The translations under genes and the position numbers were made by a program. Of a stretch of 64,000 bases of DNA, positions 1-64,000 are shown piece by piece. This DNA comes from Pseudaquabacterium terrae (GTDB lineage Bacteria; Pseudomonadota; Gammaproteobacteria; Burkholderiales; Burkholderiaceae_C): contig NZ_JABRWJ010000006.1 of the NCBI RefSeq assembly GCF_013266755.1, positions 124,001-188,000 of the forward strand. The letters are read 5' to 3'. Within the stretch, counting starts at the first letter, position 1; each line of letters opens with the position of its first letter. The notes below the pieces were generated by a model. The model worked only from the letters and a program-made list of their open reading frames with translations. It was not told where the DNA came from and ran no database searches.

Positions 1-125
1 TCAACCGCAGCGACTATCCGGTGATCCAGGCGACCACCGTCTACCTGGCGGTGCTGACGATGTTCATCAACCTCGCCACCGACATCCTCTACAAAGTGGT
101 CGATCCGCGGGTGGTCCTCAAATGA
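1..125 (+). CDS. ABC transporter permease, C-terminal fragment
   Basis: Only the last 40 codons are in the window; the reading frame begins at base 3. The visible end shows one hydrophobic segment (TVYLAVLTMFINLATDILY) followed by the closing sequence VVDPRVVLK. The pattern ITxxLxDxLYxxxDPRV is the usual C-terminus of DppB/OppB-type inner-membrane permeases of oligopeptide ABC transporters. The stop codon overlaps the start of the next permease gene in the tetranucleotide ATGA, which indicates translational coupling and a common operon. The substrate cannot be told from this fragment. Confidence 0.85.
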   Translation, partial: NRSDYPVIQATTVYLAVLTMFINLATDILYKVVDPRVVLK

Positions 126-1201
126 GTGCAGTCCTCCCCACTTCGGTGACCCCACCGGTCGCCACCGCCCCGAAATCCGAAGGCGTCTGGCATGCCGCCT
201 GGCGGCGCTTTCGCGGCGACCGCGTCGGCCTCACGTCGCTGCTGATCGTCGCCGGCTTCCTGCTGATGATCCTGCTGGCCGGCATCGGCCTGGTGGCCCA
301 GGACTGGCAGCGCGAGGTGGGCGTTGCCAACGCGCCGCCGCACTTCGTCGGCCCGAAGCCGGCCGAAGCCACCGGCGCGATCGCCGCGCCGAAGGGGCCG
401 AACGTCGACCTGTCGGCGATCGATCCGCTGGCGCCGCGCTACAAGGAATGGGAAGAGCGCGCCGCCAAGTTGAAGAGCAGCGACACGGTCAAGGCCGAGA
501 CGCTGCCCTTCGGCGGCGACCGCCTCGGCCGCGACGTGCTCGACAAGGCGATCAAGGGCACGCAGGTGTCGGTGGCCGTCGGCGTGCTGGCGGCCGTGAT
601 GGCCACCGTGCTCGGCACGCTGCTGGGCGCGCTGTCGGGCTTCTTCGGCGGCAAGATCGGCGACTTCCTCGAGTGGCTCTACACCGTCTTCACGTCGATC
701 CCCAGCATCCTCTTGATCTTCACGCTGGCCGCGGTGCTGAACCGCGCCGACGCGATCATTCCGCGCGGCATCTGGACCATCGTGATCATCCTCGGCCTGG
801 TCGGCTGGACCGACTTGTACAGACAAGTGCGGGCCGAGTTCATCAAGCACTCGACGCGCGAGTACGTGCGCGCGGCCGAGGCGATCGGCGCCTCGACCAC
901 CGCGCGCATGTTCCGCCATATCCTGCCCAACGTCAGCCACGTGGTGCTGGTGCGCATGTCGCTGCTGGTGGTCGGCTTCATCAAGAGCGAGGTGATCCTG
1001 TCGTACCTGGGCCTGGGCGTGCCGATCGACCAGGTCAGCTGGGGCACGATGCTCGCCGAATCGCAGGCCGAGCTGATCCTCGGCCATTGGTGGCAGCTGG
1101 CCGCCGCCACCCTCTTCATGGCGGTCTTCGTCACCGCGTTCTCGCTGATGGCCGATGCCTGGCGTGACGCGCTCGATCCGAAACTCCGCGGCGCCGAATG
1201 A
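122..1201 (+). CDS. oligopeptide-type ABC transporter permease (DppC/OppC/YejE class)
   Basis: A 359-residue inner-membrane permease. An N-terminal cytoplasmic stretch leads into a first membrane helix (about residues 38-58). A long periplasmic loop of about 75 residues follows, then five more helices from about residue 140. The ATPase-docking EAA loop is clear near residue 240 (EYVRAAEAIGASTTARMF), and the family signature GGDRLGRDVLDKAIKGTQVS precedes the core. The long first loop and the fused ATPase encoded next recall the YejABEF arrangement, but this is only a resemblance. It should form a heterodimer with the permease encoded just upstream. The ATP-binding gene starts 7 bases after its stop. 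Confidence 0.9.
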   Translation: MSAVLPTSVTPPVATAPKSEGVWHAAWRRFRGDRVGLTSLLIVAGFLLMILLAGIGLVAQDWQREVGVANAPPHFVGPKPAEATGAIAAPKGPNVDLSAIDPLAPRYKEWEERAAKLKSSDTVKAETLPFGGDRLGRDVLDKAIKGTQVSVAVGVLAAVMATVLGTLLGALSGFFGGKIGDFLEWLYTVFTSIPSILLIFTLAAVLNRADAIIPRGIWTIVIILGLVGWTDLYRQVRAEFIKHSTREYVRAAEAIGASTTARMFRHILPNVSHVVLVRMSLLVVGFIKSEVILSYLGLGVPIDQVSWGTMLAESQAELILGHWWQLAAATLFMAVFVTAFSLMADAWRDALDPKLRGAE

Positions 1202-1208
1202 GAACCCC

Positions 1209-2909
1209 ATGCTTCTGAGCATCCAAGACCTGAAGGTCGCGTTCCGCATGGGCGAGCGCGGCAGCAAGACGCTGGCGCAAGCCGTCCGGGGCGTCAGCTT
1301 CGACATCCCCGAGAATTCCACCGTCGCGCTGGTCGGCGAATCGGGCTCCGGCAAGAGCGTCACCGCGATGAGCGTGCTGAACCTGCTGCCCGACAACGCG
1401 CGGCGCGAGGGCCGCATCCTGTACCAGGGCCGCGACCTGCTGCAGGCCACGCTGCCCGAGCTGCAAGCGCTGCGCGGGCGCGAGATCGCCTGCGTGTTCC
1501 AGGACCCGATGAGCTCGCTGAACCCGGTGTTCACCGTCGGCCAGCAACTGGCCGAGCCGCTGATCAAGCACCTCGGCATGGGCGGCCGACAAGCGATCGA
1601 ACGTGCCGAGGCGCTGCTCAACGAGGTCGGCATCCCGGAGCCGAAGCGGCGCCTGAAGTCCTATCCGCACGAGATGTCCGGCGGCCAGCAGCAGCGCGTG
1701 ATGATCGCGATGGCGCTGTCGTGCGAGCCCAAGCTGCTGATCGCCGACGAGCCGACCACCGCGCTCGACGTGACGATCCAGCGCCAGATCCTCGAGCTGC
1801 TGGCGAAGCTGAAGGAGCGGCACCGCATGAGCGTGCTGTTCATCAGCCACGACCTCGGTGTCGTCGGCGAGATCTCGGACCACGTCGTCGTGATGCGCCA
1901 TGGCATCGTGCGCGAGCAGGCCGCGGTCGCGCGCATCTTCTCGGCCCCTGAGGACGCCTACACCCGCGCACTGCTGGCCTGCCGGCCGAGCCTCACCGAC
2001 ACGCCGGCGCGGCTGACGGTGATCGACGAGCACATCGCCAGCGAGTCCGGCGATGGGGGCGCACGCAAGACCGCGAAGCCGAAGGACCCGACCGCGCCGG
2101 TGGTGCTGGAGGTCCGATCGCTGGCCAAGAGCTTCTGGCTGCGCGACGGCCTGTTCGGCAAGCGCGAATTCCGCGCCGTGCGCGACGTCAACTTCCAGCT
2201 GCGCAAGGGCCACACGCTCGGCGTCGTCGGCGAATCCGGCTCCGGCAAGACGACGATGGGGCTCACACTCTTGCGGCTGCACGAGCCGACCGGCGGCGAG
2301 GTGATCTTCGACGGCAAGAACCTGCTGACCTTGACCGACCGCGAGCGCCAGCACATGCGCCGGCGCATCCAGATCGTGTTCCAGAACCCGTATGCGTCGC
2401 TGAACCCGCGCTTCACGATCGGGCAGACGCTGGTCGAGCCGATGAGCATTCACGGCATCGGCGGCTCGACCGCCGAACGCGAGGCGCGCGCGCATGCGCT
2501 GCTGGCCAAGGTCGGCCTCGACTCCACGGCTTTCGGCAAGTACCCGCACGAGTTCTCTGGCGGCCAGCGCCAGCGCGTGGCGATCGCCCGCTGCCTGACC
2601 TTGGACCCCGAGGTGCTGGTGCTCGACGAAGCGGTCAGCGCACTCGACGTCTCGGTGCAGGCGCAGGTGCTGAACCTGCTGCGCGACCTGCAGGACGAGC
2701 TCGGCCTGTCCTACGTCTTCATCAGCCACGACCTGGCGGTCGTGCGCTTCATCAGCGACGAGGTGCTGGTGATGAAGGACGGCGAGGTGGTCGAGCAAGC
2801 CAGCGCCGCGCAGATCCTGGCCGCGCCGCAGCAGGACTACACCAAGCGCCTGCTCGGCGCCGTGCCGCGCGGCTGGTCGCCGGATCGGGTGGCGGCGACG
2901 GTGGCCTAA
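1209..2909 (+). CDS. fused double ATP-binding protein of oligopeptide ABC transporter
   Basis: One 566-residue polypeptide carries two complete ABC ATPase domains, equivalent to DppD plus DppF. Domain 1 has Walker A GESGSGKS, signature [14 protein letters not shown] and Walker B LLIADEP. Domain 2, after a linker near residue 290, has GESGSGKT, SGGQRQRVAIARCL and VLVLDEA. Each domain ends with the oligopeptide/dipeptide C-terminal extension (YTRALLACRP; YTKRLLGAVPRGW). I chose the ATG at 1209 (MLLSIQDLKVAF) because it begins the conserved fold; an upstream in-frame start at 1155 would overlap the permease gene by 47 bases. The fusion places both nucleotide sites of the transporter in one chain, as in YejF. 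Confidence 0.92.
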   Translation: MLLSIQDLKVAFRMGERGSKTLAQAVRGVSFDIPENSTVALVGESGSGKSVTAMSVLNLLPDNARREGRILYQGRDLLQATLPELQALRGREIACVFQDPMSSLNPVFTVGQQLAEPLIKHLGMGGRQAIERAEALLNEVGIPEPKRRLKSYPHEMSGGQQQRVMIAMALSCEPKLLIADEPTTALDVTIQRQILELLAKLKERHRMSVLFISHDLGVVGEISDHVVVMRHGIVREQAAVARIFSAPEDAYTRALLACRPSLTDTPARLTVIDEHIASESGDGGARKTAKPKDPTAPVVLEVRSLAKSFWLRDGLFGKREFRAVRDVNFQLRKGHTLGVVGESGSGKTTMGLTLLRLHEPTGGEVIFDGKNLLTLTDRERQHMRRRIQIVFQNPYASLNPRFTIGQTLVEPMSIHGIGGSTAEREARAHALLAKVGLDSTAFGKYPHEFSGGQRQRVAIARCLTLDPEVLVLDEAVSALDVSVQAQVLNLLRDLQDELGLSYVFISHDLAVVRFISDEVLVMKDGEVVEQASAAQILAAPQQDYTKRLLGAVPRGWSPDRVAATVA

Positions 2910-2932
2910 CGCTTATTGTCAGCGGCCACCGT

Positions 2933-3706
2933 TCACTTCGCCAGCGTCGGCGCGACCCGGCTCCATTCCGGCGACGCGCGCAGGCGGCCGATCTCGGTCC
3001 ATATCGCTTCGACATAGGCCGGCTGCGCCGCCTGGAATTTGCGGTTGAACGCCGCGTGCAGCGTGAAGCTGAGAAAGGGCGTCGGCAGAATCTCGAGCTT
3101 GCCTCGGAATTCGTCGCTGGCCACTTCCTCCGCGGCCTGCTGCGCGTTGAGCACCAGGATCTCGCCGCGGCCGAGCAGCAGCTTGTTCAGCAGCGACTCG
3201 TTGGCGCTGGCGCCCTCGTCGCCAGGCACGCCGAGCCTGGCCAGCTTCTCGCGGACGGTGACGACGCCCTTGTTGAACATGACCGGCGTGGTGAGCCCGG
3301 AGAAGCTCGTGCCGTCCCAGTAGGCCCTGCTGCCGACGCGCCGCAGCGCCACCAGCGTGACGCTGCCGACGGCCCGGCCCTGGTCGACCTGGCCGGCAGC
3401 CATCGGGAATGCCATGGTCGGCAGGAAGGCGGCATGGGCCGATGGCGGCATCGCGACGTCGTAGGTGCCGGCCGCCACGCCGTCGGTGCAGCGCACCCAC
3501 GGCACGGCCTCGAATTCCACGGCGTCGCCCTGGCGCTCCACGGCCTTGCGCACCAGCCATTGCCCCTGGCCTTCGCGATCGGGAAAGGTCAGCGGCGGAA
3601 AGGGATTGGCGGGGATGCAGACCTTGATCGTGCGTGCCGGGCAAGCCATGGCAAGACACAGCAGGGAGCCGCCGAGCAGCAGGCGAGGCACGACAGCAGG
3701 CTTCAT
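2933..3706 (-). CDS. periplasmic substrate-binding-like protein coupled to Fic
   Basis: A 257-residue protein with a Sec signal peptide (MKPAVVPRLLLGGSLLCLAMACPA). The mature part resembles the extracellular solute-binding family 3 fold: IKVCIPANPFPPLTF begins lobe 1, and DVAMPPSAHAAFLPTMAFPM is the usual cluster that follows the ligand loop. Such proteins bind amino acids or small polar ligands in the periplasm, or act as periplasmic sensors. No permease or ATPase gene is next to it on this strand, so it may feed a sensor or be an orphan. Its start codon overlaps the stop of the Fic gene (ATGA), so the two are made together. It converges on the ABC operon with a 23-base gap. The ligand is unknown. 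Confidence 0.7.
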   Translation of the reverse strand: MKPAVVPRLLLGGSLLCLAMACPARTIKVCIPANPFPPLTFPDREGQGQWLVRKAVERQGDAVEFEAVPWVRCTDGVAAGTYDVAMPPSAHAAFLPTMAFPMAAGQVDQGRAVGSVTLVALRRVGSRAYWDGTSFSGLTTPVMFNKGVVTVREKLARLGVPGDEGASANESLLNKLLLGRGEILVLNAQQAAEEVASDEFRGKLEILPTPFLSFTLHAAFNRKFQAAQPAYVEAIWTEIGRLRASPEWSRVAPTLAK

Positions 3707-5001
3707 CGAAGTTCGCCGGAGGAGTGTCGGGAAGAGTCGGGTCTTGGGCGTCCGTCATTCTGGGCCGCATCGGCCTCGGCTTCCGGCCACAGGTTCGGAA
3801 AAAGCAGCCGCAGCGCATGCAGCGGCACCGCGAAGCGCAGCGGCCCGCGCGGCGTGTCGCTGCGCAGCAGCGCCCGCTTGAGCAGCGCGGCGATCAGCCC
3901 CGACGCCGTGCGCTCGCCCAGGCCGGTCATCGCAGCGAAGTCGCGGCGATCGAGCTCGCGCTGGGTCGCGAACAGGTAGTGCAGCGGGCGCAGTGCCTCG
4001 ATGCGCACGCCGCTCTTGACCGTGTGCTGCTCATGCGCCAGCAGCGCCGCCAGGCGCGACTCGACGCCAGCCAGATCGAGCAGGCCGGTCATGAAGCGGA
4101 CCTGGTCCAGGCACACGGCGATGAAGTGTTCGATCCATTCGACGAGAAAGCGCTCGCTGCGCTGGCCGCGGCCATCGAGATCGCCGGCGCGCGCCATGTC
4201 GGCGTTGGCAAGCTTCTCGGCATAGGCATCGGCACCGCGCGCCAGGCCGCGCAACGGCGACCACAGCCCGTCAGTCAGGCCGAGACCGCGCAGCACGGCC
4301 AAGGTGTGCAGGCGGGCGGCGCGGCCGTTGCCGTCGATGAAGGGATGGATCCAGGCCAGCCGGTGATGCGATGCCGCGGCGGCGACCACCTGCATCTCGC
4401 CACGGCGCGCCGAGCCGTATATCACCGACCAGCGTTCGAGCATCGCAGGCACGTCGTTGATTGCCGGCGCGACATGGCGCGATACGCTGACGTTGCGTTC
4501 GCGAAGGTGGCCGGGCGCGGTGACGATGACGTCGCCGCTGGTCTTGTCGAGGTGGGTGCGGTCGGCTTCCGACAACTGGCCGAACAGGTGCTCATGGAGC
4601 CGGGTCACGGTGTCGGCGGCGTAGAGCGTCGCCGTCGACCACTGCTGGCCGGCGATCCACTGCTCGGTCTCGATGTGGGCGAGCGCCAGCCTCTGCAATC
4701 GCGCCTTGTCGAGATCGGCCGAGAAGTCGGCGTGCAGCGCCCTCTCGAGATCGAGCGGACGCGTGTGCTGGCCCTCGATCTTGTTGGAGTAGTACGAATT
4801 CATTGCCCGCAGGAAGACGGCCAACTCGTCGCTGACGTTGGGCCGGCACATGCCGCTCAGGCGCGCCGCCTCGGTGCGCAGGTCATGCGCCATCGCCAGG
4901 GCATCGTGCAGCACGGACTCGCGCGGCAGCAAGGGCTCCATGTCCGTCGGTTCGTCGAACAGGCGAAGCTTTGGTTGCGGCTTGTTTTGCGACTCCTTCA
5001 T
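3703..5001 (-). CDS. Fic-family protein (probable AMPylase, class II)
   Basis: 432 residues counted from the ATG at 5001. An in-frame TTG at 5052 would add 17 residues, but the region in between is AT-rich and looks like a promoter. The Fic catalytic motif is intact, HPFIDGNGRAAR at residues 219-230, with the catalytic His and the phosphate-binding GNGR. An N-terminal inhibitory helix SNKIEG (residues 72-77) fits the (S/T)xxxE(G/N) rule, with the inhibitory Glu at 76. This makes it a class II, self-inhibited Fic protein that would transfer AMP from ATP to a Ser, Thr or Tyr hydroxyl. The C-terminal 120 residues look like a winged helix (DFAAMTGLGERTASGLIAALL), common in chromosomal Fic proteins. 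No antitoxin-like small gene adjoins it. The target is unknown. Confidence 0.88.
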   Translation of the reverse strand: MKESQNKPQPKLRLFDEPTDMEPLLPRESVLHDALAMAHDLRTEAARLSGMCRPNVSDELAVFLRAMNSYYSNKIEGQHTRPLDLERALHADFSADLDKARLQRLALAHIETEQWIAGQQWSTATLYAADTVTRLHEHLFGQLSEADRTHLDKTSGDVIVTAPGHLRERNVSVSRHVAPAINDVPAMLERWSVIYGSARRGEMQVVAAAASHHRLAWIHPFIDGNGRAARLHTLAVLRGLGLTDGLWSPLRGLARGADAYAEKLANADMARAGDLDGRGQRSERFLVEWIEHFIAVCLDQVRFMTGLLDLAGVESRLAALLAHEQHTVKSGVRIEALRPLHYLFATQRELDRRDFAAMTGLGERTASGLIAALLKRALLRSDTPRGPLRFAVPLHALRLLFPNLWPEAEADAAQNDGRPRPDSSRHSSGELR

Positions 5002-5064
5002 GAGCCGTAATGTATTGTCAGGTAACGAATTTTGTACGGTATTGCGGCTCAATTTGCGGCTAAT
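5002..5064. promoter_or_regulatory. AT-rich region with repeated GCGGCT elements before fic
   Basis: The 71-base gap between the kinase stop and the fic ATG is much richer in A and T than its surroundings. It holds an imperfect inverted repeat, GAGCCGTAAT at 5002-5011 against ATTGCGGCTC at 5041-5050 (9 of 10 positions pair). A further direct copy of TTGCGGCT lies at 5054-5061, 12 bases from the one at 5042-5049. This looks like a regulated promoter or operator for the fic and binding-protein pair, separate from any read-through from the kinase gene. I could not pick a convincing -35/-10 pair. Confidence 0.45.
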
Positions 5065-5072
5065 CTATAGCC

Positions 5073-8018
5073 TCAGATCTGCACCGGCCGCAGCCGCCCC
5101 AGCGCCCGCAGCAGCTCCGCCTGGTCGACCGGCTTGGCGATGAAGTCGCACATCCCCGCCTGCCGCGCCTGCTGGCGCTCGATCTCCAGCACCGCGGCCG
5201 ACAGCGCGATCACCGGCAGCGCAGCGGTGCGCGGGTCCTCGCGCAGCGCCCGGGCGGCGGCCAGGCCATCGAGCACGGGCATGTGCAGGTCCATCAGCAC
5301 GGCATCCAGCGTGGCCGCCTGCGCACGCGCCAGCGCCAATGCCTGCTCGCCGTTCTCGGCCTCCAGCGGCAGCGCGCCGAGCCGGCGCAGCAGCGCGACG
5401 ATGATCAACATGTTGACAGGATTGTCCTCAGCGACCAGCACGCGCAGGCCGTCCAGCGCCTGCGGCGGCGCGATGCCCGCGCCCGCCGAGTCGCTGCCGG
5501 CGCTGTCGGTCACCTCGGGCAGCGGCAGCTCGAGCCAGAACACGCTGCCGCTGCTGCCGTCGCTGTCCATGCCGACGGCGCCGCCCATCAGCTCGGCGAG
5601 CTGGCGGCAGATCGACAGGCCCAGCCCGGTGCCGCCGAAGCGCCGCGTCGTCGAACCGTCAGCCTGCTCGAAGGGCTGGAACAGCCGCTCGCGCACCTGC
5701 GGCGCGACGCCGATGCCGCTGTCCTCGACGACCAGTCGGACCTGCGGCGCGGCGGTCGCGATGACACGCAAAGTGATCGTCCCGCGGTGCGTGAACTTCA
5801 GCGCGTTGCTCAGGTAGTTCGACAGGATCTGGCGCAGCCGCACCGGATCGCCCAGCACGCGCAGCGGCAGCGCCTCGTCGATCTCGCAGCGCATCTCGAG
5901 GCCGCGTTCGCGGCCCAGCGTCGCGAAGGCGCCGAACGCGCTGTCGACCAGGCCGGCGAGGTCGAAGGGCACGCGCTCGACCTGCAGCCGGCCGGCCTCG
6001 ATCTTCGTCAGGTCGAGCACGCCCGAGACGATGCCCGACAGGCCTTCGGCCGATTCGGCGAGCAGCCGCAGGTAGTCCTGGCGCTGCGTCGCATCGAGCG
6101 CCGGATCGAGCAGCAGCCGCGCCAGGCCGAGCACGCCGTTCAGCGGCGTGCGGATCTCGTGGCTCATGCTGGCCAGGAAAGCGCTCTTGGCCTGGCTGGC
6201 GGCTTCGGCCTGGTTGCGCGCCTCGGCCAGCGCCTGCTCGACGCGGCGGCTCTCGCTGATGTCCTCGGCGACCCAGATCGCGCCGCTCTCGCGCGGCCGC
6301 GCGCCATCGACGGCCCGGCCGCGCAGTCGCACCAGCAGCGTGCTGCCGTCGGGCCGCAACGCACGGCGTTCCACGTCGACCGTCTCGCCGCGCGCGAAGG
6401 CCTCGTCGGCGACGGCGAAGAAGCGCTCGAAGTGGCGCGACTTGACGAACAGCGCCGCCACCGGCGCACCGCGCAGCGAGCCGACCGGGCGGCCGTACAT
6501 GCGCTCGAAGGCCGGGTTGATGCGCTCGAACACGTGCTCGCGCACCAGCGCGACGCCGACCGACGCGTTGTTCAGGATCGCCTCGCCTTCGGCCCAGGCC
6601 CGTTCGACCTCGGTGATGTCGCGCGCGCTGAAGACACCCACCGCCTCGCCGTCCCACTCGAAGCGGCCGGCGCTGATCAGCACGTGGCGCCGTTCGCCGC
6701 TCTTGTTGAAGATCACCGAGCGCTGGTCGCGCAGAAGCCCTTGCTGCAGCAGCTGGTCGCGCAGCAGCAGCGGCTGCGCCGACCCGCGCCACAGGCCGAG
6801 CTCGATTCCGTTGCGGCCGAGCAGCTCCTCTTCGCCGAAGCCGGTCAGCCGCATGAAGGCGTCGTTGAACATCGTCAGCTTGCCGCTGACCACCGGGGCG
6901 ACGAAGATCGCGTCGGGCGATTCGCGGAACAGCCGGTCGAGCATGTCGCGCGAGCGCTGCAGCTCGCGCTGCGACTGGATCTCGGCGGTGACGTTGCGGC
7001 TGACGCCCCACCAGCCCAGAAAACGGCCGCGCTCGTCGCGCATCGGCTCGCCGCTGGCCTTGACGACGAGCAGGCTGTCGTCGACGCAGCGGTAGCTGAC
7101 GACCAGTTCGCGGAAGGGGGCGTGCGAACGCAGCGCCTGCTGCACGGCGCGCCAGTCGTGGTCGTCGACGATGCTGGGGCCCCCGGGCCGGCCGAGCTGC
7201 AGGAACTCGGCGACCGTGCGGCCGGTGTGGTGCTCGAACGAGGGCGTCAGCATCTGGATGCGGCCGTCGGGGCCGAGCTCCCAGGCCCAATCGCTGCCCA
7301 GCCGCAGCAGCTGGCTCAGCCGCCGCTCCTGGTTCAAGGCGCGCTGCAGGCTGCGCTGCAGCGGTCGCGACAGGGTCAGCGCGCCCAGCAGCGCGGCGCC
7401 GATCAGCAGCACCAGCCCGATCAGCCGCGCCTCGGGCACCAGCCGCAGCGCCGCGTCCGGCGCGAGCAGCCAGCCCTCGCGCTGAGCGATGTACAGCGCA
7501 ACGACGCCGGCCAGGTGCAAGCCAGCGACCAGCAGCGCGGCGCGCAAGGTCAGCAGCACGCCGGCAATCACCACCAGCAGGCTGATACCGGCCAGTGCCA
7601 GCGAATGCAAGCCGAGCCCGGAACCCGCCGCATGGCCGAGCGCGGCGAGCAACAACACCAAGACGATCGTCAGGCTCGCCGCCCGGTGCCGGCCCTGGCG
7701 CTCGAGCAGCAGCCCGATGCCGCCGCCGAGCATTGCGACGATGGCCAGCCAGGCGCGCAGCGGCACGCGGCCGACGTTGTCCGCGAGCACGGCTTCGATG
7801 GCGGCCGAGGCCAGCAGCAGACCGCCGAGCAGCAGCACGAAGCGGCACAGCACGCGCGCTGCCAGCCGGGCGAATTCGTCGTGGGGCGGCAGTGGCGCTT
7901 CGGCAGGCTCCGGCAGCGCACCTGCAGGCTCGAACAGCGGCGTCTGCGCGGGTGGAAGCGGCGGCGTTTCCGCCGCGCCGCGGTCCGCGGGCTCGGCTCG
8001 ATCGGGGTCGTGGCGCAT
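5073..8018 (-). CDS. hybrid sensor histidine kinase, membrane-bound, multi-PAS
   Basis: A 981-residue protein. The N-terminus (about residues 45-220) has six or seven hydrophobic helices, an integral-membrane sensor region. It is followed by about three PAS domains (roughly 235-345, 350-465 and 475-590). The HisKA phosphoacceptor helix carries [12 protein letters not shown] near residue 615. The ATPase domain shows NALKFTH, DSGIGV and [11 protein letters not shown]-terminal receiver has VAEDNPVN, the phosphoacceptor Asp in VLMDLHMP and the Lys in FIAKPVD. It should autophosphorylate and pass phosphate to its own receiver and probably onward through a separate phosphotransfer protein. No partner regulator adjoins it. 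The Fic gene follows on the same strand after a short AT-rich gap, which suggests but does not prove a functional link. Confidence 0.9.
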
Positions 8019-8118
8019 GCGTCCTTCGGCGGCGGGCCGCTGCGGGCGATGTTAGCGGCTGGCCGGCGCGCGGCTCGGGGCCGCGCGGCAAACCGGCGAT
8101 GGCCCTGTTGCTTGCACG

Positions 8119-8140
8119 GATTTCGCACGGTCGTGCTATC
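8119..8140. promoter_or_regulatory. probable TetR operator 1 (autoregulatory)
   Basis: GCACGGTCGTGC at 8125-8136 is an inverted repeat with one imperfect base pair. It lies in a 22-base block that recurs, with only two changes, at 8832-8853 downstream of the TetR gene. It ends 13 bases before the TetR start codon and directly abuts an extended -10-like TGCTATCGT. A repressor bound here would block RNA polymerase. Confidence 0.75.
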
Positions 8141-8149
8141 GTGCGGCCC

Positions 8150-8794
8150 ATGGAAACCCGGACCGAACGCAGCGGCCTCACGCTGACGGCGATCGTCGAC
8201 ACCGCCTTGCAGATGGCGGCAGCCGATGGGCTCGAGAGCCTGACGATCGGCGAGGTCGCCAAGCGGCTCGGGCTGTCGAAGAGCGGCGTGTTCTCGCGCG
8301 TCGGCTCGCGCGAGGCACTGCAGTGCGCGGTGGTCGAGGAATACGATCGCCGCTTCCTGCAGGACGTCTTCGTGCCGGCGATGCGCGAGCCGCGCGGCCT
8401 GCCGCGGCTCGACGCGATCATGCGGCTGTGGCTGCAGCGCGTGCGCACGGTCGAGCTGAGCACCGGTTGCATCTACTGCGCCGGTGCATTCGAGTACGAC
8501 GACCGCGATGGCCCCGTGCGTGACCGGCTGAAGGACGGCGTGCTGCGCTGGCGCAGTGCGCTCAAGCGCACCGTGATCCAGGCCATCGACGCCGGGCACC
8601 TCAAGCCGGACACCGATGCCGAGCAGATCGTCTTCGAGATGGATGCGCTGTTCACCGGGCTGATGCGCGACGCGCGCTTCCTCGACGATGCGCGCGCGCC
8701 CGACCGCACCTGGACCGCCTGGCAACGGGTGGTGCAGGCCGCGCTGGCGCCTGCGGCCGCGGCACCGGCCGCCTCTCTTTCCCGTCCACGCTGA
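8150..8794 (+). CDS. TetR/AcrR-family transcriptional regulator
   Basis: 214 residues. The N-terminal helix-turn-helix domain spans about residues 8-55 (SLTIGEVAKRLGLSKSGVFS, then SREALQ), the canonical TetR layout with a Ser-Lys-Ser recognition helix. The C-terminal ligand-binding part is all-helical and contains STGCIYCAGAFEYDD, a Cys-containing segment seen in one TetR subfamily. The start at 8150 (METRTERSG) lies only seven bases after a plausible -10 element (TATCGT at 8137-8142), so the transcript may be leaderless. The same palindrome occurs before this gene and before the next two genes, so it probably represses itself and them. The inducer is unknown. Confidence 0.9.
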   Translation: METRTERSGLTLTAIVDTALQMAAADGLESLTIGEVAKRLGLSKSGVFSRVGSREALQCAVVEEYDRRFLQDVFVPAMREPRGLPRLDAIMRLWLQRVRTVELSTGCIYCAGAFEYDDRDGPVRDRLKDGVLRWRSALKRTVIQAIDAGHLKPDTDAEQIVFEMDALFTGLMRDARFLDDARAPDRTWTAWQRVVQAALAPAAAAPAASLSRPR

Positions 8795-8831
8795 GGCCCA
8801 TGAACGCCCCGCGTGATCTCAACTTCGGCCT

Positions 8832-8853
8832 GATTTCGCACGATCGTGCTAAC
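8832..8853. promoter_or_regulatory. probable TetR operator 2, upstream of small membrane protein and hydrolase
   Basis: GCACGATCGTGC at 8838-8849 is a perfect 12-base palindrome. The wider block GATTTCGCACG(A/G)TCGTGCTA(A/T)C matches operator 1 at 20 of 22 positions. The extended -10-like TGCTAACTT begins at its right edge, in the same relation as at operator 1. The next start codon is at 8889, preceded by a GGAG ribosome-binding site. Confidence 0.78.
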
Positions 8854-8888
8854 TTGCCGAAGCCTGCTGCTCCTTCCTGGAGACCGTC

Positions 8889-9026
8889 ATGAGCCTGATC
8901 CTGATCCTGTTGCTGCTGTACATCGTCGGCCGCGTCGCACGTGCCGCCTGGCGCCTGTGGTCGGCGCTGCCGAGCCGCAATGCCGACTTCGGCCTGGTCG
9001 AAGGCGACACGGGGGGCCGGCCGTGA
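8889..9026 (+). CDS. 45-residue single-span membrane protein
   Basis: A small gene with ATG at 8889, a good ribosome-binding site (CCTGGAGACCGTC) and a stop that overlaps the GTG start of the next gene (GTGA at 9023-9026). The product starts with a strongly hydrophobic helix (MSLILILLLLYIVGRVARAA), continues with a Trp-containing amphipathic stretch and ends in an acidic, glycine-rich tail. It is the first gene behind operator 2 and is translationally coupled to the hydrolase. It could anchor or regulate that enzyme at the membrane. I do not recognise a family. Confidence 0.6.
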   Translation: MSLILILLLLYIVGRVARAAWRLWSALPSRNADFGLVEGDTGGRP

Positions 9027-9931
9027 GTGTTTCCGGCGCTGGCATCGCGCCGCCTGCGGCGGCCGCCAACCCGGCTGCGGCCTTCTATGCGACACCCGGC
9101 GCGCGGCTCGCCGGGGCGCTGCTGCGCACGCTGCAGCGCTGGTCGCCGGCGCTCGGCACGCGGCTGGCGATGGCGCTGTTCTGCACCCCGCTGCCGGGCA
9201 AACGGCACGCCCGTGCGAAGCCGGTGCCCGCACCGTGGACGGCGCGGCGCCACCGCTTCGAGGACGGCACGCTGGCGACCTGGCAACGCAGCGATGTCGC
9301 ACCCGGCGCGCCGAAGGTGCTGCTGGTGCACGGCTGGGCCGGCGATGCGCAGCAATGGCGTGTGCTCGGCGACCGCCTGGCCGCTGCCGGGTTCGACCCG
9401 GTCCTGCTCGACCTGCCGGCGCACGGCCGCAGCGATGGCCGGCGCGCGAACCTGCCGCAGTGGGTGCGGGCGCTCTTCGCCGTCAGCGCCGCGCTCGGGC
9501 CGTGGCATGCGGTGGTGGCGCATTCGCTCGGCGGGCTGGCAGCGGCGCACGCGCTGGCGCGCGGGCTGCCGGCCGTGCGCCTGGCGCTGGTCGCGGTGTC
9601 GCCGCCGCCGCGGCTGTTCCTGCGCTGGTTCGCGGGGGTGCTCGGCGCCGGCGAACCGCTGGCTGCGCGCATGCAGGCCTGGTTCGAGCGCCACACGGGC
9701 GTGCCGATGCACGAGTTCGAGGCGGCCTGGCTCGGTGCGCGGCTGGTGCAGCCGGCGCTGCTGCTGCATGACCAGGACGACCGCACCGCGCCGCTGGCCG
9801 GTGCCGAGCGGCTGGCCGCGGCGATCTCCGGCGCGCGGCTGGAGACCACCCGCGAGCTCGGCCACCGGCGCATCCTGGCCGACGCAGGCGTGCTCGAGCG
9901 GCTGCTGGCGCACGTCTCGGCCGGTCGGTAG
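9023..9931 (+). CDS. alpha/beta-fold hydrolase
   Basis: 302 residues from the GTG at 9023. The alpha/beta hydrolase fold is visible: the oxyanion strand VLLVHGWAGD, the segment LLDLPAHGRSDG, the nucleophile elbow AHSLGG, and near the C-terminus LLLHDQDDRTAPL with the acid and ELGHRRIL with the catalytic His. The N-terminal 60 residues (RTLQRWSPALGTRLAMALFCTP) are an amphipathic extension. The likely reaction is hydrolysis of an ester, thioester or lactone; the substrate is unknown. It is co-transcribed with the 45-residue membrane protein and probably controlled by the neighbouring TetR, which may respond to the hydrolase substrate. Confidence 0.85.
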   Translation: MSVSGAGIAPPAAAANPAAAFYATPGARLAGALLRTLQRWSPALGTRLAMALFCTPLPGKRHARAKPVPAPWTARRHRFEDGTLATWQRSDVAPGAPKVLLVHGWAGDAQQWRVLGDRLAAAGFDPVLLDLPAHGRSDGRRANLPQWVRALFAVSAALGPWHAVVAHSLGGLAAAHALARGLPAVRLALVAVSPPPRLFLRWFAGVLGAGEPLAARMQAWFERHTGVPMHEFEAAWLGARLVQPALLLHDQDDRTAPLAGAERLAAAISGARLETTRELGHRRILADAGVLERLLAHVSAGR

Positions 9932-10033
9932 CGAGCGCCGCCGGCGCGGCCCCGCACGACGGGGTTTCCCCGGTCCGAAGCCGCGCATTTTTGCGCGCGG
10001 CGCGCCGGGTCGGCTCCGTACACTGGGCACCCC

Positions 10034-12127
10034 ATGTTGTCCGGCGCGCGCTGTTCCTCGTCGATGAAGTTGCTGGCGACGATGCTGCGCTCCGGGATGA
10101 CCGCCGCGCTGCTCGCGCTGGCGCTGCCTAGCCATGCCGCGCCGCCGCCGCTCGACCCGCGCCTGGCCGCGCTCGAAGACACATCGCGCGCTCAGCCGCG
10201 CGACGCGATGGCGCGGCTCGGCGCACTGGCACCGATGCTGCCCGAGGCCAGCGCCCAGCGCGTGCTGGCGCTGGCGCTGCGCGGCCAGCTGCAGGCGCAG
10301 CGCGACGATGCCGAGGGCGCCGAGCTGGCGCTGCGAGAGATCGAGCAGCTGCGCGGCCGCGAGCCCAGCGCCGCCGCCGCCGCCGGCTTCGTGCGCGCCG
10401 CGTTGACACAGCGGCGCGGCCCGATGGCACGCGCCGACCGCCAGGCGTCCGACGCCTTGGCGCTGATGCCGGCCGATGCGCTGCCCTCGCTGCGCTACCG
10501 GCTGACCTACCTGCTGGCGTCGCTGAAGGAAGAGACCGGCCAGCTCGACGAAGCGGTGCGCCTGCGCCAGCAGCTGATCCAGCAGGCCGATGCCGGCGGG
10601 CTGCCGTGGCGACAGTCGGAAGCGCGCAGCTCGCTCGCCTACGCGCTGCTGCTGGCCAAGCAGGCCGAGCCGGCGCGCGAGCTGAACCGCGAGGCGCTGG
10701 CGCGCGCGCGCAGCGCCGGCGACAAGCTGGCCGAATCGCGCGCGCTGAACATCGAGGGCATGCTGCTCGCCGAAGCCGGTGATGCGGCGGCCGAGTTGCA
10801 GGCCATGCAGCGCATGATGGAGCTGGCGCGCGAGACCCATGCGCGCGAAGACGAGGTGCTGGGCCTGGCCAACCTGGCCGACCACTACCTGAAGGGCGGC
10901 GACTACGAGACCGCGCTGCGCCTGTCGCGCGAGGCGCTGCCGCTGGCCCGCGAGCTCGCCGACCCGGCGTCCGAGTCGGTCGCGCTGGCCAACATCGGCC
11001 TGGCGCTGATCTCGCTGCACAAGCGCGAGGAGGGCCTGGCCTCGGTGCGCCGCTCGATGGCCATCGACGAACGCTCCGGCGCCGTCACCAGCCTGGCGCA
11101 GACGCAGGAGGAGCTCGGCATCTACCTCGAACGCGCCGGCTACCTGGGCGACGCCGTCGATGCCTACCGACGCTTTCGCAAGCTGTCCGACGAGGTGTTC
11201 CGTCGCGACCAGCAGCAGGCGATCCTCGAGCTGCAGGAGGGCTTCGACAACGAGCGGCGCCTGCGCGAGCTCGAGCTGCTGCAGCGCGAGAACCACCTGA
11301 AGCAGGCGCAGCTGGTCGGCGCGCAGCTGCAGCAGCGGGTGTGGCTCGCCGCCGGCGCCGCCGGTGCGCTGCTGCTGGTGCTGGCTGGCGTGCTGCTGCT
11401 GCGCCTGCGCCGCACCGGCCACCTGCTGATCGAAGGCAATGCGCTGCTGCAGACGCAGAGCGAGCGCGATCCGCTGACCAACCTGGCAAACCGCCGCTTC
11501 CTGCAGCGCGTGATGCAGCCCGATGCCGACAGCGCGCCGCCGCCCTTCGAGGGCTCGCTGCTGTTGATCGACCTCGACCACTTCAAGCGCATCAACGACC
11601 GCCATGGCCATGCCGCCGGCGACAGCGTGCTGATCGAGGTCGCGCGGCGGCTGCGCGCCACGCTGCGTGACGAGGACCTGGTCGTGCGCTGGGGCGGCGA
11701 GGAGTTCCTGGTCGTCGCCCGCGCGCTGACGCAGGACCAGGTGCAGGCGCTGGCGCAGCGGCTGCTGACGGCCATCGGCGGCGCACCGGTGCTGCTGGCG
11801 CCGGCGGCGGCCGGCGCCGATGCGGCGCCGTCGGTGGCGATCAGCGCCTCGATCGGATATGCCTGCTTCCCGACCGAGCCGACGAAGCTGGCCGTGAACT
11901 GGGAGCATGCGCTCGACCTGGTCGACACCGCGCTCTACCTGGCGAAGGCCCATGGCCGCAACCTGGCCTACGGCGTGCGGCTGCTGCATGCGCGCGACGA
12001 GACCGAGCTGGTGCAGATCAGCCGCGGGCTCGAGGAAGCCTGGACCGACGGTCGCGTCAAGCTGACGCCGCTGCGCGGGCCGTCGCAGGCCGCCGCGGCG
12101 GCGGCGGCGGCACAGGAGTCGGCATGA
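10034..12127 (+). CDS. TPR-containing diguanylate cyclase (I-site intact)
   Basis: 697 residues from 10034; an internal ATG at 10064 (MKLLATMLRSG) is an alternative start. A signal peptide or anchor (MTAALLALALPSHA) leads a helical repeat region of TPR type across about residues 60-400, placed in the periplasm. A coiled region and one membrane helix follow (LAAGAAGALLLVLAGVLLL), then a cytoplasmic GGDEF domain. The active site reads GGEEF, and RDED lies exactly five residues before it, the canonical RxxD allosteric inhibition site. It should make cyclic di-GMP from two GTP and be product-inhibited. Its stop overlaps the start of a paralogue (ATGA). Confidence 0.9.
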   Translation: MLSGARCSSSMKLLATMLRSGMTAALLALALPSHAAPPPLDPRLAALEDTSRAQPRDAMARLGALAPMLPEASAQRVLALALRGQLQAQRDDAEGAELALREIEQLRGREPSAAAAAGFVRAALTQRRGPMARADRQASDALALMPADALPSLRYRLTYLLASLKEETGQLDEAVRLRQQLIQQADAGGLPWRQSEARSSLAYALLLAKQAEPARELNREALARARSAGDKLAESRALNIEGMLLAEAGDAAAELQAMQRMMELARETHAREDEVLGLANLADHYLKGGDYETALRLSREALPLARELADPASESVALANIGLALISLHKREEGLASVRRSMAIDERSGAVTSLAQTQEELGIYLERAGYLGDAVDAYRRFRKLSDEVFRRDQQQAILELQEGFDNERRLRELELLQRENHLKQAQLVGAQLQQRVWLAAGAAGALLLVLAGVLLLRLRRTGHLLIEGNALLQTQSERDPLTNLANRRFLQRVMQPDADSAPPPFEGSLLLIDLDHFKRINDRHGHAAGDSVLIEVARRLRATLRDEDLVVRWGGEEFLVVARALTQDQVQALAQRLLTAIGGAPVLLAPAAAGADAAPSVAISASIGYACFPTEPTKLAVNWEHALDLVDTALYLAKAHGRNLAYGVRLLHARDETELVQISRGLEEAWTDGRVKLTPLRGPSQAAAAAAAAQESA

Positions 12128-14190
12128 CGCTGCGCCGCTGGCTTGGCTGGGCCGCTGCCGCGCTGGTCTGCATCGCCCCCGGCGTGCACGCCTCCCCAGC
12201 GCTGGAGCGGCAGCTCGACGCGCTGCTGCGCGTCGGCGAAGACCGGCCCGCGCCGGCACTGGCGGCGATCGATGCGCTGCCGGCGCCCGAGTCGCCGGTC
12301 GAGGCGCGCTGGCTGACGCGCGCGCGCGCCGAGGTCGCCGCGCGCAGCGCGAGCGCCGGCGAGGCCCAGCGTTGGCGCGAGGCGGCGGTGCAGGCGGTGC
12401 GCGCCACCGAGCCCGCCGCGCTGGTCGAAGCCGAACTGCAGTACCTGCTCGCGCTGCGCGCCGAACACGAGGACGCCGGCTCGATGAACGAGCTGGCGCG
12501 CGCTGCGCTGGCCGGCTACGACGGCCATTGCAAGGCGCTGCAGCCGCCGCGCCCGGACTGCGAATACCGCGCGCGCTGGCGCCTGCAGCAGCTGCTGGCA
12601 CAGCACGCGCGCGCGCAGCGGGCGCCGGCCGCGGCGCGCCAGCATGCGCGCGCCGCGCTCGAGCTGGCGATCGCCGGCAGCGACCTCTGGCGCCAGGCCT
12701 GGAGCGAAAGTGAGCTGGCGCTGGCCGCCGGCCACGAGCGCGATTTCTCGCGGGCCCAGGCCCACCTCGAGCGCGCGCTGCAGCTGGCGGCGCGAGAAGA
12801 GGAGCCGCGGCTGGCCGCGCGCATCGCGCTGACCGAAGGCACCCTCGCGCAGGACCAGGGCGACTGGCCGCGCGCGCACCGCAGCGAGCTGCGCGCGCTG
12901 GCGCTGGCGCGCCAGGCCCAGTCGCCGCGCTACGAAGCGATCGCGCTGGTCAACCTGAGCGACCAGGCGGTGCAGTCGGGCCGGCCGGCCGAGGCGCTGG
13001 AGCATGCGCTGCAGGGGCTGGCAGCGGTCAAGCCGCTGCAGATCAAGCGCATCGAGCGCTCGCTGCTCAACAACGCGATGCTGGCCCGCGTGGCCCTCGG
13101 CCGCCGCGCGGAGGCGCGCGCCGATTTCGAGGCGCTGCAGGCGGCCTGGTCGGCCGACGGCGCGATCGGCCGGCAGGTGACCTCGATGCGCGAGTTCGGC
13201 GATGCGCTGGCCAAGGTCGGCGACCTGCGCGGCGCGCTCGAGCTGCACCACCGCGAGACCGAGCTGTCGCGCCGGCTGATGGACGCCAACCGCACGGCGG
13301 CGCTGGCCGAGCTGCGTTCGCGTTATGACCGCGAGGCGCAGCAGCGCAACATCGTGCTGCTCGAACGCGACAACGCGCTGAAGACCACCGAGCTCGACAA
13401 CCGCGCGCTGTCGCAGCGGCTGTGGACGCTGGGCGCCGGCGTGCTGGTGCTGACGATGGTGCTGATGCTGCTGCTGGTGCGGCGCGTGCGCGAGACCAAC
13501 CGCGCGCTCGAGCACAGCCGCGCGAAGCTGCGCGTGCAGAGCGAACGCGACCCGCTGACCGGCCTGGCGAACCGGCGCCACTTCCAGGCCGTGCTGCAGG
13601 CCGGCGGCGAGGCGGCCGAAGGCTTCCGCGGCGCGCTGCTGATGATCGACATCGACCACTTCAAGCACATCAACGACAACCACGGCCATGCCGCCGGCGA
13701 CCAGGTGCTGGTCGAGGTCGCGCAGCGCATCGCCGCCGCGGTGCGCAGCGAGGCCGACACGGTCGCGCGCTGGGGCGGCGAGGAGTTCCTGGTGCTCGCG
13801 CCGGCGCTGCAGCGCCACGACACCGAGGCGCTGGCGCAGCGGCTGCTGCAGGCGGTCGCCGGCACGCCGGTGGCGCTGGCCGGCGGCGGCGGCCTGCGCG
13901 CCACGGTGTCGATCGGCCATGCGGTGTTCCCGCTGCCGCCGCATCGCGTCAAGCTGACGCCCGAGCAGGCGGTCAACCTGGCCGACATGGCGCTCTACAC
14001 CGCGAAGAGCCAGGGCCGCAACCGGGCCGTCGGCATCGTGCAGGCCGAGGTCGCCGATGCCCAGGCGCTGCGCGCGCTCGAGGGCGACTTCGAGCGCGCC
14101 TGGGTCGAGGGCCGGGTACAGCTGCGCATCGACGCCGGCCCGGGCGAATCGGCCGGGCGCCAATCGGCGGGCGCGGCGGTCGTGGCCTGA
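12124..14190 (+). CDS. TPR-containing diguanylate cyclase (degenerate I-site)
   Basis: 688 residues with a signal peptide ([23 protein letters not shown]), a periplasmic helical TPR-like region (about 30-430), one membrane helix ([17 protein letters not shown]) and a GGDEF domain. The catalytic motif is GGEEF in the same context as the upstream paralogue (RWGGEEFLV). The four residues that should form RxxD read SEAD, with an Arg one position earlier (RSEAD). Product inhibition may therefore be weaker or lost. The pair arose by duplication and is co-translated. The two periplasmic sensor parts differ much more than the GGDEF domains, suggesting different input signals. Confidence 0.9.
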
Positions 14191-14228
14191 CCCCGCCTTT
14201 CAGCCATCCAACAACGAGGAGAGACCGT

Positions 14229-15248
14229 ATGCCGCATTGCCTTGCCCGTGCCCCGTCCCGCCGCCGGCTGCTGCAGGCCGTCGCCTGGCTGCCGCTGGCG
14301 GCCGTGCTCCCTGCTAACGCGCAATCGGCGTGGCCAGCCAAGCCGGTGCGCATCGTCGTGCCGTTTGCTGCCGGCGGCACCACCGACATCCTGGCCCGCG
14401 CGCTGGCGCCCGAGCTGCAGAAGGCCTTCGGCCAGCCCTTCGTGATCGACAACAAGCCCGGCGCCGGCGGCAACAACGGTGCGGCCGAGGTCGCCAAGGC
14501 CGCGCCCGACGGCTATACGCTGCTGATGGGCACCGTCGGCACGCATGCGATCAATGCCTCGGTCTACCCGAAGATGCCCTACGACCACGTGAAGGACTTC
14601 CAGCCGGTCACGCTGGTCGCCGGCGTGCCGAACGTGCTGGTGCTGAACCCGGCGAACGCGCAGAAGTACGGCGTCAACTCGGTCGCCGACCTGGTCAAGG
14701 CGGCCAAGGCGAACCCCGGTCGGCTGAACATGGCGAGCTCAGGCAACGGCACCTCGATCCACCTCGCCGGCGAGCTGTTCAAGACGATGACCGGAACCTT
14801 CATGGTCCACTTTCCGTACCGCGGCTCGGGCCCGGCGCTGATCGACCTGCTCGGCGGCAACATGGACCTGATGTTCGACAACCTGCCCTCGGCGCTGCCG
14901 CACATCAAGGCCGGCAAGCTGAAGGCGCTGGCGGTGACCAGCGCCACGCGCTCGTCGGCAATGCCCGAGCTGCCGACGGTCGAAGAGGCCGGCGGCGCGG
15001 TGCTGAAGGGCTACGAGGCGAGCTCGTGGTTCGGCCTGCTGGCGCCGGCCGGCACGCCGATGGACATCGTCAACCGCGTGCAGCAGGAAACCGCGAAGGC
15101 GCTGGCCAGCCCGGCGCTGAAGGAGCGCCTGCAGGCGCAGGGCGCGATCCCCAGCGGCAACAGCCCGGCCGATTTCGCCCGGCACATCGCCGCCGAGACC
15201 GCCAAGTGGGCGAAGGTGGTGAAGGCCTCGGGCGCGAAGGTGGACTGA
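14229..15248 (+). CDS. tripartite tricarboxylate transporter receptor (TctC/Bug family)
   Basis: 339 residues from 14229, preceded by the ribosome-binding site GAGGAGAG. The N-terminus has a twin-arginine-like SRRRLLQ followed by a hydrophobic stretch and an Ala-x-Ala cleavage site (VLPANAQSA). The mature part has the family hallmarks: [20 protein letters not shown] at the start, [25 protein letters not shown] in the ligand loop and [16 protein letters not shown] in the hinge. These periplasmic proteins bind carboxylic acids. The membrane subunits TctA and TctB are not next to it, as is usual for the many orphan Bug genes of Burkholderiales. The ligand cannot be predicted. Confidence 0.92.
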
Positions 15249-15260
15249 GTTGGCCCCCAA

Positions 15261-15321
15261 GACGCCTTCGGCGTCGCCCCCCCAAGGGGGATCAGCCGAC
15301 CGGGAAACCCGGATCGGCTGA
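15261..15321. terminator. two hairpins between convergent genes
   Basis: Two perfect hairpins sit between the TctC gene and the convergent ligase gene. GACGCC-TTC-GGCGTC occupies 15261-15275. TCAGCCGA-CCGGG-AAA-CCCGG-A-TCGGCTGA occupies 15292-15321, with one bulged base. There is no long T tract, so a bidirectional terminator is likely but not certain. A run of C (15276-15283) before AAGGGGG adds a further possible stem. Confidence 0.6.
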
Positions 15322-15328
15322 GCGCCGG

Positions 15329-17023
15329 TCAGGCGGCCGGCGGCATCCAGATCACCGGCTTGCGGGACTCCGACCAGCGCTCGTACTGCGCGCCGTAGAC
15401 CTCCTCGACGCGGTTGCGCTTGACCTTGAAGGTCGGCGTGATGAAGCCGTTGTCGACGGTCCACGGCTCGGTGACGACGATCAGCGTGTCGAGCTGCTCG
15501 TGCGGGTCGAGCTTGGCGTTGACCGTCTTCAGGTGATCGGCGAGCGATGTCTCGAGGTCCTTCTTTCCGGCCGCGTCCTTCGTGCGTTGGGCGGCGTCGA
15601 TGTTCAGCATCACGATGCCCAGCGGCTGGCCGAGGTTGGCGCCGGTGACGCAGCAGGCCTCGATCGCCGTGTGCATCACCAGCCGGTCCTCGATCGGCGC
15701 CGGCGCGACGTACTTGCCCTTGCTGGTCTTGAACAGGTCCTTCACGCGGCCGGTGATGCGCAGGTTGCCTTCCTGATCCAGCTGGCCCTTGTCGCCGGTG
15801 TGCAGCCAGCCGTCGTCGGTGAAGGTCTGCTTGGTGAGCTCGGGTTCCTTGAAATAACCCAGCATCAGACCGGGGCTGCGCATCTGGATCTCGCCGTTGG
15901 CGGGGTCGATGCGCGTCTCGATGCCGTCGTAGGGCTTGCCGACGGTGCCCGGGCGCGGCTGGTCGAGGAAGGTGGCGTGCGAGACGCCGCAGTTCTCGGT
16001 CATGCCGTAGACCTCGACGATCGGCAGGCCCAGGCGCTCGTACCACTTCAGCAGCTCGGGCGGCATCGGCGCCGCGCCGCCGGCGGCGAACACGCACTTG
16101 TCCAGGCCCAGCGCGCCGAGGATCTTCTTGCGCACGATGCCGCCGAGGATCGGGATCCGCAGCATGCGCTTGAGTTTCTCCGGCGGCATCTTCGCGCTGA
16201 CGCCCTGCTGGAACTTGACCCACAGCCGCGGCACCGAAAAGAACGCCGTCGGCTTGGCGCGCTGCAAGTCCTGCGTGAAGGTCTCCAGGCTCTCGGCGAA
16301 CCAGATCTGCATGCCGGTGGCGAACAGGCCGTTCTCGATCAGCGTGCGCTCGGCGACGTGCGACAGCGGCAGGTAGCTCAGCACGCGCGTGTCGGGCCCG
16401 AGGTTCAGCCGCTTCAGCCCCGCCTGCACCGACCACGCGAAGGTCGCGAAGCTGTGCATCACGCCCTTCGGGTTGCCGGTGGTGCCCGAGGTGTACATGA
16501 TCGTCGACAGCTCGTCGCCGTTGCGCACCGGCTCGCCGCCCATCGGCTTGGCCTTGGCGATGGCCGCGTCCCAGGTCGGATAGTTGTTCTTCGGCGCCAG
16601 CGGCAGGCTGATGCACGGCAGCCCGGCCGGGATGCCGGGCTTCATGCCGTCGAAGCCGTCGAGCTTGCCGACGAACAGCAGCTTCGATTCGCTGTGGTCG
16701 AGGATCTGGCGGATCGTGTCGGCGGCCAGCGTCGGGTACAGCGGCACCGAGACGCCGCCGGCCATCCAGATCGCCCAGTCGGCCATCAGCCACCAGGCGG
16801 TGTTCTTCGACAGCAGCGCGACCTTGTCGCCGGGCTCGAGGCCCAGGCTCTTCAGGTGCGAGGCCATGCGCCGCGTCTGGTCCATCGCCTGGCGCCAGGT
16901 GAAGGTCTGCACTTCACCGCCGCCCATCGGCTGCGTGAAGACGACGCGGTCCGGCGTGGTCTTTTCCCAGTGGTACAGGCGCTGCAGCGCCAGCTGGTCG
17001 GGCGGAACGGAAGTGCGGCTCAT
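15329..17023 (-). CDS. AMP-dependent acyl-CoA synthetase (long-chain fatty acid-CoA ligase like)
   Basis: 564 residues from the ATG at 17023, chosen because GAGGA lies eight bases upstream; an ATG at 17044 lacks a good ribosome-binding site. Adenylation motifs are clear: the P-loop YTSGTTGNPKG, the A5 region VYGMTENCG, the hinge region GWLHTGDKG and ITGRVKDLFKTSKGKY. The last-named motif is typical of FadD15/AAE15-like long-chain ligases, which have an internal insertion and lack the short C-terminal lysine pattern of acetyl-CoA synthetases. It would activate a fatty or carboxylic acid to its CoA thioester through an acyl-AMP. It stands alone, converging with the TctC gene. Confidence 0.87.
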   Translation of the reverse strand: MSRTSVPPDQLALQRLYHWEKTTPDRVVFTQPMGGGEVQTFTWRQAMDQTRRMASHLKSLGLEPGDKVALLSKNTAWWLMADWAIWMAGGVSVPLYPTLAADTIRQILDHSESKLLFVGKLDGFDGMKPGIPAGLPCISLPLAPKNNYPTWDAAIAKAKPMGGEPVRNGDELSTIMYTSGTTGNPKGVMHSFATFAWSVQAGLKRLNLGPDTRVLSYLPLSHVAERTLIENGLFATGMQIWFAESLETFTQDLQRAKPTAFFSVPRLWVKFQQGVSAKMPPEKLKRMLRIPILGGIVRKKILGALGLDKCVFAAGGAAPMPPELLKWYERLGLPIVEVYGMTENCGVSHATFLDQPRPGTVGKPYDGIETRIDPANGEIQMRSPGLMLGYFKEPELTKQTFTDDGWLHTGDKGQLDQEGNLRITGRVKDLFKTSKGKYVAPAPIEDRLVMHTAIEACCVTGANLGQPLGIVMLNIDAAQRTKDAAGKKDLETSLADHLKTVNAKLDPHEQLDTLIVVTEPWTVDNGFITPTFKVKRNRVEEVYGAQYERWSESRKPVIWMPPAA

Positions 17024-17136
17024 CGGACAGTCCTCGCGGGGCATACAGGAACGCCGGGCAGGGTAGCCGCGGGCGCTGCCGCCGCAGGTTGGGGCTTTCC
17101 AGGGTCTAGAGGCGTCGCCCTGGAGACAGCCTGCGC

Positions 17137-17958
17137 TCAGCGTCCGTGGTCTGTCGCCGCCTGCAGCTGCTGCTCGATGCGCCGGGCGGCGCGCAGCACG
17201 AGGGTGGTGTCGAGGTCCGCGGGCGGGGCAACGACTGCCGTGACGTCGTCCACCTCTTCGGGCTGGTTCAACATGGAATGGACGACCACCGACAGCGCGA
17301 CCGTCGGGCGCTTGACCTGCGCCACGCCGGTCAGCTCATGCGTGCGCTGGGCCTCGACGTGGTGGCGCACGCTGGCCACCGCCTGGGGTCCGAGCCCCCA
17401 GCTCTCGCACAAGGCCGCGCCGAGCGCGTCGTGGCTGACGCCGAAGCCGGCGCGCTCGAGCTCGCACAGCTCGGCATCGTTGTCGACCGCCCGCAGCATC
17501 GAGCGGTAGTGGTTCGGTGCATGGCGGAACAGCACCGCCTTGCCGCATTCCTCGAACAGCCCGGCCGAGTGCGCGGCCCAGGCATCGAGGCCGAGCGCCT
17601 GCGCGAGCCGGCCCATCACCAGCCCACGCTGCGAAGCGCGCTGCCAGATCGGTTCCAGCTCGGGCGCCGGCGGGAAGGCGGCGCGCAACCCCATCTCGAA
17701 GGTGATGCCGGCGATCTCACGCGTGCCGAGGTAGGTCACCGCCTGCTGCACGCTCTGCACCCGGCCCTTCAGGCCGTAGAGCGAGGAGTTGACCGCCTTC
17801 ATCACCGACGCGGCCAGCGCCATGTCGGACTCGACCAGCTCGGCGATGCCCTGCAGGTTGATGTCCTCGTCGGCCATCAGCAGCGACAGGCGCACCAGCG
17901 TGTCCGGCTTGGCGGGGATGTCGATGTCGAGCGTGCGCAACTGCGAATTGACGGACAT
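17137..17958 (-). CDS. HDOD-domain protein
   Basis: 273 residues from the ATG at 17958 (MSVNSQLRTLDIDIPAKPDT). The HDOD domain covers about residues 15-205: the typical IPAKPDTLVRL, then MADEDINLQGIAELVESDMALAASVMKAVNSSLYG and VQSVQQAVTYLGTREI. Most of the metal-binding His-Asp pairs of true HD phosphohydrolases are absent, as in all HDOD proteins, so it is likely a signalling or scaffold protein rather than an enzyme. Such proteins often act in cyclic di-GMP, motility or stress pathways; two diguanylate cyclases are encoded about 3 kb away, but no direct link can be seen. No partner gene adjoins it. Confidence 0.85.
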   Translation of the reverse strand: MSVNSQLRTLDIDIPAKPDTLVRLSLLMADEDINLQGIAELVESDMALAASVMKAVNSSLYGLKGRVQSVQQAVTYLGTREIAGITFEMGLRAAFPPAPELEPIWQRASQRGLVMGRLAQALGLDAWAAHSAGLFEECGKAVLFRHAPNHYRSMLRAVDNDAELCELERAGFGVSHDALGAALCESWGLGPQAVASVRHHVEAQRTHELTGVAQVKRPTVALSVVVHSMLNQPEEVDDVTAVVAPPADLDTTLVLRAARRIEQQLQAATDHGR

Positions 17959-18173
17959 GGCGCGTCGGGCTCGGGCGGCCCGTCCGGGAGTGGGGGGATC
18001 GTGCCGAAGGGTAGCGCGCCGTGTGATCGGGCAAAACGACGAATCGTGGGGTGGGAGGCGGTCAAATCCTCCGACCGCGGCGTTCGGCCAAAAGCAGACC
18101 CAGGAGCTTCCAGCGATCCTGGGTACGTCCATGCCGGCCAGCGCGAGCAGGGGTTGATGTGACGGCTCGAGGC
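17959..18173. other. non-coding gap upstream of the HDOD gene
   Basis: This stretch should contain the HDOD promoter (minus strand). I see no clear consensus -35/-10 pair. It has one inverted repeat, CCCAGGA at 18099-18105 against TCCTGGG at 18117-18123. No open frame here has the strong G/C third-position bias of the surrounding genes. Confidence 0.5.
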
Positions 18174-18202
18174 AAAAAAATGGCGCCGGGGTCACCGGCG
18201 CC
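18174..18202 (-). terminator. strong intrinsic terminator
   Basis: Read on the minus strand, the stem GGCGCCGG-TGACC-CCGGCGCC (8 perfect pairs, 5-base loop) is followed by A and then seven T residues. It ends the leftward run of genes that finishes with the GMC oxidoreductase, or a short separate transcript made from 18203-18436. Confidence 0.88.
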
Positions 18203-18436
18203 GAGTGCGTCCGCTTGGCCGCGCCGGGTCAGTCGACCGCCCGGCTGCGCCGCGGAATCTTGTGTGGTTGCTCGTTCGAGTCTGTTGCTGTCTCCTCAGT
18301 CCCCGGATGCCGCCGGCCGTTGGGGGCCGGTGCATCGAGTGCGCGCAATGTAGGCACGCGGCACAGCCCCGTCTGCGCGGGTTTTCCCGTCATGCGGCGG
18401 CGCCGCGACAGTCGCTCCCCGGGATGCGGGGGGCGA
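18203..18436 (-). other. non-coding stretch between GMC gene stop and terminator
   Basis: 234 bases lie between the GMC oxidoreductase stop and the strong terminator. A 54-codon open frame on the minus strand (18229-18393) lacks the G/C third-position bias and any ribosome-binding site, so I do not call it a gene. The stretch is either a long 3' untranslated region or a small RNA that uses the terminator; a possible -10 element (TACATT on the minus strand, near 18350) is the only promoter hint. Confidence 0.35.
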
Positions 18437-20101
18437 TCAGGCCAGCAGCCATTGCGCCGCGCGCTCGGCAATCATCAGCGTCGGCGAATTGGTGTTGCCG
18501 CTGGTGATCGTCGGCATCACGCTGGCGTCGGCGATGCGCAGCCCGGCGATGCCGCGCACGCGCAGCCGGCTGTCGACGACCGCGCCGGCATCGTCGTCGC
18601 GTCCCATGCGGCAGGTGCCGACCGGATGGAAGATCGTCGTGCCGATGTCGCCGGCCAGCCGCGCGAGCTCTTCGTCGCTCTGGAACTGCACCCCCGGCTT
18701 GACCTCGCGCGGCTGGTAGGGCGCCAGTGCCGGCTGCGCGGCGATGCGCCGCGTCAGCCGCAGCGACTCGGCGGCGACCCGCCGATCCGCTTCGGTCGAC
18801 AGGTAGTTGGTCTGGATCGCCGGCGCATCCTGGGCGCGCGCCGAGCGGATGCGCACGTGGCCGCGCGAGCCTGGGTTCAGGTTGCAGACGCTGGCGGTGA
18901 AGGCATTGAACCGGTGCAGCGGTTCGCCGAAGGCATCGAGCGACAGCGGCTGCACGTGGTACTGGAGGTCCGGCCAGGCCAGCTCGGGCGACGAGCGGGT
19001 GAAGCAGCCGAGCTGCGACGGCGCCATGCTCATCGGCCCGCTGCGCTTGAGCAGGTACTCCAGCCCGATGCCGGCCTTGCCGAACAGCGAGTGGGCGATG
19101 GTGTTCAGCGTCTTCACGCCATGCACTTCGAACACAGCGCGGATCTGCAGGTGGTCCTGCAGGTTCTCGCCGACACCGGGCAGCACGTGGCGCGGCGCAA
19201 TGCCGTGCTGGCGCAGCAGGTCCTCGGGCCCGATGCCCGACAGCTGCAGCAGCTGCGGCGTGCCGATCGCCCCGGCGGCCAGCACGACTTCGCGCGCGGC
19301 GCGGGCCCGCGCCGGCGCGCCGCCGCCGATCGGCAGCGCCTCGATGCCGGTCACGCGCGGGCCGCCGTCGCCGTCCTGGATCAGCAGCCGGCTGACCTGC
19401 GCACCGGTCCACACCTGCAGGTTGTCGCGCTCCTGGATCGGGCGCAGGAAGGCCTTGGTCGCGTTCCAGCGCATGCCGGCGCGCTGGTTGACCTCGAAGT
19501 AGCCGACGCCTTCGTTGTTGCCGCAGTTGAAGTCGTCGGTCGCCGGGATGCCGGCCTGCTGCGCGGCCTCGGCGAAGGCGTCGAGGATCTTCCACGACAG
19601 GCGCTGCTTCTCGACGCGCCACTCGCCGCCGGTGCCATGCACGGCGGCGAAGCCGGCATCGCGGCCGCCCGTGCCCTGCGCCGGGTCGGCACCACGCCAG
19701 TGGTCCTCGTGCTTGATGAAGTAGGGCAGGCAGTGCTCCCAGCGCCAGTTGGCATCGCCGCAGGCCTCGGCCCAGCCGTCGTAGTCGCGCCGCTGGCCGC
19801 GCATGTAGATCATGCCGTTGATGCTGGAGCTGCCGCCGAGCACCTTGCCGCGCGCGTAGCCCAGCTGGCGGCCGTTCAGCCCCGGATCGGGCTCGGTGCG
19901 GTAGAGCCAGTCGGTGCGCGGGTTGCCGATGCAGTAGAGGTAACCCACCGGAATGTGGATCCACATGTAGTCGTCGTTGCCGCCGGCCTCGACCAGGAGC
20001 ACCCGGTTCTTCGGGTCGGCCGACAGCCGGTTGGCCAGCAGGCAGCCGGCGGTACCGGCGCCGACGATGATGTGGTCGTAGGTCGTGACGTTGTCATCCA
20101 T
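18437..20101 (-). CDS. GMC-family FAD oxidoreductase (choline/alcohol dehydrogenase like)
   Basis: 554 residues. The N-terminal FAD-binding motif is GAGTAGCLLANRL with the following acid in LLVEAGG. GMC signature 1 is GKVLGGSSSINGM and signature 2 is GAIGTPQLLQLSGIG. The catalytic His-Asn pair is visible as FHPVGTCRMG and TSGNTNSPT near the C-terminus. Enzymes of this type oxidise alcohols (choline, aliphatic or polyethylene glycol-type) to aldehydes with FAD. There is no signal peptide, so it acts in the cytoplasm or at the inner face of the membrane. It begins only nine bases after the creD stop, so it is probably co-transcribed with creD and under CreBC control. The strong terminator at 18174 follows. 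Confidence 0.9.
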   Translation of the reverse strand: MDDNVTTYDHIIVGAGTAGCLLANRLSADPKNRVLLVEAGGNDDYMWIHIPVGYLYCIGNPRTDWLYRTEPDPGLNGRQLGYARGKVLGGSSSINGMIYMRGQRRDYDGWAEACGDANWRWEHCLPYFIKHEDHWRGADPAQGTGGRDAGFAAVHGTGGEWRVEKQRLSWKILDAFAEAAQQAGIPATDDFNCGNNEGVGYFEVNQRAGMRWNATKAFLRPIQERDNLQVWTGAQVSRLLIQDGDGGPRVTGIEALPIGGGAPARARAAREVVLAAGAIGTPQLLQLSGIGPEDLLRQHGIAPRHVLPGVGENLQDHLQIRAVFEVHGVKTLNTIAHSLFGKAGIGLEYLLKRSGPMSMAPSQLGCFTRSSPELAWPDLQYHVQPLSLDAFGEPLHRFNAFTASVCNLNPGSRGHVRIRSARAQDAPAIQTNYLSTEADRRVAAESLRLTRRIAAQPALAPYQPREVKPGVQFQSDEELARLAGDIGTTIFHPVGTCRMGRDDDAGAVVDSRLRVRGIAGLRIADASVMPTITSGNTNSPTLMIAERAAQWLLA

Positions 20102-20110
20102 CCCCCGATG

Positions 20111-21529
20111 CTATGCGGCGGCGCGGGCGCGTCCGGCGGCGCTGCTGCGCCAGCCGTCGAAGAGCGCGTACCAGTCGATGCGCCGCGTCAGCAGCATCAC
20201 CGCGGCGAGCGCGCCGAAGAGGCCCAGCGAGCCGATCACCAGCGCGTTCTGCTCCATCTGCAGCAATGCGTACAGCAGGCCGTAGAGCGCGGCGATCGAC
20301 GCGCCGAAGGCCGCGCCGGCGATCCAGCGGCCCAGCATGTGCACGGCGTAGTAGCCGAGCAGCAGCGCGCAGGCGGTGGCGGCTGCTGCGTACGCGGCGG
20401 CGAACGGCAGGTGTTCCGACAGGCTCAGCAGCAGCAGGAAGAACAGGCTCAGCACCAGCCCGACCAGCAGGTACTGCACCGGGTGCACGCGCTGTCCCGA
20501 CAAGGCCTCGACCAGCGCGACGGCGATGAAGGTCAGCACGACGAAGAGCAGGCCGTACTTGATCGCGCGGTCGCTCAGCACATGCGGGTTGACGGGGTCG
20601 AAGAACGAAACGGAGAGCGTGTCGAGGCAGCCGGCGCGCGCCGCGGCGACCACCTCGCTCGGAGCGGCGGGTTCGACGCTCCCGTCGCACATGCCGGCCC
20701 CGCGCAGCAATTCAGCCGGCGCCGAGCTGGCGAGAGACGACACAGACCAGCTGGCGCTGAAGCCCCGCTCGCTTATCTGGCGCGAGCTCGGCAGGAAGCG
20801 GCCGTCGAACGACGGATGCGGCCAGTCGGAGTTGAGCGTCCAGCGCGTCGCGTCGGCCGCCGGCACCAGCGCGAGCCGGCTGGTGCCGGACAGCTCGAGC
20901 GTCACACGAGCCGCGAACGGCGCTTGCGCTGCGGCATCGAGCAGGCGCGCTGGCGGAAGCTCTGTGTGCAGTCCGCGCGGCCGGCGGCCATCCAGCGTAC
21001 CGGGGCGCACCGTCAGCGCCTGCCCGTCGACGCTGACGTTGGCGGCTCGCACGCCACGTACGTCGGAAAGCGCCACGGTGAGCAGCGCGGGTCCGCAAGC
21101 CAGCTTTGAGCCGGCATGCTCGCGCTGCGGCTGCAATGCGGCCAGCGAGCTGAACTCGGCCTGCAGCGTCAACTGCGCGCCGTAGCTGTTGACGCGGTAA
21201 AGGCCGCGGCGGCGCACGTCGGCCTGCGTCTGCCCCTGCACCTCGAGCCGTGCCGGCACCGCCGCCAGCGCGAAGATCCGCCGCTCCTGTACCGTCTTGC
21301 GTTCCTTGCCTTCGCCGCTCACCACCTCCCACTCCTCGGTGCAGGCGCGGTGCAGCCAAGGCCCGGCCAGCGTCTGCGCGCCGGCATGCGATTGCTCGAC
21401 GCTGCGCACGGCCTCCTGCTGGCGCGCCTGGCGCTCGTCGACGAGGAAGCCGATGCGCATCAGCACTCCGCCCATCAGCAGCAGCACGACGCCGATCGAC
21501 AGGAACTTGGCCAACAACGGAAATCGCAT
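20111..21529 (-). CDS. creD: inner-membrane protein CreD
   Basis: 472 residues from the ATG at 21529, preceded by GAGGAGG six bases upstream; an upstream in-frame start at 21562 is less likely. The topology matches CreD: one N-terminal helix (LLAKFLSIGVVLLLMGGVLM), a large periplasmic domain (residues 30-290) and about six C-terminal helices. Family sequences visible include SVSFFDPVNPHVLSDRAIKYGLLFVVLTF and VHPVQYLLVGLVLSLFFLLLLSLSEH. CreD is the main target of the CreBC two-component system and is linked to envelope integrity and beta-lactam or colicin tolerance in enterobacteria and Aeromonas/Stenotrophomonas. creC and creB lie directly upstream, and a cre-tag sits in the promoter gap. Confidence 0.93.
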   Translation of the reverse strand: MRFPLLAKFLSIGVVLLLMGGVLMRIGFLVDERQARQQEAVRSVEQSHAGAQTLAGPWLHRACTEEWEVVSGEGKERKTVQERRIFALAAVPARLEVQGQTQADVRRRGLYRVNSYGAQLTLQAEFSSLAALQPQREHAGSKLACGPALLTVALSDVRGVRAANVSVDGQALTVRPGTLDGRRPRGLHTELPPARLLDAAAQAPFAARVTLELSGTSRLALVPAADATRWTLNSDWPHPSFDGRFLPSSRQISERGFSASWSVSSLASSAPAELLRGAGMCDGSVEPAAPSEVVAAARAGCLDTLSVSFFDPVNPHVLSDRAIKYGLLFVVLTFIAVALVEALSGQRVHPVQYLLVGLVLSLFFLLLLSLSEHLPFAAAYAAAATACALLLGYYAVHMLGRWIAGAAFGASIAALYGLLYALLQMEQNALVIGSLGLFGALAAVMLLTRRIDWYALFDGWRSSAAGRARAAA

Positions 21530-21596
21530 CACGCCTCCTCGCGGACTCTGAATGCGCCGCATGCTGCCGGCCGGGCGTGAGGCGACGAAGGGCTGC

Positions 21597-21612
21597 GTGA
21601 AGCGGGGGTGAA
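21597..21612 (-). promoter_or_regulatory. CreB-binding site (cre-tag) upstream of creD
   Basis: On the minus strand the sequence reads TTCAC-CCCCGC-TTCAC, an exact match to the published CreB recognition pattern TTCAC-N6-TTCAC. It lies 68 bases upstream of the creD start codon, in the 114-base gap between creC and creD, the position expected for activation of creD by phosphorylated CreB. Confidence 0.85.
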
Positions 21613-21643
21613 GTTCTTGGTGGGCGTGGGTCCTAACGTTCTA

Positions 21644-23077
21644 TCAGCGCGGCAGCGTCAGCCAGACCTGCAAGCCCGGCTGCGCCGGCTCGAAGCGCAG
21701 CCGGCCGCGGTGCAGCAGCACGATCTGGCGCACGATCGCCAGGCCCAGGCCGCTGCCCTTGCGGCCGTCGGCCACGCGCGGCGTCGAGAAGAAGCGCTGG
21801 CCGAGCTGCGGCAGCGCGTAGTCGGCGACGCCGGGGCCGTGGTCGCGCAGGCCGATCGTCACCTCGTTCGCGTCGGCGGCGACCGACCAGGCGAGCGTCG
21901 AGCCCGGCGGCGCGAAGCCCAGCGCGTTGGCCAGCAGGTTCGACAGCGCCAGGCGCAGCTGCTCGGCGTCCCCCGGCACGCTCGCGGCATCGCGCTGGCG
22001 CCACTCGATCGTGACTGCACGCTGGCGCAGCGCCGCGGCCTGCTCGGCGAGCAGCGCGTCGGCCAGCGCCAGCAGCGACACCGGCTGTTGCTCAGCCGGC
22101 GCGCGCAGGCTCTCCAGCTTCGACAGCTCCAGCAGCCGATCGACCAGTTCACGCAGGCGTTGCACCTGCTCGCCGATCTGGCGTGCAAAGGCTTCGCGGT
22201 CGGCATCGGGCAGCGCATCGTGCAGCAGCTCGGCCGCGCCGCCGATGGCGGCGAGCGGGCTCTTCAGCTCATGCGTCAGCGCGCGCATCGCCTGCTCGAC
22301 ATGGCCGCGGTCCTCGAGCCGGTCGCGCATCGCGGCCATCGCCTGCGCCAGCTCGCCGAGCTCACCGGGCAGCGCCGGCACCGCCTGGCGTTCGCCGGCG
22401 CGCGCCTGCTGCGCATAACGGCGCAGCGTGCGCACCGAATGCACCGTCCACAGCGTCACGCCGACGCCGACCGCGAGCGACAGCCCGAGCAGCCAGGCGC
22501 CGGCGACGAGGATCTTGCGCTCGGCGCGATCGATGAACTGCTGGATCGTGCGCACCGGCTTGGCCACCGTCAGCACGCCGATCGTGCGGCCGCCGTGCTG
22601 CACCGGCGCGGCGACGTACAGCACCGAGGTGCGCTCGTCGTGCTGCACCTCGCGCGTGGCGCGCGCGCCGTACTCGCCGCGCAGCGTGCGCGCGACGTCG
22701 CGCCAGCGCGAGTAGTCGGCGCCGGTGGCCGGCGTGTCGCCGCCATCGAAGACGACGCGGCCCTCGGCATCGGTGACGTAGACACGGAAGTCGAGGCTGC
22801 GCTTGTGCAGGCCCCAGATCTGCGCGTCCACCGGCCGCGCGCGGTAGCGCTCGACGCTGGCGGCGAAGGCGCCGCCCGCGAGCGTGCCGCCGGCGGGCAT
22901 CGCCGCGAGCTCGGCGCCGGCGCCCTCGGCCAGCAGGTGCGCGGCATCGACCAGGATGTCCTCGGCGACCTCGCGCACGCTGGGCTGCACCTCGGCGAGG
23001 AAGACGCGCAGCACGAAGTACGCCGCAAGGCCCGTGATCACGAAGAAACCGAACAGCAGGCGCAGGCCCAGGTGCAT
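21644..23077 (-). CDS. creC: two-component sensor histidine kinase CreC
   Basis: 477 residues. The N-terminus (MHLGLRLLFGFFVITGLAAY, then FLAEVQPSVREVAEDILVD) closely follows the E. coli CreC start. A periplasmic sensor loop runs to about residue 180, followed by a second helix (ILVAGAWLLGLSLAVGVGVT), a HAMP-like linker, the HisKA motif MRALTHELKSPLAAIGG and an ATPase domain (LLANALGFAP, DHGPGV, GSGLGLAIV). It autophosphorylates on the His in THELKSP and activates CreB. Its ATG shares one base with the creB stop (TGATG), so the two are coupled. Confidence 0.93.
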   Translation of the reverse strand: MHLGLRLLFGFFVITGLAAYFVLRVFLAEVQPSVREVAEDILVDAAHLLAEGAGAELAAMPAGGTLAGGAFAASVERYRARPVDAQIWGLHKRSLDFRVYVTDAEGRVVFDGGDTPATGADYSRWRDVARTLRGEYGARATREVQHDERTSVLYVAAPVQHGGRTIGVLTVAKPVRTIQQFIDRAERKILVAGAWLLGLSLAVGVGVTLWTVHSVRTLRRYAQQARAGERQAVPALPGELGELAQAMAAMRDRLEDRGHVEQAMRALTHELKSPLAAIGGAAELLHDALPDADREAFARQIGEQVQRLRELVDRLLELSKLESLRAPAEQQPVSLLALADALLAEQAAALRQRAVTIEWRQRDAASVPGDAEQLRLALSNLLANALGFAPPGSTLAWSVAADANEVTIGLRDHGPGVADYALPQLGQRFFSTPRVADGRKGSGLGLAIVRQIVLLHRGRLRFEPAQPGLQVWLTLPR

Positions 23078-23784
23078 CAGCGCCCCGTGCCGATCACCAG
23101 CTCGTAGCCCATGCCGCGGTGCGTGACGATCGGCTCCAGGTCCGGCCGCAGCGCACGCAGCTTGGCGCGCAGCGTCTTGACGTGGGTGTCGACGGTGCGG
23201 TCCCCGGCCTCGCTGTGCGGCCCCCAGGCGGCAACGAACAGCGCCTCGCGGCTGACGATGCGCCCGGGCGAAACGAGCAGCGTGCGCAGCAGCGCGTATT
23301 CGAGCCGCGTCAGCGCCAGCACCTCACCGGCGAAGCGCACGCGCTGGCCGGCGGCATCGAGCTCGAACAGCGGCGCCGCGGCCGGCGCCGGCGCGGGCGC
23401 CGTGGCGCGCCGCAGCAGCGCCCGCACGCGCGCCACCAGCTCGCGCGGGCTGAACGGCTTGGCCATGTAGTCGTCGGCGCCGAGCTCGAGGCCGAGCACG
23501 CGGTCGAGCTCCTCGTTGCGCGCGGTCAGCATCAGGATCGGCAGGTGCGCCAGCCGTGCATCGCCGCCGTGGCGCAGCGTGCGGCACAGGTCGAGCCCGC
23601 TGCCGTCGGGCAGGCCGACGTCGAGGATCGCCAGCGCCGGCGGCTCGGCGGCCAGGCGTTCGCGCGCGACGCCGACCAGCAGCACCTGTTCGACGGCGAA
23701 GCCCTCACGTTCCAGTGCGAAGGCCACCGTGCGGGCGATCGCCGGATCGTCCTCGAGCAGCAGGATGCGCGGCGCGGCCTGCAT
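23077..23784 (-). CDS. creB: two-component response regulator CreB
   Basis: 235 residues of the OmpR/PhoB class. The receiver domain has LLLEDDPAIA, the phosphoacceptor Asp in LAILDVGLPDGSG, Thr in ILMLTARNEE and Lys in DDYMAKPFSPREL. The C-terminal winged helix shows LTRLEYALLRTLLVSPGRIVSREAL and DRTVDTHVKTLRAKL. It binds TTCAC-N6-TTCAC direct repeats; one copy lies upstream of creD. marC ends 12 bases before its start, so marC, creB and creC may be read from one transcript. Confidence 0.93.
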   Translation of the reverse strand: MQAAPRILLLEDDPAIARTVAFALEREGFAVEQVLLVGVARERLAAEPPALAILDVGLPDGSGLDLCRTLRHGGDARLAHLPILMLTARNEELDRVLGLELGADDYMAKPFSPRELVARVRALLRRATAPAPAPAAAPLFELDAAGQRVRFAGEVLALTRLEYALLRTLLVSPGRIVSREALFVAAWGPHSEAGDRTVDTHVKTLRAKLRALRPDLEPIVTHRGMGYELVIGTGR

Positions 23785-23796
23785 CGGCGCAGATTC

Positions 23797-24438
23797 CTAA
23801 CGCGGCAAGGGCGCGGACAGGACCGGGAACAGCTTGATCAGCCCGTCGGCCAGCAGCTCCACTGCCATCGCCGCCAGGATCAGGCCCATCAACCGCGTCA
23901 TCACGTTGATGCCGGTGCTGCCCAGCACCTTGGCGATGCGGCCGGCGGCCATGAAGGCGAGGAAGGTGGCGATGCCGATCACCACGCCGTAGCCGACCAG
24001 CACCGCGTGTTCGAGCAGTGTCTTGGTCTTCTCGGCGTAGATCACCATCGTCGAAATCGTCGCCGGGCCGGTCAGCAGCGGGATCGTCAGCGGCACCACG
24101 GCCACCGAGTCGCCGGCATCGGCCTTGGCATGGCCTTCGTCGACGTCATCCTTCTTGCTCTCGGCCGGCTGCGCATTGAGCATGTGCAGCGCCGACAGCA
24201 GCAGCAGCACGCCGCCGCCGACCTGGAACGAGGCGATCGAGATGCCGAAGAAGTGGATGATGTGCAGCCCGGCGACCGCGCTGACCGCGATCACGCAGAA
24301 GGCCGAGAACGAGGCGACGCGCAGCGTGCGCCGCCGCTGCAGCGAGGTCATGCCTTGCGTCAGCGCGAGGAAGAACGGCACCGCGCCGATCGGATTGACG
24401 ATCGCCAGCAGCGCGATCAGCGGTTTCAGCAGGTCCAT
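23797..24438 (-). CDS. MarC-family integral membrane protein
   Basis: 213 residues from the ATG at 24438, where the conserved sequence begins (MDLLKPLIALLAIVNPIGAVP). Six hydrophobic helices are visible, with the family hallmarks NPIGAVPFFLALT near the start and PLLTGPATISTMVIYAE around residue 115. A charged cytoplasmic loop (ESKKDDVDEGHAKADAGDS) separates helices 3 and 4. The family (UPF0056) has no settled function; E. coli MarC was once linked to multiple antibiotic resistance but this was not supported. It lies five bases after the gene upstream and 12 bases before creB. Confidence 0.88.
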   Translation of the reverse strand: MDLLKPLIALLAIVNPIGAVPFFLALTQGMTSLQRRRTLRVASFSAFCVIAVSAVAGLHIIHFFGISIASFQVGGGVLLLLSALHMLNAQPAESKKDDVDEGHAKADAGDSVAVVPLTIPLLTGPATISTMVIYAEKTKTLLEHAVLVGYGVVIGIATFLAFMAAGRIAKVLGSTGINVMTRLMGLILAAMAVELLADGLIKLFPVLSAPLPR

Positions 24439-24443
24439 CGGCT

Positions 24444-25376
24444 TCAGCTCGTCGGGGGCAGGTCCGACGCCGCGGCGTCGGGATCGGGATGCACCGCCAG
24501 GAACACGGCGCACAGGCCGCGAAGGTACACCACCCCCGGCAGCACCAGTCCGAAGGCGAACGCGACGCCGCCGCCGGTGACCGCCGCCGCGGCATGCGGC
24601 GACAGGCCCGGCGGCGCGCCGCGGCCGAACAAGGCGCCGAGCAGCGCCTGCGGCGCCAGGTCGAGCCCGACCAGCACCGCCGCCAGCGCCAGCAGCGCGC
24701 GGCCGCCCGCCAGCAGCGCGAAGCTGACCAACCCGGCCACCGCCGCGCTCAGCAGGCTGACCGCCGCCGTCAACAGCAGCAGCTGCGGCGCACGGCCGCG
24801 CAATTCGGCCGTCAGCAGGCGCAGCACCGCGGCCACCGGCAGGCCGGCCCAGACCGCCGGCGCGGCGAGCGGCCCGATCACGCCGACGATCAACAGCGCG
24901 GCCAGCCCGAGCACCAGCACGCCGGCCGGCACGACGAGGCTCAGCAGGCTCGACCCGAGTGCCGGCAGCCGCGCCACCCACAGCAGCCCGCCGACCACGG
25001 CGAGCAGCGCCAGCATCACCAGCAGCACGCACAGCACGACGACCAGCAGCCGATGGCCGCGCGCCAGCGCATCGGCGATCGCGTCACGCGGATGGCGCGG
25101 CGCGCGCCCGCAGGCCTCGTCCATCAGCACGATGCCGGTCGCATTGCTGCCGTAGAAGGTGACGAAGAACGTGGCGCCGGCGGACAACACGGCCCAGGCA
25201 TCGGCCTGGGCCACCAGCGCGCGGCGCGTCGCCCACAGCAGCAGGCCGGACAACGCGGTGGTGGCCAGCAGCAGGTAGAGCGCTCGGCCGTTGCGCACCG
25301 CATCGATGCTTGCGAGCACCATGTTCAAGGCCTGCAGCGGCGAAGGGCCAGCTTGTTGTACCCGCATCACAACCAT
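24444..25376 (-). CDS. polytopic membrane protein of unknown function
   Basis: 310 residues (or 307 from the ATG at 25367). About seven or eight hydrophobic helices fill the sequence, with short polar loops. One distinctive cytoplasmic loop reads MDEACGRAPRHPRDAIADAL, and the N-terminal loop contains FVTFYGSNATGIVLM. The C-terminus is polar (HPDPDAAASDLPPTS). I do not recognise a family with a known role. It is the first gene of the leftward run that includes marC and creBC, so its promoter in the 25377-25573 gap may serve all of them. Confidence 0.65.
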   Translation of the reverse strand: MVVMRVQQAGPSPLQALNMVLASIDAVRNGRALYLLLATTALSGLLLWATRRALVAQADAWAVLSAGATFFVTFYGSNATGIVLMDEACGRAPRHPRDAIADALARGHRLLVVVLCVLLVMLALLAVVGGLLWVARLPALGSSLLSLVVPAGVLVLGLAALLIVGVIGPLAAPAVWAGLPVAAVLRLLTAELRGRAPQLLLLTAAVSLLSAAVAGLVSFALLAGGRALLALAAVLVGLDLAPQALLGALFGRGAPPGLSPHAAAAVTGGGVAFAFGLVLPGVVYLRGLCAVFLAVHPDPDAAASDLPPTS

Positions 25377-25573
25377 GATACGTGCGGGTTAGCCCTCGCC
25401 CGGCCTGTCTGGTCTGGCCCAAGACTTTGTGCCCATAATCGCATGAGGGGGTGGTTCGGGCCCCAAGCCCGGACACGCCTCCTGTGGTGAGGGCGCCTTT
25501 AGCTTGAGTGGTTCACGCTGGGTAGAAGCTCCACATCGTTCTCTATATCGTTTGAAGAAGGAGCTTCCCCGTC

Positions 25574-26089
25574 ATGGGAAACAAGCTTTACGTGGGCAAC
25601 CTCGCCTACTCGGTGCGCGACGAATCGCTGCAATCGGCGTTCTCGCAGTTCGGCGCCGTGACCTCCGCCAAAGTCATGATGGACCGCGAGACCGGCCGCT
25701 CGAAGGGCTTCGGGTTCGTCGAGATGTCGTCTGCCGCGGAAGCGCAGGCGGCGATGAACGCGATGAACGGCCAGCCGCTCGAAGGCCGTGCCATCGTCGT
25801 CAACGAAGCGCGCCCGCGTGAAGAGCGTCCGGGCGGCTTCGGTGGCGGCGGCGGTGGTGGTCGCAGCCCGTACGGCAATCGCGGCAACTTCGGTGGCGGC
25901 GGCGGCAGTGGGGGTGGTGGCTACGGCGGTGGCGGCAGTGGTGGTGGCGGCTACGGCGGTGGTGGCAGCGGGGGTGGCGGCTACGGTGGTGGCGGCGGCG
26001 GTTACGGTGGCGGCGGCGGTGGCCGCAGCCCCTACGGCACCGGTCGCGGCCCGCGCGGCGGCGGCGGTGGCGGCGGCCAGGGCTACTGA
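25574..26089 (+). CDS. RRM-type RNA-binding protein with glycine-rich tail
   Basis: 171 residues. The first 80 residues form one RNA-recognition motif: RNP2 is KLYVGNLAYS and RNP1 is SKGFGFVEM, with aromatic residues at the RNA-contact positions. The rest is an almost pure Gly/Tyr/Ser tail with YGGGGSGGGG repeats and two RSPYG segments. Bacterial proteins of this type, as in cyanobacterial Rbp proteins, often respond to cold, though their tails are usually much shorter. The start has a strong ribosome-binding site (GAAGGAG), and an upstream leader of at least 100 bases is likely. A terminator follows at 26115. It is a single-gene unit, divergent from the 24444-25376 gene. Confidence 0.92.
   Translation: MGNKLYVGNLAYSVRDESLQSAFSQFGAVTSAKVMMDRETGRSKGFGFVEMSSAAEAQAAMNAMNGQPLEGRAIVVNEARPREERPGGFGGGGGGGRSPYGNRGNFGGGGGSGGGGYGGGGSGGGGYGGGGSGGGGYGGGGGGYGGGGGGRSPYGTGRGPRGGGGGGGQGY
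25892..26010 (+). repeat. tandem 30-base repeat encoding YGGGGSGGGG
   Basis: Full units lie at 25921-25950 and 25951-25980, with a related unit just before and a shortened one after. The unit starts with CTACGG and differs only at third positions between copies. Copy number could vary by slippage, changing the length of the glycine-rich tail without a frameshift. Confidence 0.75.
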
Positions 26090-26114
26090 AGCCTTCGGTC
26101 CTGCTTCATGATCC

Positions 26115-26138
26115 AGGGCGCCTGCGGGCGCCCTTTGT
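26115..26138 (+). terminator. intrinsic terminator after the RRM gene
   Basis: Stem AGGGCGCC (26115-26122) pairs perfectly with GGCGCCCT (26127-26134) over a 4-base loop, followed by TTGT. It begins 25 bases after the RRM stop. It may also work, less well, for the convergent SDR gene. Confidence 0.8.
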
Positions 26139-26154
26139 CATGGGGCGCGTCGTA

Positions 26155-26940
26155 TCACTCGTGCTGCCGGCGCTTGCGCGGCCGGTTCGCCAGCAGGCGG
26201 TCGTACAGCGCATTCGGCAGCATGCGCAGCAGCTTCGCGACGATGCCCATCTGCCACGGGATCGCGCGGTAGCTGTCGCCGGCGACGATGGCGCGGTACG
26301 CCCGGTCGGCAAAGGCATCGACGGGCATCAGGAAGGGCATGCCGTAGCGATTCGCGCGCGTCAGCGGCGTGTCGATGTAGCCGGGCGTGATCGTCACGAC
26401 CTTGACGCCGTAGGGCCGGCACTCGCCGCGCAGGCTCTCGCAGTAACTGATGACGCCGGCCTTGCTCGCGCAGTACGCACCATGGCCCGGCAGGCCGCGG
26501 ATGCCGGCGACGCTGGCGATGCCGACCAGCCGGCCGCTGCGCCGTTCGCACATCGGCGCGACGAAGGGCTGGAAGGTCGCCGCCATGCCGATGTTGTTGG
26601 TTTCGAAGGTCGCGCGCATGACCTCCAGATCCGCGGCATCGGCTGAGTCCATGCCGACGCTGATGCCGGCATTGGCGATCACCGCGTCGGGCAGGCCTTG
26701 CTCGGTGAGGCAGGCCCGGCCCGCGCCGATGATCGCCGGCACATCGCGCACGTCGGCGGCGTAGACGCGCACCCGGTCGCCGGCGTAACCCTGCGCCCGC
26801 ACCCATTGCTCGACCTCGGCGCTGCGCCGCGCGACCAGCGCCAGCCGCCAGCCGGCAGCATGGAAGCGCGCGGCCAGGGCCTGGCCGATGCCGCTCGACG
26901 CGCCGGTGATGAAAACGAGGGGCGTCGCCGGATCGGTCAT
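26155..26940 (-). CDS. short-chain dehydrogenase/reductase (SDR)
   Basis: 261 residues from the ATG at 26940, which overlaps the lptC stop (ATGA). The classical SDR pattern is complete: the nucleotide motif TGASSGIGQAL, NAG in AVIANAGIS, the catalytic Ser in GIASVAG and YCASK with the catalytic Tyr and Lys. The C-terminus is basic (RLLANRPRKRRQHE) and residues 225-245 are hydrophobic and amphipathic, which suggests membrane association. The substrate is unknown. Its place in the kdsD-kdsC-lptC operon, where lptA is usual, hints at a lipid or envelope role, but this is inference. Confidence 0.88.
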   Translation of the reverse strand: MTDPATPLVFITGASSGIGQALAARFHAAGWRLALVARRSAEVEQWVRAQGYAGDRVRVYAADVRDVPAIIGAGRACLTEQGLPDAVIANAGISVGMDSADAADLEVMRATFETNNIGMAATFQPFVAPMCERRSGRLVGIASVAGIRGLPGHGAYCASKAGVISYCESLRGECRPYGVKVVTITPGYIDTPLTRANRYGMPFLMPVDAFADRAYRAIVAGDSYRAIPWQMGIVAKLLRMLPNALYDRLLANRPRKRRQHE

Positions 26941-27668
26941 GGGTTGTCCTTGCGCCGCTCGCTGTGGCTCGGCCGCGCACCGGGCCGGTAGATCGAGCGC
27001 ACCGGCCCTTGCAGCACCAGCTGGCGTGTCAGGTGGTCGTAGTCGAGCCCGGCGGCACGGGTGTCGTCGCTGCCGCGGCGCACTTGCACCGGCAGGTGCG
27101 AGCGCAGGCGCTCGAAGCGCAGGAAGGCGTGCAGGAACTCGCCGTCGATCTGCAGCCGGTCGCCGCCCTCGACCTGGCTGATCACCTGCGCGCCGCCGAT
27201 GAGCTGCACTTCGCTGCCGTCGCCGTTGGCGAGCGCACGGCGAGCGCTGGCATCGGTGCTGCGACCATCCGGCGCCCGCGCATGGATGCGCACGCCGTCG
27301 ATCTCGAAGTGGTCGGTGTCGGGGTAGTGGCGCATCACGTCGCCGTCGATGCGCAGCGCGAAGCGGCCCTCGGCATCGAAGCGCGTGATGCTGAAGCGAT
27401 GCATCGTGTAGTCGGGCTCGTGGCGCGGCGCGACCGGGCCCGACGGCGCGTCCGGCGAGGGCGTTCGCTTGACCAGCCACCAGGTCGATGCGGCGAGCGC
27501 CGCCATCAGCAGCAGCGGCAGGTACGAGGACAAGAGGTTGCGCAGCCGCAGACCCCATGGCAAGGGTTGGCGGCGCGCGAGAGGCGGAGTCAGCGGGCGC
27601 AGACTGACCGGCACCTCCGGCAGATCGGGCAGGTGCAGCTCGGGCGGCGGCGTCGCGTCAGCGCGCAT
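26937..27668 (-). CDS. lptC: LPS export ABC transporter periplasmic protein LptC
   Basis: 243 residues, somewhat longer than the usual 190-210 because of a proline-rich N-terminus. One membrane helix follows (LLSSYLPLLLMAALAASTWWLV), then the periplasmic beta-jellyroll: DYTMHRFSITRFDAEGR and LRIDGDVMRHYPDTDHFEIDGV are typical LptC sequences. LptC anchors LptB2FG to the LptA bridge and passes LPS into it. It overlaps kdsC upstream by 11 bases and the SDR gene downstream by four. lptA and lptB, which usually follow, are absent here. Confidence 0.88.
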   Translation of the reverse strand: MRADATPPPELHLPDLPEVPVSLRPLTPPLARRQPLPWGLRLRNLLSSYLPLLLMAALAASTWWLVKRTPSPDAPSGPVAPRHEPDYTMHRFSITRFDAEGRFALRIDGDVMRHYPDTDHFEIDGVRIHARAPDGRSTDASARRALANGDGSEVQLIGGAQVISQVEGGDRLQIDGEFLHAFLRFERLRSHLPVQVRRGSDDTRAAGLDYDHLTRQLVLQGPVRSIYRPGARPSHSERRKDNP

Positions 27669-28227
27669 CGAGCGTGCGCCGCTGGCCCTCGAGCAGCGCA
27701 GCGTAGCGCCCGCAGGCCATCAGCAGCAGGTCGCAGAACTCGCGCGCTGCGCCGGCGCCGCCGCGCGCCGTCGTCACGTGGTGCGCGAGCGCGCGCGCCT
27801 CGGCATGCGCACCGGGCGGGGCGCAGGCAAAGCCGGCGCGTTCGAGCAGCGGCAGGTCCGGCCAGTCGTCGCCGATCGCCGCCAGCTCGGCAAAGCCGAT
27901 GCCGAGCTCGAGGCACAGCTGGTCGGCGACCAGCAGCTTGTCGGCGACGCCGTAGTAGGCGCGCTGCAGCCCGAGGTCGGCGACGCGCCGCCGCAGCGCC
28001 GGCGAGTCGCGGCCGCTGACGATCACCGGCTGAATGCCGCCCTGCGCCAGCAGCTTCAGCCCATGGCCGTCGAGCACGTGGAAGGCCTTCAGCCGCTCGC
28101 CGTGCTCGTCGATGTACAGGCTGCCGTCGGTCAGCACGCCGTCGACGTCGAAGATCGCCACCTTGATGCCGAGGCCGCCACCCTGGGCGCGCAGCAGCAG
28201 CTCCGGGGGAAATTGGAGCGCGGGCAT
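27658..28227 (-). CDS. kdsC: 3-deoxy-D-manno-octulosonate 8-phosphate phosphatase KdsC
   Basis: 189 residues from the ATG at 28227. It is a HAD phosphatase without a cap (type C0): motif I is FDVDGVLTDGSLY with the nucleophilic Asp, motif II is IVSGRDS, and motif III/IV is GIGFAELAAIGDDWPDLPLL. The sequence GEXXKXFHVLDGHGLKLL matches KdsC closely. It removes phosphate from KDO 8-phosphate, the third step of KDO synthesis for LPS. Its start shares one base with the kdsD stop, so the two are coupled. Confidence 0.94.
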   Translation of the reverse strand: MPALQFPPELLLRAQGGGLGIKVAIFDVDGVLTDGSLYIDEHGERLKAFHVLDGHGLKLLAQGGIQPVIVSGRDSPALRRRVADLGLQRAYYGVADKLLVADQLCLELGIGFAELAAIGDDWPDLPLLERAGFACAPPGAHAEARALAHHVTTARGGAGAAREFCDLLLMACGRYAALLEGQRRTLDAR

Positions 28228-29216
28228 CAGACCACCTTGGCGCGCATCAGCTCGCCGATGTGCAGCATGCCGACCAGCTGCGCGTCGGCATCGACCACCA
28301 GCACCGAGGTGATGCGGTGCGCTTCCATCAGCTCGGCGGCCGCGGCGGCCAGCGCCTGCGGCCCGATCGTGCGCGGCCGGGGGTGCATCACGCTGCCGGC
28401 GCTCAGCGCGCGCAGGTCGTCGCCCTTCTCGACCAGGCGCCTCAGGTCGCCGTCGGTGAAGATGCCGAGCACGCGGCGCTGATCGTCGACGACCACCGCG
28501 GCGCCCAGGCCCTTGGCCGACATCTCGCGCATCATCGCGGTGAAGCCGGTGTCCGGTCCGACGATCGGCAGCGCATCGCCGCTGCGCATCAGGTCGCCGA
28601 CATGGACGAGCAGTTTGCGGCCCAGCGCGCCGCCGGGGTGCGAGCGTGCGAAGTCCTCCTCGCGAAAGCCCCGCGCATCGAGCAGCGCCACCGCCAGCGC
28701 GTCGCCGAGCGCCATCTGCGCCGTGGTGCTGGCGGTCGGCGCCAGGTTCAGCGGGCAGGCTTCCTGGTCGACCGCGCTCGACAGCACGATGTCGGCATGG
28801 CTGGCCAGCGTCGACGCCGGCTTGCCGGTCATCGCCACCAGCGTGACGCCCAGCCGCCGCAGCGTCGGCAGCAGCGCCGCCAGCTCGTCGCTCTCGCCGC
28901 TGTTGGAGATCGCCAGCACGACGTCGCCGGCCGTCACCATGCCGAGGTCCCCGTGGCCGGCCTCGGCCGGATGCACGAAGAAGGCCGGCGTGCCGGTCGA
29001 GGCCAGCGTCGCGGCGATCTTGCGGCCGACATGGCCGCTCTTGCCCATGCCCATCACGATGACCCGGCCGCGGCAGGCGAGCATCGCCGCGACCGCCTGC
29101 GTGAAACCGTCGCCCTGGCGCGCCGCGAGCCCGCTGATCGCAGCGGCCTCGATCTCGAAGGTGCTGCGGGCCAGCGCCAGCGCGCGCTGCGGATCGAAGG
29201 GCGGGAGCGTGTTCAT
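28227..29216 (-). CDS. kdsD: D-arabinose 5-phosphate isomerase KdsD (KpsF/GutQ family)
   Basis: 329 residues. An N-terminal SIS sugar-isomerase domain (GRVIVMGMGKSGHVGRKIA; STGTPAFFVHPAEAGHGDLGM; AISNSGESDEL) is followed by two CBS domains (about 200-320). The conserved HPGGALGR sits at the junction. It converts ribulose 5-phosphate to arabinose 5-phosphate, the first committed step of KDO synthesis. It is the first gene of the leftward kdsD-kdsC-lptC-SDR operon; the promoter should lie in the 81-base divergent gap shared with the antiporter gene. Confidence 0.94.
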   Translation of the reverse strand: MNTLPPFDPQRALALARSTFEIEAAAISGLAARQGDGFTQAVAAMLACRGRVIVMGMGKSGHVGRKIAATLASTGTPAFFVHPAEAGHGDLGMVTAGDVVLAISNSGESDELAALLPTLRRLGVTLVAMTGKPASTLASHADIVLSSAVDQEACPLNLAPTASTTAQMALGDALAVALLDARGFREEDFARSHPGGALGRKLLVHVGDLMRSGDALPIVGPDTGFTAMMREMSAKGLGAAVVVDDQRRVLGIFTDGDLRRLVEKGDDLRALSAGSVMHPRPRTIGPQALAAAAAELMEAHRITSVLVVDADAQLVGMLHIGELMRAKVV

Positions 29217-29297
29217 GGGGGTGCCGCGTGCTGCGGTCGTTGGCGGGGGCTCGCTTAGGATCGGGGATTCTAGGAGGCACGCGCGGCGGCGCGACCG

Positions 29298-31295
29298 ATG
29301 GCATCACACCTCGAATCAGCGCTGTTGTACCTCGTGGCCGCAGTGCTCGGCGTGGTGGTCTGCCGCTCGCTGAAGCTGCCGCCGATGCTGGGCTACCTGG
29401 CGGTCGGCATCCTGATCGGCCCGAACGCGCTGGCGCTGGCCGGCGACAGCGCCGAAGTCGCCCGCCTGGCCGAGTTCGGCGTCGTCTTCCTGATGTTCGT
29501 CATCGGGCTCGAATTCAACCTGCCGAAGCTGCGCAGCATGCGCACGCTGGTGTTCGGCCTCGGGCTGTCGCAGGTGACGCTGACGATCGCCGGCGCGATG
29601 CTGGGCAATGTGCTGCTCACCCTGGCCTTCACCTGGCTCGGAAGGAGCTGGGAGCTGTCGTGGCAGGGCTCCGTGGCGCTCGGTTCCGCGATGGCCATGT
29701 CGTCGACGGCCATCGTCGTCAAGCTGATGGCCGAGCGGCTGGAGCTCGAGACCGAGCACGGCCGCCGCGTGATGGGTGTGCTGCTGTTCCAGGATCTGGC
29801 GGTGGTGCCGCTGCTGGTGCTGATCCCGGCGCTCGGCGAGGGCGCCGACCGGATGGCCTCGGCACTCGCCTTCGCGCTGCTGAAGGCCGCGGCGGTGCTG
29901 AGCCTGCTGCTGATGGGTGGCCAGCGCGTGATGCGCTGGTGGCTGACGCTGGTCGCGCGGCGCAAGAGCGAAGAGCTCTTCATCCTGAACCTGCTGCTGG
30001 TGACGCTGGGCCTGTCGTGGCTGACCGAGCATGCCGGGCTGTCGCTGGCGCTGGGCGCCTTCGTCGCCGGCATGCTGATCGCCGAGACCGAATACAAGCA
30101 CCAGGTCGAGACCGACATCCGGCCCTTCCACGACGTGCTGCTGGGCCTGTTCTTCATCACCATCGGCATGAAGCTCGACTGGCGGCCGGTGATCGACGAA
30201 TGGCTGCTGGTGCTGCTGCTGACACTGATGCCGGTGGTCGCGAAGGCGGTGCTGGTCGCGGTGCTGGCCTGGGCCTTCCGCGCCAGCCCCGGCGTGGCGA
30301 TGCGCACCGGCCTGTACCTCGCGCAGGCCGGTGAATTCGGCTTCGTGCTGCTGACGCTGGGCGCGGCGCAGGGCCTGATCGGTGCGCGCTGGATGAGCCC
30401 GGTGCTGGCCAGCATGGTGCTGTCGATGCTGGCGACGCCGTTCATCGTGATGTACAGCAACCGCATCGTGATGAAGCTGCACGCCGGCGAGTGGCTGCTG
30501 CAGTCGGTGCAGCTGACCTCGATCGCCAAGAAGTCGATCCGCACCGAGGCCCACGTGATCATCTGCGGCTACGGCCGCAGCGGCCAGAACCTGGCCCGCA
30601 TGCTCGACCAGGAGCACATCCCGTACATGGCGCTCGACCTCGATCCAGACCGCGTGCGCCAGGCCGCGGCGGCCGGCCAGAGCGTGGTATTCGGCGATGC
30701 CGCGCGGCTGCCGAGCCTGATGGCCGCCGGCCTGGCACGGGCCAGCGCCGTGGTCGTCACCTACCACGACACCGCGTCGGCGCTGAAGATCCTGCACCTG
30801 GTGCGCGAGCACGCAGCGCGCGTGCCGGTGATCGTGCGCACGATCGACGACACCGACCTCGAGAAGCTGCGCGACGCCGGCGCGACCGAGGTCGTGCCCG
30901 AGGCGATCGAGGGCTCGCTGATGCTGGCGGCGCAGGCGCTGGCGCTGGTCGGCGTGCCGATGCGGCGCGTGATCCGGCTGACGCGCGACGCGCGCGACGC
31001 GCGCTACCGGCTGCTGCGCGGCTACTTCCACGGCGCCGACGACGACACCGCCGAGGAGCTGCAGCAGGAGCGCCTGGCCAGCATCTCGCTGCCGATGGCC
31101 GCCTCCTGCATCGGCAGCAAGCTCGCCGACCTGGCGCTGCACGCGGTCGGCGTCAAGGTGATCTCGGTGCGGCTGGCCTCGGGCCGCGTCGTGCCGGGCG
31201 ACGACGAGCTGCTGCTGGCCGCCGGCGACACGCTCGTGGTGTCGGGGTTGCCGGAGCCGCTGGCGCTGGCGGAGGAGAAGTTGTTGAAGGGCTGA
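29298..31295 (+). CDS. KefB/RosB-type cation:proton antiporter with RCK domain (CPA2)
   Basis: 665 residues. Residues 5-385 contain about 12 hydrophobic helices of the Na+/H+ exchanger fold, with conserved FGVVFLMFVIGLEFNLPKLR and GAFVAGMLIAETEY. A cytoplasmic RCK/TrkA-N domain starts near 418 (VIICGYGRSGQNLARML, a Rossmann dinucleotide motif) and a TrkA-C domain occupies about 580-660. Proteins of this type extrude K+ in exchange for H+, gated by nucleotide or glutathione adducts. It is divergent from kdsD, an arrangement common in Burkholderiales. Confidence 0.92.
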   Translation: MASHLESALLYLVAAVLGVVVCRSLKLPPMLGYLAVGILIGPNALALAGDSAEVARLAEFGVVFLMFVIGLEFNLPKLRSMRTLVFGLGLSQVTLTIAGAMLGNVLLTLAFTWLGRSWELSWQGSVALGSAMAMSSTAIVVKLMAERLELETEHGRRVMGVLLFQDLAVVPLLVLIPALGEGADRMASALAFALLKAAAVLSLLLMGGQRVMRWWLTLVARRKSEELFILNLLLVTLGLSWLTEHAGLSLALGAFVAGMLIAETEYKHQVETDIRPFHDVLLGLFFITIGMKLDWRPVIDEWLLVLLLTLMPVVAKAVLVAVLAWAFRASPGVAMRTGLYLAQAGEFGFVLLTLGAAQGLIGARWMSPVLASMVLSMLATPFIVMYSNRIVMKLHAGEWLLQSVQLTSIAKKSIRTEAHVIICGYGRSGQNLARMLDQEHIPYMALDLDPDRVRQAAAAGQSVVFGDAARLPSLMAAGLARASAVVVTYHDTASALKILHLVREHAARVPVIVRTIDDTDLEKLRDAGATEVVPEAIEGSLMLAAQALALVGVPMRRVIRLTRDARDARYRLLRGYFHGADDDTAEELQQERLASISLPMAASCIGSKLADLALHAVGVKVISVRLASGRVVPGDDELLLAAGDTLVVSGLPEPLALAEEKLLKG

Positions 31296-31326
31296 GCGCC
31301 GCCTGCAGTCCAGGCGCGGAGGCCGC

Positions 31327-32736
31327 TCACTTTCCGATGCAGAAGCGGCCGAAGATTTCCCCGAGCAGATCGTCGCTGGTGAACGCACCGGTGATCTCGG
31401 CGAGCGCGTCGTGGGCCAGCCGCAGCTCCTCGGCGAAGAGGTCGAGCGCCGCGTCGGCGGCCGCCGCGTGGGCCTGCGCTTCGAGCAGGTGGGCGCGCGT
31501 GCGCTGGAGCGCCTGCACGTGGCGCTTGCGGGCGATCAGCACGCCCTCGGTCGAAGCGTGCCAGCCGGCGCGTTCGAGCAGCGCACGGCGCAATTCGTCG
31601 AGGCCGGTGCCGGTGCGCGCCGACAGCGTGATCTCGCCGGGCGGGACGGCGGCGTCGGTGGCCGCATCGGCCTTGTTGTGCACGTGCAGGATGCGCGCCG
31701 GGTCGTCGATGTGCAGCCGTTCGGCGATCGCCTGCTCGGCGGCTTCGTAGGGCGCTTCCCCGCGCCGCGTCAGGTCGTGCAGGAAGATCACCGCGTCGGC
31801 TTCGCCGATCGCGTCCCAGCTGCGGGCGATGCCGATGCGCTCGACCTCGTCCTCGGTCTCGTGGCGCAGGCCGGCGGTATCGATCACGTGCAGCGGCACG
31901 CCTTCGATCTGGATCGTCTCGCTGACCTTGTCGCGCGTGGTGCCGGGTATCGGCGTGACGATCGCCAGCTCGGCGCCGGCCAGCGCATTCAGCAGTGAGC
32001 TTTTTCCCACGTTCGGCTGGCCGGCCAGCACGACCTGCAGGCCTTCGCGCAGCAACGCGCCTTGCTGCGCGCGGTCGAGCACGCTGTGCAGCGTGGCGAG
32101 GATCGTCGCCAGCTGGCCGCGGGCGTCGGCCTTCTCGAGGAAGTCGACCTCCTCCTCGGGGAAGTCGAGCGTCGCCTCGACCAGCAGGCGCAGGTTGACG
32201 ATGCGCTGGCGCAGCAGGTCGACCTGCTGCGAGAAGGCGCCCGACAGCGAGCGGCCGGCCGAACGCGCCGCGGCCTCGGTGCTGGCCTCGATCAGGTCGG
32301 CGACGGCTTCGGCCTGCGCCAGGTCGAGCTTGTCGTTGAGGAAGGCGCGTTCGGTGAATTCGCCCGGTTCGGCCAGGCGCAGGCGTGCCAGCCGCGGCGC
32401 ACCGGTCGCCGGATCGGGCTCGGCGGCGGCTTCCAGGCAGCGCGCCAGCAGCAGTTGCAGCACCACCGGCCCGCCGTGGGCCTGCAGCTCGAGCACGTCC
32501 TCGCCGGTGTAGGAATGCGGCGCCGGGAAGTGCAGTGCGAGGCCCTGATCGATCGGCTCGCCGGCGCGATCGACGAAGGGCCCGTAGCTGGCGCGGCGCG
32601 GTGTCAGCGGTCGCGCGCAGAGCGCCGCGGCGACACCGTCGAGGCCGCGGCCCGACAGGCGCACGATGCCGACCGCCCCGCGCCCGGGGGCGGTGGCGAT
32701 CGCGACGATGGGGTCCTGGTGGCGGGACAGCGGCAC
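31327..32736 (-). CDS. mnmE: tRNA uridine-5-carboxymethylaminomethyl modification GTPase MnmE
   Basis: 469 residues counted from a GTG at 32736 ([20 protein letters not shown]). This start gives the family's usual N-terminus; further upstream in-frame starts would add unrelated sequence. The N-terminal tetrahydrofolate-binding domain has [10 protein letters not shown] and [19 protein letters not shown]. The G domain shows [24 protein letters not shown] and the NKAD motif (HNKADA). The C-terminus ends FCIGK, the conserved MnmE Cys box. With MnmG it modifies wobble uridine 34 of several tRNAs. Its place after yidC is the normal origin-region order. Confidence 0.93.
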
Positions 32737-32995
32737 CCGGGCATTGTCCCAGGGCCGCAGCAGATGGCGCGGGGTGGAGCGCCGGACCGACCGCTTGATC
32801 GGCACGTTGCACGCTCCAGGGCTGGCGTCTTGGAAACCGCCAGGGGGCCCCGCAGTGACCGGTTGGGGCGGCAGTCCATTTCGTGACTCGCCCCGACAAC
32901 TGCATATTCGACCTACCGCGCGCAGATTCAACCCCCCGGGTATGGAGGGGGCCCGCGCTCACGTGGTGGTTTTCACGCCACCGCAGCGCCGAAGG

Positions 32996-34663
32996 TCATG
33001 CGACGCCCAACTGCTTGTTGATGAACCACTGCTGGGCGATGCCCAGGATGTTGTTCGTCAGCCAGTACAGCACCAGGCCGGCCGGGAAGAAGAAGAAGAA
33101 CACACTGAACATCAGCGGCATGATCCACATCATCTTGGCCTGCACCGGGTCGGCCGGCGTCGGGTTCAGCCAGGTCTGGAACAGCGTCGACAGCGTCATC
33201 AGGATCGGCAGGATGTACAGCGGGTCCTTCGCCGACAGGTCGGTGATCCAGCCGATCCACGGCGCATTGCGCATCTCGACCGTCGACAGCAGCACCCAGT
33301 ACAGCGCGATGAAGAAGGGCATCTGGATCAGGATCGGCAGGCAGCCGCCGATCGGATTGACCTTCTCCTCGCGGTAGATGCGCATCATCTCCTGCTGCAT
33401 CTGCTGCGGCTTGTCCTTGTAGCGCTCGCGCAGCTCCATCACGCGCGGGTTGATCGCCTTCATCTTGCCCATCGAGCGATAGGCGCTGGCGTTGAGCCAG
33501 TAGAACGCGATCTTCAGCAGCACCACCAGCGCGACGATGGCCCAGCCCCAGTTGCCGATCAGCGTGTGCAGCTTGTCGAGCAGCCAGAACAGCGGCTCGG
33601 CGATGATCTTGAAGTAACCGTAGTCCTTGACCAGCTGCAGGCCCGGCGCCAGCGCGGCCAGCTTGTTTTCCTCCTGCGGGCCGGCGAACAGCGTCGCCTC
33701 GTGCACGGCCGTCGCGCCCGGCGCGACGGTGCCCAGCGGCAGCACCATCGCCACCGAATACAGGTTGTTGTCGACCTTGGTCGTGCGGAACTCGCGCTCG
33801 GCCTTCTGCGGCACGATCCAGGCCGAGTTGAAGTAGTGCTGGATCATCGCGATCCAGCCGTTGTCGCCCTTGATCTCGTGGCCCGGATCGGCGCCCGGCT
33901 TGCGCTTCTCGATGTCGGCGAACTCGATCTTCTGGAAGTGCTTGGTGTCGGTGTACAGGGCCGGGCCGGTGAAGGCGGTCGGCGCCATGAACATGCTGGT
34001 CGGGGGGATCGTGCCGTCGCGCACCAGCTGCAGGTACAGCTCGGGCTGCAGCGGCGCGCCCGATGCGTTGATCAGCTCGTGCTTGACGCCGATCGTGTAG
34101 TCGCCACGGCGGAAGGTGTAGCTCTTCTTCAGCGTGACGCCACCGATCGGCGGCGACTCGAAGCTCACCGTCACGCTGTTGCTGCCGTCCTTCAGCGTGG
34201 CGTCGCCGGGCACCAGCTTCATCAGCGTCAGGTGGTTCGGCAGGTTGACGCCACCCTGCTTGGTCACCAGGCCGCTCTGCGCGACGTAGTGGCGGTTCGC
34301 GCTGCGGTCGAACAGCAGCAGCGGTCGCTTGGGATCGGCATCGTCGGCATGCTTGAGCAGCTCCAGCCGCACCAGGTCGCCGCCCTGGCTGTCCAGCGTC
34401 GCCTGGTAGACGTCGGTCTTGACGACGAGCTTTTCGCTGTTCACCGGCGCACTGGCGCTGCCCGAGGGGGTCGCGGCCGCGATCCCGGCGCTGCCGCTCG
34501 TGGCGCCCGGCACGCCCAGCGGCGCCGAGCCGGCGGCTGCCGGCCGCGGCGCCGGCGGCGCGAAGAACGACGGCTGGCCGGTGTGTCGATTCCAGGCGTC
34601 CCACAACAGGAACAGCGAGGCAGAGAACACCACCCACAGGATGGTGCGGCGCATGTCGGTCAT
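32996..34663 (-). CDS. yidC: membrane protein insertase YidC
   Basis: 555 residues from the ATG at 34663, which overlaps the yidD stop (ATGA). An N-terminal helix (ILWVVFSASLFLLWDAW), a large periplasmic beta domain (about 60-340) and five C-terminal helices are visible. The core shows YRSMGKMKAINPRVMELRER, the Gly/Pro-rich QMPFFIALYWVLL segment and a final TNNILGIAQQWFINKQL. It inserts proteins into the inner membrane, alone or with SecYEG. The 259-base gap to mnmE holds no recognisable gene; a weak stem (GGTGG/CCACC, 32966-32981) is the only structure. Confidence 0.95.
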   Translation of the reverse strand: MTDMRRTILWVVFSASLFLLWDAWNRHTGQPSFFAPPAPRPAAAGSAPLGVPGATSGSAGIAAATPSGSASAPVNSEKLVVKTDVYQATLDSQGGDLVRLELLKHADDADPKRPLLLFDRSANRHYVAQSGLVTKQGGVNLPNHLTLMKLVPGDATLKDGSNSVTVSFESPPIGGVTLKKSYTFRRGDYTIGVKHELINASGAPLQPELYLQLVRDGTIPPTSMFMAPTAFTGPALYTDTKHFQKIEFADIEKRKPGADPGHEIKGDNGWIAMIQHYFNSAWIVPQKAEREFRTTKVDNNLYSVAMVLPLGTVAPGATAVHEATLFAGPQEENKLAALAPGLQLVKDYGYFKIIAEPLFWLLDKLHTLIGNWGWAIVALVVLLKIAFYWLNASAYRSMGKMKAINPRVMELRERYKDKPQQMQQEMMRIYREEKVNPIGGCLPILIQMPFFIALYWVLLSTVEMRNAPWIGWITDLSAKDPLYILPILMTLSTLFQTWLNPTPADPVQAKMMWIMPLMFSVFFFFFPAGLVLYWLTNNILGIAQQWFINKQLGVA

Positions 34664-34938
34664 GGGCGGGTCTTCGAAAGCAAGCGGGTGAACAGGGGCG
34701 GCTGCAGCGGAACCGGATCGATTCCGCCGTCGCACCAGGGATGGCAGCGCAGCAGCCGCGCGGCCGTGAAGTAGCTGCCGGCGAGCGCGCCGTGGTGCTC
34801 GAGCGCCTGCAGCGCATAGGCCGAGCAGGTCGGCTCGAAGCGGCAGGCGCTGCCCAGCCAGGGCTTGAGCAGCAGGCGGTAGCCGCGGACGACCAGGATC
34901 AGCGTGGCCTGCGGCAGGCGGATCAGTCGCGCGAGCAT
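34660..34938 (-). CDS. yidD: membrane protein insertion efficiency factor YidD
   Basis: 92 residues. The family signature is intact: ILVVRGYRLLLKPWLGSACRFEPTCSAYALQALEHHG with the conserved Cys residues, then LRCHPWCDGGIDPVP. It is an amphipathic, membrane-associated small protein that helps YidC-dependent insertion. It starts 16 bases after rnpA ends and overlaps yidC by four bases, so all belong to the rpmH operon. Confidence 0.95.
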   Translation of the reverse strand: MLARLIRLPQATLILVVRGYRLLLKPWLGSACRFEPTCSAYALQALEHHGALAGSYFTAARLLRCHPWCDGGIDPVPLQPPLFTRLLSKTRP

Positions 34939-34954
34939 GCGATCGGCCGGTCGA

Positions 34955-35434
34955 CTAGCGCTTGCCGGAAGGCGGGGACGGCTGCGCTGCCCGCTGCAAC
35001 AAGGCAGCGAGCTCGACGCGCGCGGCGATCCGCAGCGGCTGCGATGCGGCGCTCGGAAACTGCTGACGGTCGAACGGCGCCTTCAGCCGCACGACCCACA
35101 GGCCGGGCGCCAGGCGCGCTGCGCTATCGCCCATCAGCGCGCGGATCTGGCGCTTGAGCAGGTTGCGCGTCGCGGCGCGCCGGGCATGGCGCTTGGGCAC
35201 CACGGTGCCGAGCCAGCAGCCTGCCAGCGGGGTTTCATCCACAAGCGGTGGGCAACTTGGTGCATCGCCTGTGGATAACTCGCTCGCAACGGCTTTCGCC
35301 GCGCGCCCGGCAGGCAGCGTCGGCCTGTCCGCGACATGGTGGACGGCGAAGTGAGCACTGCGCGAGCGGGCCGGCTGCGCGAGAACGCGTTCGAAGTCGG
35401 CCGATCTCGTGATGGTCAAGATGCGCCCGACCAT
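34955..35434 (-). CDS. rnpA: ribonuclease P protein component RnpA, with internal insertion
   Basis: 159 residues, about 40 more than E. coli RnpA. The RNR signature is clear (VVPKRHARRAATRNLLKRQ, about residues 78-96), as is the N-terminal start ILTITRSADFERVLAQP. The extra length is an insertion at about residues 38-73, between the second strand and the RNR helix, rich in Pro, Ala and Ser. The DNA for this insertion contains two DnaA boxes, one encoding LST at residues 53-55 and the other part of LVDE at 64-67. The protein binds RNase P RNA for 5' tRNA maturation. It lies 32 bases after rpmH. Confidence 0.93.
   Translation of the reverse strand: MVGRILTITRSADFERVLAQPARSRSAHFAVHHVADRPTLPAGRAAKAVASELSTGDAPSCPPLVDETPLAGCWLGTVVPKRHARRAATRNLLKRQIRALMGDSAARLAPGLWVVRLKAPFDRQQFPSAASQPLRIAARVELAALLQRAAQPSPPSGKR
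35235..35278. other. pair of DnaA boxes inside rnpA
   Basis: TGTGGATAA at 35270-35278 is a perfect DnaA box (TTATCCACA on the minus strand). TCATCCACA at 35235-35243 is a one-mismatch box in the opposite orientation, 26 bases away. Both lie in the coding sequence of the extra RnpA loop and about 0.6 kb from dnaA. A perfect box is rare by chance in DNA this rich in G and C. Confidence 0.65.
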
Positions 35435-35466
35435 GCTCAGGCGGGGGTCGCCGCTGTGGCGGGCGA

Positions 35467-35604
35467 TCAGACCTGCGTCAGGCGCTTGCGGCCCTTGGCG
35501 CGCCGGGCGGCGATCACCGAGCGGCCGCCGCGCGTCTTCATGCGCACGAGGAAGCCATGGGTACGGGCACGGCGGGTCTTGGAGGGTTGGTAGGTGCGCT
35601 TCAT
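35467..35604 (-). CDS. rpmH: 50S ribosomal protein L34
   Basis: 45 residues. The sequence begins [19 protein letters not shown] and contains [20 protein letters not shown], nearly invariant in bacterial L34. It is highly basic and binds 23S rRNA. It is the first gene of the leftward rpmH-rnpA-yidD-yidC-mnmE cluster and has a good sigma-70 promoter 111 bases upstream. Confidence 0.97.
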
Positions 35605-35714
35605 GGCTGTGCTGTCCTGGAAAAACTTCTAAGGCGTCCCCTGCCGAGTCGCAAGCACTTCAAGCTCGCTCGACTCGGGCTTACTTAAGGCCGCTGGCGT
35701 TGGGGAAACCCACT

Positions 35715-35743
35715 ATTAGAGCAAAAACCCCTTTTCCGGTCAA
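35715..35743 (-). promoter_or_regulatory. sigma-70 promoter of the rpmH operon
   Basis: On the minus strand TTGACC (35743-35738) and TCTAAT (35720-35715) are separated by exactly 17 bases. This is five of six consensus matches in each hexamer. It fits a strong constitutive promoter for ribosomal protein L34 and the genes behind it, leaving a leader of about 105 bases. Confidence 0.78.
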
Positions 35744-35797
35744 ACACTTGCACGGCGGCATGCGGTTGAGCGGGGGGCTTGACCGCGGCGTCCGAAC

Positions 35798-35867
35798 TGT
35801 GGATAACAGCGCCCTGGCCGGTTGAGGGGGCCTACAATCCGGCCGCTCCCAGAATAAGTTGTCCACA
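35798..35867 (+). promoter_or_regulatory. dnaA promoter region with DnaA boxes
   Basis: A perfect DnaA box (TGTGGATAA, 35798-35806) and a one-mismatch box (TTGTCCACA, 35859-35867) flank a -10-like TACAAT at 35833-35838. The -35 region is weak and partly covered by the first box, as expected for a DnaA-autoregulated promoter. The second box directly abuts the dnaA ATG, so DnaA bound there could also affect translation initiation or early elongation. These boxes may also form part of the origin. Confidence 0.7.
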
Positions 35868-37304
35868 ATGAGCCTAGACCTGTGGCAGCGGGGTTGCGAG
35901 CGTCTCGCGACCGAGCTGCCCGAGCAGCAATTCAACACCTGGATCCGACCGCTACCGGTTGCCGACATCGTCGATGATGGCGGAGAAGGGGCGGTGGCTT
36001 CGGTGCGCGTGCCCAACCGCTTCAAGCTGGACTGGATCCGCTCGCAGTACGCCAGCCGCATCGAGGGGGTGCTGAGCGAGCTGGCCGGCAAGCGGGTGCG
36101 GCTGGAGCTGACGCTCGCCCCGCGCGACCCGCTGCCCGCGCGTGCCGGCGGCGCACCGATCGGCCAGCCGGTGCGCGCGGCCGCACTGCTGAACACCCAG
36201 GGCTTCGCCAACGCGACCAGCGTGCAGCCGCTCGGCGGGCCGCCCAACGGTGTGCACGGCGGCCACCTGCCGCCGGCCGCGCACAGCCATCGGCTGAACA
36301 CCGCGCTGACCTTCGACACCCTCGTCGCCGGTCGGGCCAACCAGATGGCCCGCACCGCGGCGCTGCACGTCGCCGGCGCGCCGGGCGTGATGTACAACCC
36401 GCTCTTCATCTACGGCGGCGTCGGGCTGGGCAAGACGCACCTGATCCACGCGGTCGGCAATGCGCTGCTGAAAGACCGCAGCGATGCGCGCGTGCTGTAC
36501 CTGCACGCCGAGCAGTTCATCTCCGATGTCGTCAAGAACTACCAGCGCAAGACTTTCGACGAGCTGAAGGCCAAGTACCACTCGCTGGACCTGCTGCTGA
36601 TCGACGACGTGCAGTTCTTTGCCGGCAAGGACCGCACGCAGGAGGAGTTCTTCAACGCCTTCGAGGCGCTGCTGGCCAAGCGCGCGCACATCATCATGAC
36701 CAGCGACACCTATCCCAAGGGGCTGGTCGACATCGACGAGCGGCTGACCAGCCGCTTCGACGCCGGGCTGACGGTGGCGATCGAGCCGCCCGAGCTCGAG
36801 ATGCGCGTCGCGATCCTGATCCGCAAGTCGCAGGCCGAGGGCACCGAGATGCCCGAGGACGTCGCCTTCTTCATCGCCAAGAACGTGCGCGCCAACGTGC
36901 GCGAGCTCGAAGGCGCGCTGCGCAAGGTGCTGGCCTACAGCCGCTTCTCGCACAAGGACATCAACATCGCGCTGGCGCGCGAGGCGCTGAAGGACCTGCT
37001 GTCGATCCAGAACCGGCAGATCTCGGTCGAGAACATCCAGAAGACGGTCGCCGACTTCTACAAGATCAAGGTCGCCGACATGTACTCGAAGAAGCGGCCG
37101 GCGTCGATCGCCAAGCCGCGCCAGATCGCGATGTACCTGGCCAAGGAGCTGACGCAGAAAAGCCTGCCGGAGATCGGCGAGCTGTTCGGCGGCCGCGACC
37201 ACACGACGGTGCTGCACGCGGTGCGCAAGATCGGTGGCGACCGCACCAAGGACACCGAGCTCAACCAGCAGCTGCACGTGCTGGAACAGACGCTCAAGGG
37301 ATGA
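35868..37304 (+). CDS. dnaA: chromosomal replication initiator protein DnaA
   Basis: 478 residues from the ATG at 35868 ([20 protein letters not shown]). A TTG three codons upstream overlaps a DnaA box and is less likely. Domain I (1-90) binds DnaB and DiaA-like partners and has [14 protein letters not shown] Pro/Gly-rich linker follows. The AAA+ domain III has Walker [11 protein letters not shown], Walker [11 protein letters not shown] and sensor segments. Domain IV ends with the box-binding motif [15 protein letters not shown]. It melts oriC and loads the helicase. There is no strong ribosome-binding site, which is common for dnaA. Confidence 0.97.
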
Positions 37305-37534
37305 CACATCAGCCGCCTGTCAAGGCACAAGCCTGTGGACAGTTGTCGAACAAGCGGGGGCTCATCCACAGGCGGGGCGCGCGCCGCCGAGTTGTTATAC
37401 GCCGAGCCGCTGTTTCCGGCGCTCCGCCCCACAGGGTTCGTGCCGTCCTAAATCATTGAAATTACAAGCGAAAATAGGGTTCTCCACAGCGCAGCCGGCG
37501 CCCTACTAGAACCACTAAGTTCACAGAGGAAGAC
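37305..37534. other. dnaA-dnaN intergenic region, candidate oriC core
   Basis: This 230-base gap holds DnaA-box-like sequences TCATCCACA (37372-37380) and TTCTCCACA (37480-37488), each one mismatch from consensus, and a weaker TGTGGACAG at 37334-37342. An AT-rich tract (37449-37480, TAAATCATTGAAATTACAAG and following) could be the unwinding element and stands out from the flanking G/C-rich DNA. dnaN promoter elements must also lie here. Whether this gap or the rpmH-dnaA gap is the true origin cannot be settled by eye. Confidence 0.55.
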
Positions 37535-38641
37535 ATGATTGTTCTGAAAGCTCCACAACAAAAACTGCTCGACGCGCTGCAGTCGGTTGCGGGCATCGTG
37601 GAGCGCCGGCATACCTTGCCGATCCTGGCCAACGTGCTGATGCGCAAGGCCGGCGGCGAGCTCGAGCTGACGACCAGCGACCTGGAGATCCAGGTGCGCA
37701 CGCAGGCCGAGCTCGGCGGCGACGGCGGCCACTACGCGACGACCGTCGGCGCGCGCAAGCTGATCGACATCCTGCGCAGCCTGCCGACCGACCAGGTCGT
37801 CACGCTCGCCGCCGCGCAGAACAAGCTGACGCTGACCGGCGGCAAGAGCCGCTTCACGCTGCAGACCTTGCCGGCCGACGACTTTCCGCTGGTCAACGAG
37901 GCGGTCGACTTCGGGCCGTCGTTCGCGGTGCCGCAGAAGGTGCTGAAGGCGCTGATCAACCAGGTGCACTTCGCCATGGCCGTGCACGATATCCGTTATT
38001 ACCTGAACGGCATCCTGTTCGTCGCCGAAGGCAAGATGCTGACGCTGGTGGCCACCGACGGACACCGGCTCGGTTTGGCGCAGGCGCAGCTCGACAACGA
38101 GATCCCGAAGCAGGAGGTGATCCTGCCGCGCAAGACGGTGCTGGAGCTGCAGCGCCTGCTGAAGGACGAGGACACGCCGATCGAGATGCGCTTCGCCGGC
38201 AACCAGGCCAAGTTCAACTTCTCCGGCATGGAGTTCGTCACCAAGCTGGTCGAAGGCAAGTTCCCCGACTACAACCGCGTGATCCCGAAGAACCACAAGA
38301 ACGCCGTCGTGCTCGGCCGCGGAGCGCTGCTGGCCAGCCTGCAGCGCGCGGCGATCCTGACCTCGGAGAAGTTCAAGGGCGTGCGCGTCAACATCGAGCC
38401 CGGCACGCTGCGCATCGCGTCGAGCAACGCCGAGCAGGAAGAGGCCAAGGAGGAGCTCGAGATCGACTACGGCGGCGATGCGATCGAGATCGGCTTCAAC
38501 GTGACCTACCTGATGGACGTGCTGGCCAACATCGCCCACGAGATGGTGCGCATCGAACTGCAGGACAGCAACTCCAGCGCCTTGATCACCGTGCCCGACC
38601 AGACCGGCTTCAAGTACGTGGTGATGCCGATGCGCATCTGA
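37535..38641 (+). CDS. dnaN: DNA polymerase III sliding clamp, beta subunit
   Basis: 368 residues, the normal length. The start MIVLKAPQQKLLDALQSVAGIVERRHTLPILANVL and the final VMPMRI match the beta clamp; three domains of about 120 residues are expected, with VTYLMDVL near the third-domain pocket. It forms a ring dimer around DNA that tethers polymerase III and other enzymes. A GAGGAAG ribosome-binding site precedes the ATG. The order dnaA-dnaN-gyrB (without recF) is usual for Burkholderiales. Confidence 0.97.
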   Translation: MIVLKAPQQKLLDALQSVAGIVERRHTLPILANVLMRKAGGELELTTSDLEIQVRTQAELGGDGGHYATTVGARKLIDILRSLPTDQVVTLAAAQNKLTLTGGKSRFTLQTLPADDFPLVNEAVDFGPSFAVPQKVLKALINQVHFAMAVHDIRYYLNGILFVAEGKMLTLVATDGHRLGLAQAQLDNEIPKQEVILPRKTVLELQRLLKDEDTPIEMRFAGNQAKFNFSGMEFVTKLVEGKFPDYNRVIPKNHKNAVVLGRGALLASLQRAAILTSEKFKGVRVNIEPGTLRIASSNAEQEEAKEELEIDYGGDAIEIGFNVTYLMDVLANIAHEMVRIELQDSNSSALITVPDQTGFKYVVMPMRI

Positions 38642-38652
38642 GTGTCGCAACG

Positions 38653-38710
38653 AGCCGCCCGGCGTGGCGGCTTAGCCGATGGCGGGCTTGGTGCCCGCTT
38701 CAGCGTTTTT
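38653..38710 (+). terminator. two hairpins and T tract between dnaN and gyrB
   Basis: AGCCGCC-CGGCGT-GGCGGCT (38653-38672) and GCGGGC-TTGGT-GCCCGC (38682-38698) are followed, after TTCAGCG, by five T residues (38706-38710). The T run is a little far from the stem, so termination may be partial. The elements could separate dnaN from gyrB expression. Confidence 0.5.
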
Positions 38711-38742
38711 AGGGCCTGCACTTGCACGCGGGCCGAGCGTGA

Positions 38743-41337
<2,595 letters not shown>

Positions 41338-41344
41338 GGCCGCG

Positions 41345-42979
41345 ATGAGCGAGAGCACCACTGCCCCGTTCGACTGGCGCGCCGGCTACCCTTCCGTTCG
41401 TCAGCCGGTGTTCGCGCGCAACCTCGTCGCGACCTCCCACCCGCTGGCCGCGCAAGCCGGGCTGCAGATGCTGCAGGCCGGCGGCAATGCGGTCGATGCG
41501 GCGATCGCCACGGCCGCGGTGATGACGCTGGTCGAGCCCTGCAGCAACGGCCTCGGCTCGGACGCCTTCTGCATCCTGTGGGACGGCCAGAAGCTGCACG
41601 GCCTGAACGCTTCCGGCGGCGCACCGGCGGGCTGGTCACCCGCTTACTTCAGGCGCAAGTACGGCGATGGCGCGACCACACCGCCGGCGCGCGGCTGGGA
41701 TGCGGTGACGGTGCCGGGCGCCGTCGGCGCGTGGGTCGCGCTGAGCGAACGCTTCGGCAAGCTGCCATTTGGCGACCTGCTGGCGCCCGCGATCGAGATC
41801 GCCGAGCGCGGCTACGCGGTGCCGGTGCTGATGCAGCAGAAATGGGCGATGGCGACGCCGGTGCTGCGCGAGTACCCCGGGTTTGCCGAGACCTTCCTGC
41901 CGCATGGCCGCACGCCCGCGGTCGGCGAGCGCTTCACGTTCCCCGGGGCCGCGCGCGCACTCAAGGCCATTGCGCAAACGCGCGGCGAGGCCTTCTACCG
42001 CGGCGAGATCGCGGCTGCGGCCGAGGCCCACGCGAAGGCCCACGGCGGCGTGATGACGGCCGCTGACTTTGCCGCCTATCAACCGCAGTGGGTCGACACG
42101 ATCTCGACCGAGTACCGCGGCCACCACCTGCACGAGATCCCGCCGAACGGCCAGGGCATCGCGGCGCTGATCGCGCTCGGGATCCTGCGCCGCTTCGACC
42201 TCGGTGCGATGGATCCCGACGGCATCGAGTCGCAACACCTGCAGATCGAGGCGATGAAGCTGGCCTTCGCCGACACCTACCGCTTCGTCGCCGACGCCCA
42301 AGCGATGACGGTGACCGCCGAACAACTGCTCGACGAGGCCTACCTGGCCGAGCGCGCGACGCTGATCGATCCGCGGCGCGCGCAGGACTTCCGCGCCGGC
42401 AACCCGGTCAAGGGCGGCACGATCTACCTGAGCGCGGCCGACGAGCGCGGCATGATGGTCAGCTTCATCCAGAGCAACTACATGGGCTTCGGCTCCGGCG
42501 TCGTGGTGCCGCAGTGGGGCCTGTCGCTGCAGAACCGCGGCCATGGCTTCAGCCTCGACGAGCGCAGTCCGAACGTCGTCGCACCGGCCAAGCGGCCGTT
42601 CCACACCATCATCCCGGCCTTCCTGATGCGCGACGATGGAACGCCGCAGATGAGCTTCGGCGTGATGGGCGGCAACATGCAGCCGCAGGGCCACCTGCAG
42701 ACGCTGTCGCGGATGCTCGACCACCGGCAGTCGCCGCAGGCCGCCTGCGATGCGCCGCGCTGGCGCTTCAACCAGGCGCTGTCGATCAACGTCGAGGCGA
42801 CGATGCGGCCCGAGACGATCCAGGGCCTGCGCGATCGTGGCCACCAGATCGAGTCGATCCACGACAGCTACCAGGACTTCGGTGCCGGCCAGTTCATCTG
42901 GCGCCTCGGTGATCCTGGCGTCGAGGGCTACGTGGCGGCCAGCGATCCGCGCCGCGACGGGCAGGTCGCCGGCAGCTGA
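41345..42979 (+). CDS. gamma-glutamyltransferase-family protein (YwrD-like)
   Basis: 544 residues from the ATG at 41345. N-terminal nucleophile hydrolase features are present: SHPLAAQAGLQMLQAGGNAVDAAIAT at the start, DAVTVPGAVGAW, and FGVMGGNMQPQGHLQTL near the end. The probable self-cleavage site and nucleophile is Thr359 in GGTIYL, where classical enzymes have TTH. There is no signal peptide, unlike E. coli Ggt, so it is probably cytoplasmic. It may act on glutathione or another gamma-glutamyl compound, or a related amide. It follows gyrB by seven bases and may be read from the same transcript. Confidence 0.85.
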   Translation: MSESTTAPFDWRAGYPSVRQPVFARNLVATSHPLAAQAGLQMLQAGGNAVDAAIATAAVMTLVEPCSNGLGSDAFCILWDGQKLHGLNASGGAPAGWSPAYFRRKYGDGATTPPARGWDAVTVPGAVGAWVALSERFGKLPFGDLLAPAIEIAERGYAVPVLMQQKWAMATPVLREYPGFAETFLPHGRTPAVGERFTFPGAARALKAIAQTRGEAFYRGEIAAAAEAHAKAHGGVMTAADFAAYQPQWVDTISTEYRGHHLHEIPPNGQGIAALIALGILRRFDLGAMDPDGIESQHLQIEAMKLAFADTYRFVADAQAMTVTAEQLLDEAYLAERATLIDPRRAQDFRAGNPVKGGTIYLSAADERGMMVSFIQSNYMGFGSGVVVPQWGLSLQNRGHGFSLDERSPNVVAPAKRPFHTIIPAFLMRDDGTPQMSFGVMGGNMQPQGHLQTLSRMLDHRQSPQAACDAPRWRFNQALSINVEATMRPETIQGLRDRGHQIESIHDSYQDFGAGQFIWRLGDPGVEGYVAASDPRRDGQVAGS

Positions 42980-42995
42980 GCGGGGCGCGCGGGGG

Positions 42996-44123
42996 TCAGT
43001 CCAGCGGCCACGGCATCGCCTTCGGCGGCGCCTGGTCGGCTGCCGGCGGCGGCACGCGGCGCCGGCCCGGTGCCGGGGCATGCACGGCGCGCCACCAGGG
43101 CACCACGCCGTCGACCCGCGCCGGCTCGACCGCCTCGCCCAGCCGCGGCATCACCAGCGCCGCGCCCTGCGCCGGCGCCAGCTGCAGCAGGGTCTCCACC
43201 GGCTGATCCCAGGCATGCAGCGCCAGGTTGAAGGTGGCCCAGTGAATCGGCAGCAGCGGCGGGTTGCCGAGCAGCGCCAGCGCCTGCAGCGCGTTCGCCG
43301 GGCCGAGGTGGATGTCGCCCCAGGACGGGTGGAAGGCGCCGATCTCGAGCAGTGCCAGGTCGAACGGACCGAGGCGTTCGCGGATCGCCGCGTATTCCTC
43401 GGTCAGCCCGGTGTCGCCGCTGAAGAACACCGCATGCCGCGGGCCGCGCACGGCGAGCCCGGACCACAGCGTCGCATTGCGGTCCTTCAGCCCACGGCCC
43501 GAGAAGTGCTGCGACGGCGCGGCGGTGATGATCAGCCCGGTGCCGGGCAGCGCATGGCTGTCCCACCAGTCGAGCTCGGTGATGCGTTCGGGCGGCACGC
43601 CCCAGCCCTGCAGGTGCGCGCCGACGCCGAGCGAGGTGATGAAGGGCACCGGCAGCTTCACAAGGGCCTGGATCGTCGGGTAGTCGAGGTGGTCGTAATG
43701 GTCGTGCGAGATCAGCACCGCGTCGAGGGCTGGCAAGGCCTTCAGCGGCACCGCTGCCGGCTGGAAGCGTTTCGGTCCGGCCAGGCGCGACGGCGAGGCG
43801 CGCGGGCCCCACACCGGGTCGGTCAGCACGCGGTGGCCGTCGATCTCCAGCAGCGCCGTCGAGTGGCCGATCCAGGTCGCGCGCAGGCCGGTCGCGGGCG
43901 CGTGCGTCCAGGCCGCGCGGGGATCGAGCAGCGGCAGCGGCCCCGGTGGCACGCGGCCTTCGCCGCCGCAGAGGAAGTCGCCCAGCGTCGGCCGCGGCGC
44001 TGCGCTGTCGCGCAGCCCGGGCAGCACCGGATGCAGGTTGCGAAAGCCCGCGCCATCCCAGCGCGGCGAAGCGCGCATGCGTTCGAGGCGCGCGCCCTGC
44101 GCCCGGCTGCCGAGAGATTTCAT
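42996..44123 (-). CDS. metallo-beta-lactamase-fold hydrolase (NAPE-PLD/UlaG-like)
   Basis: 375 residues from the ATG at 44123. The fold is shown by ATWIGHSTALLEIDGHRVLTDPVW, the metal motif SHDHYDHLD (HxHxDH-like, with SHDHYDH), then SQHFSGRG and FFSGDTG, and PIHWATF near the C-terminus. This pattern, with an N-terminal FRN and PLLDPR segment, is typical of the bacterial N-acyl-phosphatidylethanolamine phospholipase D-like or RomA group. It would hydrolyse a phosphodiester or similar bond with two metal ions. No signal peptide is seen; the substrate is unknown. It is convergent with the Ggt gene. Confidence 0.85.
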   Translation of the reverse strand: MKSLGSRAQGARLERMRASPRWDGAGFRNLHPVLPGLRDSAAPRPTLGDFLCGGEGRVPPGPLPLLDPRAAWTHAPATGLRATWIGHSTALLEIDGHRVLTDPVWGPRASPSRLAGPKRFQPAAVPLKALPALDAVLISHDHYDHLDYPTIQALVKLPVPFITSLGVGAHLQGWGVPPERITELDWWDSHALPGTGLIITAAPSQHFSGRGLKDRNATLWSGLAVRGPRHAVFFSGDTGLTEEYAAIRERLGPFDLALLEIGAFHPSWGDIHLGPANALQALALLGNPPLLPIHWATFNLALHAWDQPVETLLQLAPAQGAALVMPRLGEAVEPARVDGVVPWWRAVHAPAPGRRRVPPPAADQAPPKAMPWPLD

Positions 44124-44205
44124 CGCCGCGCTCCTGGCACGTTGTCGACGCGGCGACGATAACGCGCGAGCACCGACAATCGGCGGCGCCCACCGAAGAC
44201 CCCGC

Positions 44206-46176
44206 ATGACCGCCGCACCGGCCCCGTCTCTGCTCGCCGCCACCGCCGCCGGCGGTCACGGCGACGCCTCGACCCTGTTCGACCTGCTGCCCGTCGGCGC
44301 TTACCGCTCGACGCCGCAGGGCACCATGCTGCGCGCCAATGCGGCGCTGGTGCGCTTCAACGGGTACGCAAACGAGCGTGAGCTGCTCGCCGCCTGCCGC
44401 GACGTGGCCACCGAGGCCTATGTCGATCCGCAGCAACGCGCGCGTTTCGTCGAGCGGCTCGAGCGCGACGGCCAGGTGACCGGCTTCGTCTCCGAGATGC
44501 TGCGCCACCGCACGCGCGAACGGGTGTGGGTCAGCGAGAACGCGCACATCGTGCGCGATGGCGCCGGCCAGGTGCTGTACTACGAGGGCACGATCGAGGA
44601 AATCACCGACCGCGTGCGCGCGCAGGCCGCGCTGCAGCGCAGCGAGGCGCACCTGCGGCTGATCACCGAGCACCTGCCCGGCGTCGTCTACCGCGTGCGC
44701 ACGACGCCCTCGGGCCGGCGGATGTTCGAGTTCGTCAGCGAAGGCGTGCGCTCGCTGTTCGGCCTGGAGCCGCAGCAGCTGATGGCCGACGGATCGCTGA
44801 TCGAGGCGTTCCGCCATCCGGACGACCGCGAGCGCATCGCCGAAGCGATCGCCAGCAGCGTGCGCAGCGCCAAGCCGCTGACGATCGAGTTCCGCATCGT
44901 GGTTCCTGGCGACGGCGCCCCCGGCAACGACGCCGCGCGGACCAAGTGGCTGCAGGTGACGTCCGCGCCGGTGATCTCCGACGAAGCCGGCAGCGTGCGC
45001 ATCGGCGTGATGATCGACATCACGCAATCGAAGCAGGCCGAGGTCGCGCTGCGCGAGAGCGAGCAGCGCTGGAAGCTGGCGCTCGAAGCCACCGGCGACG
45101 GCGTCTGGGATTGGGACATCGAAAGCGGCGGCGAGGTGTATTCGCGCCGCTTCTGCGAGATGTACGGTTTTGAGCCCGAGGAGATCGAGCACCGACTGGA
45201 TTTCTTCGACGAGCGCACGCATCCCGACGACGTGCCGCAGATGCAGCGCGATCGCCAGGCGCACTTCGACCGCCTGACGCCGACCTACGTCAACGAGCAC
45301 CGCATCCGCTGCAAGGACGGCAGCTGGAAGTGGGTGCTGACGCGCGGACTGGTGATCCGCCGCGATGCGCAGGGCCGGCCGGCGCGCATGATCGGCACGC
45401 ACACCGACATCACCGCGCAGAAGCAGGCCGCCGCGCTGCGTGCCGAGCGCGACCGCGCCGAGTCGGCCGACCGCGCGAAGACGCAGCTGCTGTCGCGCGT
45501 CAGCCATGAGCTGCGCACGCCGCTGAACGCGGTGCTCGGTTTCGGTCAGCTGCTGGAGAGCGACCCCAGCCTCGCCGAGCGGCACCGCGCCTGGACGCAG
45601 CAGATCCTGGCCAGCGGCCAGCACCTGCTCGGGCTGGTCGACGACGTGCTGGACTTGTCGAGCGCGCACGCCGGGCAGTTGAACCTGTCGCTCGGCGCGG
45701 TCGAACTGCGCCAGGCTGTCGCCGACTGCTGGACCATGCTGATCGTGGCACCGGCCACGCCACGGCCGGCCGGGTTGCGTTATGTCGACGAGGGCGCCGG
45801 CGGCGCGCCGCTGTGGGTGCATGCCGATGGCCGGCGGCTGAAGCAGGTGTTAAGCAACCTGCTGTCGAACGCGGTCAAGTACAACCGGCCGGGCGGCGAA
45901 GTGCGTGTGCGCAGCGCGGCAACGGCCGACGGCGCGGTCGAGCTGCAGGTCGCCGACACCGGCAGCGGCATGTCGGCCGAGCAGCTGGCACGGCTGTTCA
46001 ATCCGTTCGAGCGGCTCGGCGCGCAGCACACCGGCGTGCAGGGCAGCGGCCTCGGGCTGGCGCTGTCCAAGCAGCTGGTCGAGGCGATGGGCGGACGCAT
46101 CGAGGTCCACAGCGCGCCGGGCCAGGGCACGCGGTTCACGGTGCGGCTGGATGCCGCACCGATGCCGGCTTACTGA
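44206..46176 (+). CDS. PAS-domain sensor histidine kinase (soluble)
   Basis: 656 residues from the ATG at 44206. There is no membrane helix, so it senses in the cytoplasm. Three PAS domains are visible (about 20-145, 150-285, 290-415), the last two with PAC-type closures (VISDEAGSVRIGVMIDITQ; MIGTHTDITAQKQ). PAS 3 is of the PAS_3 type (DGVWDWDIESGGEVYS). The HisKA motif is SRVSHELRTPLNAVLGFGQL and the ATPase domain has SNLLSNAVKYNRPGG, VADTGSGM and GSGLGLALSKQL. There is no receiver domain and no adjacent response regulator. Its stop overlaps the convergent chemoreceptor gene by seven bases. Confidence 0.9.
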   Translation: MTAAPAPSLLAATAAGGHGDASTLFDLLPVGAYRSTPQGTMLRANAALVRFNGYANERELLAACRDVATEAYVDPQQRARFVERLERDGQVTGFVSEMLRHRTRERVWVSENAHIVRDGAGQVLYYEGTIEEITDRVRAQAALQRSEAHLRLITEHLPGVVYRVRTTPSGRRMFEFVSEGVRSLFGLEPQQLMADGSLIEAFRHPDDRERIAEAIASSVRSAKPLTIEFRIVVPGDGAPGNDAARTKWLQVTSAPVISDEAGSVRIGVMIDITQSKQAEVALRESEQRWKLALEATGDGVWDWDIESGGEVYSRRFCEMYGFEPEEIEHRLDFFDERTHPDDVPQMQRDRQAHFDRLTPTYVNEHRIRCKDGSWKWVLTRGLVIRRDAQGRPARMIGTHTDITAQKQAAALRAERDRAESADRAKTQLLSRVSHELRTPLNAVLGFGQLLESDPSLAERHRAWTQQILASGQHLLGLVDDVLDLSSAHAGQLNLSLGAVELRQAVADCWTMLIVAPATPRPAGLRYVDEGAGGAPLWVHADGRRLKQVLSNLLSNAVKYNRPGGEVRVRSAATADGAVELQVADTGSGMSAEQLARLFNPFERLGAQHTGVQGSGLGLALSKQLVEAMGGRIEVHSAPGQGTRFTVRLDAAPMPAY

Positions 46177-47720
46177 ACCCGGAACGAAGCGACAGCGGTC
46201 GAGAGCTTCACGGCCTGCTGCTTCAGCGAATCGGCGGCCGCCGCCGACTGCTCGACCAGCGCGGCGTTCTGCTGCGTCATCGCGTCGAGTTGCGTCACGG
46301 TGCCGTTGACCTGGCCGATGCCGGCCGACTGCTCGGTGACCGCGGCGGTGATTTCGCTGATCGTGTCGCAGACGCGTTTCACGCTGGCGACGATGTCGGT
46401 CATCGTCGAGCCGGCGTCCTGCACCAGGCGCGAGCCGGCGTCGACGCGTTCGACCGAGTTGCCGATCAGTGCCTTGATCTCGCGCGCGGCTTCTGCCGAG
46501 CGCTGCGCCAGCGAGCGCACCTCGCCGGCGACGACCGCGAAGCCGCGGCCCTGTTCACCGGCGCGGGCGGCTTCGACCGCGGCGTTCAGCGCCAGGATGT
46601 TGGTCTGGAACGCAATGCCGTCGATGACGCCGATGATGTCGGCGATCTTCTTCGACGCCGCGTGGATCTCGTCCATCGTCGCGACGACCTGCGAGACGAC
46701 CGCGCCGCCGCGTTCGGCGACTTCGGCGGCCGAGCTGGCGAGCTGGTTCGCTGTGGCGGCGGATTCGGCGGAGTGGCGGACGTTGCCGCTCAACTGGCCG
46801 ATCGCGCTGGCCGCCTGCTGCAGGTTCGACGCCGTCTGCTCGGTGCGCTGGCTCAGGTCGAGGTTGCCGGAGGCGACCTCCGAGCTGGCGGTCTGGATGT
46901 TCTCGGCGCTGGTGCGCACCTCGCCGACGATGCGGCGCAGCGACTCGGTCATGCGCTTGAGCGATTGCAGCGTCTGTGCCGCCTCGTCGCTGCCGCGCAC
47001 CGTGATGTCGCGGGTCAGGTCGCCGTTCGCGATGTGGGTGGCCAGCGCCTGCGCATCGGCCAGCGGCCGGACGATCGAGCGGCTGACGGTGAAGGCCGCC
47101 GCGACGCCCAGGGTCAACGCGACCAGCACCAGCACGCCCAGCCCGGTGCCGACCTTGGTGATCATGGCGGCGAGCTCGGCCTCGACCTGCGCCGAAGCGG
47201 TGTCGATGCCCTTGCGGCTTTCCGTCAGCTTGGCTTCGGCGGCGGCGTGGGCCTTGGTCACCGGCGCGAGCGCTGCGCCGGCTTCCTTGGCGTCCGGGAA
47301 ACGGGCGCCGACCAGGTCCTTGTGGAAGGTCTCGTAGGCGCTGCGGTAGGCCGCGGTCAGCTTGCCGATGTCCTCGACCATCGCCGCCGCGTCGGGCCTG
47401 CGCACCAGCGCGCGCAGCTTGTCGACCGATGCGGCCGCGTCGGCGACGGCCTGGTCCCAGGCCTTCTTGTGCGTGGCGATCGCCTCGTTGTCGAGGTTGT
47501 TGGCGACCATCGTCTGCTCCGCGACGCGCGCGCGCAGCAGCGCGACGTTGAGCGTCTCGGCCTGGGAGCGGATCGGCTGCAGGCGGCCGAGCACCACCTC
47601 CAGGCTCTGCCGCGCGCCATAGACGCCGAACGCTCCCGCCGCCGCGACGGCGATCAGGAGCACGAGCACCAGCCCGAAGGCGGCGAACAGGCGGTTGCGG
47701 ATCGACAGCTGGCTGAGCAT
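46170..47720 (-). CDS. methyl-accepting chemotaxis protein (Tar-like)
   Basis: 516 residues from the ATG at 47720, with an AGAGGTG ribosome-binding site. Two membrane helices (about 12-32 and 188-208) enclose a periplasmic four-helix-bundle sensor. A HAMP domain follows, then a cytoplasmic signalling domain with the highly conserved hairpin [20 protein letters not shown] and [20 protein letters not shown]. No C-terminal CheR/CheB docking pentapeptide is present (ends SFRVQ). It transmits ligand signals to CheA/CheW. The second chemoreceptor gene lies directly upstream on the same strand and has an almost identical signalling domain. Confidence 0.92.
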   Translation of the reverse strand: MLSQLSIRNRLFAAFGLVLVLLIAVAAAGAFGVYGARQSLEVVLGRLQPIRSQAETLNVALLRARVAEQTMVANNLDNEAIATHKKAWDQAVADAAASVDKLRALVRRPDAAAMVEDIGKLTAAYRSAYETFHKDLVGARFPDAKEAGAALAPVTKAHAAAEAKLTESRKGIDTASAQVEAELAAMITKVGTGLGVLVLVALTLGVAAAFTVSRSIVRPLADAQALATHIANGDLTRDITVRGSDEAAQTLQSLKRMTESLRRIVGEVRTSAENIQTASSEVASGNLDLSQRTEQTASNLQQAASAIGQLSGNVRHSAESAATANQLASSAAEVAERGGAVVSQVVATMDEIHAASKKIADIIGVIDGIAFQTNILALNAAVEAARAGEQGRGFAVVAGEVRSLAQRSAEAAREIKALIGNSVERVDAGSRLVQDAGSTMTDIVASVKRVCDTISEITAAVTEQSAGIGQVNGTVTQLDAMTQQNAALVEQSAAAADSLKQQAVKLSTAVASFRVQ

Positions 47721-47856
47721 GGGGCACCTCTTGGCAGGAAACGGGGGTGGGAAAACCCCCAAGGATCAGGCCCGATCGTCTCTTGGCAGCGCGACCGGCG
47801 ATCGGCCAAGAAGCCGGCGGGTCGCGGTGCTGTTCCGGCTCAAGCGCCGGATTTCG

Positions 47857-49473
47857 TCAAGCGACCCGGAACGCGGCCACCGCGGTGGCGAGCTGGTCGG
47901 CCTGGTGCTTCAGCGATTCGGCGGCGGCAGCCGACTGCTCGACCAGCGCGGCGTTCTGCTGTGTCATCTGGTCGAGCTCGTTGACCGTGCCGTTGACCTG
48001 GCCGATGCCGGCCGACTGCTCGGTGACCGCGGTGGTGATCTCGCTGATCGTGTCGCAGACGCGCTTCACGCTGGCGACGATGTCGGTCATCGTCGAGCCG
48101 GCGTCCTGCACCAGGCGCGAGCCGGCGTCGACGCGTTCGACCGAGTTGCCGATCAGGCGCTTGATCTCGCGCGCCGCCTCGGCGCTGCGCTGGGCCAGCG
48201 AGCGCACCTCGCCGGCGACGACCGCGAAGCCGCGGCCCTGTTCACCGGCGCGGGCGGCCTCGACCGCGGCGTTCAGCGCCAGGATGTTGGTCTGGAAGGC
48301 GATGCCGTCGATGACGCCGATGATGTCGGCGATCTTCTTCGACGCGACATGGATCTCGTCCATCGTCGCGACGACCTGCGCGACGACCGTGCCGCCGCGT
48401 TCGGCGACCTGGGCCGCCGAGCTGGCGAGGGCGTTCGCGGTGTGCGCCGACTCGGCCGACTGGCGCACGGTGCTGCTGAGCTGGTCGATCGCGCTGGCGG
48501 CCGACTGCAGGTTCGACGCCGTCTGCTCGGTGCGCTGGCTCAGGTCGTGGTTGCCCATCGCGACCTCGCTGCTGGCGGTCTGGATGCTGTCGGCGCTGGA
48601 ACGCACCTGGCCGACGGTGCGACGCAGCCGGCCGACCATGCTTTCGATGGCGGTGAACAGGCGCGACAGCTCGGCACTGCGGGCTTGCGGCGCATTGACC
48701 GTCAGGTCCCCTTCGGCGACCTGCTCGAGCACCTCGACCGCCTGGACAAGCGGCTTGCTGACGACACGGCGGATCACGAAGGCCAGCACGATCGCGACGG
48801 CGACGAAACCGATGCACACCAGCACCGCGAGCATCAGCGAGCTGGCGGCGATGCTCTTGTCGACCTCGTCGACCGGCACCACGACCTCGACGATGCCGCG
48901 CACGTCGCCTTCCTTCCAGTCCTTCTTCGGCGACTGCGGATGGCTGTTGTGGCAGGCGACGCAGCCGGCCTTCATCACGTCGGCGACCGCGTAGCGCACC
49001 GACAGCCGGCCGCCGACGTCCTCGACGCGGTGCAGCGTGGCCTTCGGATCACGCTGGAACGCGGCCAGCGCCTCGACCTGGAAGCCGTCGAGCTTGTTGG
49101 CGGCGGCGCGGTGCGGAAACGGATGCTGCGACAGCAGCCTGACGTCGGTGCCCGGGTATTGCTTGGCGATGCTCTCGCCGAGCGCCTTGACCAGCGTCGC
49201 CGGCAGCGGCAGCGTGCCGTCCTTGCTTGCGAAGTCGTAGCCCAGCTCCATGCCGGACTTCTTGGCGCGCGGCGCGATCTCGGCGGTGTAGAAATTGCGC
49301 AGCGTGACGATCTGGTTGGCGACCGCGCGGCCGGTGGCCAGACCGGCCTGCTGCACCGTCTGCTGCCGCTGGTGGGCGACGACCGCCAGCACGGCGGCAA
49401 CGATGGCCATGCTGGCGACGAGCACCGGGATCAAAAGCTTCAGGGACAGACGTCCGGGGCTCGAGAACTTCAT
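47857..49473 (-). CDS. chemoreceptor with periplasmic c-type haem domain (DUF3365/Tll0287-like)
   Basis: 538 residues from the ATG at 49473 ([20 protein letters not shown]); an ATG five codons upstream has no ribosome-binding site. A membrane helix is followed by a periplasmic domain of about 160 residues with the order [26 protein letters not shown], then the haem-attachment motif CVACH at residues 171-175. This is the Tll0287-like haem sensor layout. A second helix, HAMP and the standard signalling hairpin follow; the last 150 residues nearly match the neighbouring receptor. It should bind one covalent haem and could sense redox state, oxygen or NO to steer swimming. Confidence 0.9.
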
Positions 49474-49601
49474 GAGAGAGAACTCCATACTGCACGTGTA
49501 CGGAATCCTCTCTCGGAAGCCTTGTATGCAAAGGCCGAAGAAGCGCTGGCCGTGGCGGTCAGTTTCGAGTCAGCCGCCCCGGGTCTTCCCGAGGGTCGAC
49601 T

Positions 49602-50060
49602 TCAGGCGGTCTGGCCGGCCTTCAGCACCAGCACCGAACAGCCGACCTTGCGCGCGACGCTGTAGGTCGTGCCGCCGAACAGCGTGCGCGTCAGGCTGGT
49701 CTTGCCGTGCGAACCGAGCACCACCAGGTCGGCCTTCCAGGTGTGGGCCGCGGCGAGGATCACGTCGACCGGCTTGCCGAGCTCGAGCACCGACTGCACG
49801 TCCTGCCAGCCTTCGCGGTGGGCGGCGGCCAGCGTCTGCAGCTGGCGCTGCAGGTCGCCGGCCTGCGCGCTGACGACCTGGCCGCGCAGGTCGGCGTAGT
49901 CGCTCAGGTTCTCGGCCGCGTCGGCGGCGTGCACCAGCACCAGCGTCGCTGCCGGGTCGGCGAAGCGCGCATGGGCCAGCTGCAGCGCCGACAGCGAGTC
50001 GGCCGAGAAATCGATGCCGACCAGCACGCGCTGGAAGGTGTTCGGTGAACCGTTGCTCAT
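49602..50060 (-). CDS. universal stress protein (UspA family)
   Basis: 152 residues, a single Usp domain. It starts with FQRVLVGIDFSADSLSALQLAH, and the nucleotide-loop region reads VVLGSHGKTSLTRTLFGGTTYSVARK, close to the G-2x-G-9x-G(S/T) ATP-binding pattern. Family members dimerise and help survival under starvation or oxidative stress. It begins 13 bases after gltL ends, so it is probably the last gene of the glutamate/aspartate transport operon, an unusual partner. Confidence 0.9.
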   Translation of the reverse strand: MSNGSPNTFQRVLVGIDFSADSLSALQLAHARFADPAATLVLVHAADAAENLSDYADLRGQVVSAQAGDLQRQLQTLAAAHREGWQDVQSVLELGKPVDVILAAAHTWKADLVVLGSHGKTSLTRTLFGGTTYSVARKVGCSVLVLKAGQTA

Positions 50061-50073
50061 GGCCGGCTCCTGC

Positions 50074-50808
50074 TCAGTGCTGGAGGATCTTCGACAGGAA
50101 GTCCTTGGCGCGCGGCGAGCGCGCGTCGGGGTTGCCGAAGAAATCGTCCTTGCGGCAGTCCTCGACGATCTTGCCGGCGTCCATGAAGATCACGCGGTGG
50201 CTGACCTTCTTCGCGAAGCCCATCTCGTGCGTGACGCACATCATCGTCATGCCTTCGTGGGCCAGCTGCACCATCACGTCGAGCACCTCGCCGACCATCT
50301 CGGGGTCGAGCGCCGAGGTCGGTTCGTCGAACAGCATGACGATCGGGTCCATCGACAGCGCGCGCGCGATCGCCACGCGCTGCTGCTGGCCACCGGAGAG
50401 CTGGCCCGGGAACTTGTCCTTGTGCGCCATCAGGCCGACGCGGTCGAGCATCTTCAGCCCGCGCGTCTTGGCTTCGTCGGTGCTGCGGTTGAGCACCTTG
50501 ACCTGCGCGATGGTCAGGTTCTCGGTCACCGACAGGTGCGGGAACAGCTCGAAGTTCTGGAACACCATGCCGACGCGCGAGCGCAGCTTCGGCAGGTCGG
50601 TCTTCGGATCGGAGATCGAGACGCCGTCGACGACGATGTCGCCCTTCTGGAACGGCTCCAGCGCGTTGACGGTCTTGACCAGCGTCGACTTGCCCGAGCC
50701 CGACGGGCCGCAGACGACGACGACGTCGCCCTTCTGGATGCTGGTGCTGCAATCGGTCAGCACCTGGAAGCTGCCGTACCACTTGCTCACATTTTTGATG
50801 TCGATCAT
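50074..50808 (-). CDS. gltL: glutamate/aspartate ABC transporter ATP-binding protein GltL
   Basis: 244 residues. Walker [10 protein letters not shown], signature [15 protein letters not shown], Walker [15 protein letters not shown] and the switch His in [13 protein letters not shown] are all intact; [18 protein letters not shown] is typical of polar amino acid ATPases. It drives the GltJK permease pair. The gene follows gltK by 13 bases. Confidence 0.93.
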
Positions 50809-50821
50809 GACGGCTCCGGGC

Positions 50822-51487
50822 TCATCGGATGATTTGGATCTTCTGCTGCAGGCGCCGGACCAGCATGGACAGGCTGAAGCAGATCACGAAGTAGACGACC
50901 GCGGCGACGAGGTAGGTCTCGACCGGGCGGTTGAAGTTCTTGCCGGCGACCTCGAAGCCCTTGAGCAGGTCGTAGGCGCCGATGGCGTAGACCAGCGAGG
51001 TGTCCTGGAACAGGATGATGGTCTGCGTCAGCAGCACCGGCAGCATGTTGCGGAAGGCCTGCGGCAGCACGATCAGCTTCATGCACTGCGCATAGGTCAT
51101 GCCGACCGCGTAGCCGGCATAGACCTGGCCGCGCGGCACGCTCTGGATGCCCGCGCGCATGATCTCGGAGTAGTACGCCGCCTCGAAGATCGTGAAGGTG
51201 ATGATCGCCGACAGCTCGGCGCCCATCGGCCGACCGATGAGCAGCGGGATCAGCAGGAAGAACCACAGGATCACCATCACCAGCGGCACCGAGCGCAGCG
51301 TGTTGACGTAGACCGTCGCCGGCCACACCAGCCACGGCTTGCCCGATAGGCGCATCAGCGCCAGGATGGTGCCGAGCGCGATGCCGCCGATCATCGCGAT
51401 CAGCGTCAGCTGCACCGAGAAGATCAGGCCCTTGACGACGAAGCTGGAGACGACACCCCAGGAAAAGAATGCGAAGTCGAGGTTCAT
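50822..51487 (-). CDS. gltK: glutamate/aspartate ABC transporter permease GltK
   Basis: 221 residues, four to five helices. The ATPase-docking loop reads [27 protein letters not shown], with [17 protein letters not shown] after it, as in GltK. It pairs with GltJ in the inner membrane. Its ribosome-binding site GGAGG overlaps the end of gltJ, so translation is coupled. Confidence 0.93.
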
Positions 51488-51488
51488 C

Positions 51489-52229
51489 TCACTTGCCTCC
51501 GATCATGCCGGGGAGGCGGACCTTCTGTTCGATGAACGCGGCGACGCGGTTCACCGAGAAGGCGGAGACGAAGTACAGCAGCGACACCGCGAGGTAGATC
51601 TCGATGCCGCGCGAGGTTTCCTCCTGCGCCTGCATCGCGAACATCGTCAGCTCGGCGATCGACACGGCGAAGGCCACCGACGAGTTCTTGATGATGTTCA
51701 TCGACTCCGAGGTCAGCGGCGGGATGACGATGCGAAACGCCATCGGCAGCAGCACGTAGCGGTAGGTCTGCGGCAGCGTGAAGCCCACTGCCAGTCCGGC
51801 GTAGCGCTGGCCCTTGGGCAGCGCCAGGATGCCGGCCTTGACCTGCTCGGAGATGCGCGCCGAGGTGAAGAAGCCCAGGCCGAGCACGACCAGGAAGAAG
51901 CTCGGCACCTCCTTCAGCGGCGGGATCAGCGCCGGGATCACGTGGTACCAGAGGAAGATCTGCACCAGCAGCGGGATGTTGCGGAACAGCTCGGTCCAGC
52001 TGGTGCCCAGCGCCACCAGCCACTTGTTCGGCGTCGTGCGCAGGATGCCCATCAGCGAGCCGACGACCAGCGCGACGATCAGCGCGAACACCGAGACCGA
52101 CAGGGTCCAGCCCCAGGCCGAGAGCATCCAGCTGAGGTAGGTGATGTCGCCGCCGGAGCCGAGGCAGCCCGCCATCTGCTCGCCCGTTGCGGTGTTCTTG
52201 CAGAACACCTGCCATTCCCATGCGCTCAA
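51489..52229 (-). CDS. gltJ: glutamate/aspartate ABC transporter permease GltJ
   Basis: 246 residues from a TTG at 52229, chosen because CGGAGG lies five bases upstream and the product then begins LSAWEWQVFCKNTATGEQ, matching the family start. An ATG 28 codons upstream would run through the intergenic hairpin. It has five to six helices with the docking loop EQVKAGILALPKGQRYAGLAVGFTLPQ. The segment TSWTELFRNIPLLVQIFLWY is typical of GltJ. It forms the translocation pore with GltK. Confidence 0.9.
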   Translation of the reverse strand: MSAWEWQVFCKNTATGEQMAGCLGSGGDITYLSWMLSAWGWTLSVSVFALIVALVVGSLMGILRTTPNKWLVALGTSWTELFRNIPLLVQIFLWYHVIPALIPPLKEVPSFFLVVLGLGFFTSARISEQVKAGILALPKGQRYAGLAVGFTLPQTYRYVLLPMAFRIVIPPLTSESMNIIKNSSVAFAVSIAELTMFAMQAQEETSRGIEIYLAVSLLYFVSAFSVNRVAAFIEQKVRLPGMIGGK

Positions 52230-52261
52230 GGAAGCCTCCGGAGCTTGTTGTTGGAGCCGAC

Positions 52262-52297
52262 AAAACAACGAGCGCGGGGCGTTGCGCCGCCGCGCTC
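52262..52297 (-). promoter_or_regulatory. intercistronic hairpin between gltI and gltJ (attenuator-like)
   Basis: GAGCGCGG (52270-52277) pairs with CCGCGCTC (52290-52297) and an inner GGCG/CGCC pair extends the stem around a TTG loop with one bulged G. On the minus strand it is followed by GTTGTTTTGTC, a T-rich tail. Such hairpins after a binding-protein gene protect its message or end part of the transcripts, giving more binding protein than permease. Confidence 0.65.
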
Positions 52298-52362
52298 GCA
52301 TCAGGATATGCAAGCCCCGGGCCGGGCGGCCAGAGGGCTTACCTGCATCGCTTAAGCCGGGA

Positions 52363-53262
52363 TCACTTCTTGGCGTAGTCTTCCATCGGCTTGTCGTTCG
52401 GGCTGGCCCAGGCGGCCTTGGTGTTGTCGTTGACGACCATGCCGACCTTGGTGTTCGCCGGCGGGATCGGCTGCAGGAACCACTTGTCCCACAGCTTGGC
52501 GATGTCGCCGGACTTCATCATGCCCTTGATGCTGTCGTCGACCGCCTTCTTGAAGTTGGGGTCGTCCTTGCGGATCATGATCGCGATCGGCTCGACCGAC
52601 AGCACTTCGCCGACGATCTTGAAGTCGGCCGGGTTCTTGGCCTTGGCGATGTTGCCGGCGAGGATCGCGCCGTCCATCACGAAGGCATCGGCGCGGCCCG
52701 ATTCCAGCAGCAGGAAGCTGTCGGCGTGGTCCTTGCCGAAGACTTCCTCGAAGTTCACGCCGGTGGCGCGCTCATGCTTGCGCAGCGTCTGCACCGAGGT
52801 GGTGCCGGTGGTCGTCGCGACCTTCTTGCCGGCGAGCTGGCCGATCGAGTTGATGCCCGAATTGGCCTTCACCGCGATGCGCACTTCCTCGACGAAGGTG
52901 GTGACCGCGAACGCGACATCCTTCTGGCGCGTGGCGTTGTTGGTCGTCGAGCCGCACTCGATGTCGACGGTGCCGTTCTGCACCAGCGGGATGCGGTTCT
53001 GCGAGGTCACCGGCTGGTACTTGGTCTCGAGCTTGGCCAGGCCCAGTTGCTTCTGCACATCGGCCAGCACGCGCGAGCAGATCTCGACGTGGTAGCCGGT
53101 GTACTTGCCGTCGCCCAGCGTGTACGAAAGCGCGCCGGAGGACTCGCGCACGCCCATCGTGACGGCCCCGCTGTCCTTGATCTTCTTCAGCGTGTCGGTG
53201 GCCTGCGCCTGCGCCAGGCCGGCGGCCGCGAGCGCAGCCAGGACGAACAACGACTTCTTCAT
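52363..53262 (-). CDS. gltI: glutamate/aspartate-binding periplasmic protein GltI
   Basis: 299 residues from the ATG at 53262 (ribosome-binding site TAGGAG). Signal peptide MKKSLFVLAALAAAGLAQAQA. The mature protein has the solute-binding family 3 hallmarks GVRESSGALSYTLGDGKYTGYHVEIC, TSQNRIPLVQNGTVDIECGSTTNN and ATTTGTTSVQTL, close to GltI. It delivers glutamate or aspartate to GltJKL. It is the first gene of the operon; an inverted repeat lies in its promoter region. Confidence 0.92.
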   Translation of the reverse strand: MKKSLFVLAALAAAGLAQAQATDTLKKIKDSGAVTMGVRESSGALSYTLGDGKYTGYHVEICSRVLADVQKQLGLAKLETKYQPVTSQNRIPLVQNGTVDIECGSTTNNATRQKDVAFAVTTFVEEVRIAVKANSGINSIGQLAGKKVATTTGTTSVQTLRKHERATGVNFEEVFGKDHADSFLLLESGRADAFVMDGAILAGNIAKAKNPADFKIVGEVLSVEPIAIMIRKDDPNFKKAVDDSIKGMMKSGDIAKLWDKWFLQPIPPANTKVGMVVNDNTKAAWASPNDKPMEDYAKK

Positions 53263-53309
53263 GCGAGCTCCTAGGGTGATAGTCGGGATCGACAGGGAGA
53301 GAAACGGAA

Positions 53310-53343
53310 ATTCTAGGCAGCGGGGGCTACGTGGAACCACGTA
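53310..53343 (-). promoter_or_regulatory. gltI promoter region with a palindromic operator-like site
   Basis: TACGTGG-AA-CCACGTA (53328-53343) is an inverted repeat with perfect 7-base arms around a 2-base centre, too tight for a hairpin loop and so more like a protein-binding site. On the minus strand a TAGAAT -10-like element (53315-53310) lies 12 bases downstream, so the palindrome covers the expected -35 position. Confidence 0.5.
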
Positions 53344-53370
53344 CAACCCCACCCGGGGAAGCGAGCAGAA

Positions 53371-54279
53371 CTAGTTCGGGACCTGGTCGGTGGGGTACTT
53401 CCAGAAGTCCTTCAGCAGGTAGTTCATCGGCAGGTTCAGCGCCGTGTTCTTCGGCGGGATCGGTTGCGCGAACCAGCGCTCGTAGATCTTGTTCGCCTCG
53501 CGCGAACTGATCAGCCGCTTCATCTCGTCGTCGACCACGCGTTTCAAGTCCGGATCGTCCTTGCTGAGCATGATCGCCAGCGGCTCGATCGTCAGGAACT
53601 TGCCGATCACTTTCAGCTTCGACGGATCGGGCCGGCCGGCGATCAGGCCGTAGAGCAGCACGTCGTCCATCGCGAAGCCGTCGGCCTCGCCGGACTCGAC
53701 CATCTGCACCGCCTTGCCATGGTCCGGCGCCTCGAGGATGTTGATGCGCAGCAGCTGGTCGCGGTTGGCCTGGTCGATCGCCTTCAGCGGGGTCGTGCCC
53801 TTGGTCGAGACCAGCTTCTTGCCCTCGAACTGCGCCAGCACGGTGATCGGGCTGTCGGCGCGCACCATGTAGCGCGCGCCGGTGATGTAGTGCGGCACGG
53901 TGAAGGCGACCTGCTTGCGGCGCTCGGCGTTGTTGGTCGTCGAGCCGCACTCCAGATCGGCCTTGCCCTCGGCGATCGCCGCAATGCGGTTCTGCGGCGT
54001 GACCATCAGGTACTCGGTCTTCAGCGCGGTCACGCCGAGCTTCTTCTTGATCGCGTCGGCCAGCTTCAGGCACAGGTCGACCGCGTAGCCGACCGGCTTC
54101 TTGTCGGCATCGAGGTACGAGAACGGCACCGACGATTCGCGGTGCGCGATCACCAGCGTGCCCTTGCTCTTGATGCGATCGAGCACCGGTCCGGCAGCGG
54201 CGCCGGCTGCGGCCAGCAGCAGCACGATCGACGGGAGGACCGTGCGGATCACGAGGGGGTAACGATCGGTCTGTCGCAT
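53371..54279 (-). CDS. second glutamate/aspartate-type substrate-binding protein
   Basis: 302 residues from the ATG at 54279 (MRQTDRYPLVIRTVLPSI); an ATG five codons earlier is possible. The signal sequence ends near AAAGAAAGPVLD. It shares the layout of GltI: HRESSVPFSYLDADKKPVGYAVDLC, TPQNRIAAIAEGKADLECGSTTNN and STKGTTPLKA. It is a diverged paralogue of gltI, directly upstream on the same strand, and may give the GltJKL permease a second ligand range. There is no separate permease gene. Confidence 0.88.
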   Translation of the reverse strand: MRQTDRYPLVIRTVLPSIVLLLAAAGAAAGPVLDRIKSKGTLVIAHRESSVPFSYLDADKKPVGYAVDLCLKLADAIKKKLGVTALKTEYLMVTPQNRIAAIAEGKADLECGSTTNNAERRKQVAFTVPHYITGARYMVRADSPITVLAQFEGKKLVSTKGTTPLKAIDQANRDQLLRINILEAPDHGKAVQMVESGEADGFAMDDVLLYGLIAGRPDPSKLKVIGKFLTIEPLAIMLSKDDPDLKRVVDDEMKRLISSREANKIYERWFAQPIPPKNTALNLPMNYLLKDFWKYPTDQVPN

Positions 54280-54498
54280 GCCCCACCGTACCACTTTTCA
54301 TGCCAGCGCCGAGCGTGCGCGGCCGCCCGCCGCGTGGCGGGTGGGCTGCTGTCGGCACGCGGGCGGGCTGTCCATGGGGCGCGGACTGTACGTGCGGTTA
54401 CCGGCCCGAGCCAATGCTGTTTGCGGGCGGGGTCATGCACGAAATGCATTGTTGGACCGGGAAAACCCCAGGTCTCGCGTCCGGCCGGTGCAGGGTAT

Positions 54499-55929
54499 CT
54501 AACGCGCGCGTCGACCGTCGCCCTCCAGTTGCTCCGCCAGCGCACCCAGCAGAGGGCGGATGCCATCGCCGACGGCGATCTGCGGATTCGAATAGCCGTC
54601 GTCCTTGCCGGCCTGCACTTCGCGACGGCGGATCACTTCGCGCGCGTTCGCGTGGGCGGTCTCGAACGAGTAGGTGTCCCGCAACTGCTCGGCATACATC
54701 GCGCGGCCGAAGTAGGTCAGCTCCGAGCCGCGGCCGCAGCCGTAGGACGTGTGCTCGGCGTCGGCAGCGGTCATCACCAGCGTGTGCGTTTCGGCCAGCG
54801 GTGCGATCCATTGGCCCGAGTAACAGGCCGACACCGAGATCACGCGGTGGCGGATGCCGGCGGCATCGAGCCACTCGCGCAGGCGCTGCGGCGTCAGCGG
54901 CGCGATCTCCAGCGGCCAGAGTTCGGCGGCGAGCTGGCCGTTGCGGGCGCCGTGCGACGTCAGGTGGATGAACAGCACGTCCCGTTCGCGGTCCATGCGC
55001 GTTGCCACCGCGGCGATCGCCCGCTGCAGGTTCTGCGGCGTGGCCCAGGGCAGGCGGGTGGCGGTGGTGGCGTGGTTCAGCAGCTGCAGCGTGCGGCCGC
55101 CGGCATCGAAGCGCGTGGCCATCACGTCGGCGACCAGCGCGCTCTCGCGCTGGAAGACATCCTCGCCGGCGTACGGCGCGAAGGTCAGCGCATAGATGTC
55201 GATGCGCCCGGGGCGCTGCGGCGCGAGTGCCTGCAGCTGCTCGCCCATCAGCGCGGCTTGGCGCTCGATCACTTCGGGCGTCAGCTTCAGCGTCACCGGC
55301 TCGGGCTGCGAAGGCGCGCGCGCCGCGTCCGGGTACCAGTACTGCGCCGGGGGCAGGACCCATTGCAGCGCCATCGGCGCCGCGGTCGCCAGCAGCACGC
55401 CGGCGACGACGCGGCACGACCGGCGGCCGCGCAGCAGCACCACCACCTGCGCCAGGCCGTTCCAGGCCCACGGCAGCAGGCCGAGGCCGAAGACGAGCCA
55501 CGGCCCGAGCCGGCCCGCCGCGGGCGCCGCATGCACCAGCGGCACCAGCAGCAGCAGCCCGACGAAATGCATCACCAGCGACAGCGCGAGCAGCAAGCCG
55601 AACAGGCGCGCCGGCTGATCGGCGCCCGGCTGCTCGCGGCCAGCCAGCCAGCAGGCCCACACCGAGGCGATGGCGTTGGGCCACCCGGCTTGCAGCGCGT
55701 GCGGGTTGAAGAAGACCGGCCCGGTGTGCAGCAGCCGCTGCAGCAGCAGGGTCGCTGCCAGCAGGCACAGCAGCAGCAGTGCGAGCACCAGCGGCGTCGG
55801 CACCAGGTGCGCCGCGGCGGGTTCGCGCAACAGCGCCGTGCGCGCGCCGGCGCCGATCCAGCGGCCGAGCTCGCCGGGTGCCAATGGCGCGCGCGCCGCC
55901 GGCCGTTCTTCGCCTGTCGAGCTTGTCAT
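54499..55929 (-). CDS. membrane-anchored C13-family (caspase-like) cysteine peptidase
   Basis: 476 residues. Residues 40-195 hold four or five hydrophobic helices. The C-terminal 260 residues form a periplasmic or cytoplasmic domain with the C13 (legumain/GPI8-like) catalytic pair: His326 in IHLTSHGARNG and Cys369 in VISVSACYSGQW. The sequence DIYALTFAPYAGEDVFQRES before it is typical of the bacterial C13 group. It would cleave peptide bonds, usually after Asn or Asp in eukaryotic relatives; bacterial substrates are unknown. It stands alone, divergent from tdk by 72 bases, with a 219-base non-coding gap behind it. Confidence 0.85.
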   Translation of the reverse strand: MTSSTGEERPAARAPLAPGELGRWIGAGARTALLREPAAAHLVPTPLVLALLLLCLLAATLLLQRLLHTGPVFFNPHALQAGWPNAIASVWACWLAGREQPGADQPARLFGLLLALSLVMHFVGLLLLVPLVHAAPAAGRLGPWLVFGLGLLPWAWNGLAQVVVLLRGRRSCRVVAGVLLATAAPMALQWVLPPAQYWYPDAARAPSQPEPVTLKLTPEVIERQAALMGEQLQALAPQRPGRIDIYALTFAPYAGEDVFQRESALVADVMATRFDAGGRTLQLLNHATTATRLPWATPQNLQRAIAAVATRMDRERDVLFIHLTSHGARNGQLAAELWPLEIAPLTPQRLREWLDAAGIRHRVISVSACYSGQWIAPLAETHTLVMTAADAEHTSYGCGRGSELTYFGRAMYAEQLRDTYSFETAHANAREVIRRREVQAGKDDGYSNPQIAVGDGIRPLLGALAEQLEGDGRRAR

Positions 55930-56001
55930 GCCCGTTTCCTCCCTGGCGCGGCACTGTAGCGCGGCCAGGCCGGCTCGCTAAACTCGCGCCCCTCAACCCA
56001 G

Positions 56002-56598
56002 ATGAGCAAGCTCTACTTCCGCTACGCCGCGATGAACGCCGGCAAGTCGACCGCCTTGTTGCAGGTGGCGCACAACTATGAAGAGCGCGGCATGCGGGTG
56101 CTGCTGTTCACCGCGGCACACGACGACCGCGCCGGCCATGGCGTGATCGCGTCGCGGCTGGGCCTGGCGCGCCAGGCCGCGACCTTCGGGCCCGACACCG
56201 CATTCACGCGCGCCCACCTCGGCCCCGGCCTGGCCTGCCTGCTGATCGACGAGGCGCAGTTCCTGACGCCCGCGCAGGTGCGGCAGCTGCACCGCATGGC
56301 GCATGTCGACGACCTGCCGGTGATCTGCTTCGGCCTGCGCAGCGATTTCCGCGGCGAGGCCTTTCCCGGCTCGGCGATGCTGCTGACCCTGGCCGACGAG
56401 GTCGAGGAGATGAAGTCGATCTGCGCCTGCGCGCGCAAGGCGACGATGAACATCCGCGTCGATGCCGACGGCCGCCGCGTGCAGCACGGCGAGCAGGTGG
56501 TGATCGGCGGCAACGAGCGTTACCGCGCGGTCTGCCCGTCGTGCTTCTACAGCGACGACGGCGGCGGCGCCGAGTCGGCACCTGGGCTCTTTGGCTGA
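56002..56598 (+). CDS. tdk: thymidine kinase
   Basis: 198 residues of the TK1 type. The P-loop is AAMNAGKSTALLQ, the Walker B-like acid lies in CLLIDEAQFLTPAQV, and FGLRSDFRGEAFPGS is the lasso precursor. The zinc ligands are the Cys pair in SICACARKA and the pair in RAVCPSCFY. It phosphorylates thymidine with ATP in the salvage pathway. It is a single-gene unit, convergent with the catabolic operon that follows (1-base gap). Confidence 0.95.
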   Translation: MSKLYFRYAAMNAGKSTALLQVAHNYEERGMRVLLFTAAHDDRAGHGVIASRLGLARQAATFGPDTAFTRAHLGPGLACLLIDEAQFLTPAQVRQLHRMAHVDDLPVICFGLRSDFRGEAFPGSAMLLTLADEVEEMKSICACARKATMNIRVDADGRRVQHGEQVVIGGNERYRAVCPSCFYSDDGGGAESAPGLFG

Positions 56599-56599
56599 A

Positions 56600-57040
56600 T
56601 CAGCGCGCGGCGAGGGGGGTGATCTGCACCGAGACGATCTTCCACGCGCCGGCTTCGCGCAGGTAGACGTCGATGTAGCGGTAGTGGGTGCTGAAGGGTT
56701 TGCCGTCGTAGCGGCCGCTCATGCGCGTGGTCGCGGTCAGCAGCGCGGTGTTGCCATGCAGATGGACTTGCAGGTCGTCGACGGTGTAGGGATCGATGGT
56801 CAGCTTGGCGTCGAGCAGGCTGTCGACGAACTCAGTGCGGCTCGAGCGTTCACCGCGCGGGCTGATCTGGAAGAAGGCCGCGTGCATGTTGGCCTCGATC
56901 GCCGCGCGGTCCTTTCGCACGATGGCCTGGTCCCAGGCGTTGGCCTGGGCGACCAGCAGCGCTTTCGTGTCCGTCGCGGGCGGCGTCGCGCAGCCGGCGA
57001 CGATCATCGCCGCCGCGGCGAGCGCCAGCCCGCCCCTCAT
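56600..57040 (-). CDS. NTF2-like lipoprotein, last gene of the CoA-aromatic operon
   Basis: 146 residues. The N-terminus is a lipoprotein signal with the lipobox VAGC at 14-17 (LALAAAAMIVAGCATPP). The mature part is a SnoaL/NTF2-like fold (DUF4440 type): LVAQANAWDQAIVRKDRAAIEANMHAAFFQIS, and the closing YRYIDVYLREAGAWKIVSVQ. Many such small proteins are enzymes or ligand binders of unknown role. Its ATG overlaps the RidA stop, so it is made with the anthranilate-type operon, though it acts outside the cytoplasm. Confidence 0.8.
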   Translation of the reverse strand: MRGGLALAAAAMIVAGCATPPATDTKALLVAQANAWDQAIVRKDRAAIEANMHAAFFQISPRGERSSRTEFVDSLLDAKLTIDPYTVDDLQVHLHGNTALLTATTRMSGRYDGKPFSTHYRYIDVYLREAGAWKIVSVQITPLAAR

Positions 57041-57432
57041 GCGGGAATCACCGCGGTGACCTCGATCTCGACCTTCGCCGCGTCCTCGATCAGCGCCTTG
57101 ACCTCGACCGCGGTCATCGCGATCGAATAGCTGCCGATCAGCTCGCGGAATGCGGCGCCGATCTCGCGGCCCTGCTCGAGGTACTCGCGCTTGTCGGTGA
57201 CGTACCAGGTCATGCGCACGATGTGCTCGGGTTTTGCGCCGCCCTCGGCGAGCACCGCGACGATGTTGGCCAGCGCCAGGCGCGCCTGGTCGGCGAGCCG
57301 ATCGCTGGGGAAGCGGCCCTCGGCATCCCAGCCGATCATGCCGGCAACGAAGACCATCCGGCCCTCGGCCAGCACGCCGTTCGCGTAACCCTTGGGCCGC
57401 GGCCAGTCGGGCGGTTGCAGTGTCTTGATCAT
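57037..57432 (-). CDS. RidA-family enamine/imine deaminase
   Basis: 131 residues, one YjgF/YER057c/UK114 domain. The start YANGVLAEGRMVFVAGMIGWDAEGRF and the closing MTAVEVKALIEDAAKVEIEVTAVIP are characteristic. The substrate-binding Arg expected near residue 105 in classical RidA is not obvious here, so it belongs to an Rid subgroup. RidA proteins hydrolyse reactive enamines and imines to ketones with release of ammonia. In this operon the 2-amino-5-oxo-cyclohexenyl-CoA product of the monooxygenase/reductase carries just such an enamine, a sensible substrate. The gene overlaps the ligase gene and the lipoprotein gene, four bases each. Confidence 0.85.
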   Translation of the reverse strand: MIKTLQPPDWPRPKGYANGVLAEGRMVFVAGMIGWDAEGRFPSDRLADQARLALANIVAVLAEGGAKPEHIVRMTWYVTDKREYLEQGREIGAAFRELIGSYSIAMTAVEVKALIEDAAKVEIEVTAVIPA

Positions 57433-59048
57433 TGGGATGCCTTGAGCTTGAAGCGCTGCAGTTTGCCGGTTTCGGTGCGCGGCAGCGCGGGAATGAACTC
57501 GATCGCCCGCGGGTACTTGTACGGCGCGATCGATTGCTTGACGAAATCCTGCAGCGTGCGCACCAGCACCTCGCCGGGTGGATGGCCCGGCCGCAGCACG
57601 ACGAACGCCTTGACGATCTGGCCGCGCTCGTCGTCGGGCACGCCGACGACCGCGCACTCGGCGACCGCCGGATGCAGCAGCAGCGCTTCCTCGACCTCCG
57701 GCGCGCCGATGTTGTAGCCCGACGAGATGATCATGTCGTCGGTGCGGCTGCAGTAGTGGAACCAGCCGTCGGCATCCATCCGGTAGGCGTCGCCGGTCAG
57801 GTTCCAGCCGCCCTGCACATAACGCGTTTGACGCTCGTCCGCCAGGTAGCGGCAGCCGGTCGGGCCCTTGACCGCGAGGCGGCCGATCTGCCCCGGCGGC
57901 AGCGGCCGGCCGTCGTCGTCGAGCACGCAGGCGCGGTAGCCGGGCACCACCTTGCCGGTGGCGCCCGGGCGGGCCTCGGACTCGTCGTGCGAGATGAAGA
58001 TGTGCAGCATCTCGGTCGCGCCGATGCCGTCGATCAGCTCCATGCCGGTGTGCTGCTTCCACAGCGCGCGCGTGGCCGCGGGCAGCGCTTCGCCGGCCGA
58101 CACGCCCTTGCGCAGCGAGCCGCCGAGCGGCGCCGACAGCTTGCGCTGGCCAAACTCGACGGCGAGCGCGCGGTAGCTGGTCGGCGCGGTGAACAGCACC
58201 GTGGCCTGGAACTGCGCGACGGCTTCGAGCAGCAGCGGCGGCGCGGCCTTCTCCAGCAGCACGGTCGACGCGCCGACCGCCATCGGGAACAGCAGCAGGC
58301 CGCCGAGGCCGAAGGTGAAGGCCAGCGGCGGGCTGCCGATGAAGATGTCGTCGGCGCGTGGCTTCAGCACGTGCTTCGGCCAGCACGCGCAGGCGGCGAT
58401 GACGTCGCGGTGGAAGTGCATCGTGCCCTTGGGCACGCCGGTGGTGCCGGAGGTGAAGGCGATCAGGCAGGTGTCGTCGGCAGCGGTCGGCACGTTGTCA
58501 AACTGCGCGGGCTGGCGTGCCATCGCCGCTTCCAGGCCCTGCGGGTCATTGAAGTGGCGGACTTCGCGCAGCACCGGGAACTGCGCTGCCGCGGTGGCCA
58601 GCTCGTCGGCCAGCGCGTGGTCGCAGAGCGCGTGCGTGACCTGCGCCTTGTGAATGATCTGGCCGAGCTCCTTGGCGCGCAGCAGCGGCATCGTCGCCAC
58701 CGCGATGCCGCCGGCCTTGACGACGGCGAACCAGCAGGCGGCCATCATCGGATTGTTCGGCGCGCGCAGCAGCACGCGGTTGCCGGGGATCAGGCCCATC
58801 TCGCGCACCAGTACGTTGGCGATGCGGTTGGCTTTCTCCAGCAGATCGGCATAGGTCCAGCGCAGGCCGCCGGGGGCCTGGATGCAGAGGCGCTCGCCGT
58901 CGCCGGCGGCGACCCGCTTGTCGAGCAGCTCGGCGGCGCAGTTCAGCTGCGCCGGGAACTGCAGGCCCGGCAGGTCGAACAAGTATTCGGGCTGCTGTTC
59001 GACCGGCGGCAGGCGGTCACGCGCGAAGGTGTCGACATGGGCAGTCAT
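57429..59048 (-). CDS. aryl-CoA ligase, probable 2-aminobenzoate-CoA ligase
   Basis: 539 residues from the ATG at 59048, which overlaps the acyl-CoA dehydrogenase stop. Adenylation motifs: [17 protein letters not shown] (P-loop), [14 protein letters not shown] (aryl-CoA ligase type, with the benzoate-CoA ligase pattern), [32 protein letters not shown], and the final Lys in TETGKLQRF. The sequence GATEMLHIF is shared by benzoate- and 2-aminobenzoate-CoA ligases. The context of a fused monooxygenase/reductase suggests 2-aminobenzoate (anthranilate) or a hydroxybenzoate as substrate, activated with ATP and CoA. Confidence 0.88.
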
Positions 59049-60211
59049 GCGCTGACCTCCTTCAACAGTTCGCGGGCGATGATCAATTGCTGCACCTCGC
59101 TCGCCCCTTCGTAGATGCGCAGCGCGCGGATCTCGCGGTACAGGCTCTCGACCGGCTGGCCGCTGACGACGCCGAGTCCGCCCCACAGCTGCAGTGCGGC
59201 ATCGATGACCTGCTGCGCACCTTCGGTCGCCGCGAGCTTGGCCATCGCCGCTTCGCGCGTGACGTTGCGGCCCTGGTCGCGCGCCCAGGCGGCGCGGAAG
59301 GTCAGCAGCGCGGCCGAGTCGATGGTCAGCGCCATCTGCGCGAGCTTGGCCTGCGTCAGCTGGAAGTCGGCCAGCGTCTGGCCGAACATCTTGCGCGTCG
59401 TCGCGCGCTGCAGGCCTTCGTGCAACGCGCGGCGCGCGAAGCCCAGCGCCGCCGCCGCCACCGAGGTGCGGAAGACATCGAGCGTGCGCATCGCGATCTT
59501 GAAGCCCTCGCCGGCCGCGCCGATGCGGTTCGCCGCCGGGATGCGGCAGTTCGTGAAGCGCAGCCGCGCCAGCGGGTGCGGGGCGATCAGCTCGATGCGC
59601 TCGGCGATCTCGAAACCGGGTGTGCCGGCCTCGACGATGAAGGCCGAGATGCCGCGCGAACCCGGCGCCTCGCCGGTGCGTGCGAACAGCACGTAGAAGT
59701 CGGCGATGCCGCCGTTCGAGATCCAGGTTTTCTCGCCATCGAGCACGTAGTGGTCGCCGTCGGCACGCGCCGCGCAGGCCAGCGCCGCGACATCCGACCC
59801 GGCATCGGGCTCGGACAGCGCAAACGCGGCGATTGCCTGGCCACGCGCGACCTTCGGCAGCCAGGCGGCGCGCTGCGTGTCCGAACCGGCCAGGCTGATC
59901 GCGCCCGAGCCGAGGCCTTGCATCGCGAACGCGAAATCAGCCAGGCCCGAGTGGCGCGCCAGCGTTTCGCGGATCAGGCAGATCGCGCGCGTATCGATCG
60001 CGTCGTTGGTGCCGCCGTGGGCGGTGCCGGCGATCGCGTGGCGCAGCCAGCCGGCTTCGCCGAGCGCCTTCACCAGGCCACGGCACTCGACATCGACGTC
60101 GGGACCATGCTGATGAGCAATGTGAGCGGCCGCCCAGTCGTCGAGCGCGGCCGCCAACTGCCGGTGGCGGGGCTCGAAGAACGGCCAGTCGAGGTGGGAC
60201 AAGGCATTCAC
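59045..60211 (-). CDS. acyl-CoA dehydrogenase
   Basis: 388 residues. FAD-dependent acyl-CoA dehydrogenase pattern: [40 protein letters not shown], then the helical C-terminal domain with [22 protein letters not shown] and [26 protein letters not shown]. The catalytic Glu is in YEGASE. In this operon it should oxidise a ring-derived acyl-CoA to an enoyl-CoA. It starts two bases after the enoyl-CoA hydratase stop. Confidence 0.93.
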
Positions 60212-60213
60212 GA

Positions 60214-61074
60214 TCAGTTCCCCTCGAACACCGGCCGCTGCTTCGCGACGAAGGCTTCATAAGCGCGCCGGAAGTCGCCGGTCAGCATGCAGATCGCCTG
60301 CGCCTGCGCCTCGGCCTCGATCGCCTGCTCGATCGTCATGGCCCATTCCTGGTGCAGCATGGTCTTGGTGATGCCGTTGGCGAAGCTCGGGCCGGCGGCG
60401 ATCTCGGCCGCCAGTGCCTGGGCTTCGCCGAGCAGGTGGTCGGGTTCGCACAGGCGGTTGAAGAAGCCCCACGCGGCGCCGTCGTCGCCGCTCATCGAGC
60501 GGCCGAGGTACAGCAGCTCGCTCGCGCGCCCCTGGCCGATGATGCGCGGCAGCATCGCGCAGGCGCCCATGTCGCAGCCGGCCAGGCCGACGCGGTTGAA
60601 CAGGAAGGCGGTCTTCGAGCGCGCGGTGCCGAAGCGCAGGTCCGAGGCCATCGCCAGGATCGCGCCGGCGCCGGCGCACACGCCGTCGACCGCCGCGACG
60701 ATCGGCTGCGGGCAGGCGCGCATCGCCTTGACGACGTCGCCGGTCATGCGCGTGAACATCAGCAGCTCGGGTGCGGCCAGGCGCACCAGCGGGCCGATGA
60801 TCTCGTGCACGTCGCCGCCGGAGCAGAAGTTGCCGCCGGAACCGGTGAGCACGATCGCGTGCACGTCCTCCGCGTACTTCAGCTGGCCGAACAGTTCGCG
60901 CAGCTCGGCGTACGAATCGAAGGTCAGCGGGTTCTTGCGCTCGGGGCGCGCGAGCGTGATCGTCGCGACACCGCCGTCGAGCTGCCACAGGAAATGACGC
61001 GCATCGTACGCGGCCAGGCGGCGGCGGTTGCCGGCAGCGAGCGCCGGGTCGACGCGGGGCGTGGGTTGATTCAT
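60214..61074 (-). CDS. enoyl-CoA hydratase/isomerase
   Basis: 286 residues, crotonase fold. [24 protein letters not shown] is the start, [15 protein letters not shown] forms the oxyanion hole, and [22 protein letters not shown] holds the second hole residue. The catalytic Glu positions expected in [18 protein letters not shown] carry Asp or Cys neighbours; the GCDMGA segment is seen in the benzoyl-CoA/2-aminobenzoyl-CoA group. It may hydrate or open a ring-derived enoyl-CoA. The start overlaps the MarR stop (ATGA). Confidence 0.9.
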
Positions 61075-61619
61075 CGGGCCTCCGGATCGGAAGTGGGTTT
61101 GTTGTCGGTTGCGTCCTGCTGCGCCTGACGGTCGGCGATCGTCACGCGCAGCGTGCCGAGCAGCGCGTGCAGTGCCTTGCGGTCGGGGGCCTTCAGGCCG
61201 CCCATCAGCTCGACGATCCAGCTTTCGTGCTCAGCAGCCATTTGCTCGAAGCGGGCGCGGCCAACGGCCGTGAGCTTCAGGACCGATGCACGCCGGTCTT
61301 CGGGCGACGCTTCACGCTGCACCAGGCCTTCCTTCTCCAACTCGTCGGTCAGCCCGGTGATGTTGCCGCCGGTCACCATCAGGTAGCGCGACAGCGCATT
61401 CATGCGCAGCCCTTCCGGGTGGCGCTGCAATTGCGCCAGGTAGTCGAAGCGCGACAGCGTGATGCCGAAGCGCGCGCGCAGGCGTTTGCGGATTTCGGTC
61501 TCGATCTGCGTGCTGCAGGCGAGCAGGCGCAGCCACAGCTTGAGCGCGACATGGTCGTCGGCGCCGGCGCGGGCTTCCATCCCGATGCGGTCGTCGTCGA
61601 GCGGTCCGTTCTTGGCCAT
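61071..61619 (-). CDS. MarR-family transcriptional regulator of the operon
   Basis: 182 residues from the ATG at 61619, which shares one base with the monooxygenase stop. The winged helix is typical: [46 protein letters not shown] and the wing [23 protein letters not shown]. MarR regulators in aromatic CoA pathways are usually released by the aryl-CoA thioester, so 2-aminobenzoyl-CoA is a likely inducer here. Its gene sits inside the operon it presumably controls. The DNA site is outside this window. Confidence 0.9.
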
Positions 61620-64000
61620 CAGACCCCCAGTGCCTTGTTGGCTTGTTCGAGCGGGCTCAGGCCTGCGAGCTGCGCGGCCTGCGCCTTTTCGCGCTCGAAG
61701 TTGCGCTCGAGCTGGTTCTTGCCGGACAGGTACTGCTTCGGCCACGGCATGTCGGAGTAGCCGAGCTTGGCGGCTTCGCTCAGCGCCCAGGCCGGGTTCG
61801 CCAGGTGCGGGCGCGCCAGCGCGCAGAGGTCGGCGCGGCCGGCGGCGATGATCGAGTTCGCATGGTCGGCTTCGGTGATGCCGCCGACGGCGATCGTCGG
61901 GATGCCGGCCTCGTTGCGGATGCGGTCGGCAAACGGCGTCTGCCACATGCGGCCGAAGGTCGGCTGCTCGGCCTTGCTGACCTGGCCCGACGAGCAGTCG
62001 ATCAGGTCGGCACCGGCGGCCTTGAAGGCGCGCGCGATCTGGATCGCATCGTCCGGCGTGATGCCGCCTTCGACCCAGTCGTGCGCCGAGATGCGCACCG
62101 ACATCGGCAGGTGTTCGGGCCAGGCCGCGCGCACTGCCGCGAAGACCTCGAGCGGGTAACGCAGACGGTTCTCCAGCGAGCCGCCATAGCCATCGTCGCG
62201 CCGGTTGGTCAGCGGCGAGATGAACGAGGACAAGAGATACCCGTGCGCGCAGTGCAGCTCCAGCCAGTCGAAGCCGGCTTCGGCCGCACGGCGCGTGGCG
62301 GCGACGAAATCGTCGCGCACGCGGACCATGTCGTCGCGGGTCATCGCACGCGACCACTGGCTGATGCCGTCGAGGTACTGCTGCGGCGAGGCCGAGATCA
62401 GCGGCCAGTTGGCAACCGGGCTGTCTGCGGGCAGCGGCAGGTCGATGCCTTCCCACATCGCGCGCGTCGAGCCCTTGGCGCCGGCATGGCCGAGCTGCAT
62501 GCCGATCTTCACGTCGGGCTGGCTGTGCACGAAGCGCGCGATGCGCGCCCAGGCATCCCGCTGCGCATCGTTCCACAGGCCCGGGCACTGCGGCGTGATG
62601 CGCGCGTCGGGCGACGGGCAGGTCATCTCGGCCATCACCAGCGCGGCGCCGCCCATCGCGCGCGCGCCCAGGTGCACCAGGTGGTGGTCGCCGGGGATGC
62701 CGTCCTCGGCCGAGTACTGCGCCATCGGCGAGACGATGATGCGGTTCTTCAGCCGCACCGAACGCGCCTGGAACGGCGTGAACATCGGCGGCACCGGGTG
62801 GCGCGGCGCGCCGCCGGGGGTGCGCTCGGGCGTCGGTTCGAGCCCGGCGCGCTCGCCGATCCAGCGCTCGACATCCTCGACGTAGCGCTGGTCGCGCAGC
62901 CGCAGGTTCTCGTGGCTGATGCGCTGGCTGCGCGTCAGCAGCGAATAGGCGAACTGCTCGGGCGGCAGCGTGGCGTAGCGGTCGACGTTCTCGAACCACT
63001 CGGTCGAGTTGCGCGCGGCGTTCTGGATCCGCAATACCTCGATGCTGCGTGTCGCCTCGTACTGCTGCAGCGCGGCGCCGACATCGCCGGCGTGCTCGAA
63101 GAGATCGCGTTCGAGCGCGATCGCGTCCTCCAGCGCCAGCTTGGTGCCCGAGCCGATCGAGAAGTGCGCGGTGTGCGCGGCGTCGCCCATCAGCACGACC
63201 GGGCAACGACCGTTGTGATGCACCCAGGTCTTGCAGACCACGCGCGGGAAACGGATCCACTGCGCCGAGCCGCGCAGGTGCGCCGCGTTGGACATCAGCT
63301 TGGCCCCGCCGAGCACGCCTTCGAAGAGCTTCTCGCAGAAGCCGATCGCCTCCTCCTTCTCCATCGTCTCGAGGCCGGCGGCGCGCCAGACTTCTTCGGG
63401 CGTCTCGACGATGAAGGTCGAGGTGTCGGCGTCGAAGCGATAGGCATGGGCCTGGAACCAGCCCCAGGGCGTGCGCTGGAAGTCGAAGGTGAAGGCGTCG
63501 AAGCGCTTGTGGGTGCCGAGCCAGACGAAGCGGCAGGCGCGCAGGTCGACGTCGGGCCGGTAGGTCGCGGCGTACTTCTGGCGCACGCGGCTGTTCAGGC
63601 CGTCGCAGGCAACGATCAGGTCGGCGGCTATGGCCTCGTCATCGGGCGCTTCGGTGCCGAACTTCAGCTCGACGCCGAGCGCGCGGCAGCGGTCCTGCAG
63701 GATCTGCAAGAGGCGCATGCGGCCGATGCCGCAGAAGCCGTGGCCGCCGGAGACGATGCGCCGGCCCTCGAAGTGCACGGCGATGTCGTCCCAGTGGTTG
63801 AAGGCGTCGAGGATCTGCTGCGCGCTCTCGGGGTCGGCCTGCTGCAGCGCCCCGAGCGTCTGGTCGGAGAACACGACGCCCCAGCCGAAGGTGCTGTCGT
63901 GCTGGTTGCGCTCGATCACCGTCACCTGGTGCGACGGGTGGCGCTTCTTCAACAGCAGCGCGAAATACAGGCCGGCCGGGCCGGCGCCGATACAGGTGAT
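61619..64000 (-). CDS. 2-aminobenzoyl-CoA (or salicylyl-CoA) monooxygenase/reductase fusion, start cut off
   Basis: 793 codons are visible; only a few N-terminal residues are missing at the window edge. The N-terminal half is a flavin monooxygenase of the salicylate hydroxylase type: [17 protein letters not shown] (FAD motif), then [25 protein letters not shown] (the second FAD motif). After a linker near residue 390 comes a complete Old Yellow Enzyme domain: [54 protein letters not shown] and [16 protein letters not shown]. This exact fusion is known from 2-aminobenzoyl-CoA monooxygenase/reductase (Azoarcus evansii) and salicylyl-CoA 5-hydroxylase. It hydroxylates and reduces the aromatic ring. 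Confidence 0.92.

Follow-up and report, generated by a model that had tools for sequence, protein, structure and literature searches.

An in-frame pair of inverted DnaA-type boxes in rnpA, beside dnaA, in a clade of Burkholderiales

Within the reading frame of rnpA, next to dnaA, Pseudaquabacterium terrae carries two opposed DnaA-type boxes whose letters and 26-bp spacing are under selection as DNA across a clade of its relatives. On comparative sequence evidence, we lean toward the view that this in-frame pair is a dnaA-linked DnaA-binding site for control or titration. The observations that support this view are the selection acting on its DNA letters and spacing, its single change on the DnaA tree, its stable place by dnaA, and its independence of an oriC-like module found between dnaA and dnaN.

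Results

Two opposed boxes lie in an extra loop of RnpA

The window (the whole stretch of P. terrae DNA that was analyzed, 64,000 nucleotides) contains the following features around rnpA and dnaA.

34955..35434, minus strand: rnpA, RNase P protein of 159 aa with an extra loop at about residues 35-72 (Pfam PF00825)
35235..35243, plus strand: second box TCATCCACA, one mismatch, part of LVDE (pattern scan; coding-strand TGTGGA in 62/62 clade sequences)
35244..35269, no strand: spacer of 26 bp, free in sequence and fixed in length (clade alignment)
35247..35255, minus strand: weak middle box TTGCCCACC, separated from the second box by 3 bp, not conserved clade-wide (at least 7 of 9 letters match in 17/62)
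35270..35278, minus strand: first box TTATCCACA, perfect, TTA TCC ACA read as LST (pattern scan; TTRTCMACA in 62/62 clade sequences)
35467..35604, minus strand: rpmH (L34), between rnpA and dnaA (Pfam PF00468, E 1.4e-22)
35798..35806, minus strand: perfect DnaA box upstream of dnaA, 62 bp from its start (pattern scan)
35859..35867, plus strand: one-mismatch box TTGTCCACA, ending directly before the dnaA ATG (pattern scan)
35868..37304, plus strand: dnaA (PF00308, PF08299, PF11638)
37315..37529, plus strand: oriC-like module in the dnaA-dnaN gap, containing two boxes (37362 and 37480) and, ahead of dnaN, a CTACTA stretch (model R1; alignment A2)

The rnpA product belongs to the RnpA family (PF00825, 40.3 bits vs a cut-off of 22.3, E 3.6e-10). 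The initial annotation of this DNA had placed two opposed boxes with 26 bases between them in an extra loop of RnpA, and the pattern scan confirmed both at the same coordinates. Its residue numbers are also right, the Leu of LST being residue 53 and LVDE beginning at residue 64, and its estimate that RnpA is about 40 residues longer than the E. coli protein agrees with 159 aa vs 119 aa for the translated E. coli rnpA. The further boxes that it listed are both present, at 35798 (minus strand, perfect) and 35859 (plus strand, one mismatch), and the window scan added one-mismatch matches at 33121, 37362, and 37480. In the AlphaFold2 model, the loop at about residues 35-72 lies between two strands of the fold, has no regular strand of its own and low-confidence block means of 64-67 pLDDT, and is predicted to be disordered.

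Both boxes of the pair in the window match the DnaA-box sequence TTWTNCACA or differ from it by one mismatch. Matches with at most one mismatch number 7 in the window vs 1.56 expected, and none of 100 shuffles reached 7. In the whole genome of 8,039,486 bases, perfect TTATCCACA occurs 9 times on both strands and a control, the reversed pattern, 13 times; boxes are therefore not enriched across the genome. The rnpA/dnaA locus holds two of the 9 perfect boxes, 528 bp apart. Chance or base composition as the origin of the boxes was rejected on the basis of the shuffles, the genome-wide count, and the codon-usage expectation described below.

Distribution of the pair among relatives

We compared the window with the best 80 of 581 loci, picked by DnaA similarity with the boxes ignored. 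RnpA was found in 79 of these 80 named loci; in L005, none was found in the stretch examined. The clade with the pair comprises L002-L063 (Rubrivivax, Roseateles, Aquabacterium, Sphaerotilus, Ideonella, and others) and the window, which gives 62 sequences, namely 61 named loci with rnpA plus the window. Its sister group comprises L064-L081 (Polaromonas, Acidovorax, Comamonas, and similar), and the branch dividing the two on the DnaA tree has an SH-aLRT value of 100. LST followed by nine residues and V[D/E] is present in 62/62 sequences of the pair clade and 0/18 of the sister group, and the presence of the pair corresponds to one change on this tree, whether it is counted as a gain or as a loss.

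In all 18 sister-group loci, similar anchors enclose a loop, 26-48 residues long, that is devoid of the pair, and the boxes alone thus do not explain the existence of the loop. The proposal that the insertion is kept for its boxes rather than for RNase P was therefore too strong, since the boxes are not the sole reason. In the sister-group loop DNA, shared 8-mers around CAGGCCCTGTTT occur in at most 9/18 loci, and no DnaA box was found. In L011, L018, L020, L023, L024, L040, and G570, the loop contains additional LST or ST repeats, which give rise to more DnaA-type boxes preceding the first box. Upstream of dnaA, a box is present in 81/81 rows mapped. The TTGTCCACA-type box lies 8-9 bp before dnaA in about a dozen mapped loci and is found at a different distance or is absent in the others.

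Among the 150 matches listed for 250 family genomes with gaps of 11-41, 61 have a gap of exactly 26, in 57 genomes, and the second commonest gap is 17 (n = 21). All 61 gap-26 matches are open in the LST/VD frame. When 20 gap-26 sites were retrieved, 17 were in frame within rnpA; the site of G546 and the second sites of G569 and G470 were not. G570 likewise has its gap-26 site at a place other than rnpA. Across the order, the exact pattern matched in 3/399 genomes, lying in rnpA in the P. terrae genome itself and elsewhere in two genomes of another family (L083 and L084). A looser pattern matched in 5/300 genomes, in rnpA in P. terrae and G264 and without an rnpA match in L147-L149.

In L083 and L084 (G353:C11:87095 and G054:C1:3178203), an intergenic DnaA-box cluster holds TTATCCACA-N26-TGTGGATAA, and the identical 26-bp gap thus occurs at an unrelated location. 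The gene downstream of this cluster is presumably an rbgA/ylqF-type GTPase gene, judged by eye. The gap-17 matches, e.g., G625:C12:209667, G427:C20:269080, and G545:C26:47072, equal the distance that separates box I from box III in E. coli DARS and are, by analogy, possible DARS-like elements in this family.

Box letters and spacing are under selection as DNA

The codons of the boxes were compared with expected counts derived from the codon usage of each locus. The Thr of LST is encoded by ACA in 62/62 sequences vs 1.85 expected, the Leu by TTA or TTG in 62/62 vs 5.2 expected, and the Ser by TCA or TCC in 62/62 vs 11.5 expected. Likewise, the Val codon is GTG in 62/62 vs 36.9 expected, and the codon preceding Val has T as its third base in 62/62 vs 3.7 expected. 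On the tree, at least 29 changes of the residue preceding Val left the third-base T of its codon intact, and the Leu and Ser codons have changed at least 12 and at least 8 times, respectively, solely between TTA and TTG and between TCA and TCC. None of the residues L, S, T, and V varies among the 62 sequences. The residue following V-D is D or E in 50/62, and it is K or N in L031, L043, L046, L049, and L053, in which the box becomes TTATCCACA or TTGTCCACA.

The nine spacer codons have a mean pairwise identity of 0.42 vs 0.90 for the boxes, and no strongly conserved motif was found in the spacer in the clade alignment (n = 62). The gap is 26 bp in 62/62, with loop flanks ranging from 6 to 35 residues before and from 6 to 46 residues after the pair (flanks measured in 61/62). 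In the rnpA gene of G570, which is outside the 62, the first box is present in duplicate and the gap is 23 bp, indicating that the spacing is fixed strongly but not absolutely. An alignment in which the codons stay constant while the flanks drift had been suggested as a check, and the outcome is strongly in favor of the DNA letters being what is kept.

The pair stays beside dnaA when the oriC-like module moves

A module with DnaA boxes and CTACTA is conserved between dnaA and dnaN, both in the window and in many relatives. Model R1 matched it at G000:C53:161315-161529 with an E value of 1.9e-39, the module of the window being itself among the 24 training rows. The first module profile was built from 35 seed sequences including the window and excluding G538, and the second model from 24 rows. 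In the complete genome of G538, the first profile found the module ~98.6 kb from dnaA (E 8.8e-22, 36 stretches scanned), and a whole-genome search with the second model found one copy, at G538:C1:98656-98856. The GC skew sampled in this genome turns from -0.015 at 80-100 kb to +0.059 at 100-120 kb, near the moved module, and is also about zero over 140-160 kb and again below zero over 200-220 kb in the sampled stretches. Perfect boxes cluster at the moved module as well; from the skew turn and this cluster, the oriC-like module is probably the origin. The pair of G538, LSTACPPDGHSVVDE, is in frame in rnpA, beside dnaA and ~99 kb from the skew turn. On the contig of the window, the GC skew is too weak to place the origin, and the minimum of the 360 kb examined lies 107 kb from dnaA.

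We located the pair and the module in 55 genomes picked for having the pair; of the 57 genomes with a 26-bp gap, only G546 and G570 were excluded, because their gap-26 sites are not in rnpA. Of the 55 sites, 15 were confirmed in frame and 7 have coordinates within the mapped rnpA (G405, G470, G569, G418, G503, G561, and G557); the others were assigned from their position next to dnaA. Both the pair and the DnaA C-terminal domain are on one contig in 53 genomes; the distance between them is 1.6-2.4 kb in 52 of these and 5.2 kb in G561. Of the 53 pair genomes with a module match, 35 have the module at most 1.5 kb from the DnaA C-terminal domain and 18 have it elsewhere. In 11 of these 18 genomes, the module shares a contig with dnaA, at a distance of 44-144 kb in nine (G538, G405, G470, G569, G471, G503, G411, G533, and G615) and of ~6 kb in two, and 7 carry it solely on other contigs of draft assemblies, in which a contig break could mask a near copy. 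Three module copies are present in G633, G557, and G448, and two in G548, G563, G458, G405, G470, G569, G433, G549, G411, G615, G533, and G507; multiple copies are in some cases adjacent and in others distant or on different contigs.

In the named loci, the module was classed as absent in L006 (28-bit match, 119-bp gap) and as present in L010 (12.6 bits, boxes visible), and L039, L059, and L062 were left unclassed. The first box and the gap are kept in 19/19 named loci without the module adjoining dnaN. The full second box is present in 15/19 loci without the module vs 36/40 with it (Fisher P 0.42, kinship ignored and three loci unclassed), and the state of the second box is not significantly linked to module position in the named loci. 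On the tree, at least eight changes are required to account for which loci have the module between dnaA and dnaN. As the module moved while the pair stayed by dnaA, the pair is probably not origin DNA. The idea of the initial annotation that origin DNA, not protein, is kept here thus holds in part: the codon data bear out that the letters are kept as DNA, but an origin role is made improbable by the module moving while the pair stays.

Box identity and the dnaA region

In the 62 sequences, the first box takes the forms TTATCCACA (17), TTGTCCACA (12), TTATCAACA (12), and TTGTCAACA (21), so that its position 6 is A in 33/62, outside the E. coli consensus TTWTNCACA. The second box is TGTGGAY[AG]A in 53/62 and deviates in 9/62. 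The DnaA of the window is identical to that of E. coli at 13/13 domain IV positions compared. From these sequences, DnaA is likely to bind the pair in rnpA.

A promoter and terminator scan of 34900-36000 found none, including no sigma-70-like promoter. In G561, which has an intact pair, rpmH and dnaA are ~3.6 kb apart with other genes between them, a layout that argues mildly against short-range looping to dnaA.

Discussion

We propose that a pair of inverted DnaA-type boxes separated by 26 bp would be accommodated in a disordered loop of RnpA that tolerates almost any residue, and because the loop accepts almost any residue, the DNA would dictate the codons of LST and V-D-D/E. DnaA would occupy both boxes, probably as a dimer or a small oligomer across the fixed gap, and its occupancy would tune the supply of DnaA. 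This could proceed through autoregulation of the divergent dnaA/rpmH-rnpA region, jointly with the box upstream of dnaA, and/or through DnaA being held at a site next to its own gene. The autoregulation route has no promoter anchor, since the scan of 34900-36000 gave no sigma-70-like promoter.

The initial annotation had read the pair as an outlying part of the origin, i.e., an upstream DnaA-recruiting subregion of an oriC split around dnaA. In the window, ~2 kb separates the pair from the oriC-like module, the module adjoins dnaA in 35/53 pair genomes, and bipartite origins with dnaA as a spacer are known (PMC4285127). We nevertheless consider a split oriC unlikely: the pair remains where the module has left dnaA (18/53 genomes and 19/19 named loci), the state of the second box has no significant link to module position (Fisher P 0.42, kinship ignored), and the skew of G538 turns near the moved module and not near dnaA, in sampled stretches that are negative again at 200-220 kb. 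It is quite improbable that the pair is a DARS-like or datA-like site altering the nucleotide state of DnaA. The datA locus consists of DnaA boxes around an IHF site. The boxes in rnpA are opposed as DARS boxes I and II are reported to be (PMC8682772), but a DARS core was rejected on comparison with the E. coli DARS1 and DARS2 sequences, in which the gap is 5 bp and a third box follows 3 bp on, as opposed to a gap of 26 and no conserved third box here.

The prevalence of A at position 6 of the first box (33/62), where C or A is found and the E. coli-type DnaA consensus has C, makes another DNA-binding protein preferring TTRTCMACA possible in principle. Such a protein is nonetheless very improbable, given that 29/62 first boxes are TTATCCACA or TTGTCCACA, that the second box is DnaA-like in 53/62, and that the site adjoins dnaA. 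The inverted boxes might also pair as a hairpin in the rnpA mRNA, for which they are near-complementary (91.5% of cells pair). In the 60/62 rows compared, two identical rows being omitted, a two-sided change occurred in 0/9 pairs, the pair of positions 6 and 39 was broken in 32/60 sequences, and covariation was 0.074 vs a shuffled mean of 0.081; with no covariation above the shuffled mean, the hairpin is unsupported and hardly credible. As for retention of a protein motif LST...VD for RnpA itself, the invariance of L, S, T, and V in 62/62 would agree with it, but synonymous positions are locked on rare codons, the third base is constant beneath a changing residue, K or N after V-D turns the box into TTATCCACA or TTGTCCACA in five loci, the loop is predicted to be disordered, and the motif is missing in 18/18 loci of the sister group. 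The codon data exclude this motif as the sole cause, and we regard the chance that it is the explanation as negligible.

Beyond the dnaA-linked control or titration site that we favor, we suggest tentatively, from the sequence comparisons, that the pair could represent a separate dnaA-linked class of replication-control element: a 26-bp inverted pair, neither oriC nor DARS, that is embedded in the reading frame of the essential RNase P gene, dictates part of the protein, and survives repeated moves of the module. In this clear example, the codons, and even some residues, of the RNase P protein subunit are set by a DNA site serving another process, and the LST/VD motif in these RnpA proteins should not be taken as a protein feature. 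Because the module is displaced from dnaA in several relatives and the pair is not, DnaA control sites become testable apart from the origin. We found no report of DnaA boxes inside rnpA in the part of the open-licence literature searched, which does not prove absence; in passages from papers naming rnpA, DnaA box, and oriC together, rnpA appears as an origin neighbor or in references.

Several known systems resemble the pair in part. The dnaA gene was the first found to be regulated by DnaA (PMC8203912), and the autoregulatory boxes of the E. coli dnaA promoter are, like the pair, DnaA-type boxes linked to dnaA; in contrast, the pair lies several hundred bp upstream, within a coding gene of the divergent operon, and has a fixed 26-bp inverted geometry. 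The cores of E. coli DARS1 and DARS2 also contain opposed boxes (PMC8682772), whereas their 5-bp gap and third box differ from the gap of 26 and the lack of a conserved third box in rnpA. The origin of Bdellovibrio is located between dnaA and dnaN (PMC5124646), the same gap as that of the oriC-like module of this clade, but the pair in rnpA is distinct from the module and does not accompany it when it moves. In E. coli, DnaA boxes are concentrated near the origin region (PMC12371093), and the DnaA titration regions are similar to the present locus in this respect; unlike them, rnpA harbors one pair of fixed geometry inside a gene instead of a high-density field of boxes.
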